This document shows, in pieces, positions 1 through 64,000 of a DNA stretch of 64,000 bases (position 1 is its first letter; each line of letters starts with the position of its first letter). Location: NCBI GenBank assembly GCA_947382485.1, contig CANCYS010000002.1:124001-188000 (forward strand), read 5' to 3'. The translations under genes and the position numbers were made by a program. The notes under the pieces were generated by a model. It had not been told where the DNA came from. It saw only the letters and a list, made by a program, of their open reading frames with translations, and made no database searches. The stretch comes from an uncultured Clostridia bacterium (GTDB lineage Bacteria; Bacillota; Clostridia; Christensenellales; UBA1242).

Positions 1-349
1 AGCCATTCACAACATTTCACTCAATGGACACCCAACACAAAGAATTGCAAACAACTGTTCAATTTCATTTGAAGGTGCAGAAAGTGAAGCAATCGTAATG
101 ATGCTTGACAGAGAAGGAATTTACGCTTCATATGGTTCAGCATGTGAAATGGGTTCAAATGCACCATCACATGTGCTTCAAGCCATGGGCAAAGAACCAG
201 AAGCAATTCGTTCAACAGTTCGTTTCACATTCAGTGCAGAAATCACTCGTGAACAAGTCGATGAGGTAGTTGAAACACTTCGAAAAATAGTAAAGAAGTT
301 AAGAAGCATCTCAGCAATAAGAATTTATAAAAGTAAGGTGGAATTATAA
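1..349 (+). CDS. Cysteine desulfurase, C-terminal part (5' end outside window)
   Basis: This is the last ~115 codons of a NifS/IscS-type, PLP-dependent cysteine desulfurase, which takes sulfur from cysteine as an enzyme-bound persulfide for Fe-S clusters or thiolated tRNA. The reading frame is open from base 2. It contains the loop GSACEMGS (Cys codon 143-145), which corresponds to the catalytic Cys loop of the family, followed by PSHVLQAMG and VRFTFS, both typical of the C-terminal domain. It lies 2 bases before a NifU-like gene, the usual nifS-nifU pairing. The N-terminal PLP-lysine region is not in the window, so the subfamily cannot be fixed. Confidence 0.93.
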   Translation, partial: AIHNISLNGHPTQRIANNCSISFEGAESEAIVMMLDREGIYASYGSACEMGSNAPSHVLQAMGKEPEAIRSTVRFTFSAEITREQVDEVVETLRKIVKKLRSISAIRIYKSKVEL

Positions 350-351
350 TT

Positions 352-732
352 ATGTATTCAGAAAAGATTTTAAATGAATTTTATAATCCAGCAAATTTTG
401 GTGTCATCAAAGGTGCAAGTGGCGTAGGAAAAGTAACCCTCGACATTGGCAGTGAAATTATCAAAATTTATATCAAAGTTGAAGAAGAAAAAGTAGTTGA
501 AGCAACTTTCCAAGCATTTGGTGGAGTAGTAGCCATTGCATGTGGAAGCGTAGCAGCCAGATTAATTAATGGAAAAGCAGTCAGCACACTTTCAAAGTTT
601 GCAGTCAGTGACCTAACCGCAGTTGTAGGAAAGGTAGAAGACGACCAAATGTACATTGTTCATGGTGTAGTAAATGCCGTTCATCTTGCAGGTGAAAGTT
701 ATTACAACAGAAGTGCAAAAGACGAAGATTAG
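352..732 (+). CDS. NifU/IscU-like scaffold homologue lacking the canonical cysteines
   Basis: The 126-residue protein matches the IscU/NifU N-terminal fold from end to end: NEFYNPANFG near residue 8, a GVG turn near 24, FQAFGGVVAIA near 53, LINGKAV near 71 and VHGVVNAVHLAGE near 103. In ordinary IscU three Cys hold the nascent cluster (GNPxCGD, FGCGAAIA, and HCS near the C-terminus). Here these positions read as non-Cys, and the only Cys is residue 64 in IACGS. The start follows the desulfurase stop by two bases, so the two are co-translated. It could be a desulfurase partner that no longer assembles clusters, or a degenerate scaffold. Family assignment is firm; function is not. Confidence 0.82.
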   Translation: MYSEKILNEFYNPANFGVIKGASGVGKVTLDIGSEIIKIYIKVEEEKVVEATFQAFGGVVAIACGSVAARLINGKAVSTLSKFAVSDLTAVVGKVEDDQMYIVHGVVNAVHLAGESYYNRSAKDED

Positions 733-763
733 TCGTCAAAAATTAAGCACATAGCTTTGTTAC

Positions 764-796
764 AAAAAAACCACACAATACATGTGTGGTTTTTTC
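764..796. terminator. Bidirectional terminator between the NifU-like gene and the convergent XRE gene
   Basis: A 6-bp stem CCACAC/GTGTGG (771-776 with 784-789) is flanked by seven A on one side and a run of T on the other, so it can end transcription on both strands. Confidence 0.85.
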
Positions 797-813
797 TTAT
801 TTCAATATTATTA

Positions 814-1017
814 TTAATCTTCTAAACCTAATAGGTAGTCAGTAGTAACTCCAAAATATTTAGCAATAATAATAATTTCATTAATTTTAACACTAACTTG
901 TTTATTTTCCCAACGACTAAGTGAAGAAGAACTTAACTTAATTTCTTTTGAAAGTTGTTGAATAGAAAGACCTTTTTGTTCTCTAAGTTCTTTTAATCTT
1001 TCTGCGAATTTATCCAT
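814..1017 (-). CDS. XRE-family HTH transcriptional regulator (67 aa)
   Basis: A short helix-turn-helix protein of the Cro/CI (XRE) class: RLKELREQKGLSIQQLSKEI, then the recognition segment SSSSLSRWENKQ, then INEIIIIAKYFGVTTDYLLG, which is the standard ending of the fold. The open frame extends far upstream, but the start at 1017 is chosen because it has an AGGTGG ribosome-binding site and gives a normal-sized XRE protein. It has no sensor or protease domain. It is divergent from a small gene at 1137, and the shared spacer has three palindromes that are probably its own operators. Likely an autorepressor of both promoters. Confidence 0.9.
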   Translation of the reverse strand: MDKFAERLKELREQKGLSIQQLSKEIKLSSSSLSRWENKQVSVKINEIIIIAKYFGVTTDYLLGLED

Positions 1018-1036
1018 ACCTTCCACCTCTAATGAA

Positions 1037-1114
1037 ATTATATCCCATTTAAGGGACAAATTGTTTGACCGCCCACATTTGGGATAGTATAATAAATATG
1101 TCCCATATATGGGA
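1037..1114. promoter_or_regulatory. Divergent promoters with three TCCCA-N4-GGGA operators
   Basis: On the + strand TTGACC (1065-1070), 17 bp, TATAAT (1088-1093) drives the small gene at 1137. On the - strand TATAAT (1042-1037) is a plausible -10 for the XRE gene. Three 14-bp palindromic boxes lie at 1043-1056 (TCCCATTTAAGGGA), 1071-1084 (GCCCACATTTGGGA) and 1101-1114 (TCCCATATATGGGA), spaced 28 and 30 bp centre to centre. They sit next to the leftward -10, inside the rightward spacer, and at the rightward +1. This arrangement fits repression of both directions by the adjacent XRE protein. Confidence 0.75.
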
Positions 1115-1136
1115 TATATATAAGGAGAAAAATAAA

Positions 1137-1379
1137 GTGATAGATTTAAAAGAAATAATAAAGTGGGATTTTGGAAAAAGAAAGTTAGGAGGAGAGAAAA
1201 AAGAAATAGTAGATAAATTGGTAAACATAGGAAAAGAGTTGGAAAGTACACTAGATGAAAAGCAAATGAAACTATATTTTGAAATAGATATGTTAAGGGG
1301 AGAATACTTAGTAAGCGAAGAAGATGAGTTAATAGACTACATAATAGAACTATATAAAACAATATTAGTAAAAAAGTGA
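1137..1379 (+). CDS. Small acidic/helical protein of unknown function, partner of XRE regulator
   Basis: An 80-residue protein beginning at GTG 1137, chosen because AAGGAG lies 8 bases upstream and because the longer frame from 1065 starts inside the promoter. It is charged and predicted mostly helical (DEKQMKLYFEIDMLRGEYL, then EEDELIDYIIELYKTI), with no signal or membrane segment and no Cys. I do not recognise the family. It resembles in layout the small proteins that follow XRE genes in prophages and integrative elements, but no integrase, toxin motif or att site is seen. It has its own promoter under three operators. Confidence 0.7.
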   Translation: MIDLKEIIKWDFGKRKLGGEKKEIVDKLVNIGKELESTLDEKQMKLYFEIDMLRGEYLVSEEDELIDYIIELYKTILVKK

Positions 1380-1512
1380 CATGGGTTCACTAAAATCACG
1401 AAAAAAGGTGTTATACTAAGTGTGAGCACGGAGGGGTGGTTATTCCAAGAAGGAGGGTGTAAAATCTTCAATATCGTTTGACTTTAAATTTAAAAACTTT
1501 TATCATAATTTT

Positions 1513-2094
1513 ATGAATAACAGCAAAAGACAAAACAAGTTAATGCTTTGGCTTTCAAATATGAATGCAAAATATAAACGATTTTTTGAGATAATCAGAT
1601 TTTTAATAGTTGGTGGCATTGCAACAATCATTGACTATTTTGTCATGAGTTTAGTTTTATATGCTTTCGACCCATCGCTATATCCAAACTTTTTCAATGT
1701 GTTCTATGGTGGTGGAAACCCATCAACCATTGCAACAGTTGTTGGCACAGGCACAGGCTTTTGCGTTTCACTAATTTTCAATTATCTTCTTTCAGTTTTC
1801 TTTGTATATGAAGAAAAAGGAAATTCAAAAACAGCCAAAGGTGCAGTTTTGTTTGCACTTTTAAGCATCGGTGGGCTTTTGTTAAACACTGCTGGAATGT
1901 GGCTTGGCTATGACATAATTGGAATAAACGAATGGATTGTCAAAATCATCATGACGCTTATCGTTTTAGTTTACAATTATGGTACAAGAAAATTTTTCAT
2001 TTTCAAAAAAGCAAAATCAATGCAAACTGAAAATTCTCCAACCCAAAATGAAAACCAGCCAAAAATTTCAGAAACAGATAGCGTAGAAAAATAA
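1513..2094 (+). CDS. GtrA-like family membrane protein
   Basis: A 193-residue membrane protein with four hydrophobic segments (about residues 25-48, 70-100, 112-130, 138-158). The first carries FLIVGGIATIIDYFVMSLVLY, the signature of the GtrA/DPMS family, which is thought to move polyprenyl-linked sugars across the membrane or support wall glycosylation. The C-terminal ~30 residues are hydrophilic, rich in Asn, Gln and Glu. The ATG at 1513 has no clear Shine-Dalgarno; a strong AAGGAGG lies at 1450-1456, upstream of an in-frame open stretch with no usual start codon, so the N-terminus is uncertain. Confidence 0.8.
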   Translation: MNNSKRQNKLMLWLSNMNAKYKRFFEIIRFLIVGGIATIIDYFVMSLVLYAFDPSLYPNFFNVFYGGGNPSTIATVVGTGTGFCVSLIFNYLLSVFFVYEEKGNSKTAKGAVLFALLSIGGLLLNTAGMWLGYDIIGINEWIVKIIMTLIVLVYNYGTRKFFIFKKAKSMQTENSPTQNENQPKISETDSVEK

Positions 2095-2123
2095 TCATAA
2101 AAATTTAATAAAAATAAAAATTC

Positions 2124-2150
2124 AAACTGCCACATCGGCAGTTTTCTTTT
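2124..2150 (+). terminator. Terminator after the GtrA-like gene
   Basis: Perfect 8-bp stem AAACTGCC/GGCAGTTT (2124-2131 with 2137-2144), 5-base loop, followed by a T-rich tract. Confidence 0.85.
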
Positions 2151-2177
2151 TGCAAAACTTTGAAAAAAATGTATAAC
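2150..2177 (+). promoter_or_regulatory. Sigma-A-like promoter of the YtxH-like gene
   Basis: TTGCAA (2150-2155), 16 bp, TATAAC (2172-2177), about 40 bases before the start codon at 2217. Confidence 0.5.
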
Positions 2178-2216
2178 ATTGTCGATTTTACGCATAATAG
2201 GTGTAGGAGGTTTACA

Positions 2217-2417
2217 ATGGAAAATCTATGTAAAGGTTTATTTTATGGTATGGCAATTGGTCTAGTTGTCGGAGGCGTAGTAGTAGCAAAAAACAAAAAA
2301 CTTGCAGGACAAATCAAGCAAAAAGTTTCTATGGCTGAGGAAAAACTTGATGAAGCAAAAGAAATGTTGCAAGAAAAAATTCAAGAAAGCGGTTCAAACA
2401 ACCAAAATAAAGGTTAA
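2217..2417 (+). CDS. Small membrane-anchored protein, YtxH-like
   Basis: A 66-residue protein with a glycine-rich membrane segment (about residues 8-24, GMAIGLVVGGVVVAK) followed by a charged amphipathic helix that is likely coiled coil (KQKVSMAEEKLDEAKEMLQEKI) and an Asn/Gln tail. This layout is that of YtxH-type small general-stress or envelope proteins. The start at 2217 is fixed by TAGGAGG seven bases upstream; the frame is open to 2160 but that part has no ribosome-binding site. No enzymatic motif. It is a single gene with its own promoter. Confidence 0.6.
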   Translation: MENLCKGLFYGMAIGLVVGGVVVAKNKKLAGQIKQKVSMAEEKLDEAKEMLQEKIQESGSNNQNKG

Positions 2418-2561
2418 TAACAACTAAAATTTGAATAAAATAATGCTTTTTAAAACGCTAAAAATGAAAATAAAAAGTCTAAAAAACAGTTAAAAAAAAT
2501 AGACATCTAAGTTATTTTATGCTATCATTTGAGTATAGATTGGTGAAAGAAGGTGTGCGAG

Positions 2562-2984
2562 ATGAAAATTGTAGGTCTAGACATAGGCACAGTCAGAATA
2601 GGCATAGCCACATCTGATATAATGGAAATCATTGCATCAGCCTATGAAGTCTATAAACGCAAAAACACCAGCGAAGATGTAAAACACATTGCAGAAATCG
2701 TAACTAATCTAGGTGCAGGCGAAGTTGTTATTGGTTTGCCACTAAAAATGGACGGTTCAGAAGGTCAAAGCGTTGAAATGGCAAGAGAATTTGGTGAAAG
2801 TTTATCAAAACTCATTTCCGTTCCAATATTGTATCAAGATGAACGATTGTCCACCGTCACTGCCGAAAAAATCCTGATTGAGTCAGGCGTAAGGCGTGAA
2901 AAGAGAAAGGGGAAAATTGATAGCATAGCAGCCACAATCATATTGCAAACCTATCTTGATAAAAAAAGTAATATGAAAAGATAA
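2562..2984 (+). CDS. ruvX: Putative pre-16S rRNA nuclease / Holliday-junction resolvase YqgF (RuvX)
   Basis: The 140-residue protein opens with the RNase H-like strand GLDIGTVRIGIATSD (first catalytic Asp) and continues with EVVIGLPLKMDGSEG, QDERLSTVTAEKIL and KGKIDSIAATIILQTYL, all conserved YqgF blocks containing the acidic residues. The family trims the 5' end of 16S rRNA and has been proposed as a junction resolvase. ATG 2562 is preferred over the in-frame GTG 2553 because AAGGTG is then correctly spaced. It is followed after 31 bases by a DUF1292 gene, the common Firmicute order yrrK-yrzB. Confidence 0.93.
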   Translation: MKIVGLDIGTVRIGIATSDIMEIIASAYEVYKRKNTSEDVKHIAEIVTNLGAGEVVIGLPLKMDGSEGQSVEMAREFGESLSKLISVPILYQDERLSTVTAEKILIESGVRREKRKGKIDSIAATIILQTYLDKKSNMKR

Positions 2985-3015
2985 TTTGCATAAAATAAAA
3001 TTTAGGAGAATAATT

Positions 3016-3363
3016 ATGGCAGATGAAGAACTCAAATTAAATGATGAAGAACTTCCAGAATCAATGGAACACATGGAAGAAGACGATGACGATATAATCA
3101 CTTTGCTTTCAGCAGATGGCGAAGAAATTGATTTTGTTGAAATCGCTGGCATTGCATATAAAGGAGCATTCTATGCAATTTTGCAACCAGTTGAACTTCT
3201 TGATGGAATGGACGATGATGAAGCATTAGTATTCAAAGTAACAAGAGGCAAAGATGGCGAAGACAAGTTTGAAATTGAACTTGAAGATTCTGTTATCGAT
3301 GCAGTGTTTGCTGAATACAACAAACTTCTTGATGAAGCAAACAGTGATGGAACAGCTGAGTAG
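3016..3363 (+). CDS. DUF1292 (YrzB-like) protein
   Basis: A 115-residue, very acidic soluble protein. The core ITLLSADGEEIDFVEIAGIAYKGAFYAILQPVE, followed by DDDEALVFKVT, matches the DUF1292 family found beside ruvX in Firmicutes; its function is unknown. ATG 3016 is chosen because TTAGGAG precedes it and the ten codons further upstream (from 2986) are not family-like. The N-terminal ~35 residues are an acidic tail (EEDDDDI) longer than in most members. Confidence 0.85.
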   Translation: MADEELKLNDEELPESMEHMEEDDDDIITLLSADGEEIDFVEIAGIAYKGAFYAILQPVELLDGMDDDEALVFKVTRGKDGEDKFEIELEDSVIDAVFAEYNKLLDEANSDGTAE

Positions 3364-3405
3364 TTTAATGCCATATAGTCTATATAGAAAAATATGTCAA
3401 AATTA

Positions 3406-3435
3406 AAGTCGAGAATTTTCTCGGCTTTTCTTTTG
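3406..3435 (+). terminator. Terminator after the DUF1292 gene
   Basis: Hairpin with arms GTCGAGA/TCTCGGC (3408-3414 with 3419-3425, one G-T pair) followed by TTTTCTTTT. Confidence 0.8.
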
Positions 3436-3464
3436 CAAATTTTTAGAATTTCTCAAAAAAATCA

Positions 3465-3619
3465 TTGCAAAATTCAAAAGTATGTGATAAAATCTTGCTA
3501 TCACACATTTGTGGTGATGTTTTTGGTGTTGCATAAATTCAAAATTTATGTCGAAGGAATTTGTGTTCCAAAAGCAAGTGACCCACAAAGAGGGATAAAA
3601 ACAAGGAGAAAAAAATTTT
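3465..3619 (+). promoter_or_regulatory. rpsB promoter and ~120-nt 5' leader
   Basis: TTGCAA (3465-3470), 17 bp, TAAAAT (3488-3493) predict transcription from about 3500. The untranslated leader holds a perfect 8-bp hairpin, CATAAATT/AATTTATG (3532-3550), and further short complementary segments, before AAGGAG at the rpsB start. Autoregulatory rpsB leaders are known in other bacteria; whether this is one is inference. No protein-coding gene is supported in the stretch. Confidence 0.55.
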
Positions 3620-4570
3620 ATGGCAGTTGTATCAATGAAACAATTATTAGAGGCAGGTGTTCACTTTGGTCATCCAACAAGAAAATGGAACCCAAAAATG
3701 AAAAAGTACATCTTCACAGCAAGAAATGATATCTACATTCTTGACCTCGAAAAAACCGTAACTTTGATTGATGAAGCATACGAATTCGTAAAATCAACAG
3801 TTGAAGCAGGCGGAACAATCTTGTTCGTAGGAACAAAAAAACAAGCAAAAGAAGCAGTTATTGAAGAAGCACAAAGAGCAGGCATGTTCTACATGGGCAA
3901 CCGTTGGCTCGGAGGCACTCTCACTAATTTCAAAACAATTAGAAGCAGAGTAGACAGACTCACAAAATTAAATCAAATGGAAACAACAGGAGAATTTGAA
4001 CTTCTTCCAAAGAAAGAAGTTTTAGGTCTCAAAGCAGAAAGACAAGATCTTGAAGACAATCTTGGTGGAATCAAAGAAATGAGAACACTTCCATCAGCAT
4101 TGTTTGTTGTTGACCCAGGCAAAGAATATATTGCAGTTCGTGAAGCAAGAAGCTTAAACATTCCAATCGTAGCACTTGTAGACACAAACTGTGACCCAGA
4201 TGTAGTAGACTATGTAATCCCAGGAAATGATGATGCAATTCGTGCAGTAAAACTCATCGCTGGTGCAATGGCTGATGCCTGCATCGAAGCAAGAGAAGGT
4301 GCAGACGGTCTTGCAAGAATCAAACAAGCCGAAGCAGAAGCAAGAGGCGAAACATATCAACCAGTTGAAGAAGAAACTGTTGAATCAATGGAAGCAGTTG
4401 CAAGCGAAACTGTTGTTGAAGAAAAAGTAGAAGCAGTTGAAGAAAAGCCAGCAAGAAAACCAAGAGCAAAGAAAACAGAAACTGTTGAAGAATCAGCAGA
4501 AGAAGTTAAAGCAGAAGAACCTGCAAAGAAAACAAGAACAAAAAAAGCAGAAACAAAAGACGCTGAATAA
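3620..4570 (+). CDS. rpsB: 30S ribosomal protein S2
   Basis: The N-terminal ~240 residues are a standard S2: [78 protein letters not shown] and [16 protein letters not shown]2 sits on the back of the small subunit near S1. The protein is 316 residues, against about 240 for E. coli; the extra ~70 residues are an Ala/Glu/Lys/Val-rich tail that ends in two repeated basic units ([11 protein letters not shown] and [11 protein letters not shown]). It is followed 46 bases later by tsf, the universal partner. Confidence 0.98.
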
Positions 4571-4616
4571 TAAAAGTTTAAAGAAAATTTAAGATAAAGA
4601 ATTAAAGGAGAATATT

Positions 4617-5267
4617 ATGGCATTTACCGCTAAGGATATAACCACACTCAGAGAACAAACTGGTGCAGGTATGCTTGATTGCAAAAATGCACTCACAGAG
4701 TGTGATGGAGATATGAATAAAGCCGCTGATTGGCTTCGTGAAAAAGGAATTTCAAAGGCTGCTAAAAAAGCATCAAGAATTGCAGCAGAAGGTTCAGTTT
4801 TCTTGTATAACCACATGAATGGAAAGATTGGTGTTATGCTTGAACTCAACTGTGAAACAGACTTCGTTGCAAAAAATCCAGAATTCCAACAACTTGGACA
4901 TGACCTTTGTTTGCACATCGCAGCAAATGCACCAAAATATGTTTCAAAAGATGAAGTTGATGAAACCGAACTTTTGAAAGAAAGAGAAATTTTGCGTGCA
5001 CAAGTTATCAATGAAGGTAAGCCAGAAGCAATGGCAGATAAAATTGTTGATGGAAAAATCAGCAAATACTATAAAGATGTATGTTTGCTTGAACAAGAAT
5101 TTGTTAAAGATCCAGATAAAACAATTGCACAACTTATTAATGATGCAGTTGTTAAAATTGGTGAAAAGATTTCTGTTCGCAGATTTGTAAGATACGTTAT
5201 GGGTGAAGGACTTGAAAAGAGAAATGACAATCTTGCAGAAGAAGTAGACAAACAAATCAATGGTTAA
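4617..5267 (+). CDS. tsf: Elongation factor Ts
   Basis: EF-Ts recycles EF-Tu by releasing GDP. The first 55 residues form the UBA-like domain with the signature [16 protein letters not shown] and [17 protein letters not shown]; next comes [30 protein letters not shown], which includes the conserved TDFVA that inserts into EF-Tu. At 216 residues it is a short form (E. coli has 283), with a single dimerisation-type subdomain. GGAGAATATT precedes ATG 4617. It ends the rpsB-tsf transcript at a strong terminator, so pyrH is not part of this operon. Confidence 0.98.
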
Positions 5268-5274
5268 ATTTCAT

Positions 5275-5313
5275 TAAAAAAATCTCACATGTGATATGTG
5301 AGATTTTTTTTAA
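5275..5313 (+). terminator. Terminator after tsf
   Basis: Perfect 10-bp stem AATCTCACAT/ATGTGAGATT (5281-5290 with 5296-5305), preceded by A and followed by TTTTTT. Confidence 0.92.
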
Positions 5314-5355
5314 ATAATAATTTCAATATTTGTCAAATTGTTTTTTAATTTGCCA

Positions 5356-5384
5356 TTGACAATGCAATTTTCCACCTTTATAAT
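5356..5384 (+). promoter_or_regulatory. Consensus sigma-A promoter of the transglutaminase-like gene
   Basis: TTGACA (5356-5361), exactly 17 bp, TATAAT (5379-5384). AAGGAG follows just before ATG 5406. This is a full-consensus promoter, so strong basal expression is expected. Confidence 0.85.
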
Positions 5385-5405
5385 AAAATAAAAGGAGATA
5401 GTTTT

Positions 5406-7124
5406 ATGGAAATTGTAAAAGAAAAAATAACAAATCAAACTGTTCTCCAAAGTAGTGGAATAACAATTCGAATTGAAGATGTTTTATCAGGTAAAAAACT
5501 TGATAATTTGATTAAAAATTCTGATGAAATAGCAGATTATTATATTGAAAATCTTGTAAGACGTCTTGAATCTTTATACACTTATTATAATGAAATAGAT
5601 GATGACAAAAATGCAAAAGAACTTGCAGAATATTATTATGTAATGTCACTTACAACAAAGAAATTTGAAGAACTTGAAGACTATGAAAAAGTTAAACTCT
5701 TCAAAGTTTATGACACCGCATTAAAAAATCAAATTTATGGCCCGTATGAAATTTATGACAGAAAAGTAAATCAACGAGAAAGTTTTTCTCTTGAAGATAT
5801 GTTTTATGATAGAGATATTCTCAAAACTGTTCAAGACGCAATTCCATCGTTATATGAAGGGCCAGATAAAATTGCAGTGCAAAAGAAAATGAACGAATTC
5901 AATTCAGTCATAGAAAATCTAAGCAGTTGTAAAGAAGAAAGATTGTGCTTTGCCGTAAATCGTGAAATTCTTTTAAAGAATTATTCAAAAGTAAAAAAGA
6001 TTTTAGAATATGCAAGAGAGCATAGTGATAAACAGATTGAGCTTGTAATTGATGATAATGGAATGATTTTTGTAGATAATAGTTTTGATATGAAAGTTCC
6101 ATATAGCTACACTCAAAGCGAAATGCAAAAATTCACAGAACTTATATATTTGGAATTGATTGACAACTTATACTTTTCAGAATTTTATCAAGAGCCATTC
6201 ATTCCAACAAAAAGAGAAGAATTGTGGTCATATTATGATGTTTATAGGGCAAATGCAAATAAAAAGAATATAGTAAAATCAATACAAAGAGCAAAACTCT
6301 CACCATTTGAAACAATTTTAATGGCAAATGGAAAAATAAGTGAAAGCAAATATGTTGGTCATGCATCAAGTGATGAAAAAACACGAACTTTTTTAACTGC
6401 GGAAGATGCAAGAGATAATGAAGAAGAACTTAAAAAGAGTGGAAAAGCATTTGTGTGTACTGGATATTCAAGTTATGCAAAAGCAATTATAGATGAATTA
6501 AATAATGAAAATTTAAAATGTATGTTTGTGCCTGCAAACTTTCATTATGGAAAAACAAAACGCAGAAAATATGGTGCAACACACATGATGCTTCTTGTCA
6601 AAATTAAAGATGAAAAATATGACATTGATGGTTATTATATGTGGGACCCAACTTGGAGTAACATTGTTCCAGAAACAGTTTTGTTCCCAATTGAAGATAT
6701 AAAAAAATATAGCAAAATATATGCAGATATAAATCATAGAAAAATTTCAAAAATTTCATCATTTCTTTTGACAGAGCGTTCTCATGAAAAAGATGAAGAT
6801 AAAGTTGATAATACTGTTTACGATGATTATGCAGGCAAAAGTAAACCAATTAATTTTCACACAATGATAACCGCATTAGATGAAATGTATAGCAAATTGA
6901 GAAATTCAAAATATAATGATGCCAAAATTGCATACTTGTCAAATCAGCAATTAATTTCCGAACTAATCACAAAAACAATGAGAAATACGACAGTGTTTAA
7001 TACAAAAAATTCTCAGAATAAATTCTATGTTGAACTTAGAAATTATTTTATTGAGAATAGTGATAAATTTTTAGATTGGGAAAATAAATGGAATGATTAT
7101 ATAAAAGATATAATATTTAGTTAA
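5406..7124 (+). CDS. Large protein with transglutaminase-like (papain-fold) core; unrecognised family
   Basis: A 572-residue protein without signal peptide or membrane segment. I do not recognise the family, but residues ~345-425 carry a Cys-His-Asp arrangement like bacterial transglutaminase-like proteins: FVCTGYSSYAKAI (C351), ATHMMLLVKI (H393) and DIDGYYMWDPTW (D414), the last resembling the DPTW/DxTW motif of that superfamily. The first ~340 residues are charged and helical, the last ~130 also. Such cores can be cysteine proteases, peptide cross-linkers or inactive scaffolds. It stands alone between two strong terminators with a consensus promoter, in the slot between tsf and frr where pyrH normally sits. 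Confidence 0.7.
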   Translation: MEIVKEKITNQTVLQSSGITIRIEDVLSGKKLDNLIKNSDEIADYYIENLVRRLESLYTYYNEIDDDKNAKELAEYYYVMSLTTKKFEELEDYEKVKLFKVYDTALKNQIYGPYEIYDRKVNQRESFSLEDMFYDRDILKTVQDAIPSLYEGPDKIAVQKKMNEFNSVIENLSSCKEERLCFAVNREILLKNYSKVKKILEYAREHSDKQIELVIDDNGMIFVDNSFDMKVPYSYTQSEMQKFTELIYLELIDNLYFSEFYQEPFIPTKREELWSYYDVYRANANKKNIVKSIQRAKLSPFETILMANGKISESKYVGHASSDEKTRTFLTAEDARDNEEELKKSGKAFVCTGYSSYAKAIIDELNNENLKCMFVPANFHYGKTKRRKYGATHMMLLVKIKDEKYDIDGYYMWDPTWSNIVPETVLFPIEDIKKYSKIYADINHRKISKISSFLLTERSHEKDEDKVDNTVYDDYAGKSKPINFHTMITALDEMYSKLRNSKYNDAKIAYLSNQQLISELITKTMRNTTVFNTKNSQNKFYVELRNYFIENSDKFLDWENKWNDYIKDIIFS

Positions 7125-7150
7125 GCAAAACAAATTTGTTTTGCTTTTTT
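7123..7150 (+). terminator. Terminator after the transglutaminase-like gene
   Basis: Long near-perfect palindrome AAGCAAAACAAATTTGTTTTGCTT (arms at 7123-7134 and 7135-7146) followed by TTTT. Confidence 0.88.
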
Positions 7151-7185
7151 ACATTTGTAAATTTGCCATTTCACCTTAATTTTAA

Positions 7186-7214
7186 TTGATAAATGCCAAA
7201 ATATTTTGTATTAT
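7186..7214 (+). promoter_or_regulatory. Promoter of the frr-uppS-cdsA-rseP cluster
   Basis: TTGATA (7186-7191), 17 bp, TATTAT (7209-7214), 28 bases before the frr start codon. Confidence 0.6.
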
Positions 7215-7241
7215 ATAAATGGATAAAAAGGAGATTATTTT

Positions 7242-7817
7242 ATGTATATAGATAACGAAAATGTTAGTATGATTTTTATGGAACTTGAAGAAGGATTTGA
7301 AAAAGCGATAAAGCACTTTGAAAGTGAACTTTCATCAATTCGTGCAGGTCGTGCAAATCCACATATATTAGATAAAATTTTGGTGGATTATTATGACACA
7401 CCAACACCAATTCCACACATGGCAAATGTTTCTGTTCCAGAAGCAAGACAAATTGTGATTGCACCTTGGGATATAACAAATGTTAAAAATATAGTTAAAG
7501 CAATCATGGCATCAGACCTTGGAATAACCCCAACTGATGACGGAAAAATTATTCGTTTAACATTCCCACAACTCACCGAAGAAAGAAGGAGAGAACTTGT
7601 AAAAAGCACAAGAAAAATTGCAGAAGACACAAAAGTAATTTGCAGAAACGCAAGACGTGATGCGATTGAAGAAATAAAGAAACTCAAAAAAGATTCTGAA
7701 ATTTCAGAAGATGAATCAGCAACTTATGAAAAAGAAGTTCAAAAGAAATTAGATGAAGCATCTGCAAAAATTGATAAAATCATGGACGAAAAAGAAAAGG
7801 ATATAATGCAAGTTTAA
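7242..7817 (+). CDS. frr: Ribosome-recycling factor
   Basis: RRF splits post-termination ribosomes together with EF-G. The 191-residue protein shows FEKAIKHFESELSSIRAGRANPHILDKILVDYYDTPTPI, the tip motif of the long helical arm, then VSVPEARQIVIAPWD, LTEERRRELVK and CRNARRDAIEEIKKLKKD. The length is normal with a short N-terminal extension; ATG 7242 has AAGGAG at a proper distance. It leads a cluster of envelope-lipid genes (uppS, cdsA, rseP) as in many Firmicutes, but pyrH is absent upstream. Confidence 0.97.
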   Translation: MYIDNENVSMIFMELEEGFEKAIKHFESELSSIRAGRANPHILDKILVDYYDTPTPIPHMANVSVPEARQIVIAPWDITNVKNIVKAIMASDLGITPTDDGKIIRLTFPQLTEERRRELVKSTRKIAEDTKVICRNARRDAIEEIKKLKKDSEISEDESATYEKEVQKKLDEASAKIDKIMDEKEKDIMQV

Positions 7818-7818
7818 A

Positions 7819-8025
7819 ATGATAGATTTAAACTCAGTTATTGGCCTTGAAGAAAAAGTTGCCAAGAAATTTTTAAAAAAAAATGGATATAATAATATAC
7901 AAAGTATAAATAATTCAAAGCATGTTGAAGGTTGTGATGACCTGATTGTTTGCGGAGTTCGAAAAAATGAAGAATCAATCACATTAATATGTGGAGAGTT
8001 TCAACTAAAATTAAAGGAGCAGTAA
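7819..8025 (+). CDS. Small conserved-looking protein between frr and uppS (unknown)
   Basis: A 68-residue soluble protein whose ATG is one base after the frr stop and whose stop TAA overlaps the uppS ATG (TAATG). Both junctions suggest translational coupling, so it is a real gene. It has two central Cys (EGCDDLIVCGVR) and a beta-rich second half (SITLICGEFQLKL). The plan, an N-terminal GLEEKVAKKFLKKNGY helix followed by paired strands, loosely resembles I78-type peptidase-inhibitor folds, but I cannot assign a family. A role with ribosome recycling or lipid-carrier synthesis would be a guess from position only. Confidence 0.65.
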   Translation: MIDLNSVIGLEEKVAKKFLKKNGYNNIQSINNSKHVEGCDDLIVCGVRKNEESITLICGEFQLKLKEQ

Positions 8026-8744
8026 TGTTTTTTGCAAGAAAAAAGTCTAATAAAATAGACCCAGACAATATGCCAAAACATATTGCATTTATTTGTGACG
8101 GAAATAGAAGATGGGCAAAGTCAAAAGGTTTGCCAACTCTGCTTGGTCATAAAGAAGGTGTTGAGGCAATTAAAAGAGTTATTAGAAGAGCATCAGAACT
8201 AAATTTAGAAAATTTAACATTTTTCTGTTTTTCTACTGAAAATTTTGATAGAAGTAAAGAAGAAATTGATTACCTTTTCAATTTATTCAGAGAAATTTCA
8301 AAACTTTCAAAAGATTTTATAAAACATGATTACAAATTTCATCATTCGGGCGACAGAAGTCTTCTTCCAAAAGATATGCTTGACATAATTGATAAACTTG
8401 AAGAAGATACCAAAAATTGTAAAAAGGGTATTGTTAATATTGCTCTTGCTTATGGCGGAAGAAATGATATTGTAAATGCCACCAAAAAAATTATAAAAGC
8501 CAAACTCAAACCAGAAGAAATAACAGAAGAAAGTTTTTATAAATTTTTATCAACTGGTGACACTCCAAGCGTTGACCTTTTGGTTAGAACAAGTGGTGAA
8601 CAACGCATAAGTGGTTTCATGTTATACAACATGGCTTATGCAGAGTTGTATTTTGTTAAAAAACATTGGCCTTCATTCAAAGGTGAAGACCTCGATGAAT
8701 GTATCCTTGAATATCAAACAAGAATAAGACGTTTTGGTAAATAG
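8025..8744 (+). CDS. uppS: Isoprenyl transferase (undecaprenyl diphosphate synthase)
   Basis: A cis-prenyltransferase that extends FPP with IPP to make the C55 lipid carrier for wall synthesis. Motifs in order: HIAFICDGNRRWAKSKG with the Mg-binding Asp near residue 25, the LTFFCFSTENF block, ALAYGGRNDI, and DLLVRTSGEQRISGFMLYNMAYAELYF near the C-terminus. At 239 residues it is a normal family member. ATG 8025 overlaps the preceding stop and has AAGGAG. It is the only isoprenoid-pathway gene seen in the window. Confidence 0.97.
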   Translation: MFFARKKSNKIDPDNMPKHIAFICDGNRRWAKSKGLPTLLGHKEGVEAIKRVIRRASELNLENLTFFCFSTENFDRSKEEIDYLFNLFREISKLSKDFIKHDYKFHHSGDRSLLPKDMLDIIDKLEEDTKNCKKGIVNIALAYGGRNDIVNATKKIIKAKLKPEEITEESFYKFLSTGDTPSVDLLVRTSGEQRISGFMLYNMAYAELYFVKKHWPSFKGEDLDECILEYQTRIRRFGK

Positions 8745-8764
8745 TTTGCAAAGGAGAAAAGATT

Positions 8765-9667
8765 TTGAAAAGAACACTCACTGGATTATTAATTTTAATC
8801 GTAACTGTTGGATTTGTTTTGCTCAGACAATTTTCTGAACTAATTTTTGATGCATTTTTAATTGTGATTATGTATGGAGCAATTTATGAAGTAACAAAAG
8901 CATACAAAAGTTCAAATAAAAAAGTTGACCAAGTTTTGTTATATCTTTATCCAATTGCACTTGTTGCTTTTTCAATCATAACCAAAGAAAATTATCAATT
9001 TTATTCAATACTCGGTTTGGTTGCACTCTTTGTTTTATATTTTATAATTTTAGTATTTGAAGATGCCGCAATTTTGTCTGAAAACAGAAAATCGGTAATA
9101 AATACTGATGGCAAAAAAGAAGTAAATCTTTTTGAAACAACAAAAAACACATTTAAAATAATTGCTTATCCAATTTTGCCACTCAGCACAATTTTGTTTT
9201 TAAATCATTTGAACTATGATTTAGGCTACATGGGAATAATAATGATTTTTGCAATTGCAATGCTCACTGACACCTGTGCATTTTTGTTTGGTATGGCTTT
9301 TGGAAAACATAAACTCATTCCAGAAGTTTCACCAAAAAAGTCAGTTGAAGGTGCAATAGGTGGACTTTTTGGTGGAATAGTTGGTTCGCTTGCATGTTTC
9401 TTTGTTTTTTATTACACACCATGGTTCAACATTCAAGAAATTGCAAGTTTTGGAGTTTTGATAGGTATTTTTATTGGAATTGGTATTGTTGGTTCAATTT
9501 TAACACAAATGGGTGATTTGATTGAATCTGCATTCAAAAGACAAGCAGGAGTCAAAGACCTTGGACATATTCTTCCAGGACATGGCGGATTTATGGATAG
9601 AGTTGATGGATTAATGTTTGTAAGTGTTGCTGTATATTTGTGTTTTTCAATATTATGTATTTTATAA
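8765..9667 (+). CDS. cdsA: Phosphatidate cytidylyltransferase (CDP-diglyceride synthase)
   Basis: A 300-residue polytopic membrane enzyme that makes CDP-diacylglycerol from phosphatidate and CTP, the branch point of phospholipid synthesis. The C-terminal signature SAFKRQAGVKDLGHILPGHGG, followed by FMDRVDGL, is intact, including the metal-binding acidic residues. The start codon is TTG at 8765, with AAGGAG nine bases upstream. It follows uppS by 20 bases, the common uppS-cdsA order; the dxr gene that often comes next is absent and rseP follows instead. Confidence 0.96.
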   Translation: MKRTLTGLLILIVTVGFVLLRQFSELIFDAFLIVIMYGAIYEVTKAYKSSNKKVDQVLLYLYPIALVAFSIITKENYQFYSILGLVALFVLYFIILVFEDAAILSENRKSVINTDGKKEVNLFETTKNTFKIIAYPILPLSTILFLNHLNYDLGYMGIIMIFAIAMLTDTCAFLFGMAFGKHKLIPEVSPKKSVEGAIGGLFGGIVGSLACFFVFYYTPWFNIQEIASFGVLIGIFIGIGIVGSILTQMGDLIESAFKRQAGVKDLGHILPGHGGFMDRVDGLMFVSVAVYLCFSILCIL

Positions 9668-9717
9668 AAGTATAATTTTAAAATTTAGTCATAAAATTTA
9701 TTAAGGAGTATGCGGGA

Positions 9718-11007
9718 ATGACCTTTTTGTATATTTTGCTTGCATTAGTTGTTTTGCTTGTGCTCATAACTGTCCATGAATTTGGTCATTATTGCGCAGG
9801 TAAAATTTTAGGTTTTAAAATCAATGAATTTGCAATTGGTTTTGGACCAGCAATTTTTAAAAGAGTTAATAAAAAAACAAGTGAACAATTTTCAATTAGA
9901 ATTCTGCCACTTGGTGGCTTTTGTGCTTTTGAAGGTGAAGATGAAGCAGGAAATGAAAATCCAGGTTCATTCAACACAATGCCTGCATGGAAAAGATTGA
10001 TTGTTCTTCTTTCAGGTGTAGGGTTCAACTTTTTGTTTGGTGTGCTTGCAGCCGTAATATATTTGCTTGTCAGTGGTTATGCAACACCAATTGTTTCTGC
10101 AACAATAAAGCCAGGCAGTGAAACAACCCTTCAAACAAACGATGTCATCATGGCTGTTGATGGCAAAAAAATTGAAGCATATCGTTCATTTAATGATTTA
10201 ATGGCAAAATATAAAGAAGGTCAAGATGTGACCTTAACTGTTAATCGTGATGGACAAATTATTGAAATTACAACATCAAAAGAAAAATATGACCCATTTT
10301 ATTTCATTGCAAACACCAGTAAATTTGAAAATAAAATTTTTGATGAAAATGGCGTTGCAATTCCAATGGATAAATTCATAAATGATATTGTCAGAATTAA
10401 AACCATCGACGAAAAAGGCGAAAGCGTTGGCAAAGGTTCATCACTTGTTTCACATTTTTCAAATGTATATAAAAATGCTGAAAAAACTGAGCATTACACG
10501 GCCGAAGATATAACTGCATTAATAACTGATGGAACAATTTCTTACGCATCAAGCTATGCAAATCTTGGAATGGTGTATTCATACACTGGACAAAGTTATT
10601 CATTCTTTGAAGCAATAGTCAAAGCATGGCCATTCTGTTTCTATCTTTGTGGACTCATATTATCATCACTTGCAGGTTTGTTTACTGGTGCAACATCGGT
10701 TTCAGATCTTGGTGGAACAGTCACAGCAATTTCTCAAATTGCACAAGTTAGTTCATGGGGAATTGAATCATTCTTGTTATTGCTTCCACTTCTGGCAATG
10801 AACCTTGCACTGTTTAACATTTTGCCAATACCAGCACTTGATGGTGCGAAATGTGTGTTTGTTGCAATTGAAATGATATTCCGCAAACCAGTCAATCGAA
10901 AGGTTGAAGGTTGGATACACACAATAGGATTGTTTGTTCTGCTGGGGCTTGTAATTTTCCTAGACATTTATCATTTTGCTTTTGCCTCGTGCCTGTTGCT
11001 TTCTTAA
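9718..11007 (+). CDS. rseP: RseP-type site-2 intramembrane zinc protease
   Basis: A 429-residue membrane protease that cuts transmembrane anti-sigma factors and signal-peptide remnants. The first membrane segment carries the zinc motif HEFGH (H20, E21, H24); a PDZ domain follows (about residues 125-190, ATIKPGSETTLQTNDVIMAVDGKKI), and the third zinc ligand is in LFNILPIPALDGAK near residue 370. The stretch between the PDZ domain and the last membrane segments (about 200-290) is longer than usual and charged. ATG 9718 has AAGGAG upstream. The downstream gene has its own promoter inside the rseP coding end. Confidence 0.95.
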   Translation: MTFLYILLALVVLLVLITVHEFGHYCAGKILGFKINEFAIGFGPAIFKRVNKKTSEQFSIRILPLGGFCAFEGEDEAGNENPGSFNTMPAWKRLIVLLSGVGFNFLFGVLAAVIYLLVSGYATPIVSATIKPGSETTLQTNDVIMAVDGKKIEAYRSFNDLMAKYKEGQDVTLTVNRDGQIIEITTSKEKYDPFYFIANTSKFENKIFDENGVAIPMDKFINDIVRIKTIDEKGESVGKGSSLVSHFSNVYKNAEKTEHYTAEDITALITDGTISYASSYANLGMVYSYTGQSYSFFEAIVKAWPFCFYLCGLILSSLAGLFTGATSVSDLGGTVTAISQIAQVSSWGIESFLLLLPLLAMNLALFNILPIPALDGAKCVFVAIEMIFRKPVNRKVEGWIHTIGLFVLLGLVIFLDIYHFAFASCLLLS

Positions 11008-11031
11008 AATTAATGCGGTATAATTTAAACT
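10996..11031 (+). promoter_or_regulatory. Promoter giving a probable leaderless mRNA for the PolC-like gene
   Basis: TTGCTT (10996-11001), 17 bp, TATAAT (11019-11024), then 7 bases to ATG 11032. Transcription would begin at or next to the A of the start codon. No Shine-Dalgarno sequence is present. Confidence 0.65.
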
Positions 11032-12627
11032 ATGGAAACTGAATTACTAATAGATAAAATTAATGAATTTACAAATAATGAATATAAATTTGAACTTAAA
11101 TCTGCTGTGCTTGATACATCAGCAGATTTTTGTGTGATTGAAATTTATTATCGTGATGGAATTTTGCTTCAAATTCAGAATAAACAAGAATTTGAAACAT
11201 ATATGGAAAGCATTTTACCATCAAGGTTTAAATATGAATTTAAGTTTGTTAAAAAGTTTATTAGTGAAGAGCGAATATTTGATGACCTCAAAGTTTTTAT
11301 GAAAAGAAATTTTCCTTCAATATTTTATAAAATTGATTCAGTTTTGCTTTTAGATGATGTTTATAAAATCAGTTTAATAATTGATGAAATAACTTTTGAG
11401 CATGCAAAAAAGAAAAGAGTAAATGAAAAAGTTTGTGAATATTTCAAATCTAATTTTGAAGATAAAAACTTTGATTGTGAACTTAAAATGGGACAGGTTT
11501 TTAATGCTGAAATTCAAGAAAATCAGGAAGATTTTGAAGAAGATGATTCAGACATGATGAGCCTGCGAAAAATTGAGGTTTCAGAAATTATTGAGTTTGT
11601 AGGTGAAAAAATTGAACAAACAGCGGATTATATTAAAGATAAAATTTCACCAGAAGAAAATGTTGTTATTTGTGGAAAAATAAAAAATATAAAGAGCATA
11701 GTTATAAAGAATAAAAAACAAGAAGAAAGTTCTGAAAAATCAGCTAAAAAACCTAAAAATGATACTGATGAAAAATATGAGAAAAAACTTTATAAATGGA
11801 TATTAGAAGATTTCACAGGAAACGTAAGTTGTTTATTCATGTCAAATAAATCAAATCAGTCGAAACTTGAAAAACTTGAAGCAGGATCAGAAATTTTGGT
11901 TCGTGGAAATCTTGCAGAAGATAAATTTGACAATGGTTTAAGTTTATCAGTAAAAGATATTTGTTATTGTAAACTTCCAGAAAATTTTGAAGAGGTCATT
12001 GTATATCACAAAGAAAAATCAAAATACGAATTTGTTAAGCCTGAAAGAATTGTCACTTATCATCAAAACACACTTCTTGGGGAAGAAAGTGCAGATGTCT
12101 GTGATTATTTAAAAAATAATAAATTTGTATGCTACGATTTGGAAACAACTGGTCTAAGTTATGAGTCTGGCGACAGAATGATTGAAATTGGAGCAGTTAA
12201 GATAGAAAACGGAAAAATAACAGAAAATTTTGCTACATTTGTTAATCCTGAAAAACATATTCCTGAAAAATCCACTGAGATAAATGGAATAACAGACGAC
12301 GATGTTAAAGATGCACCAAAAGATTATGAGGCACTTCAAGATTTTTATAAATTTACCCGTGATTGTATAATCATTGGCTATAACAACAATTCATTTGATG
12401 ATATCTTTTTGATTGGTCAATCAAGAAGGTGTAGATGGAATTTTGACAATAAAACAAATGATGTATATAAAATTGCACACAAAAACATTAAGGGCTTAAA
12501 AAATTATAAACTTGGAACTGTTGCAAAAGCAATGGGTGTTGTGCTTGATAATGCACATAGGGCATGGTATGATGCACTTGCAACTGCTGAAATATTTTTA
12601 AAACTTGCAAAATATGTCGATGAATAA
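11032..12627 (+). CDS. PolC-like protein reduced to N-terminal domain, OB fold and DEDDh exonuclease
   Basis: A 531-residue protein that looks like the front third of the Gram-positive replicative polymerase PolC. Residues ~1-200 resemble the PolC N-terminal domain; ~215-325 form an OB fold (VVICGKIKN ... WILEDFTGNVSCLFM ... VRGNLAEDKFDNGLSL); ~363-530 are a 3'-5' exonuclease with FVCYDLETTG (Exo I), IIGYNNNSFDDIFLI (Exo II) and HRAWYDALATAEIF (Exo III, DEDDh type). The PHP domain and the whole polymerase palm-fingers are missing, and no polymerase frame follows downstream. It lies between rseP and rimP, where full polC is found in many Firmicutes. A stand-alone proofreading or repair nuclease is likely. 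Confidence 0.85.
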   Translation: METELLIDKINEFTNNEYKFELKSAVLDTSADFCVIEIYYRDGILLQIQNKQEFETYMESILPSRFKYEFKFVKKFISEERIFDDLKVFMKRNFPSIFYKIDSVLLLDDVYKISLIIDEITFEHAKKKRVNEKVCEYFKSNFEDKNFDCELKMGQVFNAEIQENQEDFEEDDSDMMSLRKIEVSEIIEFVGEKIEQTADYIKDKISPEENVVICGKIKNIKSIVIKNKKQEESSEKSAKKPKNDTDEKYEKKLYKWILEDFTGNVSCLFMSNKSNQSKLEKLEAGSEILVRGNLAEDKFDNGLSLSVKDICYCKLPENFEEVIVYHKEKSKYEFVKPERIVTYHQNTLLGEESADVCDYLKNNKFVCYDLETTGLSYESGDRMIEIGAVKIENGKITENFATFVNPEKHIPEKSTEINGITDDDVKDAPKDYEALQDFYKFTRDCIIIGYNNNSFDDIFLIGQSRRCRWNFDNKTNDVYKIAHKNIKGLKNYKLGTVAKAMGVVLDNAHRAWYDALATAEIFLKLAKYVDE

Positions 12628-12682
12628 TCCATTATAAATGCCGATTTTTTCTAGTTTTACATAGAAAAATAAAACATAACGC

Positions 12683-12768
12683 TTGCATTTTAATATTTTT
12701 AGTTGTATAATAAACATATATGATAGCTTGAATTTAGGAGTGGCAAACAGCCACTCCTAAATTTTGTA
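12683..12768 (+). promoter_or_regulatory. rimP-nusA operon promoter followed at once by a terminator-like hairpin
   Basis: TTGCAT (12683-12688), 17 bp, TATAAT (12706-12711) place +1 near 12718. A perfect 14-bp hairpin AATTTAGGAGTGGC/GCCACTCCTAAATT (12731-12744 with 12750-12763) then occurs, followed by TTTTG. It lies between +1 and the rimP ribosome-binding site (12779), so it is best read as an attenuator or processing element of the operon leader rather than the terminator of the preceding gene, although it could be the latter. Confidence 0.7.
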
Positions 12769-12788
12769 AAAAATTATTAGGAGATTTC

Positions 12789-13247
12789 ATGTCAAAAATA
12801 GCAGATAGTGTAAAGGAATTTTTAAGCCCAATAGTTGAAAATTTGGGATATAAAATTGTTGATGTTGAGTTTGCAAAAAAATATAATGGCGATAATTTAA
12901 CTGTATTCATTGATAAAGCGGGTGGAATCAAAATTGAAGATTGTGAACTTGTTCACAAAACCATTGATCAGCCACTTGATGAACTCAATCCAACAAATGA
13001 CAAACCATACACTTTGAATGTTTCAAGCCCAGGTCTTGATAGGCCACTTAAAACTGACGATGATTTTGAAATAAACCTTAATGAAATTTTAGAAGTAAAA
13101 CTTTTTCAAGCTATAAACAAACAAAAAGTTTTTGTTGGAACACTATCAAGTTTCAATAAAGATTGCATAGTTTTGCAAGTTAATGAAGACGAAATCACAA
13201 TTGATAGAAAACTAATTTCAAAAGCAACAAAATATATAGATTTTTAG
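12789..13247 (+). CDS. rimP: Ribosome maturation factor RimP
   Basis: A 152-residue two-domain protein needed for late 30S assembly. Conserved blocks: PIVENLGYKIVDVEFAKK, LTVFIDKAGGIKIEDCELVHKTIDQPLDE and YTLNVSSPGLDRPLKTDDDF, with a C-terminal Sm-like beta barrel (KVFVGTLSSFNKDCIVLQVN). It is the first gene of the rimP-nusA-rnpM-ylxQ-infB cluster, the standard bacterial order, with nusA ten bases downstream. TAGGAG precedes ATG 12789. Confidence 0.97.
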   Translation: MSKIADSVKEFLSPIVENLGYKIVDVEFAKKYNGDNLTVFIDKAGGIKIEDCELVHKTIDQPLDELNPTNDKPYTLNVSSPGLDRPLKTDDDFEINLNEILEVKLFQAINKQKVFVGTLSSFNKDCIVLQVNEDEITIDRKLISKATKYIDF

Positions 13248-13257
13248 GAGAAAGATT

Positions 13258-14385
13258 ATGACAAACAAAGATTTTTTCTTAGCACTTGATGCACTTGAAC
13301 AAGAAAAAAATATAAGTAAAGAATATTTCATGGAGGCACTTCAAACAGCACTTGCAACTGCATACAGAAGAAACTTTGATATAGTTAAACCTGTTGAAGT
13401 GGTTTTAAAACCAGAAAAATATGGAATTGAAATTTATGCTTATCAAACAGTTGTTGAACAAGTGGTTGACCCAGATTCAGAAATTTCACTTGAAGATGCA
13501 AAAAAAGTGAAAAAAACAATCAAACTTGGTGACAAATTAAAAGAAGAATTATCACCAAAAGAATTTGGAAGAATCGCTGCTGGAACTGCAAAACAAGTCA
13601 TCACACAAAGAATTCGTGAAAAAGAAAAAACTTCTGCATATGGTGAATTTGAAAATAAAGTTGACACACTCATGACTGGTGTAATCAACAGAATCGACAT
13701 CGGAAATGTTTATGTTGAATTTCCAGGAACAAACATTGAAGGCATCATGATGCAATATGACCAAGTTGAAGGTGAAAAGTATAATGTTGGTGACAGAATA
13801 AAAGTTTATGTTAAAAAACTTCGTGAAACTGCTTATGGCGTTCAGGCAATTGTGTCAAGATCAAATGCAGGCTTTGTTAAAAAACTTTTTGAACTTGAAG
13901 TTCCTGAAATCCAAGATGGCGTTGTTGAAATCATCAATGTTGTTCGTGAAGTAGGTTACAGAACAAAAATTGCTATCAATTCAAAAGACCCTAACGTTGA
14001 TGCTCTTGGTGCTTGCGTTGGTGCAAAAGGTGTGAGAGTAAATGCCATTGTTTATCAACTTGGCGGAGAAAAAATTGATATTATAGTATATTCAGATGAC
14101 CCATTTGAATATATTGCAAGAGCACTTTCTCCTGCAAAAGTTATTTCAGTTGAAATTGATGAGATAACAAAATCAGCAAGAGTTATTGTTTCAGATGACA
14201 AACTTTCACTTGCAATTGGAAAAGGTGGACAAAATGTTCGTCTTGCTGCAAAACTCACAGGTTGGAAGATTGATGTTAAGAGTGAAAGCAAGGCAAATGA
14301 AGAACTTAAAACTGAACAAAATCACACTGATGTTGATGATATTGGTGGAATTTTCAGTGGAACAGAAGATATCAATCTAGACTAA
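13258..14385 (+). CDS. nusA: Transcription termination/antitermination factor NusA
   Basis: A 375-residue NusA of the Gram-positive short type. N-terminal RNA-polymerase-binding domain (residues ~1-125, ALDALEQEKNISKEYFMEALQTALATAY), S1 domain (~135-200, MTGVINRIDIGNVYVEFPG), then KH1 and KH2 (PNVDALGACVGAKGVRVNAIVYQLGGEKIDI; LSLAIGKGGQNVRLAAKLTGWKID). It lacks the acidic repeats of E. coli NusA, as expected for Firmicutes. NusA binds nascent RNA and modulates pausing and termination, and could act on the leader hairpin upstream of its own operon. Confidence 0.98.
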   Translation: MTNKDFFLALDALEQEKNISKEYFMEALQTALATAYRRNFDIVKPVEVVLKPEKYGIEIYAYQTVVEQVVDPDSEISLEDAKKVKKTIKLGDKLKEELSPKEFGRIAAGTAKQVITQRIREKEKTSAYGEFENKVDTLMTGVINRIDIGNVYVEFPGTNIEGIMMQYDQVEGEKYNVGDRIKVYVKKLRETAYGVQAIVSRSNAGFVKKLFELEVPEIQDGVVEIINVVREVGYRTKIAINSKDPNVDALGACVGAKGVRVNAIVYQLGGEKIDIIVYSDDPFEYIARALSPAKVISVEIDEITKSARVIVSDDKLSLAIGKGGQNVRLAAKLTGWKIDVKSESKANEELKTEQNHTDVDDIGGIFSGTEDINLD

Positions 14386-14406
14386 AAAGTTTTGGTAGGT
14401 GAATAT

Positions 14407-14676
14407 ATGCAAAAGAAAGTACCAGAAAGAACATGTATAGTTTGCAGAAAAAAAGGTGAAAAAGAAAATTTCATTAAAATTGTTTGCAATAAAAATAATG
14501 AAATTCATGTTGAAAAAGATAAAAAACTTGATGGTCGTGGAGCATATATTTGTAAAAATCCAGAATGTATAAAAAAGTGTATAAAACAGAAGTCACTTTC
14601 AAGAGTTTTCAAAAGAAATGTTGATGAAAGTGTGTATGAGGAGTTTGAAAATGAATTCAGTGCTAAGCAAAATTAA
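14407..14676 (+). CDS. rnpM: YlxR / RnpM family RNA-binding protein
   Basis: An 89-residue basic protein with PERTCIVCRKKGEKENFIKIV and the hallmark DGRGAYICKNPECIKKCIK of the YlxR family (DUF448). In Bacillus this protein has been reported to bind the RNase P RNA, hence the name RnpM. ATG 14407 has a GGTAGGTGA ribosome-binding site; the frame is open to a TTG at 14392 that lacks one. It overlaps the next gene, the usual nusA-ylxR-ylxQ-infB arrangement. It has two CxxC/CxxxxC-like pairs. Confidence 0.92.
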   Translation: MQKKVPERTCIVCRKKGEKENFIKIVCNKNNEIHVEKDKKLDGRGAYICKNPECIKKCIKQKSLSRVFKRNVDESVYEEFENEFSAKQN

Positions 14677-14968
14677 AGCATATATTGGTTTTGCTAAAAA
14701 AAGTAGACAAATCACTTTTGGTGTTGATGATATAATAAAACTCAAAAATGCAAAAGTTATAATTGTTTCAGATAGTCTTGGAGAATCAAGTATGAAAAAA
14801 GTTAAAAACTATTCTGAAACAAAAAAAATTGAAATGCTTTGCCTTAAAAGTGAAGATTTCAAAAATTTAGAAAACGAGAGTATTAAAGCCATTGCCATAA
14901 CAGATAAGGGATTGGCTGATGCTATAAAAATTAATTTGACCACGAGTCTTGGAGGAAAAGTTGAGTAA
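14651..14968 (+). CDS. L7Ae/L30e-family ribosomal protein, YlxQ-like
   Basis: A 105-residue protein of the L7Ae/L30e/S12e fold: IGFAKKSRQITFGVDDIIK, AKVIIVSDSLGESSMKKVKNYSE, and AIAITDKGLADAIK, which are the K-turn-binding strand-helix elements. Bacillus YlxQ has the same position between ylxR and infB and binds structured RNA. The start at 14651 is taken because it is preceded by GAGGAG at the end of ylxR and overlaps that gene by 26 bases; the longer frame from 14618 adds non-homologous residues. Its end overlaps the infB start. Confidence 0.88.
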   Translation: MNSVLSKIKAYIGFAKKSRQITFGVDDIIKLKNAKVIIVSDSLGESSMKKVKNYSETKKIEMLCLKSEDFKNLENESIKAIAITDKGLADAIKINLTTSLGGKVE

Positions 14969-17690
14969 AGTAGAAAATAATATGGTAGATTTTTCAAATA
15001 TCAGAGATTTACAAAACTTAATCAAAACAAACGGAATTTCTGTGCTTGCAATGAACATGAAGTCTTTTAAACAAAGGCTTAGTGTTGTTGGTGGCAAAAT
15101 TGATGAAATTAAGAAAAATAAAGAAATTGAAGCAAAAAAATCTGCTGAAATTGAAGCTAAAAAAGTTGAGGTTGTAAAACCAGTAGAAGAAAAGAAAGTA
15201 GTTGAAGTTAAAGCAAGTGTGCCACAACAAAAGCCTGCTCAGTTCAACAATCATACTCAGCAAAATAGTAACCAAGATTTCAGAAGAAATAATGGCTATC
15301 AAGGTGGAAACTACCAAAATAGAAATGGAAACAACTATCAAGGCAATGGTCAAAATGGACAAAGATTTGAGCGTAATGGTTCAAATAATTTTAGAAATGG
15401 AAACAATGTAAACAGAAATGGTTATGGCAACCAAAATGGTGGTTATCAAGGCGGAAATTATCAAAATAGAAATGGAAACAACTATCAAGGTAATGGTCAA
15501 AATGGTGGCTATCAAAATAGAAATTTAAGATTTAATCCGACTGGCGAAAGAAGATTTGACAACAATCAAAATGGCGGTCAGGGTTCATATAATGGTTCTT
15601 TTGGAAGAAATCAACATCAACAAGGTTCAAATAATGGACAATTCCAAAGACGTCCAGCAGGTGCAGCTGGCACAGGCTTTGGTCCAAGACTTCCAAAACC
15701 AACAGAAAGTTTTGATGCAAGTTCTCTTGCAAGAAACAATCGTTCAATGCCTCAAAAGAAAAAGAACGATTATGGTAAGGGCGGAGAAGAAAAGAAGGCA
15801 TTAAATAAAAAAGCACTTATCATGCGTGGATATGTTGATGAAAATGGTGTTGAAAGTGAACTTAACGATCAAATCACAGTTAGAAGACATAACAAGAGAG
15901 TTAAAGAAGAAGCACCAGTTCAAAGAATAATTCAAAAAATTGACCATGCTGTAATCACAACAGATAATTTAACTGTTAAAATTTTAGCAGAAACAATTGG
16001 AAAATCAGTTCCAGAACTCATGAGCAAATTTTTGCTTCTTGGAATGATGGTAAACATAAACAGCAACATTGATTATGATTCAGCAGAACTTGTTGCTTCT
16101 GAATTTGGAATAACACTTGAAAGAAAAGTTGAAAAATCATTTGAAGAAAAACTTGCTGAAAACTATAAAAATGTTTCAGATGATGAAAAAGATTTGGTTA
16201 AGCGTCCAGCAGTTGTCTGCGTAATGGGTCACGTTGACCATGGTAAAACTTCACTTCTTGATAGAATTAGAAAAACAAATGTTGTAAGTGGCGAAGCAGG
16301 TGGAATCACTCAAAGCATTGGTGCTTACACAATTAACCTTAATGGTGAAGATATCACATTCATCGACACACCAGGACACGAAGCATTCACAGCAATGCGT
16401 GAAAGAGGTGCAAAACTCACTGACATTGCAATCTTGGTTGTTGCAGCAGATGATGGTGTTATGCCTCAAACTGTTGAATCAATCAAACAAATCAGACAAG
16501 CAAATGTTCCAATGATTGTTGCAATCAATAAAATTGATGTGCCAAAAGCAAACATTGAAAATGTAAAAACACAACTTGCAACTTATGATGTTCTTCCAGA
16601 AGAATGGGGTGGCGATGCAATATTAGTTCCAATTTCTGCAAAACATGGACAAAATATTGATAAACTTCTTGAAATGGTTCTTTTTGTTGCTGAATATCAA
16701 AACTTAAAAGCAAATCCAAAAAGACAGGCTTCTGGTTCAATCATTGAAGCAAAACTTGACAAGGGCGTTGGTGCAGTTGCAACTGTTTTGGTTCAAAACG
16801 GAACACTTAAAGTTGGAGATTATGTCGTTGTTGGAACATGTACTGGTAAAATCAGGGCAATGACCAATGATAAACTTGAAAAAATTAGAAGTGCAGGTCC
16901 TTCAATGCCTGTTCAAATCATGGGACTTAGTGGTGTTCCAAATGCTGGTGATGAACTTTTCGTTGTTGATGAAAAGATGAGCAGACAAGTTGCCTTAGAG
17001 CGTCAAAACACAGCAAAAGTAAACATGATTAAGAGTGCAGACCTTTCAATTGAAAATATGATGAATAAAATTGCTGATAGCAACTTCAAAGATTTCAATG
17101 TCATTGTCAAAGCAGATGTTCAAGGTTCAGTTGAAGCATTGAAAAATTCACTTCTTGCTGTTCAAAACGAAGAAGTTAAAGTTAGATTCGTTAGCGGAAG
17201 TGCTGGTGCAATCAATGAAAACGATGTTAGTTTGGCTCAGGCTTCAAATTCACTTATCATTGCATTTAACACAAAAACAGATTTCAAAGCAAAAGTGCTT
17301 GCAGATAAATATAAAGTTGAAATCAAAAACTCAAAAGTTATTTATGAAGTTTTGGATTATGTTACTGAAAGAATCAATAAAATGGTAACACCAAAATATA
17401 AAGAAATCATAACAGGTCATGCTGAAATTAGAGCAACATTTAAGGCAAGTAAAATTGGTCTTATTGCAGGAACTTATGTTACTGATGGAAGAATTTCAAG
17501 AGGTAATAAAGTTAGAATTTTCAGAAATGATGAAAAGATTTATGAAGGTGAAATTTCAACACTTCAAAGAGAAAAGAATGAAGCAAAAGATGTTGATGCA
17601 GGATTTGAATGTGGTGTTACATTTAAAGATTTCACAAATTTTGTTGTTGGTGACACCTTTGAAACTTACAATTTAGAAAGAATAAATTAG
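14961..17690 (+). CDS. infB: Translation initiation factor IF-2
   Basis: The GTPase that delivers initiator tRNA to the ribosome. From TTG 14961 (GGAGGA upstream, overlapping the ylxQ stop) it is 909 residues. Residues ~1-95 include an IF2N-like, Lys/Glu-rich part; ~97-250 are a low-complexity Asn/Gly/Gln/Arg region with two exact-length repeats; ~320-390 form the second IF2N region; the GTPase follows with GHVDHGKTS at ~423, DTPGHE and NKID; then domains II-IV ([27 protein letters not shown]). The core is standard. ATG 14982 is an alternative start. The Asn-rich linker is unusual among IF-2 proteins. Confidence 0.97.
15294..15505 (+). repeat. Two 65-bp direct repeats inside infB
   Basis: Copies at 15294-15358 and 15441-15505 are nearly identical, differing mainly at third codon positions, and are offset by 147 bp (49 codons). 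Each encodes a unit starting [14 protein letters not shown]. Fragments of the same unit recur nearby. In-frame tandem duplication followed by drift is the likely origin. Confidence 0.9.
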
Positions 17691-17694
17691 AAAT

Positions 17695-17724
17695 AAAAGA
17701 GCATTACAATTTTAATGCTCTTTA
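17695..17724 (+). terminator. Hairpin between infB and rbfA (possible partial terminator)
   Basis: Near-perfect stem AAAGAGCATTA/TAATGCTCTTT with a short AT loop, followed by AAATTT rather than a clean T run. It may attenuate, stabilise the infB 3' end or guide processing; rbfA follows with its own GGAG 15 bases later. Confidence 0.55.
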
Positions 17725-17739
17725 AATTTAGGAGAGCGT

Positions 17740-18126
17740 ATGGCAAACGGAAATAGAATGCAAAGAGTTGATGCAGAAATTCAAAAATGTATGGCAAATT
17801 TAATTTCAAGAATGGACGACACAGAAATTTCAAGTTCAATGGTGTCAATCATGAAGGTTGAAACTTATGCCGATTTTTCTCTTACAAAAATATATATAAG
17901 TGCCTTTGGTGGCATTGAAAAGAAAACTGCCATTGTAAAAAAGCTTAATGAAAACAAAAAAACATTCAGATATGAACTTGCACATCATTTAAGAATGAGA
18001 ACAGTGCCAGATGTTTTGTTTGTTGTTGATGACGTCACAGAGCGAGCAGAAAAAGTTTTAAAACTTTTTGAAAAGATTGAAGCAGAAGAAAACATAAATA
18101 ATAAAGGAGATACTGATGCTGAGTAA
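17740..18126 (+). CDS. rbfA: Ribosome-binding factor A
   Basis: A 128-residue KH-fold protein for 30S maturation. MQRVDAEIQKCMANLISRMDD is the standard opening, followed by SIMKVETYADFSLTKIYISAFG and a C-terminal stretch LAHHLRMRTVPDVLFVVDDVTERAEKVLKLFEKI that matches the family from start to finish. Its last codons overlap the nrnA start by 11 bases, implying translational coupling. Standard position after infB. Confidence 0.96.
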   Translation: MANGNRMQRVDAEIQKCMANLISRMDDTEISSSMVSIMKVETYADFSLTKIYISAFGGIEKKTAIVKKLNENKKTFRYELAHHLRMRTVPDVLFVVDDVTERAEKVLKLFEKIEAEENINNKGDTDAE

Positions 18127-19081
18127 GGTTGTTCAAACTTTAAAAAATGCAAAATCAGTAGCAATATATGCCCATATAAATGTCGATTGTGACGCAATGG
18201 GTTCTTGTCTTGCGCTTAAAAACGCACTTAAAGACCTAGGAAAAGAAGTTGATATATTTATAAATTCAGATTTTCCAAGCAATTTTGAGTTTTATGGAGA
18301 TTTAAGTTTCATAAATAAAAAGACTGCAAATGAAAAATATGACCTTGCTGTTTGCTTAGATTCGCTTTCAGATCAAAGACTTGGTAAGTATCGTTACACA
18401 TATAATCATGGGGTGAAAAACACGCTTTTAATTGATCATCATGTGGCAAACACCAGATATTGTAAAATTAACTATGTTGTGCAAGCATCTTCAACATCAG
18501 AAATTTTGTTTGATGTTTTGCAAGAATTAAATATCAAATTCACAAAAGATATTTGTAAATTTTTGATTTCAGGTATTGCCACTGACACTGGAAGATTTAG
18601 TTATAGTGCAAACTCAAAAACAATGGAGGTTGTTTCAAAACTTTTAAATATAGGAAACTTAAATATGTCAGAAATTTGTGCACCACTTTTCAATTCAATG
18701 ACTGATGAAGTTTTCAATCTCACAAAAGTTGCTTATTCAAAAGTTGAGTTTTATGCAAACAAAAAACTTGCAGTTTTGATTTTTAAGTATTCAGATTTTC
18801 TTGAAACAGGAACAAAATTGACAGATGTTGATGCTTTCCCAGACATATTTTTAGGACTTAAAAGTGTTGAATTTGGTATTCTTGCATCAGAAGATGACAA
18901 GGGATATTTCAGAGTTTCATTCAGGTCAAAAGGAGAACTTTCAGCAAAAGCAGTTGCAGAAACTTTTGGCGGAGGTGGACACTTAAATGCTAGTGGTTGT
19001 AAACTTTTTGGAGAATATGACGAAGTTAAACAACGACTAATCGACAGCACACTTTCTGTTTTGGGGTGGAAAAATGATTGA
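18116..19081 (+). CDS. nrnA: DHH-family oligoribonuclease / pAp phosphatase NrnA
   Basis: A 321-residue DHH-DHHA1 enzyme that degrades short RNA oligomers and 3'-phosphoadenosine 5'-phosphate. The DHH part has AIYAHINVDCDAMGSCLALKNAL (metal-binding HxxxDxD), VCLDSLSDQRLG and LLIDHHVAN; the DHHA1 part ends with KAVAETFGGGGHLNASGCKLFG, the substrate-binding glycine loop. It is coupled to rbfA upstream and overlaps truB downstream by 8 bases, the common Firmicute order rbfA-nrnA-truB. Confidence 0.95.
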   Translation: MLSKVVQTLKNAKSVAIYAHINVDCDAMGSCLALKNALKDLGKEVDIFINSDFPSNFEFYGDLSFINKKTANEKYDLAVCLDSLSDQRLGKYRYTYNHGVKNTLLIDHHVANTRYCKINYVVQASSTSEILFDVLQELNIKFTKDICKFLISGIATDTGRFSYSANSKTMEVVSKLLNIGNLNMSEICAPLFNSMTDEVFNLTKVAYSKVEFYANKKLAVLIFKYSDFLETGTKLTDVDAFPDIFLGLKSVEFGILASEDDKGYFRVSFRSKGELSAKAVAETFGGGGHLNASGCKLFGEYDEVKQRLIDSTLSVLGWKND

Positions 19082-19949
19082 AAGACAAGGTTTTGTAAAC
19101 ATTGTTAAACCAACAGGCATGACATCTTTTGATGTCGTTTCAAAGGTTAAAAAAATTATGCAAACAAAAAAGGTGGGGCATCTTGGAACACTTGACCCAG
19201 CAGCATCTGGTGTGCTTCCAATCGCTGTTGGAAAAGCCACCAAGTTTTTTGATTATTTTTTAAATAAAGATAAAATTTATATTGCAGTTGCCAAGTTTGG
19301 TGTTGAAACAGATTCTGGCGATAGTTTCGGAAAAATTATAAACACTGATAACAAAGATGTTAGTGAAGAAGATTTTAAGTCGGTATTAAAAAATTTTATT
19401 GGCAGAATAAATCAAACTCCACCAAAATTTTCTGCAATAAAAATTGATGGAAAAAAAGCATGTGACCTTGCAAGAGCCAATGTTGATTTTGAAATCAAAA
19501 GCCGAGAAATTGAAATTTATGATATTAAATTTTTGAATAAGATTGATAAAAATTTATTTTTATTTAAGGTTCATTGTCAGGCAGGCACTTATATAAGAAC
19601 TCTTGTAAGTGACATTGCAAAAAGTTTAGACACAGTTGCAATCACGCCAGTAATAATTAGAATTAAAAGTGGCGTGTTTGAAATGCAAGATGCAGTAACT
19701 CTTGAAGAACTTGAAAATTTTCCTCAATTAGTCACTGTTGAAGAAGTTTTTAAAAATTTAAAAAAACTAACTTTAAATGAACAAATTGCAAAAAAAGTTT
19801 TAAATGGTGTAAAAATTAAGTATAATGAAATTTCAAATCAAATAACTTTAACTCAAAAAGAAGAATTTTTGATTGAATATAAAGGTAAAATTGTTGGATT
19901 ATATAAACTAGAAGATGAAATAATAAATCCAATCGTTTTTATTTACTAA
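19074..19949 (+). CDS. truB: tRNA pseudouridine-55 synthase
   Basis: A 291-residue enzyme that makes pseudouridine 55 in the T loop of tRNAs. GFVNIVKPTGMTSFDVVSKVKK and KKVGHLGTLDPAASGVLPIAVGKATK contain the catalytic Asp (LDP); TPPKFSAIKIDGKKACDLAR and CQAGTYIRTLVSDIAKSL are also conserved. The C-terminal ~65 residues form a reduced PUA-like tail. It overlaps nrnA. The ribF gene that usually follows truB is absent. Confidence 0.96.
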   Translation: MIERQGFVNIVKPTGMTSFDVVSKVKKIMQTKKVGHLGTLDPAASGVLPIAVGKATKFFDYFLNKDKIYIAVAKFGVETDSGDSFGKIINTDNKDVSEEDFKSVLKNFIGRINQTPPKFSAIKIDGKKACDLARANVDFEIKSREIEIYDIKFLNKIDKNLFLFKVHCQAGTYIRTLVSDIAKSLDTVAITPVIIRIKSGVFEMQDAVTLEELENFPQLVTVEEVFKNLKKLTLNEQIAKKVLNGVKIKYNEISNQITLTQKEEFLIEYKGKIVGLYKLEDEIINPIVFIY

Positions 19950-19965
19950 TTAGATAAGGAGCAAT

Positions 19966-20808
19966 ATGATTAAGTTTGGTTCATCAGGTTTTTGTTATGG
20001 ATTTATGAAAAAGCATAAATCGTCATCAGAAATGCCAACATGGCTCAAAAGACATAAACTTTCTTGCCATGAAATGTCATTTACAAATGGTGTTAGAATA
20101 ACAAATGAAACTTGTGAAAAGTTTGGTAAACTTTTCAAAAAAGCAAATATTGAACTTTCTGTTCATGCTCCATATTTCATAAATTTTGCAAGTCCAAATC
20201 CAATAGCAATTGAAAAATCAAATATGTATATTATTGCAAGTCTGCAAAAAATGAAGTATCTAGGTGCTAAAAAGTTGGTTTTTCATGTTGGAACACTGCT
20301 TGGTAAACCAAGAGACGAGGCTTTTTCGAGAACATATGAAAATATAAAAAATCTACTTAGCATTCTTGATGAATATGATTTTGACGAGTATTATCTTTGT
20401 CCAGAAACCATGGGAAAACATGGTCAAATTGGAACGATTGAAGAAATCGCAAAAATTTGTGCTCTTGATGAAAGATTGATGCCAACGATAGATTTTGGAC
20501 ATATCAACGCTTTTGGAGGAGGTTGTTTAAAATCAGAAGAAGATTATGAAAATGTTTTTGAAACTTTAAAAAAATATCTTGGTGATAGATTTAATAAAAT
20601 TCATATACATTTTTCAAAAATTCAGTATGGAGCAAAAGGTGAGATAAGACACTTAACTTTTAAAGACAATATTTATGGACCAGAGTTTGAACCACTTGCA
20701 AAGGTGCTAAAAAAGTATAATGTTGAAGCATGCGTAATTTCAGAGTCTAGCGGAACTCAAACGAAAGATGCTGTCGCAATGCAAAAAATTTATAATAATT
20801 TAAATTAA
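19966..20808 (+). CDS. Endonuclease IV-type AP endonuclease (TIM barrel)
   Basis: A 280-residue xylose-isomerase-like TIM barrel of the AP endonuclease 2 family, which cuts DNA at abasic sites using a tri-zinc centre. Candidate metal ligands follow the family order: VHAPYF, LVFHVGT, CPETMGK, IDFGHINAF, KIHIHFSK and ISESSG. The segment normally reading DRH before the last ligand is EIRH here. Length equals E. coli Nfo (285). Ribosome-binding site AAGGAG at 19956. It forms the end of the rimP-truB run and is followed by efp after a short gap. Confidence 0.85.
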   Translation: MIKFGSSGFCYGFMKKHKSSSEMPTWLKRHKLSCHEMSFTNGVRITNETCEKFGKLFKKANIELSVHAPYFINFASPNPIAIEKSNMYIIASLQKMKYLGAKKLVFHVGTLLGKPRDEAFSRTYENIKNLLSILDEYDFDEYYLCPETMGKHGQIGTIEEIAKICALDERLMPTIDFGHINAFGGGCLKSEEDYENVFETLKKYLGDRFNKIHIHFSKIQYGAKGEIRHLTFKDNIYGPEFEPLAKVLKKYNVEACVISESSGTQTKDAVAMQKIYNNLN

Positions 20809-20858
20809 TGAAATTAGAAATATTGAAAATAATTGATTTTTGATATTTATTATGTTAA

Positions 20859-20905
20859 TATAATTTATATAGTTGCAAATTCATGCAACGCAATTTGGAG
20901 GATTT
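20859..20905 (+). promoter_or_regulatory. Probable efp promoter -10 and leader
   Basis: A TATAAT at 20859-20864 precedes efp by 42 bases; no well-spaced -35 is evident. TTGGAGG is the ribosome-binding site for ATG 20906. Confidence 0.4.
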
Positions 20906-21463
20906 ATGATAACAGCAGGCGAATTAAGAAAAGGTGTGACTTTTGAATATGAAGGAAAGGTTTATGTAGTAGTAGACTTTTTGCATGTAAAACCAGGTAA
21001 GGGTGCAGCATTTGTTAGAACAAAACTTAAAAATGTAGTTACAGGTCAAGTTATTGAACTTACATTCAACCCAGTAACAAAATTTGAAAAAGCTCAAATT
21101 GAAAGAAAACAAATGCAATATTTGTATAGCGATGGTGACCTTTACTACTTCATGGATAATGAAACATATGAACAATTACCACTCAATAAAGGTCAAGTTG
21201 AAGAAGCTCTTCAATTTATTGTTGAAAATATGGATGTAACAATTGCTTTCTATAAAGGTGAAGCATTCAGTGTTGAACCACCAAACTTTGTTGAACTTAA
21301 AATTGTTGAATGTGAACCAGGAGTTCAAGGCGACACATCAAAAGCAGGAAACAAGCCAGCAAAACTTGAAACAGGTCTTGTTATTCAAGTTCCACTTTTT
21401 GTTGATAATGGTGACACCATCAGAATTGACACAAGAACTGGAACATACATGTCAAGAGTTTAA
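20906..21463 (+). CDS. efp: Elongation factor P
   Basis: EF-P rescues ribosomes stalled at polyproline. The 185-residue length is exact for the family. Domain I holds [42 protein letters not shown], whose PGKG loop carries the Lys that enters the peptidyl-transferase centre; domain III ends [20 protein letters not shown] 20906 has GGAGG; the open frame from 20873 has none. efp immediately upstream of spoIIIA is a conserved sporulating-Firmicute arrangement. Confidence 0.98.
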
Positions 21464-21496
21464 TTTATTAAATATTAAAATTAAATATAATCATTT

Positions 21497-21527
21497 AAAA
21501 TATGTCACTAAGTGGCATATTTTTTAT
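21497..21527 (+). terminator. Terminator after efp
   Basis: A 12-bp stem AAAATATGTCAC/GTGGCATATTTT (21497-21508 with 21512-21523, one G-T pair) followed by TTTT. Confidence 0.88.
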
Positions 21528-21581
21528 TGCATAAATCACATAGTTGGTTTTTCGTTCTAATATCATTTATCAGGGGTGAAT

Positions 21582-22502
21582 ATGTTATATAATTTATTAC
21601 CTGAATGGCTTTATAATTTAATTATGCATGAATTTGTACTTGAATATGTTTATGAAATTAGAGTCAGACTTGGAAAACCAATAGTTGTAAACTATAAAGG
21701 TAATTTTCAGTTTTTGTATGAAACAGAAGATTACAAGAAGAATGTAATTGTTGCAAATGGCGACTTAATAAATTACATACTTTCAGTTGCAACGAAACAG
21801 TCACTTTATGCCTATAACAACCAAATCAAACATTGTTATATCACAACTGACAGCGGAATCAGAATTGGTATTTGTGGGAACGTGGTTTATAACGATTCAA
21901 AAGTTGCGACAATAAAAAATATAAATTCATTAAACATCAGAATAAGTCATCAAGTTTTAAATTGTTCAGGCAAGGTTATAAACTTTATTTGCAATGATGG
22001 AGTTGTAAAAAATACATTAATAATTTCACCACCAGGTGCAGGAAAAACAACACTAATAAGAGACATTGCACTCAAACTTTCAAATGAAAAACATATTCAA
22101 AACATTCTTGTTGTTGATGAACGTTATGAAATTGCAGGTGGCGTAAACAATCAAGCCATTGATGTTGGGCAATTTGTTGATGTAATTTCGGGTTCAGATA
22201 AATCCTTTGCATTCAAAGAAGCATTAAAGTCAATGTCGCCAAAGGTAATAATAACAGATGAAGTCACCGACGAAAGTGACATTGAACAAATCAAACAAAC
22301 AATAAAATCAGGTGTAAAAGTTATTGCAACTGCACATGCAGAAAATGTTAATGACTTAAAAATGAAAAACTATTTTGAATCTTTGATAAAAGATAAATAT
22401 TTTCAAAGAATCATCGTACTTTCAACAAAAAATGGTGTTGGTACAGTAGACGGAATTTATGACGAAAATTTGAGGGGAATTTATATTCCGTATATGATAT
22501 GA
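21582..22502 (+). CDS. spoIIIAA: Stage III sporulation protein AA (ATPase)
   Basis: A 306-residue secretion-type ATPase of the SpoIIIA-SpoIIQ channel linking mother cell and forespore. The N-terminal half has EIRVRLGKPIVVNY; the ATPase has Walker A PPGAGKTTLIRDIA near residue 150, ILVVDERYEIAGG, a Walker-B-like PKVIITDEV, and ATAHAENVNDL. AGGGGTG stands just before ATG 21582. It heads an eight-gene operon. Sigma-E would be the expected mother-cell sigma factor, but I could not identify a convincing sigma-E promoter by eye. Confidence 0.96.
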   Translation: MLYNLLPEWLYNLIMHEFVLEYVYEIRVRLGKPIVVNYKGNFQFLYETEDYKKNVIVANGDLINYILSVATKQSLYAYNNQIKHCYITTDSGIRIGICGNVVYNDSKVATIKNINSLNIRISHQVLNCSGKVINFICNDGVVKNTLIISPPGAGKTTLIRDIALKLSNEKHIQNILVVDERYEIAGGVNNQAIDVGQFVDVISGSDKSFAFKEALKSMSPKVIITDEVTDESDIEQIKQTIKSGVKVIATAHAENVNDLKMKNYFESLIKDKYFQRIIVLSTKNGVGTVDGIYDENLRGIYIPYMI

Positions 22503-22981
22503 AAATATTAATTGTTGTTTGTCTGATGGCTGTTTTTGGTGGCATAGGATATTTTTATAAACTCAAACTCAAAAAAGAATATTTGTTTGTTTGCTATCTT
22601 TTAGATTTTGTTAAATTTTATAATTCTAACATGACACTATTCAAAAATGATGTAGTTGCAATAATAGATAGGTTTTTAATGAATTCAAATAAAACTTTAA
22701 AATTTAGTGAAGTGTTTGTTAAAAAAAATAACATTTACAACTTTGATAGCAAAGTGATTGAAAAGTTTTTGATAAACAAATCAAATGTACAAATAATCAT
22801 TCAGTATCTATCTAATATCGGAAAAAATGAATATGAATTTGAAAAAGAAAAAAATACAAATTTTGAAAAGTTTTTAAATGATGCAAAAAATGTAAGTAAG
22901 TTAAATTTTGAAAATAAAGGTAGTCTTTATTTTAAGTTGTCCCTAGCAGTTGGGGCAGTTTTGTGTATAATTGTCTGGTGA
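22499..22981 (+). CDS. spoIIIAB: Stage III sporulation protein AB
   Basis: A 160-residue protein with an N-terminal membrane segment (about residues 2-18), a helical middle and a C-terminal hydrophobic segment (about 143-160, FKLSLAVGAVLCIIVW), the layout of SpoIIIAB, which resembles GspF-like secretion proteins. Sequence identity to known SpoIIIAB appears low; the call depends mainly on position between AA and AC and the two-segment plan. Its ATG overlaps the AA stop (ATGA). Confidence 0.82.
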   Translation: MKILIVVCLMAVFGGIGYFYKLKLKKEYLFVCYLLDFVKFYNSNMTLFKNDVVAIIDRFLMNSNKTLKFSEVFVKKNNIYNFDSKVIEKFLINKSNVQIIIQYLSNIGKNEYEFEKEKNTNFEKFLNDAKNVSKLNFENKGSLYFKLSLAVGAVLCIIVW

Positions 22982-23018
22982 AATTTGCACAAACAAAACA
23001 AGAAATAATGGTGTGTGT

Positions 23019-23216
23019 ATGGATGTTTCAATACTCTTTAAAATCGGAGCAATAGGAATTTTAACAACGGTGATTTCAGGTCTTTTCAGCCATCAAGGGC
23101 GAAACGACTTAGCAACTTTAACTGGACTTGCGGGGTTGGTTTTGGTGCTAGTGATTGTTCTTGGAATGGTGAGTGACCTTTTCACAACAGTTAAAACGCT
23201 TTTTGATTTATATTAA
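23019..23216 (+). CDS. spoIIIAC: Stage III sporulation protein AC
   Basis: A 65-residue protein with two membrane helices: DVSILFKIGAIGILTTVI and LTGLAGLVLVLVIVLGMV, joined by a turn SHQGRNDLA. This is the standard size and sequence pattern of SpoIIIAC. ATG 23019 is used; the frame is open upstream to 22971 but that would add a hydrophilic segment not found in the family. The ribosome-binding site is weak (GGTGTG), so translation may rely on coupling with AB. Confidence 0.93.
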   Translation: MDVSILFKIGAIGILTTVISGLFSHQGRNDLATLTGLAGLVLVLVIVLGMVSDLFTTVKTLFDLY

Positions 23217-23246
23217 AACGCAAATTAAATTAATTTGGTAATAAAA

Positions 23247-23630
23247 ATGATATTAAAAATAGTAATTATTGCAATAATATGCGTTTTTGTTTCATCGGTT
23301 CTCAAATCTTATAATGCGGAATTTTCAAACATTGTTAGTGTTTGCGGTGGAATAATAATATTTTTACTTTGCGTTGATGAACTAACACAAATCATTACAT
23401 ATTTCACAGAGATATATAATATGACAAATCTAAACTTTGATTTTCTGTCGATTGTTTTGAAGATTATTGGAGTGGGGTATATAACTGAATTTGCATCTGA
23501 TTTGGCAGAAGATTTTGGAAACAAAACAATTTCTTCAAAAGTTTTGCTGGGAGGTAAAATTGTTATATGTGGAATGACACTTCCAATAATAAAAAAATTA
23601 CTTTCCATACTTCTTGCATTCTTGTCATAG
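23247..23630 (+). CDS. spoIIIAD: Stage III sporulation protein AD
   Basis: A 127-residue membrane protein with four hydrophobic segments (about 3-20, 30-52, 66-85, 102-125) and the SpoIIIAD-type sequences ILKIIGVGYITEFASDLAEDFGN and LGGKIVICGMTLPIIKKLLSILLAFL. It is a component of the forespore-mother cell channel. ATG 23247 is preferred to TTG 23235. Its last ~60 bases overlap the start of the spoIIIAE frame. Confidence 0.93.
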   Translation: MILKIVIIAIICVFVSSVLKSYNAEFSNIVSVCGGIIIFLLCVDELTQIITYFTEIYNMTNLNFDFLSIVLKIIGVGYITEFASDLAEDFGNKTISSKVLLGGKIVICGMTLPIIKKLLSILLAFLS

Positions 23631-24844
23631 TTTTAATAATTTTAAGTTTGAATATTTTTGGCTTTAATATAAATTTTAATGAAAATTCAAATTTAAGTTT
23701 TCAAAAAACTTATGCGACAAATGCTGATGGTGAAAATTCGGACAGTGATGACAAAAAGGTTAGCGAAGATGATTTAACTGAAAATATTACAGATATTTTA
23801 GATGACATAGACAGCAACGAATTAGATGACTTTTTAGTTAATGATTTTAATTTAGATTTTTTCACCGCAGATAGTTTTAAATCTTTGGTTTCCAAAATTT
23901 TAAATGGAACATATTTCAGCGAATATGACACCTTGTCTGATGCAATCCTTGGTTATATAAAAACAAATTTTCAATCACTTTTATCAGTATTTCTCACGCT
24001 TTTGTGTATAGTTGTTTTATTTGAATTATTTAATAATTTTTGCGTAGATAAATATAATGACTTAAAAAAAGTTGTGAAGATTATATTTGCGTTGGTTTTA
24101 ATTTTGGTTGTCATGTATATGCTAACTGACATTGCAAAAGTAATATCTTCATCAGTAGAAAAAATATTTAACTTTGCAAAACTTTTATTTCCAATCTTGC
24201 TGAATTTAATTTTGCTTTCTGGTGCATCAGGAACTTATTCAGTTTATAGTGCACTTTCTGTGTTTTTGCTCAATACTGGTGCTTATGTTTTTGTATATGT
24301 GTTGTTGCCATTATCAATTTCAATTATGTTTTTGAGTTTGTTTGGTTCGGCTTTTGCAAGTAGTAGATTTTCAAAATTTATTGACCTTTTAAAAACTATT
24401 TTCAAATATATAATTGCAATTTTCTTTGGAATCTTTGGTATATTTTCTGCTGTCAATTTAATCTCATCTGGGGTTAGAGATGGGGTTAGTTTAAAGCTTA
24501 CAAAGTATGCAATAAAAAACTATATACCAATTCTTGGCGGATATATTTCAGATGGTTTTGACTTCGTTCACTCTTGCTCAGTGTTAGTAAAAAATGCCTT
24601 TGGTGTATGTGGTATTTTAGTTCTAGTTTTTATGATTTTAAAACCACTCATAATGTATTTTGTATACCTTTTAATGTTTAAAATTTTATCTATCATTGTT
24701 GCATTTGTAGGGAACAATCATTATTCAGATATGTTTAATAATGTTTCAAAATGTATGTCATATTTCATTGCAATTTTAGTTGGAATTTTCATGATTTTGT
24801 TTATCTTTATTTATCTTTTAGTTTTGTCGGTTTCGGTGGTGTAA
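23567..24844 (+). CDS. spoIIIAE: Stage III sporulation protein AE
   Basis: A 425-residue membrane protein. An N-terminal signal-like segment (about 12-32) is followed by an acidic extracytoplasmic stretch rich in Asp and Glu (50-100), then about eight hydrophobic segments. AVNLISSGVRDGVSLKLTKYAIKNYIPILGGYISDGFD is the most conserved block of SpoIIIAE. The start is uncertain: ATG 23567 lies 64 bases inside spoIIIAD without a clear ribosome-binding site, and no nearer ATG keeps the signal segment. Coupled translation from AD is likely. Confidence 0.93.
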   Translation: MWNDTSNNKKITFHTSCILVIVLIILSLNIFGFNINFNENSNLSFQKTYATNADGENSDSDDKKVSEDDLTENITDILDDIDSNELDDFLVNDFNLDFFTADSFKSLVSKILNGTYFSEYDTLSDAILGYIKTNFQSLLSVFLTLLCIVVLFELFNNFCVDKYNDLKKVVKIIFALVLILVVMYMLTDIAKVISSSVEKIFNFAKLLFPILLNLILLSGASGTYSVYSALSVFLLNTGAYVFVYVLLPLSISIMFLSLFGSAFASSRFSKFIDLLKTIFKYIIAIFFGIFGIFSAVNLISSGVRDGVSLKLTKYAIKNYIPILGGYISDGFDFVHSCSVLVKNAFGVCGILVLVFMILKPLIMYFVYLLMFKILSIIVAFVGNNHYSDMFNNVSKCMSYFIAILVGIFMILFIFIYLLVLSVSVV

Positions 24845-25003
24845 ATGATTTATAATTTTGTTTATACATTTATAATTTTAAATATTATCTATGAAATTAT
24901 TGAAATTATATTTCCAATAAAAAAAATGAATATGGTTGTAAAATCGTTTGTTTTGATGATTACACTTTATGCAATGTGTGAGTATATATTTTCATTATTT
25001 TAA
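24845..25003 (+). CDS. Very short SpoIIIAF-like protein (52 aa)
   Basis: Starting directly after the AE stop, this 52-codon gene encodes two membrane helices (about residues 4-23 and 33-50) separated by FPIKKMNMVVKSF. That matches the opening of SpoIIIAF, whose N-terminal two helices flank a short MKKYVK-type loop and are followed by a ~150-residue soluble domain. The soluble domain is missing. It occupies exactly the AF position between AE and AG. I read it as a genuine but minimal AF; a remnant is also possible. It has no separate strong ribosome-binding site, so coupling with AE is likely. Confidence 0.75.
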   Translation: MIYNFVYTFIILNIIYEIIEIIFPIKKMNMVVKSFVLMITLYAMCEYIFSLF

Positions 25004-25032
25004 TTTAAAAAATAAAATAAAATGGAGTTTTT

Positions 25033-25590
25033 ATGAAAAAAATAGCATTTTTTGACAAAATAAAAGAAAAATTTGGAAAAATATTTAACACCAAAAAGAA
25101 ATCAATAATTTTAATGATAACAACAATTGTTGTGATGTCATTGCTTGCCATTTCAGTTTTTTTGCCAAAAAGTTCTAAAAGTAATAGCAAGAAAGAATCA
25201 AACAAAACAACTGAAATTTCAGTTGCAAGTTATGCTTCAAGTATTGAAAAAAAGTTAACAGATATGTTGCTTATGATTGATGACGTTAAAGATGTTTCAG
25301 TTTTTGTTATGGTTGACTCAACTCCTCAAATTCAGTATTTAACTGAAACCGAAGAAACGGTCACAAAGAACGGAACGAATGAAACAACAACAAAATCAAC
25401 AACAGTTGTTTTTGAAAAAAATGGTTCAATTTCAACACCTGTTGTGGTTACAACAATCATGCCAAAAGTTACTGGCGTTTTGATTGTCGTAAACAAAATT
25501 GATGCATCGACAAAATTAAACATAACAAGTTCAATCAGTGTGGTTCTAAATGTAGAATCATCTTGCATAAGTATATTGCAGGAGAGGTAA
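25033..25590 (+). CDS. spoIIIAG: Stage III sporulation protein AG
   Basis: A 185-residue single-pass protein: basic N-terminus, one membrane helix (about 25-44), then a ring-building motif domain that in B. subtilis assembles a large oligomeric ring in the intermembrane space. SIEKKLTDMLLMIDDVKDVSVFVMVDS is the conserved ring-domain opening; a Thr/Asn-rich insertion (ETVTKNGTNETTTKSTT) precedes PKVTGVLIVVNKIDASTKLNI, also conserved. TGGAG lies before ATG 25033. Confidence 0.95.
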   Translation: MKKIAFFDKIKEKFGKIFNTKKKSIILMITTIVVMSLLAISVFLPKSSKSNSKKESNKTTEISVASYASSIEKKLTDMLLMIDDVKDVSVFVMVDSTPQIQYLTETEETVTKNGTNETTTKSTTVVFEKNGSISTPVVVTTIMPKVTGVLIVVNKIDASTKLNITSSISVVLNVESSCISILQER

Positions 25591-25635
25591 AGGAGAACAA
25601 AAATGAAGATTGTGTTTTTTAGGGAGGTAAATAAA

Positions 25636-26106
25636 ATGCTTACAAAGAAAAAGAAGATATTTATTTTAGCAGGCATGGTTGCACTTTTGGTTGTGACTGG
25701 TTGTTTAAATTTATTTTTATCAGGCAATAAGAACGAAAACGTTCCAACAGCAAATTATAATTCATCAAGTTTTTTAACAAGTTATAGAACAACAAAACTT
25801 GAAACAAGACAAACAATGCTTAATTATTATTATTCAATTGTTGAGTCTTCAAGTGATAACGAACAAATCACAGAAACAAATGCACTCATTTCAAATCTTG
25901 CAGGAAGAATGGAACAAGAAACAGTTTTAGAAGGAATGATTATGGCATCAGGTTTTGAAGATTGTGTTGTTACATCAGCTGACGATTCATACACTGTCAT
26001 GGTTAAGTCAGACAACTTAACATCAGACAATGTTGCAACAATTTTAAGCATCTTGGTTAAGCAGACAGGAGTTTCTGCAACAAATGTAAAAATTTCCTCA
26101 GTTTAA
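25636..26106 (+). CDS. spoIIIAH: Stage III sporulation protein AH
   Basis: A 156-residue single-pass protein with a short basic N-terminus (LTKKKK), one hydrophobic segment (about 6-24), and a soluble domain with NALISNLAGRMEQETVLEGMIMASGFEDCVV and a ring-building fold, as in SpoIIIAH, which pairs with forespore SpoIIQ across the septum. AGGGAGGT precedes ATG 25636; a second start at 25603 also has AAGGAG and would add 11 residues. The hydrophobic segment ends VTGC, which fits a lipobox, so a lipid anchor is possible. Confidence 0.93.
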   Translation: MLTKKKKIFILAGMVALLVVTGCLNLFLSGNKNENVPTANYNSSSFLTSYRTTKLETRQTMLNYYYSIVESSSDNEQITETNALISNLAGRMEQETVLEGMIMASGFEDCVVTSADDSYTVMVKSDNLTSDNVATILSILVKQTGVSATNVKISSV

Positions 26107-26118
26107 TTTTAAATAATT

Positions 26119-26146
26119 GGCAGATAATAGAATCTGCCTTTTTTAT
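26119..26146 (+). terminator. Terminator of the spoIIIA operon
   Basis: Stem GGCAGAT/ATCTGCC (26119-26125 with 26132-26138) followed by TTTTTT. Confidence 0.9.
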
Positions 26147-26181
26147 ATATAAAATAATTAATATATATAAATAAATAAAAG

Positions 26182-26211
26182 TTGATTTTAAAAAATAACT
26201 TATGCTATAAT
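26182..26211 (+). promoter_or_regulatory. Promoter of the asp23-nusB-xseAB cluster
   Basis: TTGATT (26182-26187), 18 bp, TATAAT (26206-26211), 28 bases before ATG 26240. Confidence 0.65.
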
Positions 26212-26239
26212 TGATTTAGTTTAAATTGGGGGATTATGT

Positions 26240-26632
26240 ATGGCAAAACGAGTTAAAATAGTTGTTGCTGATGAAGAAGAAAGTAAGGATAATGTAACAT
26301 ACAAGAAAAATGTTGTAATCAGCATAGTTTCACTCGCAACTCAGGAAATAAATGGTATAGCATCAATCAGCAGGTCTGCTGTTTCTTTTATAAAAAGTGC
26401 ACTCAGCAAAAATATCAATAGAGGTATAATTGTTGAGTTTACTGATAACAATGTAAACATTGAAGTTTTTGTTAATGTTAAATTTGGATATTCAGTTAAA
26501 GATGTTGCATTTAGGGTTCAAGAAAACATCAAATCAAGTGTTGAATCAATGACTGAGTTTAAAGTCACAGGCGTAAATGTTCATGTCGTTGGTGTAACAT
26601 TCAGTGACACAGATAGCGATTTTGTTGTTTAA
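26240..26632 (+). CDS. Asp23/Gls24 family envelope-stress protein (YqhY-like)
   Basis: A 130-residue cytosolic protein: VVISIVSLATQEINGIASIS, followed by GIIVEFTDNNVNIEVFVNVKFGYSVKDVAFRVQENIKSSVE and VTGVNVHVVGVTF, the full Asp23 fold. The family is abundant, often membrane-associated, and linked to envelope stress; the Bacillus homologue YqhY lies in the same place between spoIIIA and nusB and has been tied to fatty-acid synthesis control. GGGGGA precedes the start. Confidence 0.93.
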   Translation: MAKRVKIVVADEEESKDNVTYKKNVVISIVSLATQEINGIASISRSAVSFIKSALSKNINRGIIVEFTDNNVNIEVFVNVKFGYSVKDVAFRVQENIKSSVESMTEFKVTGVNVHVVGVTFSDTDSDFVV

Positions 26633-26658
26633 TTAAAAAACAAAAGGGAAATCAAGGA

Positions 26659-27684
26659 ATGGAAAATATTTCAAATAATGATGTGATAGACTTGTATGCC
26701 AATAAAATGAAACTAACGCAGTATAGTTTTATTAAAAATGGCAGAATTAGAAATATTTATGACATTCTCGGAATAAGACCAAAAGTCGATGACAATGGCG
26801 TTCGAGAAATAACTCCTTATGAGATTTTGCAAGTTCCACCACAAATGGAAATGGGAAGAGAAATTCCAATTGTGTTTGCAATCAAAAACACAGTGAAAAA
26901 AATTGGAAAATATGACGGTAATGAGTATGTATACACTTATCAAAGTAAAAAAGTTAAAACCGAAGCATCTCTTCTTCAAACATTAAAAACAAATTATAAA
27001 AAAGCAGTTTTTGAAGGTGATGAAGAACAGGCATACCGCATTTTGCAGATGTATGACAAAGTGTCTGGTGGAAAAGCAAGAGAATTTTTAGAATCTTTTT
27101 ATGATTACACAAAGTTTTACAGACGTATGAGAAAACAACTTTTGATTGATTTGTTTGCACATTTTTTCTTAATGCAAATGGAAGGCGAAAAACCAAAAGT
27201 TAAAAGTGCAAAACTTGGTGTTATGCGTAAAAATAGAAATTTAAGACCTTTTAGAAACAGGTCATATGATTATGACAGCAGTGGTTATAATGCTGAACAA
27301 GTGATTGAAACTGCACAAAAAGCAGAAATAAATATGTTGTCACAAAACAGAAACCAAAAATATATTGACCCTTGGACATTTACTTTTTTTGGAAGAAAAA
27401 AATCAAAAGTCAATTCTATTGGGCATATTAAAAGAAGGCATATGCGTAGATATGACTGGATTGCAGAAAGTCTAGGTTTTGGAAACAAAAAGAAAGATAA
27501 TAAGTTTAATAAAAAACTTGGAGATGTTCAAAATAAGGATAACAAAAGTCCAGAACAAAAAAATATTGCAGGTGTGATAACCCCACCAGCAAATCAAACT
27601 AAAAAATCAGGTTCATTGCAAAATACAAATTTGCAAAAGAGACAAGTTCCTGAAATTCAAAGAGGGATTAGTTTTGATAGATAA
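26659..27684 (+). CDS. Unrecognised basic protein between asp23-like gene and nusB
   Basis: A 341-residue soluble protein I cannot assign. Residues ~1-100 include a mixed alpha/beta part (GRIRNIYDILGIRPKVDDNGVREITPYEILQVPP), ~105-180 are helical with Tyr/Phe/Arg-rich FYDYTKFYRRMRKQLLIDLFAHFFLMQ, and the last ~130 are very basic, with KKSKVNSIGHIKRRHMRRYDW and a Lys/Asn/Gln-rich disordered tail. No Cys and no membrane segment. The charge suggests binding to RNA, DNA or membrane surfaces. It sits 27 bases after the Asp23-like gene and 15 before nusB, so it is co-transcribed with a transcription-factor and exonuclease cluster. Confidence 0.75.
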   Translation: MENISNNDVIDLYANKMKLTQYSFIKNGRIRNIYDILGIRPKVDDNGVREITPYEILQVPPQMEMGREIPIVFAIKNTVKKIGKYDGNEYVYTYQSKKVKTEASLLQTLKTNYKKAVFEGDEEQAYRILQMYDKVSGGKAREFLESFYDYTKFYRRMRKQLLIDLFAHFFLMQMEGEKPKVKSAKLGVMRKNRNLRPFRNRSYDYDSSGYNAEQVIETAQKAEINMLSQNRNQKYIDPWTFTFFGRKKSKVNSIGHIKRRHMRRYDWIAESLGFGNKKKDNKFNKKLGDVQNKDNKSPEQKNIAGVITPPANQTKKSGSLQNTNLQKRQVPEIQRGISFDR

Positions 27685-27699
27685 TTTTGAGAGGAAGTT

Positions 27700-28086
27700 A
27701 TGAGCAGAAGAGAAGCAAGAGAAACCGCATTCAAGTTAATTTTTGAATATAGTTTCAGCAAACAAGAAAATAAAGATTTGTTTGAAGAATATACAGCAGG
27801 CATATCAGGTGATGAATCTTCATATATAAGTGAAGTTTATTTTGGTGTGATTTCACATTATGATGAACTTGAAAAATTGGTTGCCGAAACTGCTGAAAAG
27901 TTTGAAGTTAAAAGACTTTATAAAGTTGACTTTGCGTTAATCATGCTTGCTCTATATGAAATTAAATATATGTCATCAATTCCATTTAAAGTTAGTGTTG
28001 ATGAAGCGTTAGATTTAGCATCAAAATATTCAACTGAAAAGAGCGTAAAATATATAAATGGTGTTCTTTCAAAGTTTGTGAGGTAA
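27700..28086 (+). CDS. nusB: Transcription antitermination factor NusB
   Basis: A 128-residue all-helical protein that binds boxA RNA with S10 during rRNA transcription. SRREARETAFKLIFEYSF is the conserved arginine-rich N-terminus; VDFALIMLALYEIKYMSSIPFKVSVDEALDLASKYSTEKSVKYINGVLSKFV is the family's C-terminal helix pair. AGGAAG precedes ATG 27700. Place in the cluster (nusB-xseA-xseB) is standard; folD, which often lies between, is missing. Confidence 0.97.
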   Translation: MSRREARETAFKLIFEYSFSKQENKDLFEEYTAGISGDESSYISEVYFGVISHYDELEKLVAETAEKFEVKRLYKVDFALIMLALYEIKYMSSIPFKVSVDEALDLASKYSTEKSVKYINGVLSKFVR

Positions 28087-28089
28087 AGA

Positions 28090-29280
28090 ATGAAAACATT
28101 GTCGCTCACAGTTTTGCAATTTAATAATTTTGTTAAAAACATTCTTGATGCAGAAGATTTTTTGTCTAACATCAGTGTTTTTGGTGAAGTTACAAATTTC
28201 AAAATTTCGGGTGGAAATGCTTATTTTGATATAAAAGATGAAAATGCAATGCTTTCGTGTGTGAAGTTTGGAGCATACGATTTAAATGTTAAAAACGGTG
28301 ATTTGATAACAGTCTATGGAAAGGTAAATTTCTATGTTAAGTCTGGAAGATTAAATTTCATCGTTGCAAAAGCTGAGGCATATGGTCTTGGCGTGCTATA
28401 CCAAAAGTTTATTGAACTCAAAGAAAAACTCACAAAAGAAGGTCTTTTTGCCGAAGAAATCAAAAAATCAATTCCAAGATTTGCAAAAACAATTGGAGTT
28501 GTCACAAGTGAAACGGGTGCAGTTATAAGGGATATAATTCATGTTGCTCGTTCAAAAAATCCGTACACAAATATCATTGTATATCCATCAAAAGTTCAAG
28601 GAATTGGTGCAGAAGACGAACTTGTTAGTGGAATTGAATATTTTGATCAAAGGGAAGATATTGACACAATCATCATTGCTCGTGGTGGTGGTTCAATTGA
28701 AGACCTTGCTCCGTTTAACACTGAAAAGTTGGTTCGAGCAATATATGCTTCAAACAAACCAATCATCTCTGGTGTTGGACATGAAACAGATTTCACACTT
28801 TGTGATTTTGCATCAGATTTGCGAGTTCCAACACCATCTGTTGCATCAGAAGTGGCGGTTTTTGACTATTATGAACAAGTAAATCTAATTTTAGAACTTT
28901 CAAAAAATATCACATATTTCACTGGGAAAGTTTTAGATAGTTCCAAAGAAAATTTAGTGAATATATCAAAACACATAATAAGTAACATCAAACTCAAACT
29001 TGGCTCGTCAGAAAATGAAACACTTATGCTCAGTAAAGAAATTGAAAATTTGGTCTTTTCAAATATAAATAATAAAAAGAGTATGTTTGATAAACTCACA
29101 AGTTTAATTTCTGCAAAAAGTCCACTTGAAATATTAAAAAATGGCTATGGAGTTGTTGAAAATAACAATAAAAGGGTTTCAAGCATAGATGACATTGCAG
29201 TTGGAGATGAGTTGAAAATAAATTTTGTTGATGGTGAAATCTTAGCAAAAACCATAAATAAAAACAAATTTGAGAGGTAA
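28090..29280 (+). CDS. xseA: Exodeoxyribonuclease VII large subunit
   Basis: The catalytic subunit that degrades single-stranded DNA. Residues ~1-100 form the OB fold (SVFGEVTNFKISGGNAYFDIKDENAMLSCVKF); the catalytic core follows with IGVVTSETGAVIRDIIHVARSKNPYTNIIVYPS, IIARGGGSIEDLAPFN and ISGVGHETDFTLCDFASDLRVPTPSVASE; then a shortened coiled-coil region and KSPLEILKNGYGVV near the end. At 396 residues it is slightly shorter than E. coli XseA (456), mostly in the coiled coil. Three bases separate it from nusB. Confidence 0.97.
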   Translation: MKTLSLTVLQFNNFVKNILDAEDFLSNISVFGEVTNFKISGGNAYFDIKDENAMLSCVKFGAYDLNVKNGDLITVYGKVNFYVKSGRLNFIVAKAEAYGLGVLYQKFIELKEKLTKEGLFAEEIKKSIPRFAKTIGVVTSETGAVIRDIIHVARSKNPYTNIIVYPSKVQGIGAEDELVSGIEYFDQREDIDTIIIARGGGSIEDLAPFNTEKLVRAIYASNKPIISGVGHETDFTLCDFASDLRVPTPSVASEVAVFDYYEQVNLILELSKNITYFTGKVLDSSKENLVNISKHIISNIKLKLGSSENETLMLSKEIENLVFSNINNKKSMFDKLTSLISAKSPLEILKNGYGVVENNNKRVSSIDDIAVGDELKINFVDGEILAKTINKNKFER

Positions 29281-29285
29281 AGAAA

Positions 29286-29504
29286 ATGACATTTGAAGAA
29301 GCAATTGAAAAATTGAGTGAAATAAAAGATAAACTTGAAAGTCCAGACATAACCCTTGATGAATCGCTCAAACTATATAAAGAAAGTGTTGAATACACAA
29401 AAACTTGTCTTGAACTTTTAAAATCAACTGATGGAAAAATTGCAGTTATAAAAAGTGAACTTGACAAACTTATAGAAAAACCTTTAAATGATATCGAAGG
29501 ATAA
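29286..29504 (+). CDS. xseB: Exodeoxyribonuclease VII small subunit
   Basis: A 72-residue helical hairpin: MTFEEAIEKLSEIKDKLESPDITLDESLKLYKESVEYTKTCLELL, the exact XseB pattern. Several copies of it coat the coiled coil of each XseA. The gene follows xseA by five bases. In many Clostridia ispA, dxs, tlyA, nadK and argR lie between here and recN; none is present. Confidence 0.95.
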   Translation: MTFEEAIEKLSEIKDKLESPDITLDESLKLYKESVEYTKTCLELLKSTDGKIAVIKSELDKLIEKPLNDIEG

Positions 29505-29522
29505 ATCAAACAGGAGAAAACT

Positions 29523-31205
29523 ATGCTTCAAAGTTTAACCATAAAAAACATTGCACTCATTGACAATCTCACCATCGACCTTGCTGGTGGATTTAATGTG
29601 CTAACTGGTGAAACAGGTGCAGGAAAGTCACTCATCATTGACTCTCTTGCTCTTTTGCTTGGCGAAAAAGCAGATAAAACTTTAATTTCATATGGTTCAA
29701 ATTTTGCAAGTGTTGAAGCTGTATTTTGGACAGAGTCCGAAGAGGTTTTAAATCGTCTTGAAAATTTGGGACTAGAAAGAGAAAACACAATAATAATTTT
29801 TAGAAAACTTTCATTAGATGGAAAAAATGAGTGTAGGGTAAATGGTAAGGCGTTTTCGCTTTCAATGCTAAAAAGCGTAACTGAACCGCTCATGGATTTG
29901 CATGGTCAATTTCAACATCAAGAACTTTTAAAAGTTGAAAGCCAACTTGAAACTCTTGATGATTTTGGCGGTCAAAAATTAAGCCAAGCAAAATTTGAAT
30001 ATGCAGAAGTTTATCATAAACTAAAAAGCATACAAAAACAACTTTCAAGTTTCAATTTTGACAGCAAAGAGCGTGAGAAACTCTTAGATTTATATAATTA
30101 TCAAATCAATGAAATTGAGGAGGCTCATTTTGTTGATGGCGAAGAAGAGGAACTCAAAGCGTTCAGAATGAAAGTTTTAAATCAAGAAAAAATTGCTCTT
30201 GCTGTTGGAAAACTCAACAGTCTTTTTCAAGGTGCTGGCGATGATGGACTTGGCATTGTTGGACTAATAAAAAAATGTGATTATGAATTTATGGAAGTTT
30301 TGAAATTTCTTCCAGATAAAGAAGATTTATCGAAACGTATTTCTGATGCAAGATATGAACTTCAAGACATTGCAGACACTGTTGAATCAATAAGTGATGA
30401 ACTTTATATGGACGAATTTTCTGCAAATGAAAATGAAAAACGCCTTGACCTTTTAACTTCTCTCAAAAAGAAATATGGTGAAAATATAAATGAAATAAAC
30501 AAATATCTTGAACAAATTAAAACTGAATATGAAAAACTTGTAAATTCAGCAGAAATAATTGAAAAACTTGAAAAGCAGAGAGATGAAACAATAAATGAAT
30601 TAATTAAAAAAGCAAATGTTTTAACAAATCTCAGAAAGCAAATAGCACAGGTGTTTACGGCTAGTGTTCAAAATGAACTTGCTGAACTTTCAATGAAAAG
30701 TTCAAAGTTTGAAATAGATTTTAAATCTACTGACGAAAAAACTTGTGATGAAACAGGTTTTGATAAAATTGAATTTATGTTCACTGCAAATGCTGGTCAA
30801 CCACTCAGACCACTAAGCAAGGTTGTAAGTGGTGGTGAAATGAGCAGATTTATGCTTGCTGTTAAAAATATAACTGCTGACATTGACCATGTTGAAACAA
30901 TGATTTTCGATGAGATTGACACTGGAATCAGCGGTGACACAGCAAATGTTCTTGCTGTTAAACTTTCAAAAATTGGTAAAAAACATCAGGTTATTTGTGT
31001 AACACACTTAGCACAGGTTGCAAGTTTTGGAACAAATCATTTCTACATTTCAAAACAAGAGCAAGATGGAACCACAAAAACCTCTCTCAAACTCCTTGAT
31101 GAAGAAACAAGAATTAGAGAAATTGCAAGACTAATTGGTGGAAATATTTCAGATTTTTCACTTAACCATGCAAAACTTATGCTTGAATCAGGAAAAAATA
31201 ATTAA
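29523..31205 (+). CDS. recN: DNA repair protein RecN
   Basis: A 560-residue SMC-like ATPase acting early in double-strand-break repair. Walker A GETGAGKS at 29-36 after LQSLTIKNIALIDNLTIDL; LMDLHGQFQHQELL; two long coiled-coil halves (~150-360); then the ABC signature SKVVSGGEMSRFMLAVKNI, Walker B METMIFDEIDTGISG and the H-loop ICVTHLAQVASF. All motifs are intact. GGAGAAAAC precedes ATG 29523. recN next to spoIVB is a conserved Firmicute neighbourhood. Confidence 0.98.
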   Translation: MLQSLTIKNIALIDNLTIDLAGGFNVLTGETGAGKSLIIDSLALLLGEKADKTLISYGSNFASVEAVFWTESEEVLNRLENLGLERENTIIIFRKLSLDGKNECRVNGKAFSLSMLKSVTEPLMDLHGQFQHQELLKVESQLETLDDFGGQKLSQAKFEYAEVYHKLKSIQKQLSSFNFDSKEREKLLDLYNYQINEIEEAHFVDGEEEELKAFRMKVLNQEKIALAVGKLNSLFQGAGDDGLGIVGLIKKCDYEFMEVLKFLPDKEDLSKRISDARYELQDIADTVESISDELYMDEFSANENEKRLDLLTSLKKKYGENINEINKYLEQIKTEYEKLVNSAEIIEKLEKQRDETINELIKKANVLTNLRKQIAQVFTASVQNELAELSMKSSKFEIDFKSTDEKTCDETGFDKIEFMFTANAGQPLRPLSKVVSGGEMSRFMLAVKNITADIDHVETMIFDEIDTGISGDTANVLAVKLSKIGKKHQVICVTHLAQVASFGTNHFYISKQEQDGTTKTSLKLLDEETRIREIARLIGGNISDFSLNHAKLMLESGKNN

Positions 31206-31231
31206 AATTTACATAATTATAAAAATTTATC

Positions 31232-31264
31232 AAAAACTACTTTTATCTAGGAGTAGTTTTTTTT
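31232..31264 (+). terminator. recN terminator hairpin overlapping the spoIVB ribosome-binding site
   Basis: Stem AAAAACTACT/AGTAGTTTTT (31232-31241 with 31252-31261), loop TTTATCTAGG, T run ending at 31264. The AGGAG used by spoIVB (ATG 31265) is at 31249-31253, half in the loop and half in the 3' arm. Confidence 0.85.
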
Positions 31265-32386
31265 ATGAAATTTTCATCAAAAAGTTTTATCGCTAGGGCA
31301 CTTTTAGCCATTTTATGTTTAGTAACTTGTGCTTTAACAATAGTAAATCCAGTATCTTTAAAAAACACTCCAATATATTCTTGTTCAACATATGCTTATA
31401 GTTCATTTCCAAGTTTAAGTGAAATAATCAAGGGTTGGTTTAAAAAGGAAGAACCAAAGCAGACTATAAGAAATGAAAAAGTAGAAGTTTATCTTGGTGG
31501 TTATCCTCTTGGTTTTATGCTTTCTTGTTCAGGTGTTGTTGTTGTGGCAATTTCAAATGAAAGTGCATCTCAACTCAAAGAAGGTGACATTTTAACAAAA
31601 ATTGAAGGTATTGATATCACAAGTTCAGAGCAAATTTTAAGAATAATCAATTCCGAAGAATATGCAGGAAAAGAGTTAAATATAACATTTGTAAGAAAGT
31701 CCGAGGAGCATCAAGGTACGCTCACACCAGTTTATGATGAAGGTCAAAAAATTTATAAACTTGGACTTTGGGTAAGAGATAATTCGGCAGGTGTTGGAAC
31801 ACTCACATATATAAGGAAAGACAATTTAAGATTTGGTGCACTCGGACATCCAGTTTGTGACATCGACACAGGTGCAATGCTTCCAGTCAGCACAGGTAAC
31901 ATTTTTAAATGCAACATTGTTGGTTTGAAGCATGGTGAAAAGGGAAATCCAGGCGAACTTAAAGGTTTGTTTTTAAGAAATGGAAGTGTAATTGGAAATC
32001 TCGATGGAAACAATAAGTTTGGAGTGTATGGAACATTCAACAAAGATTTTCTTTCATCTTATGAAGAAATTCCAATTGAAGTTGCAACCAGAAATGAAGT
32101 AAAAAGTGGCAAGGCAAAAATCAGATGCACCATCGAAGGAACTCAGCCAAAAGAATATGACATTGAAATTGTAAAAACATATTTTCAGTCAACAAAGGAT
32201 AACAAAAGCATGTTCATCAGAGTGACAGATAAAGAACTTATTGCAAAAACAGGTGGAATTGTTCAAGGAATGAGTGGCAGTCCAATCATTCAAAATGGAA
32301 AACTTGTTGGAGCGGTAACACATGTGTTTGTTTCAGACCCAACCAAAGGTTATGGAGTTTATGCTGATTGGATGATAGAAAACTAA
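31265..32386 (+). CDS. spoIVB: SpoIVB-type serine peptidase (S55), sporulation signalling
   Basis: In sporulating bacteria SpoIVB is secreted from the forespore and cleaves SpoIVFA to start sigma-K processing. This 373-residue protein has an N-terminal membrane/signal segment (about 10-30), a PDZ domain (~70-145, ISNESASQLKEGDILTKIEGIDI), and the S55 peptidase with GALGHPVCDIDTGAML (candidate catalytic His195) and GMSGSPIIQNGKLVGAVTHV (candidate catalytic Ser339), both intact. Slightly shorter than B. subtilis SpoIVB (~425). The start directly follows the recN terminator. It lies directly before the Spo0A-like gene, the classic spoIVB-spo0A order. Confidence 0.96.
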   Translation: MKFSSKSFIARALLAILCLVTCALTIVNPVSLKNTPIYSCSTYAYSSFPSLSEIIKGWFKKEEPKQTIRNEKVEVYLGGYPLGFMLSCSGVVVVAISNESASQLKEGDILTKIEGIDITSSEQILRIINSEEYAGKELNITFVRKSEEHQGTLTPVYDEGQKIYKLGLWVRDNSAGVGTLTYIRKDNLRFGALGHPVCDIDTGAMLPVSTGNIFKCNIVGLKHGEKGNPGELKGLFLRNGSVIGNLDGNNKFGVYGTFNKDFLSSYEEIPIEVATRNEVKSGKAKIRCTIEGTQPKEYDIEIVKTYFQSTKDNKSMFIRVTDKELIAKTGGIVQGMSGSPIIQNGKLVGAVTHVFVSDPTKGYGVYADWMIEN

Positions 32387-32414
32387 AACATTGCTTAAAA
32401 AGCAGTGTTTTTTT
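32386..32414 (+). terminator. Terminator after spoIVB
   Basis: Stem AAACATTGCT/AGCAGTGTTT (32386-32395 with 32401-32410, one G-T pair), five-base loop, followed by TTTT. Confidence 0.88.
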
Positions 32415-32441
32415 GTGGTTTTTTAACATAAAATCAATAGA

Positions 32442-32470
32442 TTGTCAATTAAAAAATGTTAGTTTATAAA
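32442..32470 (+). promoter_or_regulatory. Promoter giving a near-leaderless mRNA for the Spo0A-like gene
   Basis: TTGTCA (32442-32447), 17 bp, TATAAA (32465-32470), then 9 bases to ATG 32480; +1 would fall about 0-3 bases before the start codon. No Shine-Dalgarno is present. Confidence 0.55.
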
Positions 32471-32479
32471 CGAATTTGA

Positions 32480-33076
32480 ATGAATTTGAACGATGTTTGT
32501 TATAAAAACAAGAAAATATTCAAAATTATGCAAAAGTATAAAAAATTATTTGCGTTTTTATTATCAGCGTGTATAATTGGATACATGGTTGTTTTAAGTA
32601 AATTTTTAGAATTTAATCCTACATATAAGTCGAATTATGTAAAGAATAATACGAGTTACAAAGAACAAGAGTGGACAGATGAAAAGTTGTTCCACAATAT
32701 TTATTCAGATTCAGAGATTGTGTTTAATTGTCTTAACATCCCACCAAACAAGTTTGGATACAGATATTGGAAGGATGCAATTTTTCTGAACATTTTTAGT
32801 GAAGATGCACAAGTTAGTATCTGCAATGACATATATCCTGCAATTGCAGCAAAGTATGGAAAGACTCCTGCTTCTGTTGAAAGAGCAATGAGATTATGTT
32901 TTGAAAATTCAATGTATTACTGCTCTAAAAAAGAGAGTAATTTTATTGTAAAATATTTACACGATTATTTATTATATCCACATAATAGCGAAATTTTAGC
33001 GAAAGTTTCTGAACTTGTAACATCAGAAGAATTTCAGAAAAATAAATTTAAATTGTTAAAAAGTTTTAACAATTAG
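32480..33076 (+). CDS. Spo0A C-terminal domain protein with N-terminal membrane segment and no receiver
   Basis: Residues ~77-180 match the Spo0A effector domain: LNIPPNKFGYRYWKDAI aligns with the family's GVPAHIKGYLYLREAI, and DIYPAIAAKYGKTPASVERAM with LYPDIAKKFNTTASRVERAI; a final NSEILAKVSELV also fits. The N-terminal receiver with its phosphorylated Asp is absent. Instead there is a basic start (seven Lys in residues 9-22), a hydrophobic helix at ~23-43 and a hydrophilic linker. In the recognition helix the Arg of SRVER is Ser here and the His after AIR is Leu. It sits after spoIVB in the spo0A position. The charge pattern predicts N-in/C-out, odd for a DNA-binding domain. Pseudogene decay cannot be excluded, though the frame is intact. 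Confidence 0.82.
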   Translation: MNLNDVCYKNKKIFKIMQKYKKLFAFLLSACIIGYMVVLSKFLEFNPTYKSNYVKNNTSYKEQEWTDEKLFHNIYSDSEIVFNCLNIPPNKFGYRYWKDAIFLNIFSEDAQVSICNDIYPAIAAKYGKTPASVERAMRLCFENSMYYCSKKESNFIVKYLHDYLLYPHNSEILAKVSELVTSEEFQKNKFKLLKSFNN

Positions 33077-33098
33077 TTTCTCTTGCATAAAATATAAT

Positions 33099-33716
33099 GT
33101 GAAACTTTCAAGACTATCAACTTTTGATGTAAAATATCATTTCAGACAAAACAGAGGTTACTATATTTCTTTTATAGTAAGTTTTTTTGTGGGACTAATT
33201 ATTGGGCTTGTTGTTTTGTTCACAACAGAAAGTTATTTAAACTTGCTCACCACAGAAAATAAAATTCTGTTCACATATATTAATGGCACGGCAAATTCAT
33301 TTGGAATTTTTTCTGAAAAACTTTTAGTTTTCATCTTGCCAATTTTGCTTATATTTTTGCTTGGATTATATTACTATACAAGTTTATTAAGCTATGTTTT
33401 TTTGACATATCAAACTGTTCTTTTTGTTATGTCTTGTGGAAGTTTAATAAGGGTGTATGGTCTTTCTGGGCTTTTAAATGTTTTGCTTGTAACGATACCA
33501 ATCAATTTGTTATATTTTGTTGCACTTGTTTTCTTTTCAGTCACATGTATTTCAAGAAGTAAACTAGCTCTCCAAAATAAAAGATTTTCAGAAGGCTTTG
33601 ATGATGTATATTTCATCAAGGTAATAATGACAATTTTATATATATTGATAATTTGTTTTTATGCAACAGTTGTGCTTCCATTGTTTCTTAAAAATGCAAA
33701 TTTTGTAATCTTTTGA
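33099..33716 (+). CDS. SpoIIM-like five-helix membrane protein
   Basis: A 205-residue membrane protein with about five hydrophobic segments. RQNRGYYISFIVSFFVGLIIGLVV near the start and YGLSGLLNVLLVTIPINLLYFVALVFF near residue 130 fit SpoIIM (a part of the SpoIIDMP engulfment machine), where a short basic cytoplasmic N-terminus leads into the first helix and a YGLxGLL...PxN block is conserved. The position before a dacF gene resembles B. subtilis spoIIM-dacF linkage. The start is a GTG without a Shine-Dalgarno; a TATAAT lies directly against it. The assignment is by pattern and context and is moderately sure. Confidence 0.6.
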   Translation: MKLSRLSTFDVKYHFRQNRGYYISFIVSFFVGLIIGLVVLFTTESYLNLLTTENKILFTYINGTANSFGIFSEKLLVFILPILLIFLLGLYYYTSLLSYVFLTYQTVLFVMSCGSLIRVYGLSGLLNVLLVTIPINLLYFVALVFFSVTCISRSKLALQNKRFSEGFDDVYFIKVIMTILYILIICFYATVVLPLFLKNANFVIF

Positions 33717-33786
33717 TATTTTTCGACAAAAAGTAGTATAAATTTTAAATTTTAAACAAATAATAGGTTTAGATAAAGGAGTAATT

Positions 33787-34965
33787 ATGAAGAAGCCTAT
33801 TATTTTTTTATTAGTAATTTTATTTCAATTTATGTTGCTAAGTCCAATTCTTTCACTTGGGGCAAATACTGTTAGTGCAAAAAAGGTGGATAGTAGTAGT
33901 CAAGAAGAAATTAAAATCACTGCAAAGTCAGGATATTTGGTAGACTATAATTCAGGTAATGTGATTTATAGTAAAAATGAGCACGAAAGATTGCCAATTG
34001 CATCAATGACAAAACTTGCAACTTTGTCACTTGTGTTTGATGCAATAGGAAAAGGTATTATCAAAGAAAACGATATGGTCACAGTATCAAAAACAGCAGC
34101 CGATGTTGGTGGTTCATCAGCCTTTTTGGACGCAGGTTCAAGTTATAAAGTTGTTGACCTTATCAAAACTGTTATAATTGCATCTGCAAACGATAGTGCA
34201 GTTGCACTTGCAGAATATGTTGCAGGAAGTGAAAATGGTTTTGTTGCAAGAATGAATAAATTTGCTGAAAGTTTAAATTTGGCAGACACAAACTTTGAAA
34301 ACTGTACAGGTCTTCCAGCAAAAAATCACTATTCAACTGCATATGACATGGCTAAAATTTATTCAACAATGTGTAACAATAAGTTGTATAAAAAATTCTC
34401 AAAAATTTGGATGGAAGATTTTATTCACCCAAGTGGAAGAAAAACTAGCTTTGTAAACACAAACAGACTCATCAAAACTTACGATGGCATTGAAGGCGGA
34501 AAAACAGGCTACACAGATAGTGCAAGATTCTGTTTAACAGCTTCTGCTTCAAGAAATTCAATGAGACTTGTTGGTGTAATCATTGGAGCAAATGACAGCA
34601 AAACAAGATTTGCCGAAATGAGTCAAATGTTTGATTATGGTTTTGCAAATTACACAAATAAAGTAGTGGTTAACAGTGAAGTTCCAGTAACTATTTTAAG
34701 TCCAAAAAATTCTAAACAAACAGCAGAAGTTTATCCAGAGCGAAACACAATCATGTTCATGACAAAAGGTGATGACATGACATACACAACAGATTTTCAA
34801 TTAACAGAAACAAAAGCACCAGTAAAAGCAGGTGATAGCGTAGGAAAGTTATATGTGTTTGATAAAAACAATATGGTTGTTGATGAAATGAATTTGATTG
34901 TTAAAACTGACCTAAGTGAGATTGGATTTAAAGACATTTTTGGAAAACTTGTAAATGAGTGGTAA
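33787..34965 (+). CDS. D-alanyl-D-alanine carboxypeptidase (DacF-like)
   Basis: A secreted, membrane-tethered low-molecular-weight penicillin-binding protein that trims stem-pentapeptides. Signal peptide at about 1-31; the three active-site motifs are SMTK (S73-K76), SAND in place of the usual SxN, and GGKTGYT; a C-terminal beta domain and a terminal amphipathic stretch follow. At 392 residues it is of normal DacF/PBP5 size. Preceded by AAGGAG. The sporulation surroundings suggest a role in cortex or forespore-wall modification, but a vegetative role is equally possible. Confidence 0.92.
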   Translation: MKKPIIFLLVILFQFMLLSPILSLGANTVSAKKVDSSSQEEIKITAKSGYLVDYNSGNVIYSKNEHERLPIASMTKLATLSLVFDAIGKGIIKENDMVTVSKTAADVGGSSAFLDAGSSYKVVDLIKTVIIASANDSAVALAEYVAGSENGFVARMNKFAESLNLADTNFENCTGLPAKNHYSTAYDMAKIYSTMCNNKLYKKFSKIWMEDFIHPSGRKTSFVNTNRLIKTYDGIEGGKTGYTDSARFCLTASASRNSMRLVGVIIGANDSKTRFAEMSQMFDYGFANYTNKVVVNSEVPVTILSPKNSKQTAEVYPERNTIMFMTKGDDMTYTTDFQLTETKAPVKAGDSVGKLYVFDKNNMVVDEMNLIVKTDLSEIGFKDIFGKLVNEW

Positions 34966-34978
34966 TTAAAAAATAAGT

Positions 34979-35004
34979 AAAAAGTTGGAGAAATCCGACT
35001 TTTT
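34979..35004 (+). terminator. Terminator after the dacF-like gene
   Basis: Stem AAAAGTTGGA/TCCGACTTTT with GAAA loop (34980-34989 with 34994-35003, one G-T pair), followed by T-rich sequence. Confidence 0.85.
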
Positions 35005-35089
35005 ATTTTGTTTATAGCAATAAATATGTTTTTGAAAAATTGACTTGAAAGAGAAATATTTGGTATAATTTTATTTGTTAGGAGATGCA

Positions 35090-35764
35090 ATGTTTTTACT
35101 AGGGTCATTTAATTCTGATTTTTTGTATATACTTTTAAGTCTTGTGGCTCTTGTGATGGCGATGTTTGTAGCCATACCATTCCATGAATTTGCTCATGCA
35201 TGGGCAGCGAAACATGAAGGTGATTACACTGCTGTTGCAATGAAAAGATACACACTTGCACCTCTTGCACATTTTGATTTAAAAGGTTTTATATTCTTGA
35301 TGGTGTTTGGGTTTGGTTGGGCAAAGCCAGTTCCTGTTGATTCAAGAAATTTCAAGCATGGAAGACGCAGTGAGTTTTTAGTTGCAATTGCAGGCGTGTT
35401 GATGAATTTAGTTCTTGGCATCTTGTTTTTGTTTATCTATATGCTTTTGCTTAAATTCTTTCCTCAAATTTTTGAAGTTAAAATATATGGCTTGTTGCTT
35501 CAACTATTTTTGATTTATGCATATAGTTTAAATTTCACACTTGCATTTTTCAATATCTTGCCAATATATCCACTAGATGGTTATAATATTGTAAAAAGTT
35601 TGTCCAAAACAGATAATGCATATTTGTCATTCATGCGTAGATATTCATTTTTTGTATTGCTAATTTTCATTTTTACAGGTTTGTTTGATTTGTATTATAT
35701 TTACACAAGTGAACTTGTAATGGATTTATTTGTTAAGTTATTCAAATTAATTTTAAGGTTGTAA
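35090..35764 (+). CDS. Site-2 protease family membrane metalloprotease (M50, YwhC/SpoIVFB-like)
   Basis: A 224-residue membrane protein: HEFAH zinc motif at about 32-36 (PFHEFAHAWAAKHEGD), GWAKPVPVDSRNF, and a third ligand in FNILPIYPLDGYNI near residue 160, with about five membrane segments. This is the small M50 type without PDZ or CBS domain, found immediately upstream of scpA in many Clostridia. Physiological substrate unknown. TAGGAG precedes ATG 35090; the longer frame from a TTG at 35075 lacks support. Three bases separate it from scpA. Confidence 0.93.
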   Translation: MFLLGSFNSDFLYILLSLVALVMAMFVAIPFHEFAHAWAAKHEGDYTAVAMKRYTLAPLAHFDLKGFIFLMVFGFGWAKPVPVDSRNFKHGRRSEFLVAIAGVLMNLVLGILFLFIYMLLLKFFPQIFEVKIYGLLLQLFLIYAYSLNFTLAFFNILPIYPLDGYNIVKSLSKTDNAYLSFMRRYSFFVLLIFIFTGLFDLYYIYTSELVMDLFVKLFKLILRL

Positions 35765-35766
35765 CA

Positions 35767-36672
35767 ATGGAAGAAATTTCAAATGAAGAGTTAAATCAGC
35801 AAGAAGCTGAAATAAAAGAAAATGTTGGCTGTGAAAATTCAGAGCCTGTTTTTGATGTTTCAAAACTTGATAAAAAATCACTTGAAATTTTGGAAGAAAC
35901 CGAAGAAGATGATTATAGGTTTAAACTCGAACAGTTTGAAGGTCCACTAGATTTATTGCTCCATTTAATCAAGATAACCAAAATTGATATTTGTGACATT
36001 TTCTTGTCAGACATCACAGAACAATATCTTGCCATGATGAATGACATGAGTGACATTGACATTGAAAGGGCAAGTGAATTTATCAATATGTCTGCAACGC
36101 TTCTTGAAATAAAATCAAGACATTTGCTTCCAAAAGAAGTTGAAACACTTGATGAAGAAGACCCAGAAGTCAGACTCATCAGACAAATTGAAGAATATAA
36201 AATTTTCAAAGAGCAAAGTGAAAAACTTGCAGGGTTTGAAGAAATTGGAAGACTTTATAAATCCCCAGATGATAATGTTGGAGAATTTAAGTATGAACTT
36301 CCTGATCAACTTTCCGTTGATGCACTCATAAAAGCATTCACGGATATGATGCAAAAAATGACAATCAAGGCCGAAGTTGTTCAAGAGAAAAAAATAGAAA
36401 AAGACAGATTCACTGTTGCTCAAAAAATTTCTCAAATCAAAGATATGCTTCTTGATAATAAAGAATTTAAGTTCACAGATTTGTTTGAAAGTAGCTATTC
36501 AAAAAGTGAAGTAATAAACACCTTTCTTGCACTTTTAGAACTTTTAAAAAGACAATACATCACTGTACGCCAAAATGAATTGTTTAGTGACATTGACATT
36601 GTGAAAAATGAAGATGAAAGCATAAGGCTCAGTGAAGACACATCAAGTGAATTTGATAGAAATGAAAACTAA
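35767..36672 (+). CDS. scpA: Segregation and condensation protein A
   Basis: ScpA is the kleisin of the SMC-ScpAB condensin. FKLEQFEGPLDLLLHLIKITKIDICDIFLSDITEQYLAMM is the classic kleisin N-terminus, and AATLLEIKSRHLLP-like sequence (SATLLEIKSRHLLPKE) follows; the C-terminal winged helix is near residues 225-285 (DLFESSYSKSEVINTFLALLELLKRQ). At 301 residues it carries an acidic N-terminal extension of ~50 residues ahead of the conserved start and a short acidic tail. scpB follows after 22 bases. Confidence 0.97.
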   Translation: MEEISNEELNQQEAEIKENVGCENSEPVFDVSKLDKKSLEILEETEEDDYRFKLEQFEGPLDLLLHLIKITKIDICDIFLSDITEQYLAMMNDMSDIDIERASEFINMSATLLEIKSRHLLPKEVETLDEEDPEVRLIRQIEEYKIFKEQSEKLAGFEEIGRLYKSPDDNVGEFKYELPDQLSVDALIKAFTDMMQKMTIKAEVVQEKKIEKDRFTVAQKISQIKDMLLDNKEFKFTDLFESSYSKSEVINTFLALLELLKRQYITVRQNELFSDIDIVKNEDESIRLSEDTSSEFDRNEN

Positions 36673-36694
36673 AAAAACAGTTTGGAGAAGATAA

Positions 36695-37339
36695 ATGGAA
36701 AAATTAGATAGCATAATTGAAAGCGTGCTTTTTGTGGCAGGAGAACCTGTTTTAATGTCTGACCTTTGTTTTAAATTCAATGTAAAGCAAAAGGAACTTG
36801 ACGAAGCCATTGAAACCTTGCAAAAAAAATATGATGGTGCAAGTGGAATTAAATTAATGCGTTTTAACAACAAGTTGCAACTTTCATCAAATCCAGATTA
36901 TGTTGATGAAGTTTCGCTGGTTCTCAATCCAATCAGACAAAGAAATTTAACAAAAGCAACTCTTGAAACCATAGCAATAATTGCATATAAACAACCAATC
37001 ACAAGAATGGAAATTGAAGAAATTCGTGGGGTAAGTTCAGACTATGCAATAAACATTTTGCTTGAACATAAACTCATTGAAATTGTTGGACACAAGGACA
37101 CCGTTGGAAGACCAACACTTTTTGGAACAACAGATGAATTTTTAAAGAGATTCAACATTGAAAGTGTTGCAAATCTTCCAGACTATGACGAATTATTAGA
37201 ACAAGTACAAAAAATCCGTGATAACTATTCAGAAAGTTTGTTTAATAGATTTGAACCAGTAATAAACGAAAATGATGTTGATAAAAAACTTGAAGAATTG
37301 GCAAAAACCGAAACAGTAAAAAATGACGAAGAATTGTAA
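36695..37339 (+). CDS. scpB: Segregation and condensation protein B
   Basis: A 214-residue kite protein with two winged helices: LDSIIESVLFVAGEPVLMSDLCFKF, then LSSNPDYVDEVSLVL, ATLETIAIIAYKQPITRMEIEEIRGVSSDYAINILLEHKLIEIVGHKDTVGRPTLFGTTDEFLKRF, the strongest ScpB signature. It binds the ScpA kleisin to complete the SMC complex. GGAGAAG precedes ATG 36695. A short acidic tail extends beyond the second winged helix. Confidence 0.97.
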   Translation: MEKLDSIIESVLFVAGEPVLMSDLCFKFNVKQKELDEAIETLQKKYDGASGIKLMRFNNKLQLSSNPDYVDEVSLVLNPIRQRNLTKATLETIAIIAYKQPITRMEIEEIRGVSSDYAINILLEHKLIEIVGHKDTVGRPTLFGTTDEFLKRFNIESVANLPDYDELLEQVQKIRDNYSESLFNRFEPVINENDVDKKLEELAKTETVKNDEEL

Positions 37340-37372
37340 ATAAATTTTTAATTAATCAAACAAACTATAAGT

Positions 37373-37945
37373 ATGACAAGAAGTCTTCTTATAGTTTTTT
37401 TTGTTGCGTTGTTGTTTATTTTAATCTTTCTTTTTCCATTCAAGGTCAGATTTATGGCACATATGAACCTTTTGAAAAAGAAAGGGTTTTATAGTGCCAA
37501 GGTTCTTGGAATAAGAGTAATTTGTGGACAGATTTATTTAAGTAAAGAAAATGAAATCATAATGGAAAACTCAATAGACATTATGAACAACACAATGAGC
37601 AAAAACTTTGTTAAAGAGTTTGTCAAAGCGTTTTTAGAAAAAATTGATATAAAAAAAATCGAACTATTTTTTACTGGTGGATTATCAAACGATTCGTTTG
37701 CGTCAGCAATGCTTTGTGGGTTTATGACTTCTGTCGTAAACACCATATACAGCATCTTGTCGCAAAAATATGATAACGTAAAATTGTATGAGGATATAAA
37801 ACCAACTTTCAACAATTTAAGTTTTGACTTAACTTTTGATATTGTGATAAGAATTAGCATTTTTAATATAGTTTTATCAATATTTAAAGCAATAATTGCA
37901 AATAATAAGTTTAAGAAGTTGAAGGAGATTGAAAATGAAAGATGA
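37373..37945 (+). CDS. DUF2953 membrane protein (YtfI-like)
   Basis: A 190-residue protein with an N-terminal membrane segment (about 3-22) followed by FPFKVRFMAHMNLLKKKGFYSAKVLGIRVICGQIYL and, further on, IELFFTGGLSNDSFASAMLCGFM and a VKLYEDIKPTF block, which fit DUF2953. Members sit directly upstream of gerW/ytfJ in Clostridia and Bacilli, as here; the function is unknown and thought to be sporulation-linked by association. A second hydrophobic stretch at ~155-172. No Shine-Dalgarno is evident. Confidence 0.82.
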   Translation: MTRSLLIVFFVALLFILIFLFPFKVRFMAHMNLLKKKGFYSAKVLGIRVICGQIYLSKENEIIMENSIDIMNNTMSKNFVKEFVKAFLEKIDIKKIELFFTGGLSNDSFASAMLCGFMTSVVNTIYSILSQKYDNVKLYEDIKPTFNNLSFDLTFDIVIRISIFNIVLSIFKAIIANNKFKKLKEIENER

Positions 37946-38336
37946 ATATAAAAACAGAATTGAAGAGATAATGTCAACAGCACTCAAAAATATGCGTTCG
38001 CTTGTTGATGTTGATATCGTCGTTGGAAAACCAATAGTAAGTAACGATTTAATCATAATTCCACTCACAAAAGTTTCAATGGGATTTGTTTCTGGTGGAG
38101 GCGAATATTATTCAGAACTCAAAGAAATCAGAAAGGAAACAGAATATCCTTTTTCTGGTGGTTCAGGTGCAGGTGTAAGTTTACAACCAATAGGTTTTTT
38201 AGTGATAAAAGAAAAACAAGTTGATTTAATAAAAATTGATTCAAAATCAGCAATCGAAAAACTTATTGAGGCAGTCCCAGAAGTTGCAAGATTCATTTCA
38301 AAAAATTTCATGGGCAAAGATAAAGATGAGAAATAA
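37935..38336 (+). CDS. gerW: GerW family sporulation protein (YtfJ)
   Basis: A 133-residue protein: IEEIMSTALKNMRSLVDVDIVVGKPIV, KVSMGFVSGGGEYY, PFSGGSGAGVSLQPIGFLVIKEKQVDLIKID, the complete GerW/YtfJ pattern. In B. subtilis YtfJ (GerW) is made in the forespore and needed for normal germination responses. ATG 37935 is preceded by AAGGAG that lies inside the preceding gene, which it overlaps by 11 bases; the following dac gene starts within its last codons, so the three are a coupled set. Confidence 0.94.
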   Translation: MKDEYKNRIEEIMSTALKNMRSLVDVDIVVGKPIVSNDLIIIPLTKVSMGFVSGGGEYYSELKEIRKETEYPFSGGSGAGVSLQPIGFLVIKEKQVDLIKIDSKSAIEKLIEAVPEVARFISKNFMGKDKDEK

Positions 38337-39504
38337 AATAAATGTAATTTTTTCAATAACACTTGTCATATTGCAAGTTTTGTGTTTTTCATTTGTATCT
38401 AATTTAAAAATGACAAATGCTTGCCAAATTACTGTGCCTAAAAAAGAAATAAAAAAATCAGAACTAACAAGTGCTCAAAGCATGGTTACAATGGATGCAA
38501 GTACTGGTAGAATTTTGTATTCTCATGAAGAAAATAAAAGACTTCCAATGGCAAGCACAACAAAAATTTTAACAGCAATAGTGGCAATAGAAAATTCAAA
38601 AAACTTAGATGAAAAACTTGTAATTCCAAAGCAGGCAGTTGGAATTGAAGGGTCAAGCATATATCTAAGAACAGGTGAACATTTGTCATTAAGAGAATTG
38701 TTGTATGGACTCATGCTTAGGTCAGGAAATGATTCTGCTGTTGCAATTGCAGTTTTGGTTGGTGGAAGTCTTGAAAATTTTGTAAAAATGATGAATGATT
38801 ATTGCACAAAACTTGAGCTTGAAAACACGCACATTGTTACAGTGAATGGTCTTCATGATGAAAATCACTACACATCTGCACATGACCTTGCAAAAATCAC
38901 TGCATATGCAATGAAAAATGAAACATTTGCAAATCTAGTAAAAACCAAAGAAAAAACAATAGACAATGAACTTGGAAAGAAAGAAAAGGTTCGATATTTA
39001 AAAAATAAAAATAGACTATTAAATATGGTTGAGGGTGCTGATGGCGTCAAAACTGGTTACACAACAAAAGCGGGCAGATGTTTTGTCGGAAGTGCAACAA
39101 GAAACGGAATGCAAGTAATTTGTGTGGTTTTAAATTGTGTACCAATGTTTGAAGACACAGCAAGTTTAATTGAAAAAGCATTTAGTGAATTTGAAATGGT
39201 TAAACTTTTCTCAAAAGGTGACATAACAAACTTTGAAATTAAAAATAAAAAATCGCAAATTGTTCCAGTTAAAATTGAAAAAGATATAGTTTATCCTCTT
39301 TCTAAAAGAGAGCGACAAAAAGTGACAGCACAAATCGAACTAACTCAAAATATCAAGTTTCCACATAGCGAAGAAACTCCAATAGGTGAGGTTAAAGTTT
39401 GCCTTGAAAATAACTTGATTTTTTCTGAAAAACTCTATACTATTAATATAGAAAAACAAGAAGGTTTTGAAGATGCTTTAAAAAAGATTTTAAAAGTCTT
39501 TTAA
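38326..39504 (+). CDS. D-alanyl-D-alanine carboxypeptidase, second copy (DacB/DacF-like)
   Basis: A 392-residue penicillin-binding carboxypeptidase with signal segment (about 6-26) and motifs STTK (S77-K80), SGND and KTGYT. It is the second dac gene within 5 kb and shares only the general family pattern with the first. Start ATG 38326 lies inside the gerW end (11-base overlap) and gives a normal signal peptide; the open frame continues 30 codons upstream within gerW but is a shadow. In B. subtilis dacB (PBP5*) in a similar neighbourhood, before rluB, modifies spore cortex. spmA and spmB, usually between, are absent. Confidence 0.92.
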   Translation: MRNKINVIFSITLVILQVLCFSFVSNLKMTNACQITVPKKEIKKSELTSAQSMVTMDASTGRILYSHEENKRLPMASTTKILTAIVAIENSKNLDEKLVIPKQAVGIEGSSIYLRTGEHLSLRELLYGLMLRSGNDSAVAIAVLVGGSLENFVKMMNDYCTKLELENTHIVTVNGLHDENHYTSAHDLAKITAYAMKNETFANLVKTKEKTIDNELGKKEKVRYLKNKNRLLNMVEGADGVKTGYTTKAGRCFVGSATRNGMQVICVVLNCVPMFEDTASLIEKAFSEFEMVKLFSKGDITNFEIKNKKSQIVPVKIEKDIVYPLSKRERQKVTAQIELTQNIKFPHSEETPIGEVKVCLENNLIFSEKLYTINIEKQEGFEDALKKILKVF

Positions 39505-39536
39505 ATCAAATAGCTTGTTTAAAAGTAGGTTATAGT

Positions 39537-40244
39537 ATGAGAATAAATAAATTTTTAGCAACTGCTGGTTTTGGTTCAAGAAGAAAATGTGAAGAACTTG
39601 TGACCGCTGGCAGGGTGAAAATAAATGGCAAGGTTGAAACAAACCTTGCTTTTGTCGTTGAAGAAAATGACAAAGTTACTGTTGATGAAAAAAGGGCAGA
39701 ACTTCCAAGCAAATTCACATATCTCATGATGCACAAACCAAAAGGTTATATCACTAGTGCAAGAGATGATAGGGATAGAAAAACTGTTATGGAATTGCTT
39801 CCAAAAAATTTGAAAAATTTAATGCCTGTTGGAAGACTCGATTATAATTCAGAAGGTTTGCTTCTTTTTACAAATGATGGCAAAACTGCCGAAAAATTAA
39901 TGAAGCCAAGCACCGAAGTTCCAAAGACTTATTCTGTTAAAATTGAGGGTGAAATCACTGAGGAAATTGCAGAAAAAATTGAGAAAGGTGTAACTCTTGT
40001 CGATGGCACAAAATATAAACCATGTGAAATCGAAATCAAAGAAGTTAAAGAAAGAAAAAGTAAACTTGAAATTGTTATCTATGAAGGAAAAAATAGAGAG
40101 ATTCGTAAAATTTTTGACACCTTCGGATTCAATGTAATTTTTCTAAAAAGAGTTGCAATTGGCACAATCAGACTTGGTGGACTCACTCGTGGAACTTGCA
40201 GACTTCTTCGTCCATCAGAAGTTGAATATTTAAAATCAATTTAA
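39537..40244 (+). CDS. rluB: Ribosomal large-subunit pseudouridine synthase B
   Basis: A 235-residue RsuA-family synthase that modifies 23S rRNA near the peptidyl-transferase centre. N-terminal S4 RNA-binding domain (RINKFLATAGFGSRRKCEELVTAGRVKING), then MMHKPKGYITSARDDRDRKTVMELLP, the catalytic motif VGRLDYNSEGLLLFTNDG (Asp), and IYEGKNREIRKIFDTFGFNVIFLKRVAIG. All blocks intact. Weak AGTAGG before ATG 39537. Confidence 0.96.
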   Translation: MRINKFLATAGFGSRRKCEELVTAGRVKINGKVETNLAFVVEENDKVTVDEKRAELPSKFTYLMMHKPKGYITSARDDRDRKTVMELLPKNLKNLMPVGRLDYNSEGLLLFTNDGKTAEKLMKPSTEVPKTYSVKIEGEITEEIAEKIEKGVTLVDGTKYKPCEIEIKEVKERKSKLEIVIYEGKNREIRKIFDTFGFNVIFLKRVAIGTIRLGGLTRGTCRLLRPSEVEYLKSI

Positions 40245-40311
40245 TGTTAAAATGTATTTTTAATTTTATTTTAATTGAAATTTTACAAATAAAAGGCGGT
40301 TTTAAAATAAA

Positions 40312-41532
40312 ATGAAGGTTTGTGTAATTGGTGGTGGAGCATCTGGAATGATGAGTGCAATCATGATTGCCCGAAAGGGACAAGATGTTTCTCTTTATGA
40401 AAAAAATGAAAAATTAGGAAAAAAAATATATATAACAGGCAAAGGTAGATGCAATGTCACAAATGCCACTGTTGGCAATGAATTTTTAAAAAACGTTGTT
40501 GGTGGACAAAAGTTTGTTATGGGTTCAGTCACAAGATTCAATTCAAATGATACCATGGCGTTTTTTGAAGAAATGGGTGTGCCATTAAAAATTGAAAGAG
40601 GCAATCGTGTTTTTCCAGAAAGCGATAAATCAAGTGATATAATCAAGGCTCTTGAAAAAGCACTTAGATGGGCAAGCGTAAAAGTGAATTTAAACACATC
40701 TGTTGAAGAAATTGTAAAAATTGAAAACAAAGTCACAGGCATAAAGGTTGATGGAAAAGAAGTGAGTTTTGATGCAGTTGTTGTAGCAACTGGTGGCATA
40801 AGTTATCCTGCAACTGGCTCAACTGGTGATGGATATAAGTTTGCTAAAAATCTTGGACACTCTGTAATAAGTCCAGTTCCAGCCTTATGTGGAATTGTCG
40901 TTAAAGGAGAAGAACTAAAACCTTTGCAAGGATTGTCACTTAAAAATGTCACACTGTCCGCATGGCTCAAAGAAAAAATAATTTATAAATCAGATATTGG
41001 TGAAATGTTGTTCACACATTTTGGAATATCAGGTCCAATAGTTCTTTCTGCTTCAAGTCACATCAATAGGCAAGATTTTTCAAATCTCAAACTTGTGATT
41101 GACTTTAAACCAGCACTTTCTGTTGATGGACTTTCTGTTAGGATAGACAGAGATATAATTGCACTCAAAGCAAAACAAACATCTTCACTTCTTGAAGGCT
41201 TGCTTCCAAAAGCAATGGTATCAATTTTTGCAAAAAGATTGGGTGTAAAACTCACAAGCAAAGCAAATCAACTCACAAAAGAAAATCGCAAAGCACTTGC
41301 ACTTTTGCTTAAAAACTTTGAGATTTTGCCAAAATCTCTTGAAAGTATTGAGGGTGCGGTTGTAACTGCTGGTGGAATAAATTTAAAAGAAGTCAATCCA
41401 AAGTTCATGAAAAGTAAATTATATTCAAATTTATATTTTGTTGGTGAAGTGCTTGATATTGATGCCGAAACTGGTGGTTTCAATCTTCAACTAGCATTTT
41501 CAACAGCCGTGACTTGTGCAAGTGATTTTTAA
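40312..41532 (+). CDS. HI0933-family FAD-dependent oxidoreductase
   Basis: A 406-residue flavoprotein: FAD dinucleotide loop VCVIGGGASGMMSAIMIARKGQDVSLYEKNEKLGKKIYITGKGRCNVTNA at the start, VVVATGGISYPATGSTGDGYKFA in the middle, LFTHFGISGPIVLSAS, and the C-terminal VTAGGINLKEVNPKFMKSKLYSNLYFVGEVLDIDAETGGFNLQLAFSTA. This is the YhiN/HI0933 group, of uncertain substrate (one member, BaiN, reduces bile-acid intermediates). Usual neighbour of rluB, cmk and plsC in Firmicutes; here plsC follows but cmk is elsewhere. Confidence 0.93.
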   Translation: MKVCVIGGGASGMMSAIMIARKGQDVSLYEKNEKLGKKIYITGKGRCNVTNATVGNEFLKNVVGGQKFVMGSVTRFNSNDTMAFFEEMGVPLKIERGNRVFPESDKSSDIIKALEKALRWASVKVNLNTSVEEIVKIENKVTGIKVDGKEVSFDAVVVATGGISYPATGSTGDGYKFAKNLGHSVISPVPALCGIVVKGEELKPLQGLSLKNVTLSAWLKEKIIYKSDIGEMLFTHFGISGPIVLSASSHINRQDFSNLKLVIDFKPALSVDGLSVRIDRDIIALKAKQTSSLLEGLLPKAMVSIFAKRLGVKLTSKANQLTKENRKALALLLKNFEILPKSLESIEGAVVTAGGINLKEVNPKFMKSKLYSNLYFVGEVLDIDAETGGFNLQLAFSTAVTCASDF

Positions 41533-41559
41533 TCAAAATGAAATAAAAGGAGCATTTTT

Positions 41560-42189
41560 ATGTTATTTGTAATTATTTTTGCGTTTTTATTTTTGCCATT
41601 TGCAATACTTTTTCCAACAAAGGTTATTCATAAAGAAAGATTACCAAAGAAAAGAAAAGCAATAGTAACCAGCAATCATTATAGTAATCTTGACCCAATT
41701 TTGCTTGATATCAAACTTAGAAGAAAATTCAGATTTATGGCAAAAGTTGAACTATTTAAAAATAAATTTGGTGGTGCATTTTTAAAATCAATGGGTAGTT
41801 TTCCAGTTGATAGAAACAATGTAACTCCAAGTGTATTCAAAAAAACACTTTCCGAGTTAAAACAAAATCATCAAGTTTTCATATTCCCAGAAGGCACACG
41901 AAACAAAGCTGACACCGAAGAAATGGCAGATGCAAAAAGTGGTGTAATCACTTTTGCTTCAAAAGGTGATGCAGAAATTGTTCCAATGTTAATTTATCAT
42001 AAACCAAAAGTTTTCAGAAAAAATTATATAATTGTTGGTGAACCATTCAAAGTTCAAGGAGCAAATCCAGCAAGACTTACAAAAGAAGAAATTGAAGAAA
42101 ATCTTGCGGTGTATACAAAGAAAATGGAACAACTCAGAATTGAACTCGATGAGTATGTTGCTTCAAAAAAGAGAAAGAAAAATAAATAA
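41560..42189 (+). CDS. plsC: 1-acyl-sn-glycerol-3-phosphate acyltransferase
   Basis: A 209-residue membrane-bound acyltransferase making phosphatidate, which feeds CdsA. N-terminal hydrophobic segment (about 2-19), catalytic NHYSNLDPILL (the HX4D motif), GGAFLKSMGSFPVDRNN, and the glycerol-phosphate-binding FPEGTRNK, then VPMLIYH. Lys-rich C-terminus. AAGGAG precedes ATG 41560. It ends the run of genes from scpAB and is followed by tRNA-Thr after 54 bases. Confidence 0.95.
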   Translation: MLFVIIFAFLFLPFAILFPTKVIHKERLPKKRKAIVTSNHYSNLDPILLDIKLRRKFRFMAKVELFKNKFGGAFLKSMGSFPVDRNNVTPSVFKKTLSELKQNHQVFIFPEGTRNKADTEEMADAKSGVITFASKGDAEIVPMLIYHKPKVFRKNYIIVGEPFKVQGANPARLTKEEIEENLAVYTKKMEQLRIELDEYVASKKRKKNK

Positions 42190-42243
42190 TATATGCTTGT
42201 CAAAATTATTTTTATAGTCATATAATTTTGGCAAGTGAAATGT

Positions 42244-42319
42244 GCTGGTGTGGCTCAGTTGGTAGAGCAATGCATTCGTAATGCGTGGGTCGGGGGTTCG
42301 AGTCCCTTCACCAGCTCCA
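42244..42319 (+). tRNA. tRNA-Thr (anticodon CGU)
   Basis: A 76-nt cloverleaf: acceptor GCTGGTG with CACCAGC, D arm GCTCAGTTGGTAGAGC, anticodon stem ATGCA/TGCGT around loop TTCGTAA (anticodon CGT, reads ACG), T loop TTCGAGT, and an encoded CCA (42317-42319). It is a single gene; reads only ACG, so other tRNA-Thr genes must be outside the window. Confidence 0.97.
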
Positions 42320-42357
42320 TACAAACTAAATATAAAATATTTTTTTTGGAGGGGATA

Positions 42358-43638
42358 ATGATTAGTGAAATTAATTTAAAAAAATCAAAATATGCAAAAA
42401 CACTTCTGCTGTGTTTTGTGTTTTGTTTTTTTGTTTTTGGTGGCATATTGTTATTGTTGGTTGGTTGTAGTAGTCGAACCTACAAAATTGCAGTTGGAGA
42501 ATATATTGGTGGAGAAATTTTTGTCAGTAAGACAGAAGCTAAACCAGGACAAAAAATCACCATAACTTGCATGCCAAATGATGGATATGCACTTAAAGAA
42601 GGCAGTTTGGTTGCAAATGGAAATATTGTGCAAGAATTTGTTTTTGTCATGCCAGAAGAAGATGTTACTATTGGTGCAAAATTTTTACCTTTGAATTTTT
42701 ATGGTTCTTATATTGCAAGTTCAAACCAAAGCAATAGTAATACAACAGTTCAAGATTTTAGTTTTATACAAGTACAAGAAGATAATAAAATTATTATAGG
42801 CAATGAATTGAAAAATCATTCTTATAGTATTCAACAAAATCTTACTTACACTTTTGATAATTTTGAACTTAAATTGTCAGATGAAGAAGATAAAATTTTC
42901 GTTGAAGATGGACAATTAATCTTCAAAAATAAAGTTTATTATTTTTCACCAGAAATGGACGATAAGTTTTTAAATTCAACATTAATTCAAGTTAGTGGAC
43001 TTTCAGAAAACAATCCTAATGAAAAGTTTGACCTTAACAATTCAGTTTATACAGTAGAGAAAGACATCACATTTACCAATGATAGCATAGTAAGCACTAA
43101 AATTTTATCAAATAATGAAAAAATACAGTCATCTTGTAATTACCAAATTTTCGGGCATTTAATTTACATCGAAATCGATAATGATATTTATTATGGTATG
43201 TTTAATACATCAAATTCCATAATTAGTTTTAATTACAATCATTTCATGTCTAATAATGGTAGATATTCTTATGTTGAAGAACTTTTTATTGTAAAATCTG
43301 ATAATGAAATTGAGTTGAAACAAAATGGCTCATATATTGGTAAAAATGATTATAAAATTGAAGATAAAGAAAATGAAATTGTAAGTTATAATGGAAACAA
43401 CTTAAATGTTGCCTTAACATCAATAACTCTCAATACTTCTGAACCAGGAGTATCCAAAATCGAATATTATCAAATTGATAATTTGCCAATGAAAAGAGTT
43501 GGAAATATATTAATTATTTCATTAACTGATAAATTTGAAGATGTAGTATTTTTATATATTGTTAATGAAAACTTAATGCTTAAACTTGGTGCGTTCAGTG
43601 GTTCAGCCTCTGCAATTTATTTAACTTATAACAATTAA
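42358..43638 (+). CDS. Secreted lipoprotein with a bacterial-repeat-type beta domain
   Basis: A 426-residue protein with a long signal segment ending in a lipobox (LLVGCSS, Cys37), so it should be lipid-anchored outside the membrane. Residues ~45-100 (IFVSKTEAKPGQKITITCMPNDGYALKEGS, FVMPEEDVTIGAKF) match the Gram-positive InlB-B/bacterial repeat fold used by surface proteins. The rest is Asn/Ser/Thr-rich, likely beta, with lipocalin-like repeats of GSYIGKNDYKI/GSYIASS segments, but no family I recognise. GGAGGGG precedes ATG 42358; the frame also runs back through the tRNA but that part is not coding. Confidence 0.75.
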   Translation: MISEINLKKSKYAKTLLLCFVFCFFVFGGILLLLVGCSSRTYKIAVGEYIGGEIFVSKTEAKPGQKITITCMPNDGYALKEGSLVANGNIVQEFVFVMPEEDVTIGAKFLPLNFYGSYIASSNQSNSNTTVQDFSFIQVQEDNKIIIGNELKNHSYSIQQNLTYTFDNFELKLSDEEDKIFVEDGQLIFKNKVYYFSPEMDDKFLNSTLIQVSGLSENNPNEKFDLNNSVYTVEKDITFTNDSIVSTKILSNNEKIQSSCNYQIFGHLIYIEIDNDIYYGMFNTSNSIISFNYNHFMSNNGRYSYVEELFIVKSDNEIELKQNGSYIGKNDYKIEDKENEIVSYNGNNLNVALTSITLNTSEPGVSKIEYYQIDNLPMKRVGNILIISLTDKFEDVVFLYIVNENLMLKLGAFSGSASAIYLTYNN

Positions 43639-43717
43639 ACTTATATAGATAATAAAAAAACAACAAAATAAAAGAGAAAGCAAACAATAAAATTGTCTTC
43701 GTGGAAAAGGAGAATAA

Positions 43718-44275
43718 ATGTTAACAAGTGAGTTAATAACAAAAAATAATTTAAAGGAATCTTTAAGTTTACAGAATTTAATTTTTCCACGAGAGAATGC
43801 AAAGTTAAATTATATTGAAGCAATAGAAGAGCGAAAAAAATCAACCTTACCTGTAAAGTTTCAAAATGAATATTTCTTGGTTAGAAATGAAAATAAAAAG
43901 CCAGTTGGTTTATGGGGACATTATCTTGAAGGAAATAATAAAGATGAACTTTGGCTTGGTTGGTTTGGCGTTTCGCCATTTGAAACGAAAAAAGGATATG
44001 GCACAGCAATTTTTAAAATCTTTGAAGAGTTTGCACGAAATAATGGATTTTCCACAATACGATTGTATACAGATGAAGCAGACAACTCCTTGGCTTGTAA
44101 ATTGTATGAAAAAATGGGAATGTCAAAAGAATATTACGAGAACAAAGAAGACAAAACTGATGATATAGGAAAAATCTTGATATATTCAAAATCATTAACT
44201 GAAAAAAAAGTTTTGCCTTGGAATAATAAATTCATTAATTATAAAGCACAAAAAGAGAAAGAAGAAATCAAGTAA
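43718..44275 (+). CDS. GNAT family N-acetyltransferase
   Basis: A 185-residue protein whose middle carries the acetyl-CoA fold: DELWLGWFGVSPFETKKGYGTAIFKIFEEFARNNGFSTIRLYTD, with the Q/RxxGxG/A-like loop KKGYGTA, followed by ADNSLACKLYEKMGM, the motif B helix that closes GNAT domains. Substrate unknown. AAGGAG precedes ATG 43718. It begins a run of small single-domain enzymes (to 46.4 kb) separated by short gaps and probably co-transcribed. Confidence 0.82.
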   Translation: MLTSELITKNNLKESLSLQNLIFPRENAKLNYIEAIEERKKSTLPVKFQNEYFLVRNENKKPVGLWGHYLEGNNKDELWLGWFGVSPFETKKGYGTAIFKIFEEFARNNGFSTIRLYTDEADNSLACKLYEKMGMSKEYYENKEDKTDDIGKILIYSKSLTEKKVLPWNNKFINYKAQKEKEEIK

Positions 44276-44335
44276 ATTGCTTCTTTCAAAATATAAAAAT
44301 TATATATATAATAAATCAAAATGAGGAGAAAAATC

Positions 44336-45112
44336 ATGAAAGAATTTCAACTTGAAAACACACCAATCACATACTATATTGATGATTCAGCAAACAAAGA
44401 ATGGGTGGTTTTTATTCATGCGGCATTTGTAGACCATAGAATGTTTCAAAAACAATTTGAATATTTTTCTGGAAAATATAATTTGCTTGCAGTGGACATT
44501 TTAGGACATGGCAATTCAACAAAAGCAAGAAAAGGCGATTCAATTGAAAAGATGTCTTATTGGATAAATCAAATTTTTGAAAAACATAATATATTGTCTG
44601 CACATTTTGTTGGGGTTTCTTTGGGTGCTGTTTTCATACAAGATTTTGCAAATAAATATGAAAATAAAGTTTCATCACTTGTATGTTTTGGCGGATATGA
44701 CATCAATGACTTTGACATTAAAAAACAAAAAAGCAATTCAAAAGAACAGATGAAAATCATGTTTAAAGCAATGTTTTCAATAAAATGGTTTGCAAAAGCA
44801 AACAAAAAGATTTCAGCATACACCACCGAAGCACAAGAAGAATTCTATAATCTAAATTTAAATTTTAAAAAGAAATCATTTATGTATTTATCAAAATTGC
44901 AAAATTTAATAAATAAGTTTCCAAAAAAACAAAGACAATATAAATTGTTAGTTGGTTGTGGAGAACACGACATTCCAATGGAAATCGAAATTGTTAACGA
45001 TTGGGCAGAAAAAGAACATTGTGAAAAAATAATATTGCAAGGTGCAGGACATTGTGCAAATATGGATAAACCAAAAGAATTCAATGCTTGCCTAGAAAAC
45101 TTTTTAAAATAA
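44336..45112 (+). CDS. Alpha/beta-hydrolase
   Basis: A 258-residue soluble hydrolase of the alpha/beta fold: oxyanion region WVVFIHAAFVDHRMF (HA rather than HG), AVDILGHGNS, nucleophile elbow FVGVSLGA (Ser95), GCGEHDIPM with a likely acid residue, and a catalytic-His segment GAGHCANMDKP. No signal peptide. Substrate cannot be told from sequence. AGGAGA precedes ATG 44336; the in-frame codons from 44321 contain that site and are not coding. Confidence 0.88.
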   Translation: MKEFQLENTPITYYIDDSANKEWVVFIHAAFVDHRMFQKQFEYFSGKYNLLAVDILGHGNSTKARKGDSIEKMSYWINQIFEKHNILSAHFVGVSLGAVFIQDFANKYENKVSSLVCFGGYDINDFDIKKQKSNSKEQMKIMFKAMFSIKWFAKANKKISAYTTEAQEEFYNLNLNFKKKSFMYLSKLQNLINKFPKKQRQYKLLVGCGEHDIPMEIEIVNDWAEKEHCEKIILQGAGHCANMDKPKEFNACLENFLK

Positions 45113-45164
45113 AAAAAAGTCAAAAATCTGAGTTTTAAATTTAATGTTATATGTAGGAGAATTT

Positions 45165-45500
45165 ATGAAAGTAATAAAAAAATCATCAGAAAGTGTAAAA
45201 CTTGAACCTGCTCACGATGGTGCAGGAAGCAGAAAACTTTTTGTTGCAAATGATGAAATAAAAAACATTCAAGGCATAACTCATGGCTACCTTAAATCAG
45301 GAGGGGTGTTTGAGTGGCACAAACATGACGACTGCAATGAATTTATGTATGTTTTAAAAGGTGATGGAATTGTTCGTGATGAAGATGGCGAATATGAATT
45401 TCATGTTGGTGATTTTTTCATTTTTCCACAAGGAGTTTTCCATGAACAAAGAAACACAGGCTCAGAAATTTTTGAAGCAGTGTTCATAAGAACAAAATAA
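45165..45500 (+). CDS. Cupin-domain protein
   Basis: A 111-residue single-domain cupin: GGVFEWHKHDDCNEFMYVLKGDGIVRDEDGEYEFHVGDFFIFPQGVFHEQRNTG, with metal-ligand candidates H-x-H, E and a later H as in the two conserved cupin motifs. Such small cupins bind sugars, acids or serve as metal-dependent isomerases/dioxygenases; nothing fixes the substrate. TAGGAG precedes ATG 45165. It lies in the run of small enzymes 43.7-46.4 kb. Confidence 0.85.
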   Translation: MKVIKKSSESVKLEPAHDGAGSRKLFVANDEIKNIQGITHGYLKSGGVFEWHKHDDCNEFMYVLKGDGIVRDEDGEYEFHVGDFFIFPQGVFHEQRNTGSEIFEAVFIRTK

Positions 45501-45517
45501 AATAGTAAGAGGAAATT

Positions 45518-45847
45518 ATGGCGAAACTTGGAATAGTAAAATTTTTGAATGCGTCTCATGGCAAAAATGTGCATGAACATAATATAAAAATTGAATTTAT
45601 TTTTGAGGGCAACCTTGAAGGAAATTATGTGGCAGGCATAGATTTTCATGATGTTAAGGAAAGAATAGAAAATTTGCTTGAAAGTTTAGAAGGAAAATAT
45701 CTTCCAGATGTTCACAACATGGGAAAAGGCACAATGGAAAATTTGGCTTGCTATTTAATTAAAAATTTGAACCTTGAAAAACTTGAATCGGTCACAGTTT
45801 GGGAGGCCGAAGATAGATATGTCAAAATTTATTCAGAAGAAATATAA
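45518..45847 (+). CDS. QueD/PTPS-like protein lacking the usual catalytic residues
   Basis: A 109-residue protein of the 6-pyruvoyl-tetrahydropterin synthase/QueD fold: KFLNASHGKNVHEHNIKIEFIFEG, the zinc-binding part (candidate ligands H14, H19, H21), GIDFHDVKERIENLLESLEGKYLPD, GTMENLACYLIKNL, and VTVWEAEDRYVKIY. QueD needs a proton-relay Cys and an Asp-His pair; here no Cys follows the first His, and the LDHxxLN segment reads LEGKYLPD. Thus it may bind zinc and a pterin-like ligand without the standard reaction. Short (109 against ~120). AGAGGA precedes ATG 45518. queH, also in the window, is 10 kb away. Confidence 0.72.
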   Translation: MAKLGIVKFLNASHGKNVHEHNIKIEFIFEGNLEGNYVAGIDFHDVKERIENLLESLEGKYLPDVHNMGKGTMENLACYLIKNLNLEKLESVTVWEAEDRYVKIYSEEI

Positions 45848-45864
45848 ATTAGAAAGAGGAACTT

Positions 45865-46440
45865 ATGAAAACAATTTTTATAGATGTTGATGATGTCATT
45901 TGCACAAATCATTTTTTGCCAGTCGTAAATTCATATCTTGGCACAAATTATAAAGAAGAAGATTTTTGGGGTGCAAAATTTGAAAAACAATTATTTCCAA
46001 ATGTTGAAGATAGAAATAAATTCTACGATTATTTTGTAAGTGTTGATAGTTATGAAAAATGCGAACTTAAAGAAGGTGCATATGAATCACTTGAAAGATT
46101 AATAAAAAATAACAAAGTCATATTGCTTACAAATGCTTGTCACTATGAAAGAAGTCTTGAAATGGGCAGACAGTTCACTGATAAATGGAAATTTTTGCTT
46201 AATAAATTACCATTTTTCCCACCTGAAAACATTGTTTTTTCTGCACAAAAAGACCTTTTTGATGCAGATGTTATAATTGATGACAGGGTTTCAAATATGT
46301 ATGGAAATTATAAACATAAACTCCTTTTCACTTGTTTCCACAATAGAGATGTTGAAGATGAAACTCTTGAAAAATTAGGCATTACAAGGGTTGATGGCTG
46401 GAAAGATGTTGAAAGATATATTGAAAATATAAATAAATAA
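45865..46440 (+). CDS. HAD-superfamily 5'(3')-deoxyribonucleotidase-like protein
   Basis: A 191-residue HAD phosphatase: TIFIDVDDVICTNHF with the DxD nucleophile pair (D7, D9), a helical cap, ILLTNACH (motif II), and VIIDDRVSNM (motif IV, DD). The pattern DVDDVI with a C1-type cap and DDR is that of the NT5C/YqfW group that dephosphorylates nucleotides. Substrate not proven. AGAGGA precedes ATG 45865. It ends the rightward run and meets a convergent hydrolase gene at a shared terminator. Confidence 0.82.
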   Translation: MKTIFIDVDDVICTNHFLPVVNSYLGTNYKEEDFWGAKFEKQLFPNVEDRNKFYDYFVSVDSYEKCELKEGAYESLERLIKNNKVILLTNACHYERSLEMGRQFTDKWKFLLNKLPFFPPENIVFSAQKDLFDADVIIDDRVSNMYGNYKHKLLFTCFHNRDVEDETLEKLGITRVDGWKDVERYIENINK

Positions 46441-46467
46441 AAATCGCTTAATTTTAAGCGATTTTTT
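46441..46467. terminator. Bidirectional terminator between convergent genes
   Basis: Perfect 10-bp stem AAATCGCTTA/TAAGCGATTT (46441-46450 with 46455-46464), ATTT loop, A-rich on one side and T-rich on the other. Confidence 0.9.
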
Positions 46468-47359
46468 ATTTGTAAAATTTAATAATATCGTCAAATACTT
46501 TTTCATTATCTTTTTCATTAATAATTTCGTGACGCATATTTTGATAATCAATTCTTTCAATATTTTTAAAGCCTGCTTTTTTCAAAACAACAAAGGAATC
46601 ATCAGAACCTTTCTTTCCACCTGTGCAAGGGTCATCAAGCCCACGAAGCATCAAAATAGGCATATCAGAATTAATATTTTTATAATTTTTAGGCTTGTGC
46701 ATCAAAACCACAAGATGAAACAAATCATTAAAGGCAGAACAAGTAAATCCAAATCCGCATAGTGGGTCATTGATATAATTTTGAATAACTTCTTCATTTT
46801 TACAAATCCAGTCAACATCAGTTTTAGGATTTTTAATTGCTTTGTTAAATGCTTTGACACTTAAATTTTGTATAAATTTAGATTTATATTTTGCACCATG
46901 AAATGCTTTAATAATTGAAGAAACAAAAATTCCAATGTGAGCACCACATTGATAGTTTGGATATCCCGATAAAACCACTTTTTTGTAATCATTAGAACGA
47001 GTTTGAAGCAAAACTCTTGTTATAATTGTTCCCATTGAATGAGCAAAAATATAAATTTGTTTATCAGCAAACTTTTCTTTTATAAAATTTGTAATTGCTT
47101 TTTGGTCTTCCACCAAAAGTTTATATCCTTCATTTTCGCTGAAAAACCCCAAGGTTTTGGCAGTTTTGCCATGACCTCTCATGTCCGAACTAACAACTGA
47201 AAATCCTTCTTTGTTCAAAATTTTTGCCAACTTTTCATAACGTTCTTGATGTTCTTCCATGCCATGCACAATTTGAATAACAGCCTTAGCATTAGAAATT
47301 TCAAAAGTATGCACACTGAGTTTGTATCCATCAACAGAATCAATAAAAAACTTTTCCAT
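46466..47359 (-). CDS. Alpha/beta-hydrolase, monoacylglycerol lipase/lysophospholipase type
   Basis: A 297-residue soluble hydrolase: VIQIVHGMEEHQERYEKLAKIL (HG oxyanion motif), VSSDMRGHGKTAKTLG, nucleophile FAHSMGT (Ser108), and LRGLDDPCTGGKKGSD with the acid and a later His (NMRHEI). HGxxEH...RY and the RGHG motif are typical of the Hydrolase_4/monoglyceride lipase group, so acyl-glycerol or lysophospholipid substrates are likely. It is the only gene in this part on the minus strand besides the frameshifted one at 49 kb. AGGAGA precedes the start on the minus strand. Confidence 0.9.
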   Translation of the reverse strand: MEKFFIDSVDGYKLSVHTFEISNAKAVIQIVHGMEEHQERYEKLAKILNKEGFSVVSSDMRGHGKTAKTLGFFSENEGYKLLVEDQKAITNFIKEKFADKQIYIFAHSMGTIITRVLLQTRSNDYKKVVLSGYPNYQCGAHIGIFVSSIIKAFHGAKYKSKFIQNLSVKAFNKAIKNPKTDVDWICKNEEVIQNYINDPLCGFGFTCSAFNDLFHLVVLMHKPKNYKNINSDMPILMLRGLDDPCTGGKKGSDDSFVVLKKAGFKNIERIDYQNMRHEIINEKDNEKVFDDIIKFYK

Positions 47360-47409
47360 AAAATCTCCTAATAAATATAATAAACAATTATATAAGTTTT
47401 GTAAAATGG

Positions 47410-47438
47410 TTGACTCTAATAAAGTTATATGTTATAAA
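47410..47438 (+). promoter_or_regulatory. Promoter of the MATE transporter gene
   Basis: TTGACT (47410-47415), 17 bp, TATAAA (47433-47438). AAGGAG follows before ATG 47515. The leader of about 70 bases shows no strong structure. Confidence 0.65.
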
Positions 47439-47514
47439 CCAAGTTACTAAATTGCATTTTAAGTAACAAAATAAATAAAATGTAATATAGTAATTTGAAA
47501 AAGGAGAAAAGACA

Positions 47515-48843
47515 ATGGCTGTGCATTTATCTGACCACTTCACATACAAAAAACTTTTTAAAGCAGTCTATCCATCAATATTAATGATGGTTTTCACATC
47601 AATTTACACAATAATTGATGGTCTTTTCATTTCAAATTTTGTGGGAAAATCTTCTTTTGCTGCAATCAATTTAATATGGCCCGTCATCATGGTCATAAGT
47701 GCACTTGGTTTCATGTTCGGAACAGGAGGTAGTGCACTTGTTTCAAAAATTCTTGGAGAAGGCGACAAAGAAAAGGCAAACAAAGTTTTTTCTATGATTG
47801 TTTATTCTTCAATAATCTTGGGTGTAATTGTTTCTGCTGCTGTGTTCATATTCATTGAGCGTTTTGCAAGACTTCTTGGTGCAACAGATAATATGATAGG
47901 TGATTGTGTGCTGTATGGCAGAATACTCATTGGTGCAGAAGTTTTTTATATTTTGCAAAATGTATTTCAAAGTTTCTTTGTCACAGCAGAAAAACCAATA
48001 CTTGGATTTTTAATAATAGTTCTTGCTGGTGTCACCAACATAATTTTAGATGCAATTTTTATTGTAGGATTAAAACTAGGTGTTGTTGGTGCTGCACTTG
48101 CAACAATCATAAGTTACATAGTTGGTTCAGTAATACCAATAGTGTATTTTTCAAGAAAAAATAATAGTTTACTTAAATTTGTAAAAACAAAATTTAATTT
48201 CAAAGCAATTGGCAGTGCGTGCTTAAATGGTTTATCAGAACTTTTAACAAACATTTCTGCATCAGTTGTCAGCATGCTTTTCAATTTGCAACTTTTAAAG
48301 TTTGCAGGTGAAAACGGTGTTGCAGCATATGGCGTAATCATGTATGCAAGTTTCATATTTGCAGCAGTGTTCTTTGGTTATTCAATAGGAATTTCGCCAA
48401 TCATTGGTTATCACTATGGTGCAAATAATAAAGATGAACTAAAAAACCTGCTAAGAAAAAGTTTAATTTTAATTGGAATAACAGGACTTGTCATGACTGG
48501 ACTCACTGAAATTTTGGCAGACCCACTTTCGCAAATTTTTGTACGCTATGATGCCGAACTTTTAAAACTCACCACAAAAGCAATGCGAATATATTCACTT
48601 TCGTTTTTAATTTTTGGTTTCAATTCGTTCATGTCATCATTCTTCACTGCTCTTAACAATGGCATAATTTCAGCACTAATATCATTCATGAGAATAGTAG
48701 TTTTTCAGGCTGTCGCAGTCATGGTAATACCAATTTTGTTTGGACTTGACGGGGTTTGGTCATCAATCGTTGTTGCAGAATTTTTCTCGGTCATTGTTGC
48801 ATTCATATGTTTAGTTGCCAATAAGAAAAAATATCAATATTAA
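47515..48843 (+). CDS. MATE-family multidrug/toxin efflux transporter
   Basis: A 442-residue membrane protein with about twelve membrane helices. PSILMMVFTSIYTIIDGLFISNFVG opens it, followed by ALGFMFGTGGSALVSKILGEGDKEKANKVFS (MatE signature with GxG and E), and a second half repeating the plan with GISPIIGYHYGANNKDELKNLLRKS. MATE proteins export cationic drugs or metabolites with Na+ or H+. The nearest type is the Firmicute NorM/DinF-like group; substrate cannot be read from sequence. Confidence 0.93.
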   Translation: MAVHLSDHFTYKKLFKAVYPSILMMVFTSIYTIIDGLFISNFVGKSSFAAINLIWPVIMVISALGFMFGTGGSALVSKILGEGDKEKANKVFSMIVYSSIILGVIVSAAVFIFIERFARLLGATDNMIGDCVLYGRILIGAEVFYILQNVFQSFFVTAEKPILGFLIIVLAGVTNIILDAIFIVGLKLGVVGAALATIISYIVGSVIPIVYFSRKNNSLLKFVKTKFNFKAIGSACLNGLSELLTNISASVVSMLFNLQLLKFAGENGVAAYGVIMYASFIFAAVFFGYSIGISPIIGYHYGANNKDELKNLLRKSLILIGITGLVMTGLTEILADPLSQIFVRYDAELLKLTTKAMRIYSLSFLIFGFNSFMSSFFTALNNGIISALISFMRIVVFQAVAVMVIPILFGLDGVWSSIVVAEFFSVIVAFICLVANKKKYQY

Positions 48844-48873
48844 AAAAGACTTACCAATAGGTAAGCCTTTTTA
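48844..48873. terminator. Bidirectional terminator after the MATE gene
   Basis: Stem CTTACC/GGTAAG (48850-48855 with 48860-48865), AATA loop, A run before and T run after. Confidence 0.8.
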
Positions 48874-48879
48874 TTAAAT

Positions 48880-49265
48880 TTAAAACATTCCAATTGTTGT
48901 TAAAATCAAGAAAATACTTGCAGCCACAGCAATAATAAGCACAACCATTGCAATCCAACTTATAGGTTTTCTGTTAATAGAAATTTGTAAAATAAATCTA
49001 ATTAGTGAATTAACAAAAAATGAAATAGTTCCAATAAATCCAACACCACCAAGAATAATGCCGAAAATCAAAAGAACAAAGTTATTTGAATTAAGCCATA
49101 GTGGAAGCAACATTGTGAGTGCCGCAAGACCAACCATCAAAATTGAATAAACAATTGATGAAATCCCAAAAATTTTGCATTTTTTCCTCTTTCAGGGTCT
49201 TTTTTAATTGCTCTTGCATCAGCAATTTTCAAGCCAAAATTAATACTACTTTTAATTAATCCCAT
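48880..49265 (-). pseudogene. Small membrane protein gene interrupted by a -1 frameshift at an A6 run
   Basis: The frame ending at 48880 (leftward) has no good start. A proper start, ATG at 49265 with AAGGAAAG upstream, reads MGLIKSSINFGLKIADARAIKKDPERGKN for 29 codons, then meets a stop after another 13. Shifting one base back at the run of six A (plus-strand T6, 49180-49185) joins both into a ~128-residue protein with four hydrophobic segments (YSILMVGLAALTMLLPLWL, VLLIFGIILGGVGFIG, and two more). So either one base was lost in the genome or assembly, or a -1 slip at A-AAA-AAT is used. Function unknown. Confidence 0.65.
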
Positions 49266-49438
49266 TTAATACTTTCCTTCAATATAAATTATTTCAAGTC
49301 AATTTATATATTATATTAATGATAACATCAATTTTATGTTTTACACAACATAATTTCCACTATAAAAAATAATTTCAAAATAAATTCAATTTATGTAAAA
49401 AAAACAAAAAAATATTTTTTTATATTGTCACAATCTTG

Positions 49439-49495
49439 TTGACAATAATTTTTTATGGGACTATATTATTAGCAGTTGCACCAATAGAGTGCTAA
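49439..49495 (+). promoter_or_regulatory. htpG promoter with CIRCE (HrcA) operator
   Basis: TTGACA (49439-49444), 17 bp, TATATT (49462-49467). Directly downstream, TTAGCAGTT-N9-GAGTGCTAA (49469-49495) matches CIRCE TTAGCACTC-N9-GAGTGCTAA at 7/9 in the left arm and 9/9 in the right, at the transcription start. The gap 49266-49438 before it is AT-rich and shows nothing else. Confidence 0.85.
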
Positions 49496-49534
49496 CAATT
49501 AAAAATTTACATTGCTAATTAGGAAGGTGAATAA

Positions 49535-51418
49535 ATGAAAAATTTTAAAACAGAATCAAAACGAGTTTTAGATTTAATGGTAAACTCAATTTACACTCAT
49601 AAGGAAATCTTTTTAAGAGAACTCATATCAAACTGTTCAGACGCAATTGATAAGTTATATTATAAAAGTTTGCAAGAAAACATAGGTCTTTCTCGTGCAG
49701 ACTTTGATATAAAAATAAAATCAGACAAAGAAAAGAGAACTCTCACCATTTCTGATAACGGAATTGGCATGACAGCAGAAGAACTAGAAAACAATCTTGG
49801 AACAATCGCAAAAAGCGGTTCACTTGCATTCAAAAGCACTCAGGAAAAGAAAGAAGACATCGACATCATTGGTCAATTTGGTGTAGGCTTCTATTCAGTT
49901 TTCATGGTTGCAGACAAAGTTGAAGTTGTGTCAAAAGCGTATGGTGAAGAAAAAGCCAACATGTGGGTAAGTTCAGGTACAGAAGGCTATGAAATTAAAA
50001 ATGCTGAAAAAGAAACAAATGGAACAGACATCATCATATATATAAAAGCTGACACCGATGACGATAACTATTCAGAATATTTGGAGTATTACAAGCAAAG
50101 AGAACTCATCAAAAGGTATTCAGATTATATTCGTTATCCAATAAAAATTGAAAACGAAGTTCCAGTTTCATCTAGTGAAAATGAAAAAGATGGCTCGGAT
50201 AAAAAGATTGAAACAAAAAAAGAATGGGAAACAATCAACTCAATGATTCCACTTTGGAAAAAATCAAAGAGTGAAATTACTGATGAAGATTACAATAAGT
50301 TCTACAAAGATATGTTCTATGACTTTGATGACCCATTCATGCACCAACACATTTCGGCAGAAGGTGCAGTTGAATATAAGGCACTTTTGTATATCCCAAA
50401 AAAATGTCCAGAAGCATACTTTTCAAAATATTTTGAAAGAGGCTTAAAACTCTATTCAAATGGCGTTTTAATCATGGAAAAGTGCAAAGATTTAATCCCT
50501 GAATATTTTGGTTTTGTGCAAGGCCTTGTAGATTGTGAACTTTCACTCAACATCTCTCGTGAAATGGTTCAGCATGACCGTGGGCTTCAAAGAATTGCCA
50601 CAAACATTGAAAAACAAATAAGAAAAGAACTTCAAGACATGCTTGCAAATGACAGAGAAAAATATGTCGAGTTCTATAAAAACTTTGGTTTGCAACTCAA
50701 AGTTGGTATATATAATAATTGGGGCATGGATAAAGATAAACTTCAAGACTTAATCATGTTTTATTCAGTAAAACAAGATAAACTTGTAACTTTCAAAGAA
50801 TACATCGAAGCAATGCCAGAAGACCAAAAATATGTTTACTATGCAACAGGTTCTTCAATCCTTTCAATAAAGAAAATGCCACAGGCAGAAAAGGTTTTAA
50901 AGAGTGGCTATGATGTTTTGTGCATGACAGACAATGTTGATGAGTTTGCAATTAAATACATCGGCTCATATAATGCAAAAGAATTTAAAAATGTAACAGA
51001 TGGAAACACCGGCATTGAAAATGCAACCGAAGAGGTTAGCGATGAAGATAAACCAATTCTCGAATTTATCAAACAATCACTTGCTGGTGAAGTTTTTGAT
51101 GTAAGACTTTCAAAAAAATTAGATGAACATCCAGTTTGTCTTTCAAGTGAAGGTGAAGTTTCTCTTGAAATGGAAAAAGTTTTCAGAAACATGCCAAACA
51201 CAGGTGACGGAACAAATGACCTTCGTGCAAAGAAAATTCTTGAAATTAATGCAGAACATAAGGTTTATGAAAAAATCAAATCACTTTATCAGTCAAATCA
51301 AGACGAACTCAAAGAAATCGCTCAAATTTTGCTTGATCAAGCAAAACTCATTGAGGGACTTCCAATTGAAGATATTGATAAATTTGTATCGCTCACAGCA
51401 AAACACATTTCAGATTAA
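49535..51418 (+). CDS. htpG: Molecular chaperone HtpG (Hsp90)
   Basis: A 627-residue Hsp90. N-terminal ATPase: LDLMVNSIYTHKEIFLRELISNCSDAIDKL, TISDNGIGMTAEELENNLGTIAKSG and IGQFGVGFYSVFMVADKVEVV are the ATP-binding motifs; middle domain with GVLIMEKCKDLIPEYFGFVQGLVDCELSLNISREMVQHDRGLQRI; C-terminal dimerisation domain intact. Preceded by AGGAAGGTG. It is a single-gene unit under a CIRCE box, bounded by a terminator. Confidence 0.98.
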   Translation: MKNFKTESKRVLDLMVNSIYTHKEIFLRELISNCSDAIDKLYYKSLQENIGLSRADFDIKIKSDKEKRTLTISDNGIGMTAEELENNLGTIAKSGSLAFKSTQEKKEDIDIIGQFGVGFYSVFMVADKVEVVSKAYGEEKANMWVSSGTEGYEIKNAEKETNGTDIIIYIKADTDDDNYSEYLEYYKQRELIKRYSDYIRYPIKIENEVPVSSSENEKDGSDKKIETKKEWETINSMIPLWKKSKSEITDEDYNKFYKDMFYDFDDPFMHQHISAEGAVEYKALLYIPKKCPEAYFSKYFERGLKLYSNGVLIMEKCKDLIPEYFGFVQGLVDCELSLNISREMVQHDRGLQRIATNIEKQIRKELQDMLANDREKYVEFYKNFGLQLKVGIYNNWGMDKDKLQDLIMFYSVKQDKLVTFKEYIEAMPEDQKYVYYATGSSILSIKKMPQAEKVLKSGYDVLCMTDNVDEFAIKYIGSYNAKEFKNVTDGNTGIENATEEVSDEDKPILEFIKQSLAGEVFDVRLSKKLDEHPVCLSSEGEVSLEMEKVFRNMPNTGDGTNDLRAKKILEINAEHKVYEKIKSLYQSNQDELKEIAQILLDQAKLIEGLPIEDIDKFVSLTAKHISD

Positions 51419-51425
51419 GCAAAAT

Positions 51426-51455
51426 AAAAAAGTAGTGCAAAGTCACTACTTTTTA
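51426..51455 (+). terminator. Terminator after htpG
   Basis: Stem AGTAGTG/CACTACT (51431-51437 with 51444-51450), A-rich before and T-rich after. Confidence 0.88.
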
Positions 51456-51495
51456 TTTATGTAGAATAAAAAAAATTAAAGTTTAATTCATTTAA

Positions 51496-51530
51496 TTGCA
51501 TATTAGATTATTTTGTATTATATTATAATC
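51496..51530 (+). promoter_or_regulatory. Promoter giving a probable leaderless rlmH mRNA
   Basis: TTGCAT (51496-51501), 17 bp, TATATT (51519-51524), 6 bases, then ATG 51531. A TATAAT also overlaps 51524-51529. No Shine-Dalgarno is present before the start codon. Confidence 0.6.
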
Positions 51531-51989
51531 ATGAAAGTAAAACTTGTTTGCGTTGGAAAAATCAAAGAAAAATACTTTATTGATGCCATAAGTGAGTATC
51601 AAAAAAGGCTTTCGAGATTTTGCGACTTTAAGATAATTGAAGTCGATGAGTCATCATCAATCACAAATGTAAGCAAGAAGTCCGAGGCAGAAGGAAAGTC
51701 AATACTTGAAAAGTGTAGTGGAGTTGTTGTTGCTCTTGACGGCAAAGGCAAGCAACTTTCAAGCACAGAAATTGCAGACTATATTGAGTGCAAAAAAAAT
51801 CAAGGACAAAGTGAAATCACTTTCGTAATAGGTGGTTCAAATGGGCTTTCAGACGCCGTAAAAAATCGTGCTGATTTGGTGTTGTCTTTCGGAAAGATAA
51901 CATATCCACATCAACTTTTTAGAGTTCTTTTGTCAGAGCAAATTTATAGGGCATTCACAATCCTTGAAAATTTGCCTTATCATAAATAA
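51531..51989 (+). CDS. rlmH: 23S rRNA m3-pseudouridine-1915 methyltransferase RlmH
   Basis: A 152-residue SPOUT methyltransferase that methylates pseudouridine 1915 in helix 69. KLVCVGKIKEKYFIDAISEYQKRLSRFCDFKIIEV, VVALDGKGKQLSSTEIADYI, ITFVIGGSNGLSDAV (SAM-binding knot) and FGKITYPHQLFRVLLSEQIYRAFTILENLPYHK are all conserved, ending in the invariant YHK. ATG 51531 gives the family length; a TTG 18 bases upstream would precede the predicted +1. Confidence 0.97.
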   Translation: MKVKLVCVGKIKEKYFIDAISEYQKRLSRFCDFKIIEVDESSSITNVSKKSEAEGKSILEKCSGVVVALDGKGKQLSSTEIADYIECKKNQGQSEITFVIGGSNGLSDAVKNRADLVLSFGKITYPHQLFRVLLSEQIYRAFTILENLPYHK

Positions 51990-52000
51990 TTTTGGCTTAA

Positions 52001-52033
52001 TATAATAAAACAAACATACTAAGTTAGTATGTT
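52001..52033 (+). promoter_or_regulatory. -10 element and palindromic operator before the metal ATPase gene
   Basis: TATAAT (52001-52006) is followed at +1 distance by the perfect inverted repeat AACATACT-AAGTT-AGTATGTT (52013-52020 with 52026-52033). The layout suits an ArsR/CadC- or other repressor site; no T run follows, so it is less likely a terminator of rlmH. No such repressor gene is adjacent. Confidence 0.5.
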
Positions 52034-52066
52034 GTAGTTTTGAGCCTAAAAATTTATGGGGGAAAT

Positions 52067-54157
52067 ATGAATTATAAATTTAAACTACTAAAAATTCATT
52101 GTGCAGGTTGTGCACTTGCACTCGAACAGAATTTGAATGGTTTAGAAGGTGTAAAAGCAGAAATCAATTTCGTAACCAAAATAATCAAACTTGAAATTGA
52201 AACTGAAAAACCAGAAGAAACGCTTGAAATTGTGAAAAAAGCGATTCACGACTTCGACCATTCAATAGAAATTGCAGACTTTGAAGATGAAGAAGATGCA
52301 GAAAAAAAAGAAAAGAAAGAAAAAATTGCAGACGCCATCAGACTTGGCATTGCACTTGTCATTATGATTTGTAACATTTTTGTTCCAATCAAATGGCTTC
52401 AAATAACAATATTTGCACTAGATTATTTGCTTGTGTCATACAAGGTTTTGATTTCAGCAGCAATCAACATTGCTCACAAAAAAATCTTTGATGAAAACTT
52501 TTTAATGACAATTGCATCTATTGGTGCGTTCATAATTCAAGAGTATGCCGAAGCAATCTGTGTAATGCTCTTGTTTGGAATTGGTGAAATCTTGGAAGAC
52601 CTTGCCGTGGGAAAATCAAGAAAAACAATCAAATCACTTTTAGAAATAAAACAACCATATGCAAATTTAGTTGATGGTGACAGCGAAGTGAAGGTTGCAC
52701 TTTCAGACATCAAAATTGGTGACATCATCAGAGTTAAACCAGGCGAAAGAGTTCCGCTAGATGGCGTAATTGAAAATGGCACATCATATCTTGACATGTC
52801 AGCACTCACTGGTGAAACTAAGGAAAAAATTGTTCAAGCAGGTGACGAAGTTCTTTCAGGCTCAATAAATGGAGCAAGTGTTTTAACTGTCAAAGTAACA
52901 AAACTTGAAGCAGAAAGCACTGTTTCAAAAATTATTGCTCTTGTTGAAGAAGCAACTGAAAGTAAGGCAAAATCAGAAAAATTTATTTCCAGATTTTCAA
53001 AAATTTACACTCCAACCGTAATTGTGCTTGCACTAATTTTAATGTTTATTCCACCAATTTTTAGTGGTTATGCAAATTTTGCAACATTTGCATATAGAGC
53101 ATGTTGCTTTTTGGTAGTATCTTGTCCATGTGCATTGGTCATTTCTGTACCACTCAGTTATTTTGCTGGAATAGGAGCATTTGCAAGACTTGGCATAATG
53201 GTCAAAGGAGCAAACTATGTCGATGTGCTTGCCAAAGTTGATGCAGTTGTGTTTGACAAAACTGGCACACTCACAGAAGGTAATTTTGAAATTTCAGAAA
53301 TCTATGCAGCAGGCGAGCATACAAAAGAAGAAATTTTAGAAGTTACAGCCTATGCTGAAAGTTTTTCAAATCACAGAATTGCAAAATCAGTTTTAAAAGC
53401 TTATAAAGAAGAAACAAATAAAGAAATAAATAATGCTTGGATAAATGACTATACCGAAATTGCAGGAATGGGTGTCAAAGCAAACATATTCATGCAAGAT
53501 GTCTTGGTTGGAAATGCAAAGCATCTTTCATCAAATGGCATAAATATGATAGAAGTCCAAAAATCTGGCACAGTTTTATATGTCTCAATCGCAGGCGAAT
53601 ATGCTGGTTATGTTGTGATAGAAGACATTGTAAAAAAAGATAGTGAAAAAGCGATAAAAGATTTAAAAGCACTTGGAATCAAAGACATTTCAATGTGTAC
53701 TGGTGATGAAGAAAATGTTGCAAAAGCAATTTCATCAAAAATAGGGCTCACAAATGCCTATGCCAGTCTTCTTCCAGAAGATAAGGTAGATGTCATTGTT
53801 TCAAAGGTTCAAGAAGGAAAAACAGTTGCCTTTGTTGGTGATGGCATAAACGATGCACCTTCTCTTGCAAATTCAAATGTCGGAATAGCAATGGGTGGGC
53901 TAGGAAGTGATGTTGCTGTTCAAGCATCAGATGTAGTAATCATGACCGATGAACCAAGCAAAGTTGCAGTTGCAATCAAAAAAGCAAAGAAAACAAAAAG
54001 AATAGTGCTTGAAAACATTTTTGGTTCAATCGGAATCAAAGTTGCAATCTTAGCACTCATTGCCTTTGGCTTTTCAGGAATGTGGCTGGCAGTGTTTGCA
54101 GACGTGGGCGTAAGTTTAATTGCAATTCTCAATAGTTTGCGTGCAATGCTCAAATAA
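52067..54157 (+). CDS. Zn/Cd-type heavy-metal P1B-ATPase (ZntA/CadA-like)
   Basis: A 696-residue pump. Residues ~1-70 are a heavy-metal-associated domain with HCAGCALALE (C12, C15); residues 80-90 are Glu/Asp/Lys-rich. The membrane ion site is SCPCALVISVPLSYFAGIGAFARLG, the CPC type selective for Zn/Cd/Pb; then GETKEKI, phosphorylation motif DKTGTLTEG, SxxHxxAK-like (SFSNHRIAKS) and GDGINDAPSLA. The HMA Cys pair lacks the M(T/S)CxxC Met found in copper ATPases. GGGGG precedes ATG 52067. Efflux of excess zinc, cadmium or cobalt is the expected role. Confidence 0.95.
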   Translation: MNYKFKLLKIHCAGCALALEQNLNGLEGVKAEINFVTKIIKLEIETEKPEETLEIVKKAIHDFDHSIEIADFEDEEDAEKKEKKEKIADAIRLGIALVIMICNIFVPIKWLQITIFALDYLLVSYKVLISAAINIAHKKIFDENFLMTIASIGAFIIQEYAEAICVMLLFGIGEILEDLAVGKSRKTIKSLLEIKQPYANLVDGDSEVKVALSDIKIGDIIRVKPGERVPLDGVIENGTSYLDMSALTGETKEKIVQAGDEVLSGSINGASVLTVKVTKLEAESTVSKIIALVEEATESKAKSEKFISRFSKIYTPTVIVLALILMFIPPIFSGYANFATFAYRACCFLVVSCPCALVISVPLSYFAGIGAFARLGIMVKGANYVDVLAKVDAVVFDKTGTLTEGNFEISEIYAAGEHTKEEILEVTAYAESFSNHRIAKSVLKAYKEETNKEINNAWINDYTEIAGMGVKANIFMQDVLVGNAKHLSSNGINMIEVQKSGTVLYVSIAGEYAGYVVIEDIVKKDSEKAIKDLKALGIKDISMCTGDEENVAKAISSKIGLTNAYASLLPEDKVDVIVSKVQEGKTVAFVGDGINDAPSLANSNVGIAMGGLGSDVAVQASDVVIMTDEPSKVAVAIKKAKKTKRIVLENIFGSIGIKVAILALIAFGFSGMWLAVFADVGVSLIAILNSLRAMLK

Positions 54158-54222
54158 TTTGACAATATGTCGAAAAGTACTAAAATATAAAGTATTATGT
54201 TACACATAGTAAGGAGAAATTA

Positions 54223-56004
54223 ATGAATATAAAGAGTATTTTAAAGAAAGCCCTAGAAGAAAGTTTTTTGCATTTAAACTATTCATTTGATGACTTAAAA
54301 CTTGATTTTTCAAATAAAGACGATGCAGATTTCCAATGTAATTCTGCTTTTAGCCTTGCAAAAAAACAAGGTCATTCACCAGAAATTGTGGCAAATTCAA
54401 TAATATCAAACTTAAATCAAGATGTAGCAGATGTATGGTTTGCAAAACCAGGATTCATTAATTTCAAAATAAAAGATGATGTGCTTTCAAAATGTTTAAA
54501 TGAAGCAGTGTCAGATAAAAGATTATGCCTAGAAACCATTATTGACCATGAAAAGGTAGTTATGGATTATGGTGGTGCAAATGTAGCGAAAGAACTTCAC
54601 ATTGGTCATTTGCGTTCACCAATCATTGGTGAAGGCTTTGCAAGACTATACAAACTTTTGGGTCAAGAGGTCATTTCCGACACTCATCTTGGAGATTGGG
54701 GTTTGCAAATGGGGCTCACAATCGCACAACTTCAAGATGATGGCTATATTGATGGATATTTTGATACAAGCAAAAAGAACAAACAAATAACTCTCGACAC
54801 TTTAAATGAAGAATATCCAAAGGCGTCAAAAAGAAAAAATGACGACGCAGATTTCAGAGTTAAAGCCGAAACCTACACCAAGCTTATACAAGAACAAAAA
54901 GAACCATATTGGTCAGTTTATAATCACATCAGAGACATTTCTGTTGAAAGAATAAAATATAACTATGAAAAACTAAATTGCCACTTTGATTTGTGGTATG
55001 GCGAAAGCACATGTGCAAAGTACACCGATGAAGTTGTAAAACTTTTTGTTGATAAGGGTTTAACCAAAGAATATGATGGTGCACTCATTGTTGATGTTGC
55101 AAAAGACGGCGAAAACATTCCAATAGAAAAGAAAAATCCAGATGACCCACAGTTATATAAAAATCCAATGCCACCAGTATATCTCAAAAAGAGTAATGGT
55201 GCAGATGTATATGATACAACAGACATTGCAACAATCTATCAAAGAAACCAAGATTTTGCACCAAACAAAATTATGTATTTCGTTGATAAAAGACAATTCT
55301 TGCATTTTGAGCGTTGTTTCAGAGCAACAAAAATGGCAGGGATTTCAGATGAAAATCAAAAACTTGAATTTGTTGGGTTCGGAACAATCAACGGAACCGA
55401 TGGCAAGCCATTCAAAACAAGGTCAGGCGAAACAATAAAACTTGAAGACATCATCAATTTGGTTACAGATAGTGCCACCAAAAAACTAAAAGAAAATGGC
55501 ATAGAAAACAATCCAGAACTTGCTTTGCAAATCGGAATTGCAGCCATGAAATTTGGTGACTTACTCAACGCACCAAGCAAGGACTACATTTTTGATATAG
55601 ACAAATTTGCTTCGTTTGAAGGCAAAACAGGTCCATACATTCAGTATACTGGTGCAAGAATTAATTCGCTTCTTTCAAAAGGCAAAGTTGCGGATAAAAC
55701 CGACTATTTTGAAAAATTGAAATTGATTAACATTGCAGATGAAAATCAAAGAAACATAGCAATCAATTTCATCAAACTTCAAGAGAGTTATTTTGCTTGC
55801 TATAAAGAAAATTCTTTAAGTTCGCTTTGCATGGCACTTTATGAATTTGCATCAAGTTATGCAAAGTTTTACAATGACACAAGAATTTTAAGCGAGCAAG
55901 ATGATAACAAGCGAAACAGTTATCTTGCACTCAGCCACTTTGTTTTAAAAGCAATAAGTCAGGCAGCAGATGTGCTTGGTTTTGAAATCCCAAGTAAGAT
56001 GTAA
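54223..56004 (+). CDS. argS: Arginyl-tRNA synthetase
   Basis: A 593-residue class I synthetase. N-terminal Add1 domain (about 1-90), then VMDYGGANVAKELHIGHLRSPIIGEGFARLYKLLGQEVISDTHLGDWGLQMG with the HIGH signature, YVVDKRQFLHF-like block (MYFVDKRQFLHFERCF) and the ArgS-typical replacement of KMSKS by FKTRSGETI. The C-terminal anticodon-binding domain contains GKTGPYIQYTGARINSL and ends LSHFVLKAISQAADVLGFEIP. AAGGAG precedes ATG 54223. Confidence 0.98.
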   Translation: MNIKSILKKALEESFLHLNYSFDDLKLDFSNKDDADFQCNSAFSLAKKQGHSPEIVANSIISNLNQDVADVWFAKPGFINFKIKDDVLSKCLNEAVSDKRLCLETIIDHEKVVMDYGGANVAKELHIGHLRSPIIGEGFARLYKLLGQEVISDTHLGDWGLQMGLTIAQLQDDGYIDGYFDTSKKNKQITLDTLNEEYPKASKRKNDDADFRVKAETYTKLIQEQKEPYWSVYNHIRDISVERIKYNYEKLNCHFDLWYGESTCAKYTDEVVKLFVDKGLTKEYDGALIVDVAKDGENIPIEKKNPDDPQLYKNPMPPVYLKKSNGADVYDTTDIATIYQRNQDFAPNKIMYFVDKRQFLHFERCFRATKMAGISDENQKLEFVGFGTINGTDGKPFKTRSGETIKLEDIINLVTDSATKKLKENGIENNPELALQIGIAAMKFGDLLNAPSKDYIFDIDKFASFEGKTGPYIQYTGARINSLLSKGKVADKTDYFEKLKLINIADENQRNIAINFIKLQESYFACYKENSLSSLCMALYEFASSYAKFYNDTRILSEQDDNKRNSYLALSHFVLKAISQAADVLGFEIPSKM

Positions 56005-56013
56005 GGAGCAATT

Positions 56014-56613
56014 ATGAGTAAAAAAACAATTCTTCTTCATTCTTGTTGTGGGCCATGTTCAACTGCCGTAATTGAGCAATTAATTGGCGAATATGATATA
56101 ACAATTTTGTATTACAATCCTAACATTTTTCCAGAAGAAGAATATTCAAAGCGTAAATCAGAACAACTCAAATTTTTAAAAAAGTTTAATGATTCTCACC
56201 AAAACGAACAAGTAAAGTTCATAGACCATGACTATGACAGCAAAAGTTTTTATGAAAAAACAAAAGGTTTTGAAAACGAAAGAGAAGGTGGTGCAAGATG
56301 TGCAGTTTGTTTCAGACTAAGACTTTTTGAAACCGCAAAACTTGCAAAAGCGAATGATTTTGAATTTTTTGGAACAACTCTCACGGTCAGCCCACATAAA
56401 AATGCAGAAATCATAAACAACATCGGACTTTCACTTGAAAAAGATATGAATGTTAAATTTTTAGTTTCAAATTTCAAAAAAAATAATGGCTATAAACGAA
56501 GCGTAGAACTTGCAAAAGAATATGAACTTTACAGACAAAACTATTGTGGCTGTGAGTTTGCTTTAAAAATTCAACAAATTGAAGCACCAGAAAGTTTAAA
56601 AAAGTCATATTAA
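56014..56613 (+). CDS. queH: Epoxyqueuosine reductase QueH
   Basis: A 199-residue member of the DUF208/QueH family, which finishes queuosine synthesis in tRNA by reducing epoxyqueuosine. ILLHSCCGPCSTAVIEQL gives the adjacent Cys pair plus CPC-like third (C11, C12, C15), YYNPNIFPEEEYSKRK, GGARCAVCFRLRL, TTLTVSPHKNAEII and YRQNYCGCEFAL give further conserved cysteines for an Fe-S cluster and second metal. Normal length. It follows argS after nine bases, so is probably co-transcribed with it. Confidence 0.94.
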   Translation: MSKKTILLHSCCGPCSTAVIEQLIGEYDITILYYNPNIFPEEEYSKRKSEQLKFLKKFNDSHQNEQVKFIDHDYDSKSFYEKTKGFENEREGGARCAVCFRLRLFETAKLAKANDFEFFGTTLTVSPHKNAEIINNIGLSLEKDMNVKFLVSNFKKNNGYKRSVELAKEYELYRQNYCGCEFALKIQQIEAPESLKKSY

Positions 56614-56664
56614 AATTCATAAACTTTGTAAAGTTAATTAACATTAAAATTTTGTGGAGAAAAA

Positions 56665-57099
56665 ATGTTCAAATTTAATAAATATAAATGGTATAAAGTT
56701 CTCGATAAAAAATATATGAAAAATAAGATTAAACAACCATATGATAGTCTTTTTGAATATTATAGTTTAGTTGCGGACGTTCCATATATAAAGAAAAGTG
56801 CATGTAAAGGTCATTTTTACGCAATATATTTGTCAGAAAGTATAGGAGAATTAGAAAAGTATAAAGCCGATTTGCAGGCTGTGCTTCCAGAATATTTGTA
56901 TGACAATTTTTGTGATGCAGAACAACTTTATAAGCAACTTATGGAAGGTGTAGATTATAATACCTTAGAATTAGATGAAGAAATAAAGTTAATTAAAGCA
57001 TTCAAAGTATATGATGATTATGCAAATACAAATTATAAAGCAATGGAAGACATTTTAAAAAAATGTGATGAAGAAGTTGAAAAACTCGCAAATAAATAA
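56665..57099 (+). CDS. Unrecognised 144-residue protein
   Basis: A soluble, mostly helical protein with many Tyr and Lys and no signal or membrane segment. Segments such as YKVLDKKYMKNKIKQPYDSLFEYYSLVADVP, LSESIGELEKYKADLQAVLPEYLYD and EEIKLIKAFKVYDDYANTNYKAMEDILKKCDEEVEKLA point to helical bundles. I know no family for it. GTGGAGA precedes ATG 56665. It lies 51 bases after queH and before a convergent terminator, so may belong to the argS-queH transcript. Confidence 0.7.
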   Translation: MFKFNKYKWYKVLDKKYMKNKIKQPYDSLFEYYSLVADVPYIKKSACKGHFYAIYLSESIGELEKYKADLQAVLPEYLYDNFCDAEQLYKQLMEGVDYNTLELDEEIKLIKAFKVYDDYANTNYKAMEDILKKCDEEVEKLANK

Positions 57100-57118
57100 T
57101 TTTATTATAAAAAATAAG

Positions 57119-57152
57119 AAAAAAATGAACTTATAAAAAGTTCATTTTTTTT
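57119..57152. terminator. Bidirectional terminator before cmk
   Basis: An 11-bp stem AAAATGAACTT/AAGTTCATTTT (57122-57132 with 57138-57148), A run before and T run after. Confidence 0.9.
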
Positions 57153-57181
57153 ATTAAAAGATTAATTTGTTTTGCTTGAAA

Positions 57182-57880
57182 TTAATTATAAATTTCATTA
57201 AATTTTTCTTCTGAAACAAGACCACGCTTTTTCATTTCTTCTAAAACAAGTTTAACACTTTCTTCAACATTTCTTTGAGAAGTATCAAGCAAATAAGAGT
57301 TTTCGCACATCACAAGTGGAGAAATTTCTCTGTGAGTGTCCAAATAATCACGCTCTTTAAGGTCATCAATAACTTTTTGAAGTGAAGTGTGTTCATGAAG
57401 ATTTTCATAGTCGCCAAGTCTTCTTTTTGCACGTTCTTCAATTTTGCAATCAACAAAAACTTTCATTTCAGCATCAGGGAAGATAACAGAACCAATATCT
57501 CTGCCTTCCATAACAATGTTTTCATTGTATAAAGCAGTTTCCTTTTGAAGTTTTCTAACAAATACACGAATAAATGGTTTTTTAGCAACAATAGGAACCA
57601 TGTTGCTCACTTCTTCGCCATAAAGTCTGCCAGTAATGTCAAGTCCGTCAAGTTTCATAACATTTTGTTTGCCGTCAAAAGTGTAAATAATGTTGGTTTC
57701 ATCAATCATTTTTTGAAGCCCCAAATCATCATATTCATTGATGTTGTTGTCCAAAACTTTAACAGTAATAGCTCTATATAATGCTCCTGCACTAAAAAAG
57801 CCGAAATTCAATTTTTGTGCCAATGTTTTAGCAAGTGTAGATTTTCCAGAACCCGAAGTTCCGTCAATTGCGATAATCAT
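57182..57880 (-). CDS. cmk: Cytidylate kinase
   Basis: A 232-residue nucleoside-monophosphate kinase converting CMP/dCMP to the diphosphates. IIAIDGTSGSGKSTLAKTLAQKLNFGFFSAGALYRAI carries the P-loop and the FFSAGALYR substrate motif; MEGRDIGSVIFPDAEMKVFVDCKIEERAKRRLGDYEN holds the GRDIG and lid segments; ERDYLDTHREISPL is the conserved CMP-site segment. AAGGAGAGA-like ribosome-binding site on the minus strand. In most Firmicutes cmk lies beside plsC and the HI0933 gene; here it is 15 kb away on the other strand. Confidence 0.97.
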   Translation of the reverse strand: MIIAIDGTSGSGKSTLAKTLAQKLNFGFFSAGALYRAITVKVLDNNINEYDDLGLQKMIDETNIIYTFDGKQNVMKLDGLDITGRLYGEEVSNMVPIVAKKPFIRVFVRKLQKETALYNENIVMEGRDIGSVIFPDAEMKVFVDCKIEERAKRRLGDYENLHEHTSLQKVIDDLKERDYLDTHREISPLVMCENSYLLDTSQRNVEESVKLVLEEMKKRGLVSEEKFNEIYN

Positions 57881-58002
57881 AAAAAATAATCTCTCCTTGA
57901 TTCTATCTTATTATATAATATAATAATTTGTGAAATCTTCAAAGTAAAAAATGTAATATATTTGTAAATTTTGTAAAATTAATATATCATTTAACTATAA
58001 CC

Positions 58003-58602
58003 ATGAGAAACAAAAATTATAATCAAAATCCAATCTCAAAAATATTAAGAATAATCTTGCTTATAATTTTAAGCCCGATTGTTCTGATTTTTCTCATGCG
58101 AAACTTTGTAAAGAATAGAAAAAATAAAAAATTAAATAAAGATAGAGTAAAGGTATATCAAATTTCTCAAATAGACTCTCTTTCAGGCGTCGAATTTGAA
58201 CACTTTTTGATGGATATGTTCGAAAAACTTGGATTCAAGGTCAAACTCACACCCCAAAGCAAGGATTATGGAGCAGACTTAATCATTTCAAGAGAAAAAG
58301 AAACTTACATTGTTCAAGCCAAATGTTATGGAGGAACGGTTGGCGTAAAGGCTGTTCAAGAAGTAATAGGGGCAAGAAAACACTACAACATTTATAATGC
58401 AATGGTTGCAACCAATAGAAATTTTTCAAGAGAAGCCACACTTCTCGCATCAGAAAACGATGTCAAACTCATAGACCGAGAAACCATAGATGCAATAATT
58501 TCCAAAATAAATGTAAAAACCAGCAAAATTTCGTCAAATTTCAGTGCCATGTCAGACCGCTCAAAGTGTGAAATTGAAGCAAGATACAAACATTGGATAT
58601 AA
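58003..58602 (+). CDS. Membrane-anchored Mrr-type restriction-endonuclease-like protein
   Basis: A 199-residue protein with a basic N-terminus, one membrane helix (about 14-32), then a PD-(D/E)XK nuclease domain of the Mrr family: LSGVEFEHFLMDMFEKLGFKVKLTPQSKDYGADLIISRE, with candidate catalytic Asp92, followed by YIVQAKCYGGTVGVKAVQEVIGA with Q105-A-K107. In this family the D...QAK pattern forms the metal site. The charge distribution puts the nuclease domain inside the cell if the N-terminus is outside, or outside if it is inside; both flanks are Lys/Arg-rich. No methyltransferase is nearby. Solo membrane Mrr proteins occur in Firmicutes without known role. Confidence 0.86.
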   Translation: MRNKNYNQNPISKILRIILLIILSPIVLIFLMRNFVKNRKNKKLNKDRVKVYQISQIDSLSGVEFEHFLMDMFEKLGFKVKLTPQSKDYGADLIISREKETYIVQAKCYGGTVGVKAVQEVIGARKHYNIYNAMVATNRNFSREATLLASENDVKLIDRETIDAIISKINVKTSKISSNFSAMSDRSKCEIEARYKHWI

Positions 58603-58678
58603 AAAAATTGTCTAACTTTACAAGTTATGAGTAATTTTGTAAAAGTAAGCATACACTATTTTTGAGGTAATCTCTTAG

Positions 58679-59419
58679 ATGTTTGAACTAACAATTAGCA
58701 CAACTGCGGATAAACAGTTTTATATCGATGATTTTTATCACAAACTTATTTCAGAAATAAAGAAAGAACTTGGTGTTGTCATCAAGCAAAATTATCATGG
58801 AAGAAGTCATCTCACAGTAGCAGTAAAAGATGCACACAAAGAATACATAAAGGCTAGAATGCTAGACTATGTTGTTTTCATGATAACAGATGATTATAAA
58901 CAAGGTTTTTTCAGGGAAAGTTTGCATTCACTTAGCACAAATGTGATTTACGAAACCTTTTTAAAGGCAATCACAATTTTTGACACTGAACTAGATAAGG
59001 AGTTTATCAAGCAAAAAATCGAACTTTCTGGTGAAATTTTGGTTGATAGTTTGTATTATTTTAAGCTTGAAGAATTAAGAAATAGATGGCAAAGAACAGC
59101 AGAGGTAATAAACCAAAACCAAATTCTTCAAAGTTCATCTTCAATGCTTGAAGTAATAAGTTATCTCACAGCCACTTCTGAAAACAAAATGGTAGTAACA
59201 GACATATTGATAGGAAAAAAGCAGATAAAGTTAAAGCATTTCAAAGGCTCAAAAACCTATAAACGCACTTTTGATGGTGTGTCAAAGTTTTTCACTGAAA
59301 TTGTCAGACTAAATCCAACGAAAATCAACATAAAACTACTTTCAAACTCAGGAACAGCAGAAGATGTCACAGAAATTTTAAATAAAATCTTTTGCGATAA
59401 AATTTATTTAATAAATTAG
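58679..59419 (+). CDS. ytxC: Sporulation protein YtxC-like
   Basis: A 246-residue soluble protein of the YtxC family: FYHKLISEIKKELGVVIKQ, an N-terminal alpha/beta part, then LRNRWQRTAEVINQNQILQSS-type helices and a beta end ILIGKKQIKLKHFKGSK. Assignment rests on general pattern plus position: ytxC directly upstream of thrS is a conserved arrangement in sporulating Clostridia and Bacilli. It is sporulation-associated by phylogeny; biochemical role unknown. ATG 58679 is preceded by GAGGTAATC. Confidence 0.65.
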   Translation: MFELTISTTADKQFYIDDFYHKLISEIKKELGVVIKQNYHGRSHLTVAVKDAHKEYIKARMLDYVVFMITDDYKQGFFRESLHSLSTNVIYETFLKAITIFDTELDKEFIKQKIELSGEILVDSLYYFKLEELRNRWQRTAEVINQNQILQSSSSMLEVISYLTATSENKMVVTDILIGKKQIKLKHFKGSKTYKRTFDGVSKFFTEIVRLNPTKINIKLLSNSGTAEDVTEILNKIFCDKIYLIN

Positions 59420-59430
59420 TGGTAAAAATA

Positions 59431-59458
59431 TTGACAATATCAAATGTTAGCGTATAAT
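59431..59458 (+). promoter_or_regulatory. thrS promoter
   Basis: TTGACA (59431-59436), 16 bp, TATAAT (59453-59458), with +1 near 59465 at the beginning of the T-box leader. Confidence 0.8.
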
Positions 59459-59464
59459 AAATAT

Positions 59465-59688
59465 TAGATTGCAAAAAGCAAATTCAAAACTTGCAGAACA
59501 AGTAAATATGCAAACTGATTCAAGAGAGAAGAAATCATGGGCTGAAAGTTTCTTCAATAAAGAGCATAGTTGAAACCACCTGCATTTTATATAACTTAAT
59601 ATAAATAAGGCTGACATATTGTCAGTGAAATAAGGTGGAACCACGGTTAAATATCGTCCTTATGCGAATTTTCGCATAGGGATTTTTT
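59465..59688 (+). ncRNA. T-box riboswitch controlling thrS
   Basis: A leader of about 220 nt that reads uncharged tRNA. The conserved T-box antiterminator segment AAGGTGGAACCACGG lies at 59632-59646. The downstream intrinsic terminator (59657-59688; arms TCCTTATGCGAA and TTCGCATAGGGA, then TTTTTT) competes with it. Stem I should occupy roughly 59470-59590; a Thr codon ACC at 59575-59577, followed by A, is a good specifier candidate. Uncharged tRNA-Thr would stabilise the antiterminator and allow thrS transcription. No protein gene exists in this gap. Confidence 0.93.
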
Positions 59689-59741
59689 AATTGTTAAAGT
59701 TTAAAAGAATTTGTTTTTTAATTTAATAAGGAGAATAAATC

Positions 59742-61652
59742 ATGAAAATCACACTAAGAGATGATGTAAAAGAGTTTGATGACGGCATGTCAACACTCGA
59801 CATTGCAAATTCTATTTCCGAAGGGCTTGCAAGAATGGCAGTTTGTGGAAAAATTGGAGATGAACTTGTCGATTTAAACATGCCAATTTATGACGATTGC
59901 AAACTAGAAATCATCACAAACAAAAGTCCAGAATATGCCGAGGTTTTGCGTCATTCAACTGCTCACGTGTTGGCACAGGCAGTAAAAGCAACTTTTCCAA
60001 CTGCAAAATGTTGGGTTGGTCCTGCAACAAAGGATGGATTTTATTATGACTTTGATTTCAAAACTCCAATCACAAACGAAGACCTTGCAGTGCTTGAAGA
60101 TGAAATGAACAAAATCATCAAGGCAAATTTTGAAATCGTTCGCAAAGAAGTTTCAAAGTCCGAAGCCATCAAACTCATGAAATCAGCAGGTGAACCATAC
60201 AAAGTTGAACTCATTGAAGCAATTCCAGGAAATGAAAAAATCACCACATACACTCAGGGTGATTACACCGAAGTTTGTCGTGGGCCACACATCAAATCAA
60301 CAGGAATGATAAAGGCATTTAAACTCACAAAAATCTCAGGAGCATATTTAAAAGGCGATAGCAAAAATAAAATGCTCACCAGAATTTATGGCGTTGTTTT
60401 TGATAAAAAGAGTGAAATGGAAGAATACTTCAAAAACCTTGAAGAAGCAATGAAGCGTGACCATAGAAAACTTGGCAAAGAACTCGAATTATTCTTCTTT
60501 GATGAAACCGCACCAGGCATGGCATATTGGCTTCCAAAAGGTTTCACAATGCTCAACACATTGATAAATTATTGGAGAGAACTCCATAAAAAGAAAGGTT
60601 ACTATGAGTTTTCTGCACCACAATTAAATAGTAGTGCACTTTGGAAAACCTCAGGTCACTGGGATCACTACAAAGAAGATATGTTCGTTTTAACTGATTC
60701 TGATGGCAATGAACAAGCCTTAAAACCAATGAACTGTCCAAACTCAATCAGAATTTTTGAAAGTAAAACCAGAAGTTATAAAGATTTGCCACTAAGACTT
60801 AATGATGTCGATGTCATTCATAGAAATGAAAAATCAGGACAATTAAATGGACTATTTAGAGTCAGAATGTTCCGTCAAGACGACTCACACAACTTTGTAA
60901 GCAAAGAACAAATTGGCAGTGAAATCAAAAACATTTTAAAGATTGCCGATGAAATTTATAAAGTGTTTAACCTTCCATACAAACTCACACTTTCAACCAG
61001 ACCAAACGATTTCATGGGTGAAATTGAAACTTGGAACCAGGCAGAAAGCGAATTAAAAGAGGTATTAAACGAAATTTCTGGTGAAGGAAATTATAGAATC
61101 AATGAAGGCGATGGTGCATTCTATGGTCCAAAAATTGATATCAAAATGCAAGATTGCCTTGGCAGAGAATGGCAAATGGGCACAATTCAAGTTGATTTCC
61201 AACTCCCACAAAGATTTAATCTTTCATATATAGATAAAGATGGTTCAAAGCAAATGCCAATCATGATTCACAGAGCAATTCTTGGTTCATTTGAAAGATT
61301 CATTGGCATCATCACAGAGCATTTTGCAGGTGCGTTCCCAACATGGCTCAGTCCAATTCAAGTAAAGGTTATTTCTGTTTCAGAAAAGTCAGCAGAATAT
61401 GCAACAAGCGTTTCTGAAAAACTTGAAGATAATGGCATCAGAGTTGAAACTGACAACTCAGATGAGCGTATTGGCTACAAAATTCGTCAAGCCCAACTTG
61501 AAAAAGTTCCATACATGATGATTCTTGGCGAAAATGAAATGGGCAAGGGCAATGTGTCAATCAGAAAGAGAAATGGTGAAGAAATCAAAGACCTTTCATT
61601 TGATGAAGCACTCAAAATGATAAATGAAGATATAAAGTCAAAAAGAGTATAA
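59742..61652 (+). CDS. thrS: Threonyl-tRNA synthetase
   Basis: A 636-residue class II synthetase: TGS domain (about 1-62), editing domain with HSTAHVLAQAVKATFPTAK and CRGPHIKSTG (HxxxH...C zinc-like editing site), catalytic domain with GMAYWLPKGFTML, MNCPNSIRIF, RNEKSGQLNGLFRVRMFRQDDSHNF, GAFYGPKIDIK and HRAILGSFERFIGI, and the anticodon-binding domain ending with GENEMGKGNVSIRKR. All motifs intact. Expression is under the T-box upstream. ytxC-thrS-infC-rpmI-rplT is the common order. Confidence 0.98.
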   Translation: MKITLRDDVKEFDDGMSTLDIANSISEGLARMAVCGKIGDELVDLNMPIYDDCKLEIITNKSPEYAEVLRHSTAHVLAQAVKATFPTAKCWVGPATKDGFYYDFDFKTPITNEDLAVLEDEMNKIIKANFEIVRKEVSKSEAIKLMKSAGEPYKVELIEAIPGNEKITTYTQGDYTEVCRGPHIKSTGMIKAFKLTKISGAYLKGDSKNKMLTRIYGVVFDKKSEMEEYFKNLEEAMKRDHRKLGKELELFFFDETAPGMAYWLPKGFTMLNTLINYWRELHKKKGYYEFSAPQLNSSALWKTSGHWDHYKEDMFVLTDSDGNEQALKPMNCPNSIRIFESKTRSYKDLPLRLNDVDVIHRNEKSGQLNGLFRVRMFRQDDSHNFVSKEQIGSEIKNILKIADEIYKVFNLPYKLTLSTRPNDFMGEIETWNQAESELKEVLNEISGEGNYRINEGDGAFYGPKIDIKMQDCLGREWQMGTIQVDFQLPQRFNLSYIDKDGSKQMPIMIHRAILGSFERFIGIITEHFAGAFPTWLSPIQVKVISVSEKSAEYATSVSEKLEDNGIRVETDNSDERIGYKIRQAQLEKVPYMMILGENEMGKGNVSIRKRNGEEIKDLSFDEALKMINEDIKSKRV

Positions 61653-61666
61653 TTTAAATTTTTTAG

Positions 61667-61695
61667 TTGACAAAAACAAGATTGTGTTATATAAT
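61667..61695 (+). promoter_or_regulatory. infC operon promoter
   Basis: TTGACA (61667-61672), 17 bp, TATAAT (61690-61695); +1 near 61702. Confidence 0.85.
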
Positions 61696-61701
61696 GCACT
61701 T

Positions 61702-61883
61702 GTTTATTTAAGAGAAAGACCACTTTCCACCCGCCGAATGAGAGATTTTGTCGAGGTAAATATAATGAATTTTACTAAGTTTTGGCATAAGTTTTTTATG
61801 CAAAAGTTTAGGTTTGTTATATGGTGAGTGGTAAATTAATAAACCACTCACTTTTTTAGTGAAATAAAAGTTTAAGGAGAGAT
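61702..61883 (+). promoter_or_regulatory. infC-rpmI-rplT leader with attenuator hairpin (L20-type leader)
   Basis: A ~180-nt untranslated leader ends in a perfect 9-bp hairpin GTGAGTGGT/ACCACTCAC (61824-61832 with 61843-61851) followed by TTTTTT, that is, an intrinsic terminator 27 bases before the infC start. In Firmicutes the same operon is controlled by ribosomal protein L20 binding its leader and promoting termination; the same mechanism is likely here but the L20 site has not been identified by folding. Confidence 0.75.
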
Positions 61884-62408
61884 ATGGCAGTAAAACAAGA
61901 TACCCAAATCAACTCAGACATCAGAGATAGCCAAATAAGGCTAGTTGGTGCAAATGGTGAACAACTTGGAATCATGAGTGCTCGTGAAGCAAATGAAATT
62001 GCTGAAAGAGAAGGTCTTGACCTTGTAAAAATTTCGCCAAACACAAATCCACCAGTTTGTAAAATCATGGACTATGGCAAATTTATGTTTGACAAAGCAA
62101 AAAAGGAAAAAGAACAACGCAAAAACCAAAAAGTTGTTGCACTCAAAGAAGTTCAACTTTCAATGACAATTGAACAACATGACATAGACATCAAAGCAAA
62201 AAATGCAATCAAATTTTTGCAAAATGGTGACAAAGTCAAAGTTTCAATCAGAATGAGTGGAAGACAACAAGCATATGCAAGTCGTGGTGTTGAAACAGAA
62301 AACGCATTTGCAGAAAGTTTGGAAGAGTATGCAACCATTGAAAAACCAGCCAAAGTTGAAGGAAGAAACATCATAATGATTCTTGCGCCAAAGCAAGCAA
62401 AGAAATAA
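61884..62408 (+). CDS. infC: Translation initiation factor IF-3
   Basis: A 174-residue protein: INSDIRDSQIRLVGANGEQLGIMSAREANEIAEREGLDLVKISPNTNPPVCKIMDYGKFMFDKAKKEKEQRKNQK is the N-domain and linker; VQLSMTIEQHDIDIKAKNAIKFLQNGDKVKVSIRMSGRQQAYASRGVE is the 30S-binding C-domain. IF-3 selects initiator tRNA and keeps subunits apart. The start is ordinary ATG with AAGGAG, rather than the AUU of E. coli, so the AUU autoregulation seen there does not apply. Confidence 0.98.
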   Translation: MAVKQDTQINSDIRDSQIRLVGANGEQLGIMSAREANEIAEREGLDLVKISPNTNPPVCKIMDYGKFMFDKAKKEKEQRKNQKVVALKEVQLSMTIEQHDIDIKAKNAIKFLQNGDKVKVSIRMSGRQQAYASRGVETENAFAESLEEYATIEKPAKVEGRNIIMILAPKQAKK

Positions 62409-62445
62409 AGCCATATACTTTATAATTAATTAGGAGGATAGAATT

Positions 62446-62646
62446 ATGCCAAAACAAAGAAACAGTAGTGCTGCAAAAAAGAGATTTATAGTTCTTAAAA
62501 GTGGCAAAGTGAAAAGAGGTCATCAAAACAAAAGACACTTACTCGCTTCAAAAGAAACAGGAAGAAAAAGAAAACTTCGTCAAGGAGCTTACGTTGAAGG
62601 AAAGCAAATCAAAACCGTAAGAACCATTGTAGGAAAACAGGACTAA
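62446..62646 (+). CDS. rpmI: 50S ribosomal protein L35
   Basis: A 66-residue very basic protein: MPKQRNSSAAKKRFIVLKSGKVKRGHQNKRHLLASKETGRKRKLRQGAYVEG is typical of L35, which sits deep in the large subunit. Length is exact. TAGGAGG precedes ATG 62446. It lies between infC and rplT as in nearly all bacteria. Confidence 0.98.
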   Translation: MPKQRNSSAAKKRFIVLKSGKVKRGHQNKRHLLASKETGRKRKLRQGAYVEGKQIKTVRTIVGKQD

Positions 62647-62664
62647 TAGGGAGGACAGATAGAT

Positions 62665-63021
62665 ATGAGAATTAAAAGAAGTGTAAACGCACAAAAGAAG
62701 CGTGAAAAAATCTTAAAATCTGCAAAAGGTTATCGTGGTGCAAAAAGCAAACTTTACAGAGTTGCTCGTGAAGCAGTCATGAAAAGTGGCAACTATGCAT
62801 ACATCGGCAGAAAAAATAAAAAGAGAGATTTCAGAAAATTGTGGAACGCAAGAATCAATGCCGAAGCAAGAGTTAATGGTCTTTCATACAGCAATTTAAT
62901 TCACGGACTCAAAGTTGCAGGCATCGAACTCAACAGAAAAGTTCTTGCAGAACTTGCAGTTTCAGATAAGCCAGCATTTGCAAAAGTTTGTGAACAAGCA
63001 AAAACTGCTCTCGCAAAATAG
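62665..63021 (+). CDS. rplT: 50S ribosomal protein L20
   Basis: A 118-residue protein: [100 protein letters not shown]20 is needed for early 50S assembly and is the repressor of its own operon in bacteria studied. GGGAGGAC precedes ATG 62665. The operon ends with the terminator after this gene. Confidence 0.98.
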
Positions 63022-63038
63022 TCTAAAAAACAAAAATC

Positions 63039-63073
63039 AAACTTAACATCAGTTGTAGGTGTTAAGTTTTTTT
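63039..63073 (+). terminator. Terminator after rplT
   Basis: A 10-bp stem AAACTTAACA/TGTTAAGTTT (63039-63048 with 63060-63069), loop of 11, then T run. Confidence 0.9.
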
Positions 63074-63074
63074 G

Positions 63075-63103
63075 TTGCATAAAAAAAATTCAGTTGCTAT
63101 AAT
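63075..63103 (+). promoter_or_regulatory. Promoter of the SpoU methyltransferase gene
   Basis: TTGCAT (63075-63080), 17 bp, TATAAT (63098-63103); GGGAGA then precedes ATG 63123. Confidence 0.75.
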
Positions 63104-63122
63104 AAATTTGGGAGAAGCCCTT

Positions 63123-63899
63123 ATGGACGGAGAAATAATTACAAGCCTAGACAATCCAATGATAAAGGAAGCTAGGTCGCTTAATGAAAAAAAATTCAGA
63201 AGATTTCATGGCAAGTTTTTGGTAGATGGTGAAAAACTGGTGCATGAGGTCGTGTGTGGTGCACTCGAAATTGACAAAATTTTCGTTGATGCTTCAAAAC
63301 TCAGTCACTTTGGATACATTTTGGAAAAGTTTGATGGCAAACTTGTTCCAGTCACAACAAAGGTTATTAGTTCCATTTCTGAAAACAACACGCCACAAGG
63401 TATAATTGCAGAAGTATACATGAAACCAACGGTCGAGTTTGATTGGGGAGATGAAGACCCAATTTTGATATTAGACAGAATCCAAGACCCAGGTAACCTC
63501 GGCACAATCATTCGTACTGCCAGTGCAACAGGTTTTTATAATGTGGTGTTAATCGACACTGTCGACCCATATTCTCCAAAGGTTGTCAGAAGCTCATCTG
63601 GCGGAATTTTTTACACTGACATATATCGTATGAATGAGTCGGAAATAATTGATTTTTGTAACAAAAAGGGCATACAAATGTATGTTGCAGACATGGACGG
63701 CGAAAATGTTTTTAAAACCGAAATGCCAACCAAAAAGTTCGCTCTCGTAATTGGAAATGAAGGACAGGGTGCCAGTGACGCATTAAAAGCAAACGCAAAA
63801 CTTTTGTCACTTCCAATGAAAAGTCAAATCGAATCACTTAATGCAGGTGTTTCAGCAAGTGTGTTAATGTATACACTTGTTGGAAAAAATATAAAGTAA
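63123..63899 (+). CDS. TrmH/SpoU-family RNA 2'-O-methyltransferase
   Basis: A 258-residue SPOUT enzyme. N-terminal substrate-binding domain (about 1-80: NPMIKEARSLNEKKFRRFHGKFLVDGEKLVHE), then the SpoU knot with LILDRIQDPGNLGTIIRTASATGF (motif 1), VRSSSGGIF (motif 2) and LVIGNEGQGASDAL, LPMKSQIESLNAGVSASVLMY (motif 3). It methylates a ribose in rRNA or tRNA; the exact target is not evident. ATG 63123 is preferred to the open frame from 63072, which overlaps the promoter. Confidence 0.95.
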   Translation: MDGEIITSLDNPMIKEARSLNEKKFRRFHGKFLVDGEKLVHEVVCGALEIDKIFVDASKLSHFGYILEKFDGKLVPVTTKVISSISENNTPQGIIAEVYMKPTVEFDWGDEDPILILDRIQDPGNLGTIIRTASATGFYNVVLIDTVDPYSPKVVRSSSGGIFYTDIYRMNESEIIDFCNKKGIQMYVADMDGENVFKTEMPTKKFALVIGNEGQGASDALKANAKLLSLPMKSQIESLNAGVSASVLMYTLVGKNIK

Positions 63900-63904
63900 A
63901 ATAA

Positions 63905-63933
63905 TTGATAAATTAATAAGTTTATTATATAAT
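63905..63933 (+). promoter_or_regulatory. Promoter of the yebC-like gene
   Basis: TTGATA (63905-63910), 17 bp, TATAAT (63928-63933); AGGAGG follows before ATG 63968. Confidence 0.7.
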
Positions 63934-63967
63934 GTTCAAGTAAATATGTTTTTTAGGAGGAAATTTT

Positions 63968-64000
63968 ATGAGTGGTCACTCAAAATGGCATAACATTCAA
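63968..64000 (+). CDS. YebC/PmpR-family protein, first 11 codons (3' end outside window)
   Basis: Only MSGHSKWHNIQ is visible, but this is the near-invariant N-terminus of the YebC family (proposed transcription regulators, more recently implicated in translation of proline-rich stretches). TTTTAGGAGG precedes the start. The rest is beyond the window. Confidence 0.85.
   Translation, partial: MSGHSKWHNIQ

Follow-up and report, generated by a model that had tools for sequence, protein, structure and literature searches.

A polymerase-less remnant of PolC at the polC locus in a clade of uncultured Clostridia

The gene described here lies in the window, the whole 64,000-nucleotide stretch of DNA that was analyzed, and forms a single open reading frame with an ATG start that encodes 531 amino acids plus a stop codon (Table 1). 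Pfam recognized an exonuclease domain at residues 366-522 and an OB fold at residues 250-310, and returned no match to a PHP or Pol III alpha domain or to a helicase part of the DinG type. The top curated NCBI family was PolC, matching the exonuclease part only, and the nearest PDB sequences to the exonuclease were 2p1j (Thermotoga PolC exonuclease) and 9qpc (full PolC, cryo-EM). An AlphaFold2 model of the protein had a mean pLDDT of 87, with high values on the N-terminal domain (NTD), the OB fold and the exonuclease, and its best match in the PDB was again PolC 9qpc (E 3.9e-18 over 400 columns). The N-terminus of PolC comprises two KH-like or tau-domain-V-like subdomains, NI and NII. Single-sequence searches with Pfam and phmmer gave no match to a PolC-like NTD, so that profile-profile comparison was needed; one relative matches PF11490 (DNA_pol3_a_NII) with an E value of 0.004.

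Table 1. Features of the reduced polC gene in the window, its neighbors, and related genes in other genomes (L numbers denote loci outside the window)
Feature	Location	Strand	Basis or remark
rseP, upstream neighbor	9718..11007	+	precedes full polC in relatives as well
Reduced PolC (NTD-OB-linker-exonuclease)	11032..12627	+	ORF; synteny with full polC; profile match to PolC
PolC-type N-terminal domain, residues ~1-180	11032..11571	+	hhalign, NTD alone, E 2e-10; AF2 pLDDT ~90
OB fold, residues ~205-314	11644..11973	+	PF01336, E 4e-6; hhalign, OB alone, E 5e-13
Linker in place of PolC PHP-N; Y332, P337 and Q345 conserved	11974..12111	+	alignment of 69 relatives
Clamp-binding-motif-like QNTLL, residues 345-349; family consensus QxxLF	12064..12078	+	Q in 67/69, QxxLF in 39/69
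PolC-type DEDDh 3'-5' exonuclease domain with intact catalytic residues	12115..12615	+	PF00929, E 8.5e-37; PDB matches
rimP, downstream neighbor	12789..13247	+	follows full polC in relatives as well
NTD-OB-only or NII-OB-only remnant, exonuclease gone	L294 3577-4605	-	adjoining rseP/cdsA
NTD-OB-only or NII-OB-only remnant, exonuclease gone	L295 3518-4453	-	adjoining rseP/cdsA
NTD-OB-only or NII-OB-only remnant, exonuclease gone	L296 3451-4395	+	adjoining rseP/cdsA
NTD-OB-only or NII-OB-only remnant, exonuclease gone	L297 2482-3132	+	adjoining rseP/cdsA
NTD-OB-only or NII-OB-only remnant, exonuclease gone	L298 2615-3289	+	adjoining rseP/cdsA
Full-length reduced PolC, active site of the exonuclease destroyed (G077)	L080 5244-6878	-	
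Full-length reduced PolC, active site of the exonuclease destroyed (G074)	L299 3775-5289	-	
DnaX, 385 aa, gamma-like, without tau C-terminal region	L349 1810-2964	-	complete relative G028; beside ybaB, recR

The surroundings of the gene are those of polC. The order frr-uppS-cdsA-rseP, then either polC or the reduced gene, then rimP-nusA-ylxR-infB, is common to both kinds of genome, and in relatives of the same order with full-length PolC (L064, L065, L066, L067, L071) polC fills the same slot before rimP-nusA-ylxR-infB. The initial annotation had taken the interval between rseP and rimP to be the polC slot, and this synteny confirms it; the full-polC relatives have a further gene-sized gap between rseP and polC. 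Its reading of a promoter in the gap before rimP is corrected here: no promoter was scored in these 161 bp, where a weak TTGCAT-17-TATAAT can be picked out by eye at 12683-12711. The same gap contains a perfect 9-bp hairpin, AGGAGTGGC-AAACA-GCCACTCCT, at 12736-12758, which has no Rfam match, a tRNA being the sole Rfam match across the window. A second promoter-like sequence seen by eye, TTGCTT-17-TATAAT at 10996-11032, falls under the scan threshold; its -10 element ends 7 bases before the ATG of the reduced gene, and given this distance the transcript could be leaderless. Farther downstream, at 14949-15900, the N-terminal region of IF-2 (infB) is long and of low complexity, rich in Asn, Gly and Gln with NYQNRNGN-like repeats.

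To relate the protein to PolC, a profile of 69 reduced proteins was compared by hhalign with one of 17 full-length PolCs, all from the order of the window. The whole protein aligned collinearly (E 1.5e-80), and the NTD and the OB fold each matched when taken alone. What differs is that the PHP-N of about 90 residues between the OB fold and the exonuclease of PolC is absent, and that nothing follows the exonuclease. Together with the Pfam results, this comparison agrees with the initial annotation, which had described a PolC-like N-terminus, an OB fold and a complete DEDDh exonuclease without PHP or polymerase. The exonuclease is the most conserved part of the 69 proteins (mean entropy 1.7 bits; the NTD has 2.9), and its catalytic residues D369, E371, D456, H509 and D514 are invariant in 69/69.

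In a tree of exonuclease domains, 39 of 40 reduced proteins formed one clade among the PolC exonucleases (support 88), near PolC and apart from DinG, Cas-associated DEDDh proteins and DnaQ, with weak support for the deep branches. The alignment of 165 columns held too little signal for AU tests to tell nesting inside PolC from a position beside it. What settles descent from PolC is the synteny together with the collinear NTD-OB region, and not nesting in this tree. Because position, domain order and sequence agree, the reduced gene is almost certainly orthologous to polC by descent. That the polC slot was taken over by a DnaQ- or DinG-like exonuclease gene, or that an assembly error hides a full PolC, is extremely improbable as far as draft genomes allow a judgment: the exonuclease domain by itself does resemble DinG and DnaQ, but the NTD and OB fold each match those of PolC, in order, and 77 separate genomes have reduced forms without a full PolC. 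A CRISPR or defense association, raised by PADLOC matches to DEDDh proteins, was rejected, as the similarity is confined to the exonuclease and the neighbors are housekeeping genes. A phage origin was likewise set aside; the phage matches listed cover the OB-exonuclease or exonuclease part only, none of them 80% of the protein.

We then examined the replicase genes. The genome of the window is a 941-kb draft, 85% complete, in which no full-length PolC was found. It encodes one Pol III alpha, of the DnaE type with an intact N-terminal PHP domain, adjoining a whiA-like gene; the DnaN clamp is present, and the single DEDDh exonuclease is the reduced PolC itself. DnaE is also the sole Pol III alpha in all PolC-less relatives examined. 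Gene content therefore shows that DnaE1 is the sole remaining replicase after the loss of PolC, as foreseen in the initial annotation, which had suggested that the replicative role passed to a DnaE-type enzyme. The nine-residue PHP signature of DnaE1, HHDHEHCDH, is complete in all 35 readable sequences, with and without PolC. This rules out that DnaE lost PHP proofreading and hence needs the remnant; since the PHP site is intact, the reduced PolC is not strictly needed for proofreading. In the DnaE tree, PolC-less families other than f1 have end branches (many about 0.75-1.2) that for the most part exceed those of PolC-bearing genomes (about 0.5-0.7), as if DnaE1 had been evolving faster after the takeover.

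Across the order, we sampled 99 genomes from 33 families. Full PolC was present in 19 and a reduced form only in 77, and no genome had both. The NTD-OB-exonuclease form accounted for 69 genomes; one further genome (G087) has an NTD-exonuclease form without OB, two (G074, G077) a reduced form with a catalytically dead exonuclease, three (G013, G052, G021) the NTD-OB only, and two (G010, G050) an NII-OB piece of about 220 amino acids. Neither PolC nor a remnant was detectable in the other three (G046, G051, G096). The DnaE tree separates genomes with PolC from those with reduced forms by one change, a split with a support of 100. The clade genomes are drafts that, so far as is apparent, derive from environmental DNA. 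A gene missing from any one of them may therefore reflect an assembly gap, which leaves the pattern across the clade unaffected. The DnaE of G096 (family f11) groups with that of the PolC-bearing G068, yet no PolC or remnant was found in it; judged from this placement, G096 is a case of either independent PolC loss or a draft gap.

No reduced form was found outside the order in class-wide (392 genomes) and phylum-wide (299 genomes) samples. There, NTD-OB regions lie within ORFs of PolC length, with one exception among those listed, an ORF of 461 amino acids in G479 that we interpret as a contig fragment. Among named contigs, those of Candidatus Coproplasma and Candidatus Gallimonas are examples with the reduced form, and full PolC is present on a Christensenella contig; these names point to the GTDB order Christensenellales.

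The linker that stands where PHP-N was is about 45 residues long and mostly variable, with a conserved Y-x-x-V-x-P-x(7)-Q-x-x-L-F immediately ahead of the exonuclease. Over about 13 families, Y332 is retained in 65, P337 in 67 and Q345 in 67 of the 69 proteins. QxxLF is found at this column in 39 of them and at no other place among 35,868 positions (the G015 and G089 proteins have the canonical QATLF), and the looser pattern Q..[LIM][FLM] in 58, against a background rate of 0.0005. In the AlphaFold2 model, the preceding Y-V-P stretch has high confidence and the motif itself lies in a low-confidence loop (residues 341-350). The motif is degenerate in the genus of the window, reading QNTLL in the window protein and QDDLL, QDTLM and QDDLT in its sisters, and family f6 has no Q there. 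The clamp motif of E. coli MutS is QMSLL. By this analogy, binding of QNTLL to the clamp is possible and would likely be weaker, and the degenerate forms of this genus may bind the clamp weakly or not at all.

QxxLF is a general bacterial clamp-binding motif, of which B. subtilis PolC carries a copy at its C-terminus (PMC12309361). Most full PolCs of the order likewise have QxxLF at the extreme C-terminus, and a C-terminal clamp motif is absent from the reduced protein. As the C-terminal motif went with the polymerase, it looks as though the reduced protein lost one clamp motif and acquired a second in the linker.

Reduction has gone further in some lineages. Some genera are without the linker and exonuclease, the ORF stopping right after the OB fold and adjoining rseP or cdsA, and no DEDDh exonuclease of any kind was found in G013 and G021. 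The notion that some f1 genomes simply have no such gene was discarded, as five carry NTD-OB-only forms instead. In G077 and G074, HVNST and YIRSL stand where DxET is expected, and a QMNF/QLSF-like linker motif is retained. Because several genera keep NTD-OB without the exonuclease, this region probably has a second, nuclease-independent role. Neither this dispensability of the exonuclease in some sublineages nor the PHP proofreading site that DnaE retains was noted in the initial annotation. The search for DnaX gave the gamma-like protein of G028 (Table 1), no match over the cut-off in the draft genome of the window, and nothing in the stretches examined of a PolC-bearing relative.

We propose the following history and mechanism. 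At the root of a large clade within the order, PolC lost PHP-N, PHP-C, the polymerase and the C-terminal clamp motif once, while the NTD, the OB fold and the DEDDh exonuclease stayed and a new QxxLF arose in the linker that joins the last two (the number of steps is our reconstruction). DnaE1 became the only Pol III alpha, as gene content shows. The remnant would then work in trans, with its linker motif binding the DnaN clamp, the OB fold or NTD attached to single-stranded DNA or to a partner in the replisome, and the DEDDh domain trimming mismatched 3' ends for DnaE1 beside the PHP site of DnaE1 itself. From the sequences, we consider it reasonably probable that reduced PolC is such a clamp-tethered trans 3'-5' exonuclease serving DnaE1, a reading that agrees with the trans-acting proofreader suggested in the initial annotation and that the clamp motif in the linker strengthens. 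Little functional change would be needed for this role, since in B. subtilis the PolC exonuclease reportedly complements DnaE3 in trans (PMC12926913). Counting against it are the loss of the exonuclease in three genera, its inactivation in G074 and G077, the lack of a detectable remnant in G046, the intact PHP of DnaE1, and the degenerate or Q-less linker motifs described above.

The intact PHP site, which already covers replicative proofreading, would also suit a clamp-bound repair nuclease that acts on gaps, recombination intermediates or 3' flaps outside replicative proofreading, and as the sole DEDDh exonuclease of its own genome the remnant could serve repair as well. We judge this unlikely: the gene shows no linkage to repair genes but sits in a translation and envelope operon inherited from polC, and parsimony favors the ancestral proofreading role. 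The remnant might also be a decaying vestige of polC heading for loss, as the stepwise series of reductions and the complete absence in G046 could suggest; an open frame, invariant DEDDh residues and a linker motif nearly invariant over some 13 families are unlike decay, and make this very improbable.

The truncated forms bear on a different possibility, that the remnant serves chiefly as a structural adaptor in the replisome (the NTD-OB, plus the clamp motif where present) and its exonuclease a dispensable passenger. The NTD-OB-only and NII-OB ORFs near rseP or cdsA and the two families that retain a dead exonuclease argue for it, as do the DnaX of G028, which has no tau C-terminal part, and the relatedness of PolC NI and NII to domain V of tau (PMC12926913). 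Against this, no other part of the protein is nearly as conserved as the exonuclease, and its five catalytic residues never vary in 69 proteins; we judge the adaptor reading quite unlikely. A related idea, which we offer only tentatively, is that the conserved core of the remnant is the NTD-OB and not the nuclease, the NTD-OB being a tau-domain-V-like adaptor that would tie DnaE1, clamp and DNA together where DnaX has lost the tau tail. If true, the adaptor function of PolC would be separable from both polymerase and exonuclease, and the genomes of this order would have caught a stepwise reduction from PolC through NTD-OB-exonuclease and NTD-OB to NII-OB.

A large group of uncultured gut Clostridia has gone back to DnaE1 alone while keeping the non-polymerase parts of PolC and acquiring a putative new clamp motif. 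The clade offers a natural experiment on the roles of the NTD, OB fold and exonuclease of PolC once the polymerase is gone and on the way in which one of two replicases can be retired, and it suggests how a separate proofreading subunit could be derived from PolC. As small soluble proteins, reduced PolCs would allow direct tests of NTD-OB function.

Surveys of complete genomes distinguish three sets of Pol III alpha, namely DnaE1 alone, PolC with DnaE1, and PolC with DnaE3 (PMC12926913), and C-family surveys assign PolC with DnaE1 to the Clostridia (PMC3919608, PMC12926913). We found no description of a standalone exonuclease derived from PolC in these surveys or in the other literature searched, which also yielded no C-family example of a nuclease that outlives its polymerase. 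Compared with full-length PolC, the reduced protein shares the locus, the NTD-OB-exonuclease order and the PolC-type DEDDh exonuclease; it differs in having no PHP, polymerase or C-terminal clamp motif and in having gained an internal QxxLF. The epsilon subunit of E. coli Pol III (DnaQ) is likewise a separate DEDDh 3'-5' exonuclease with a clamp motif in an adjacent flexible stretch (QTSMAF, residues 182-187; PMC4478557). However, this motif is C-terminal of the exonuclease in epsilon and the putative one of reduced PolC is N-terminal of it, and epsilon has neither NTD nor OB and is not derived from PolC. The mycobacterial DnaQ-like proofreader also places a DEDDh exonuclease beside an active PHP in a DnaE1-only system (PMC12926913), but its descent and architecture are different. 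A nuclease outlives its polymerase in PolX-like proteins without the polymerase region and in standalone Pol I 5'-3' exonucleases as well (PMC12926913), although these involve other polymerase families and other nucleases. The idea of a nuclease outliving its polymerase is therefore known, whereas a clade-wide case in the C family, with an apparently relocated clamp motif, is a new form of it.
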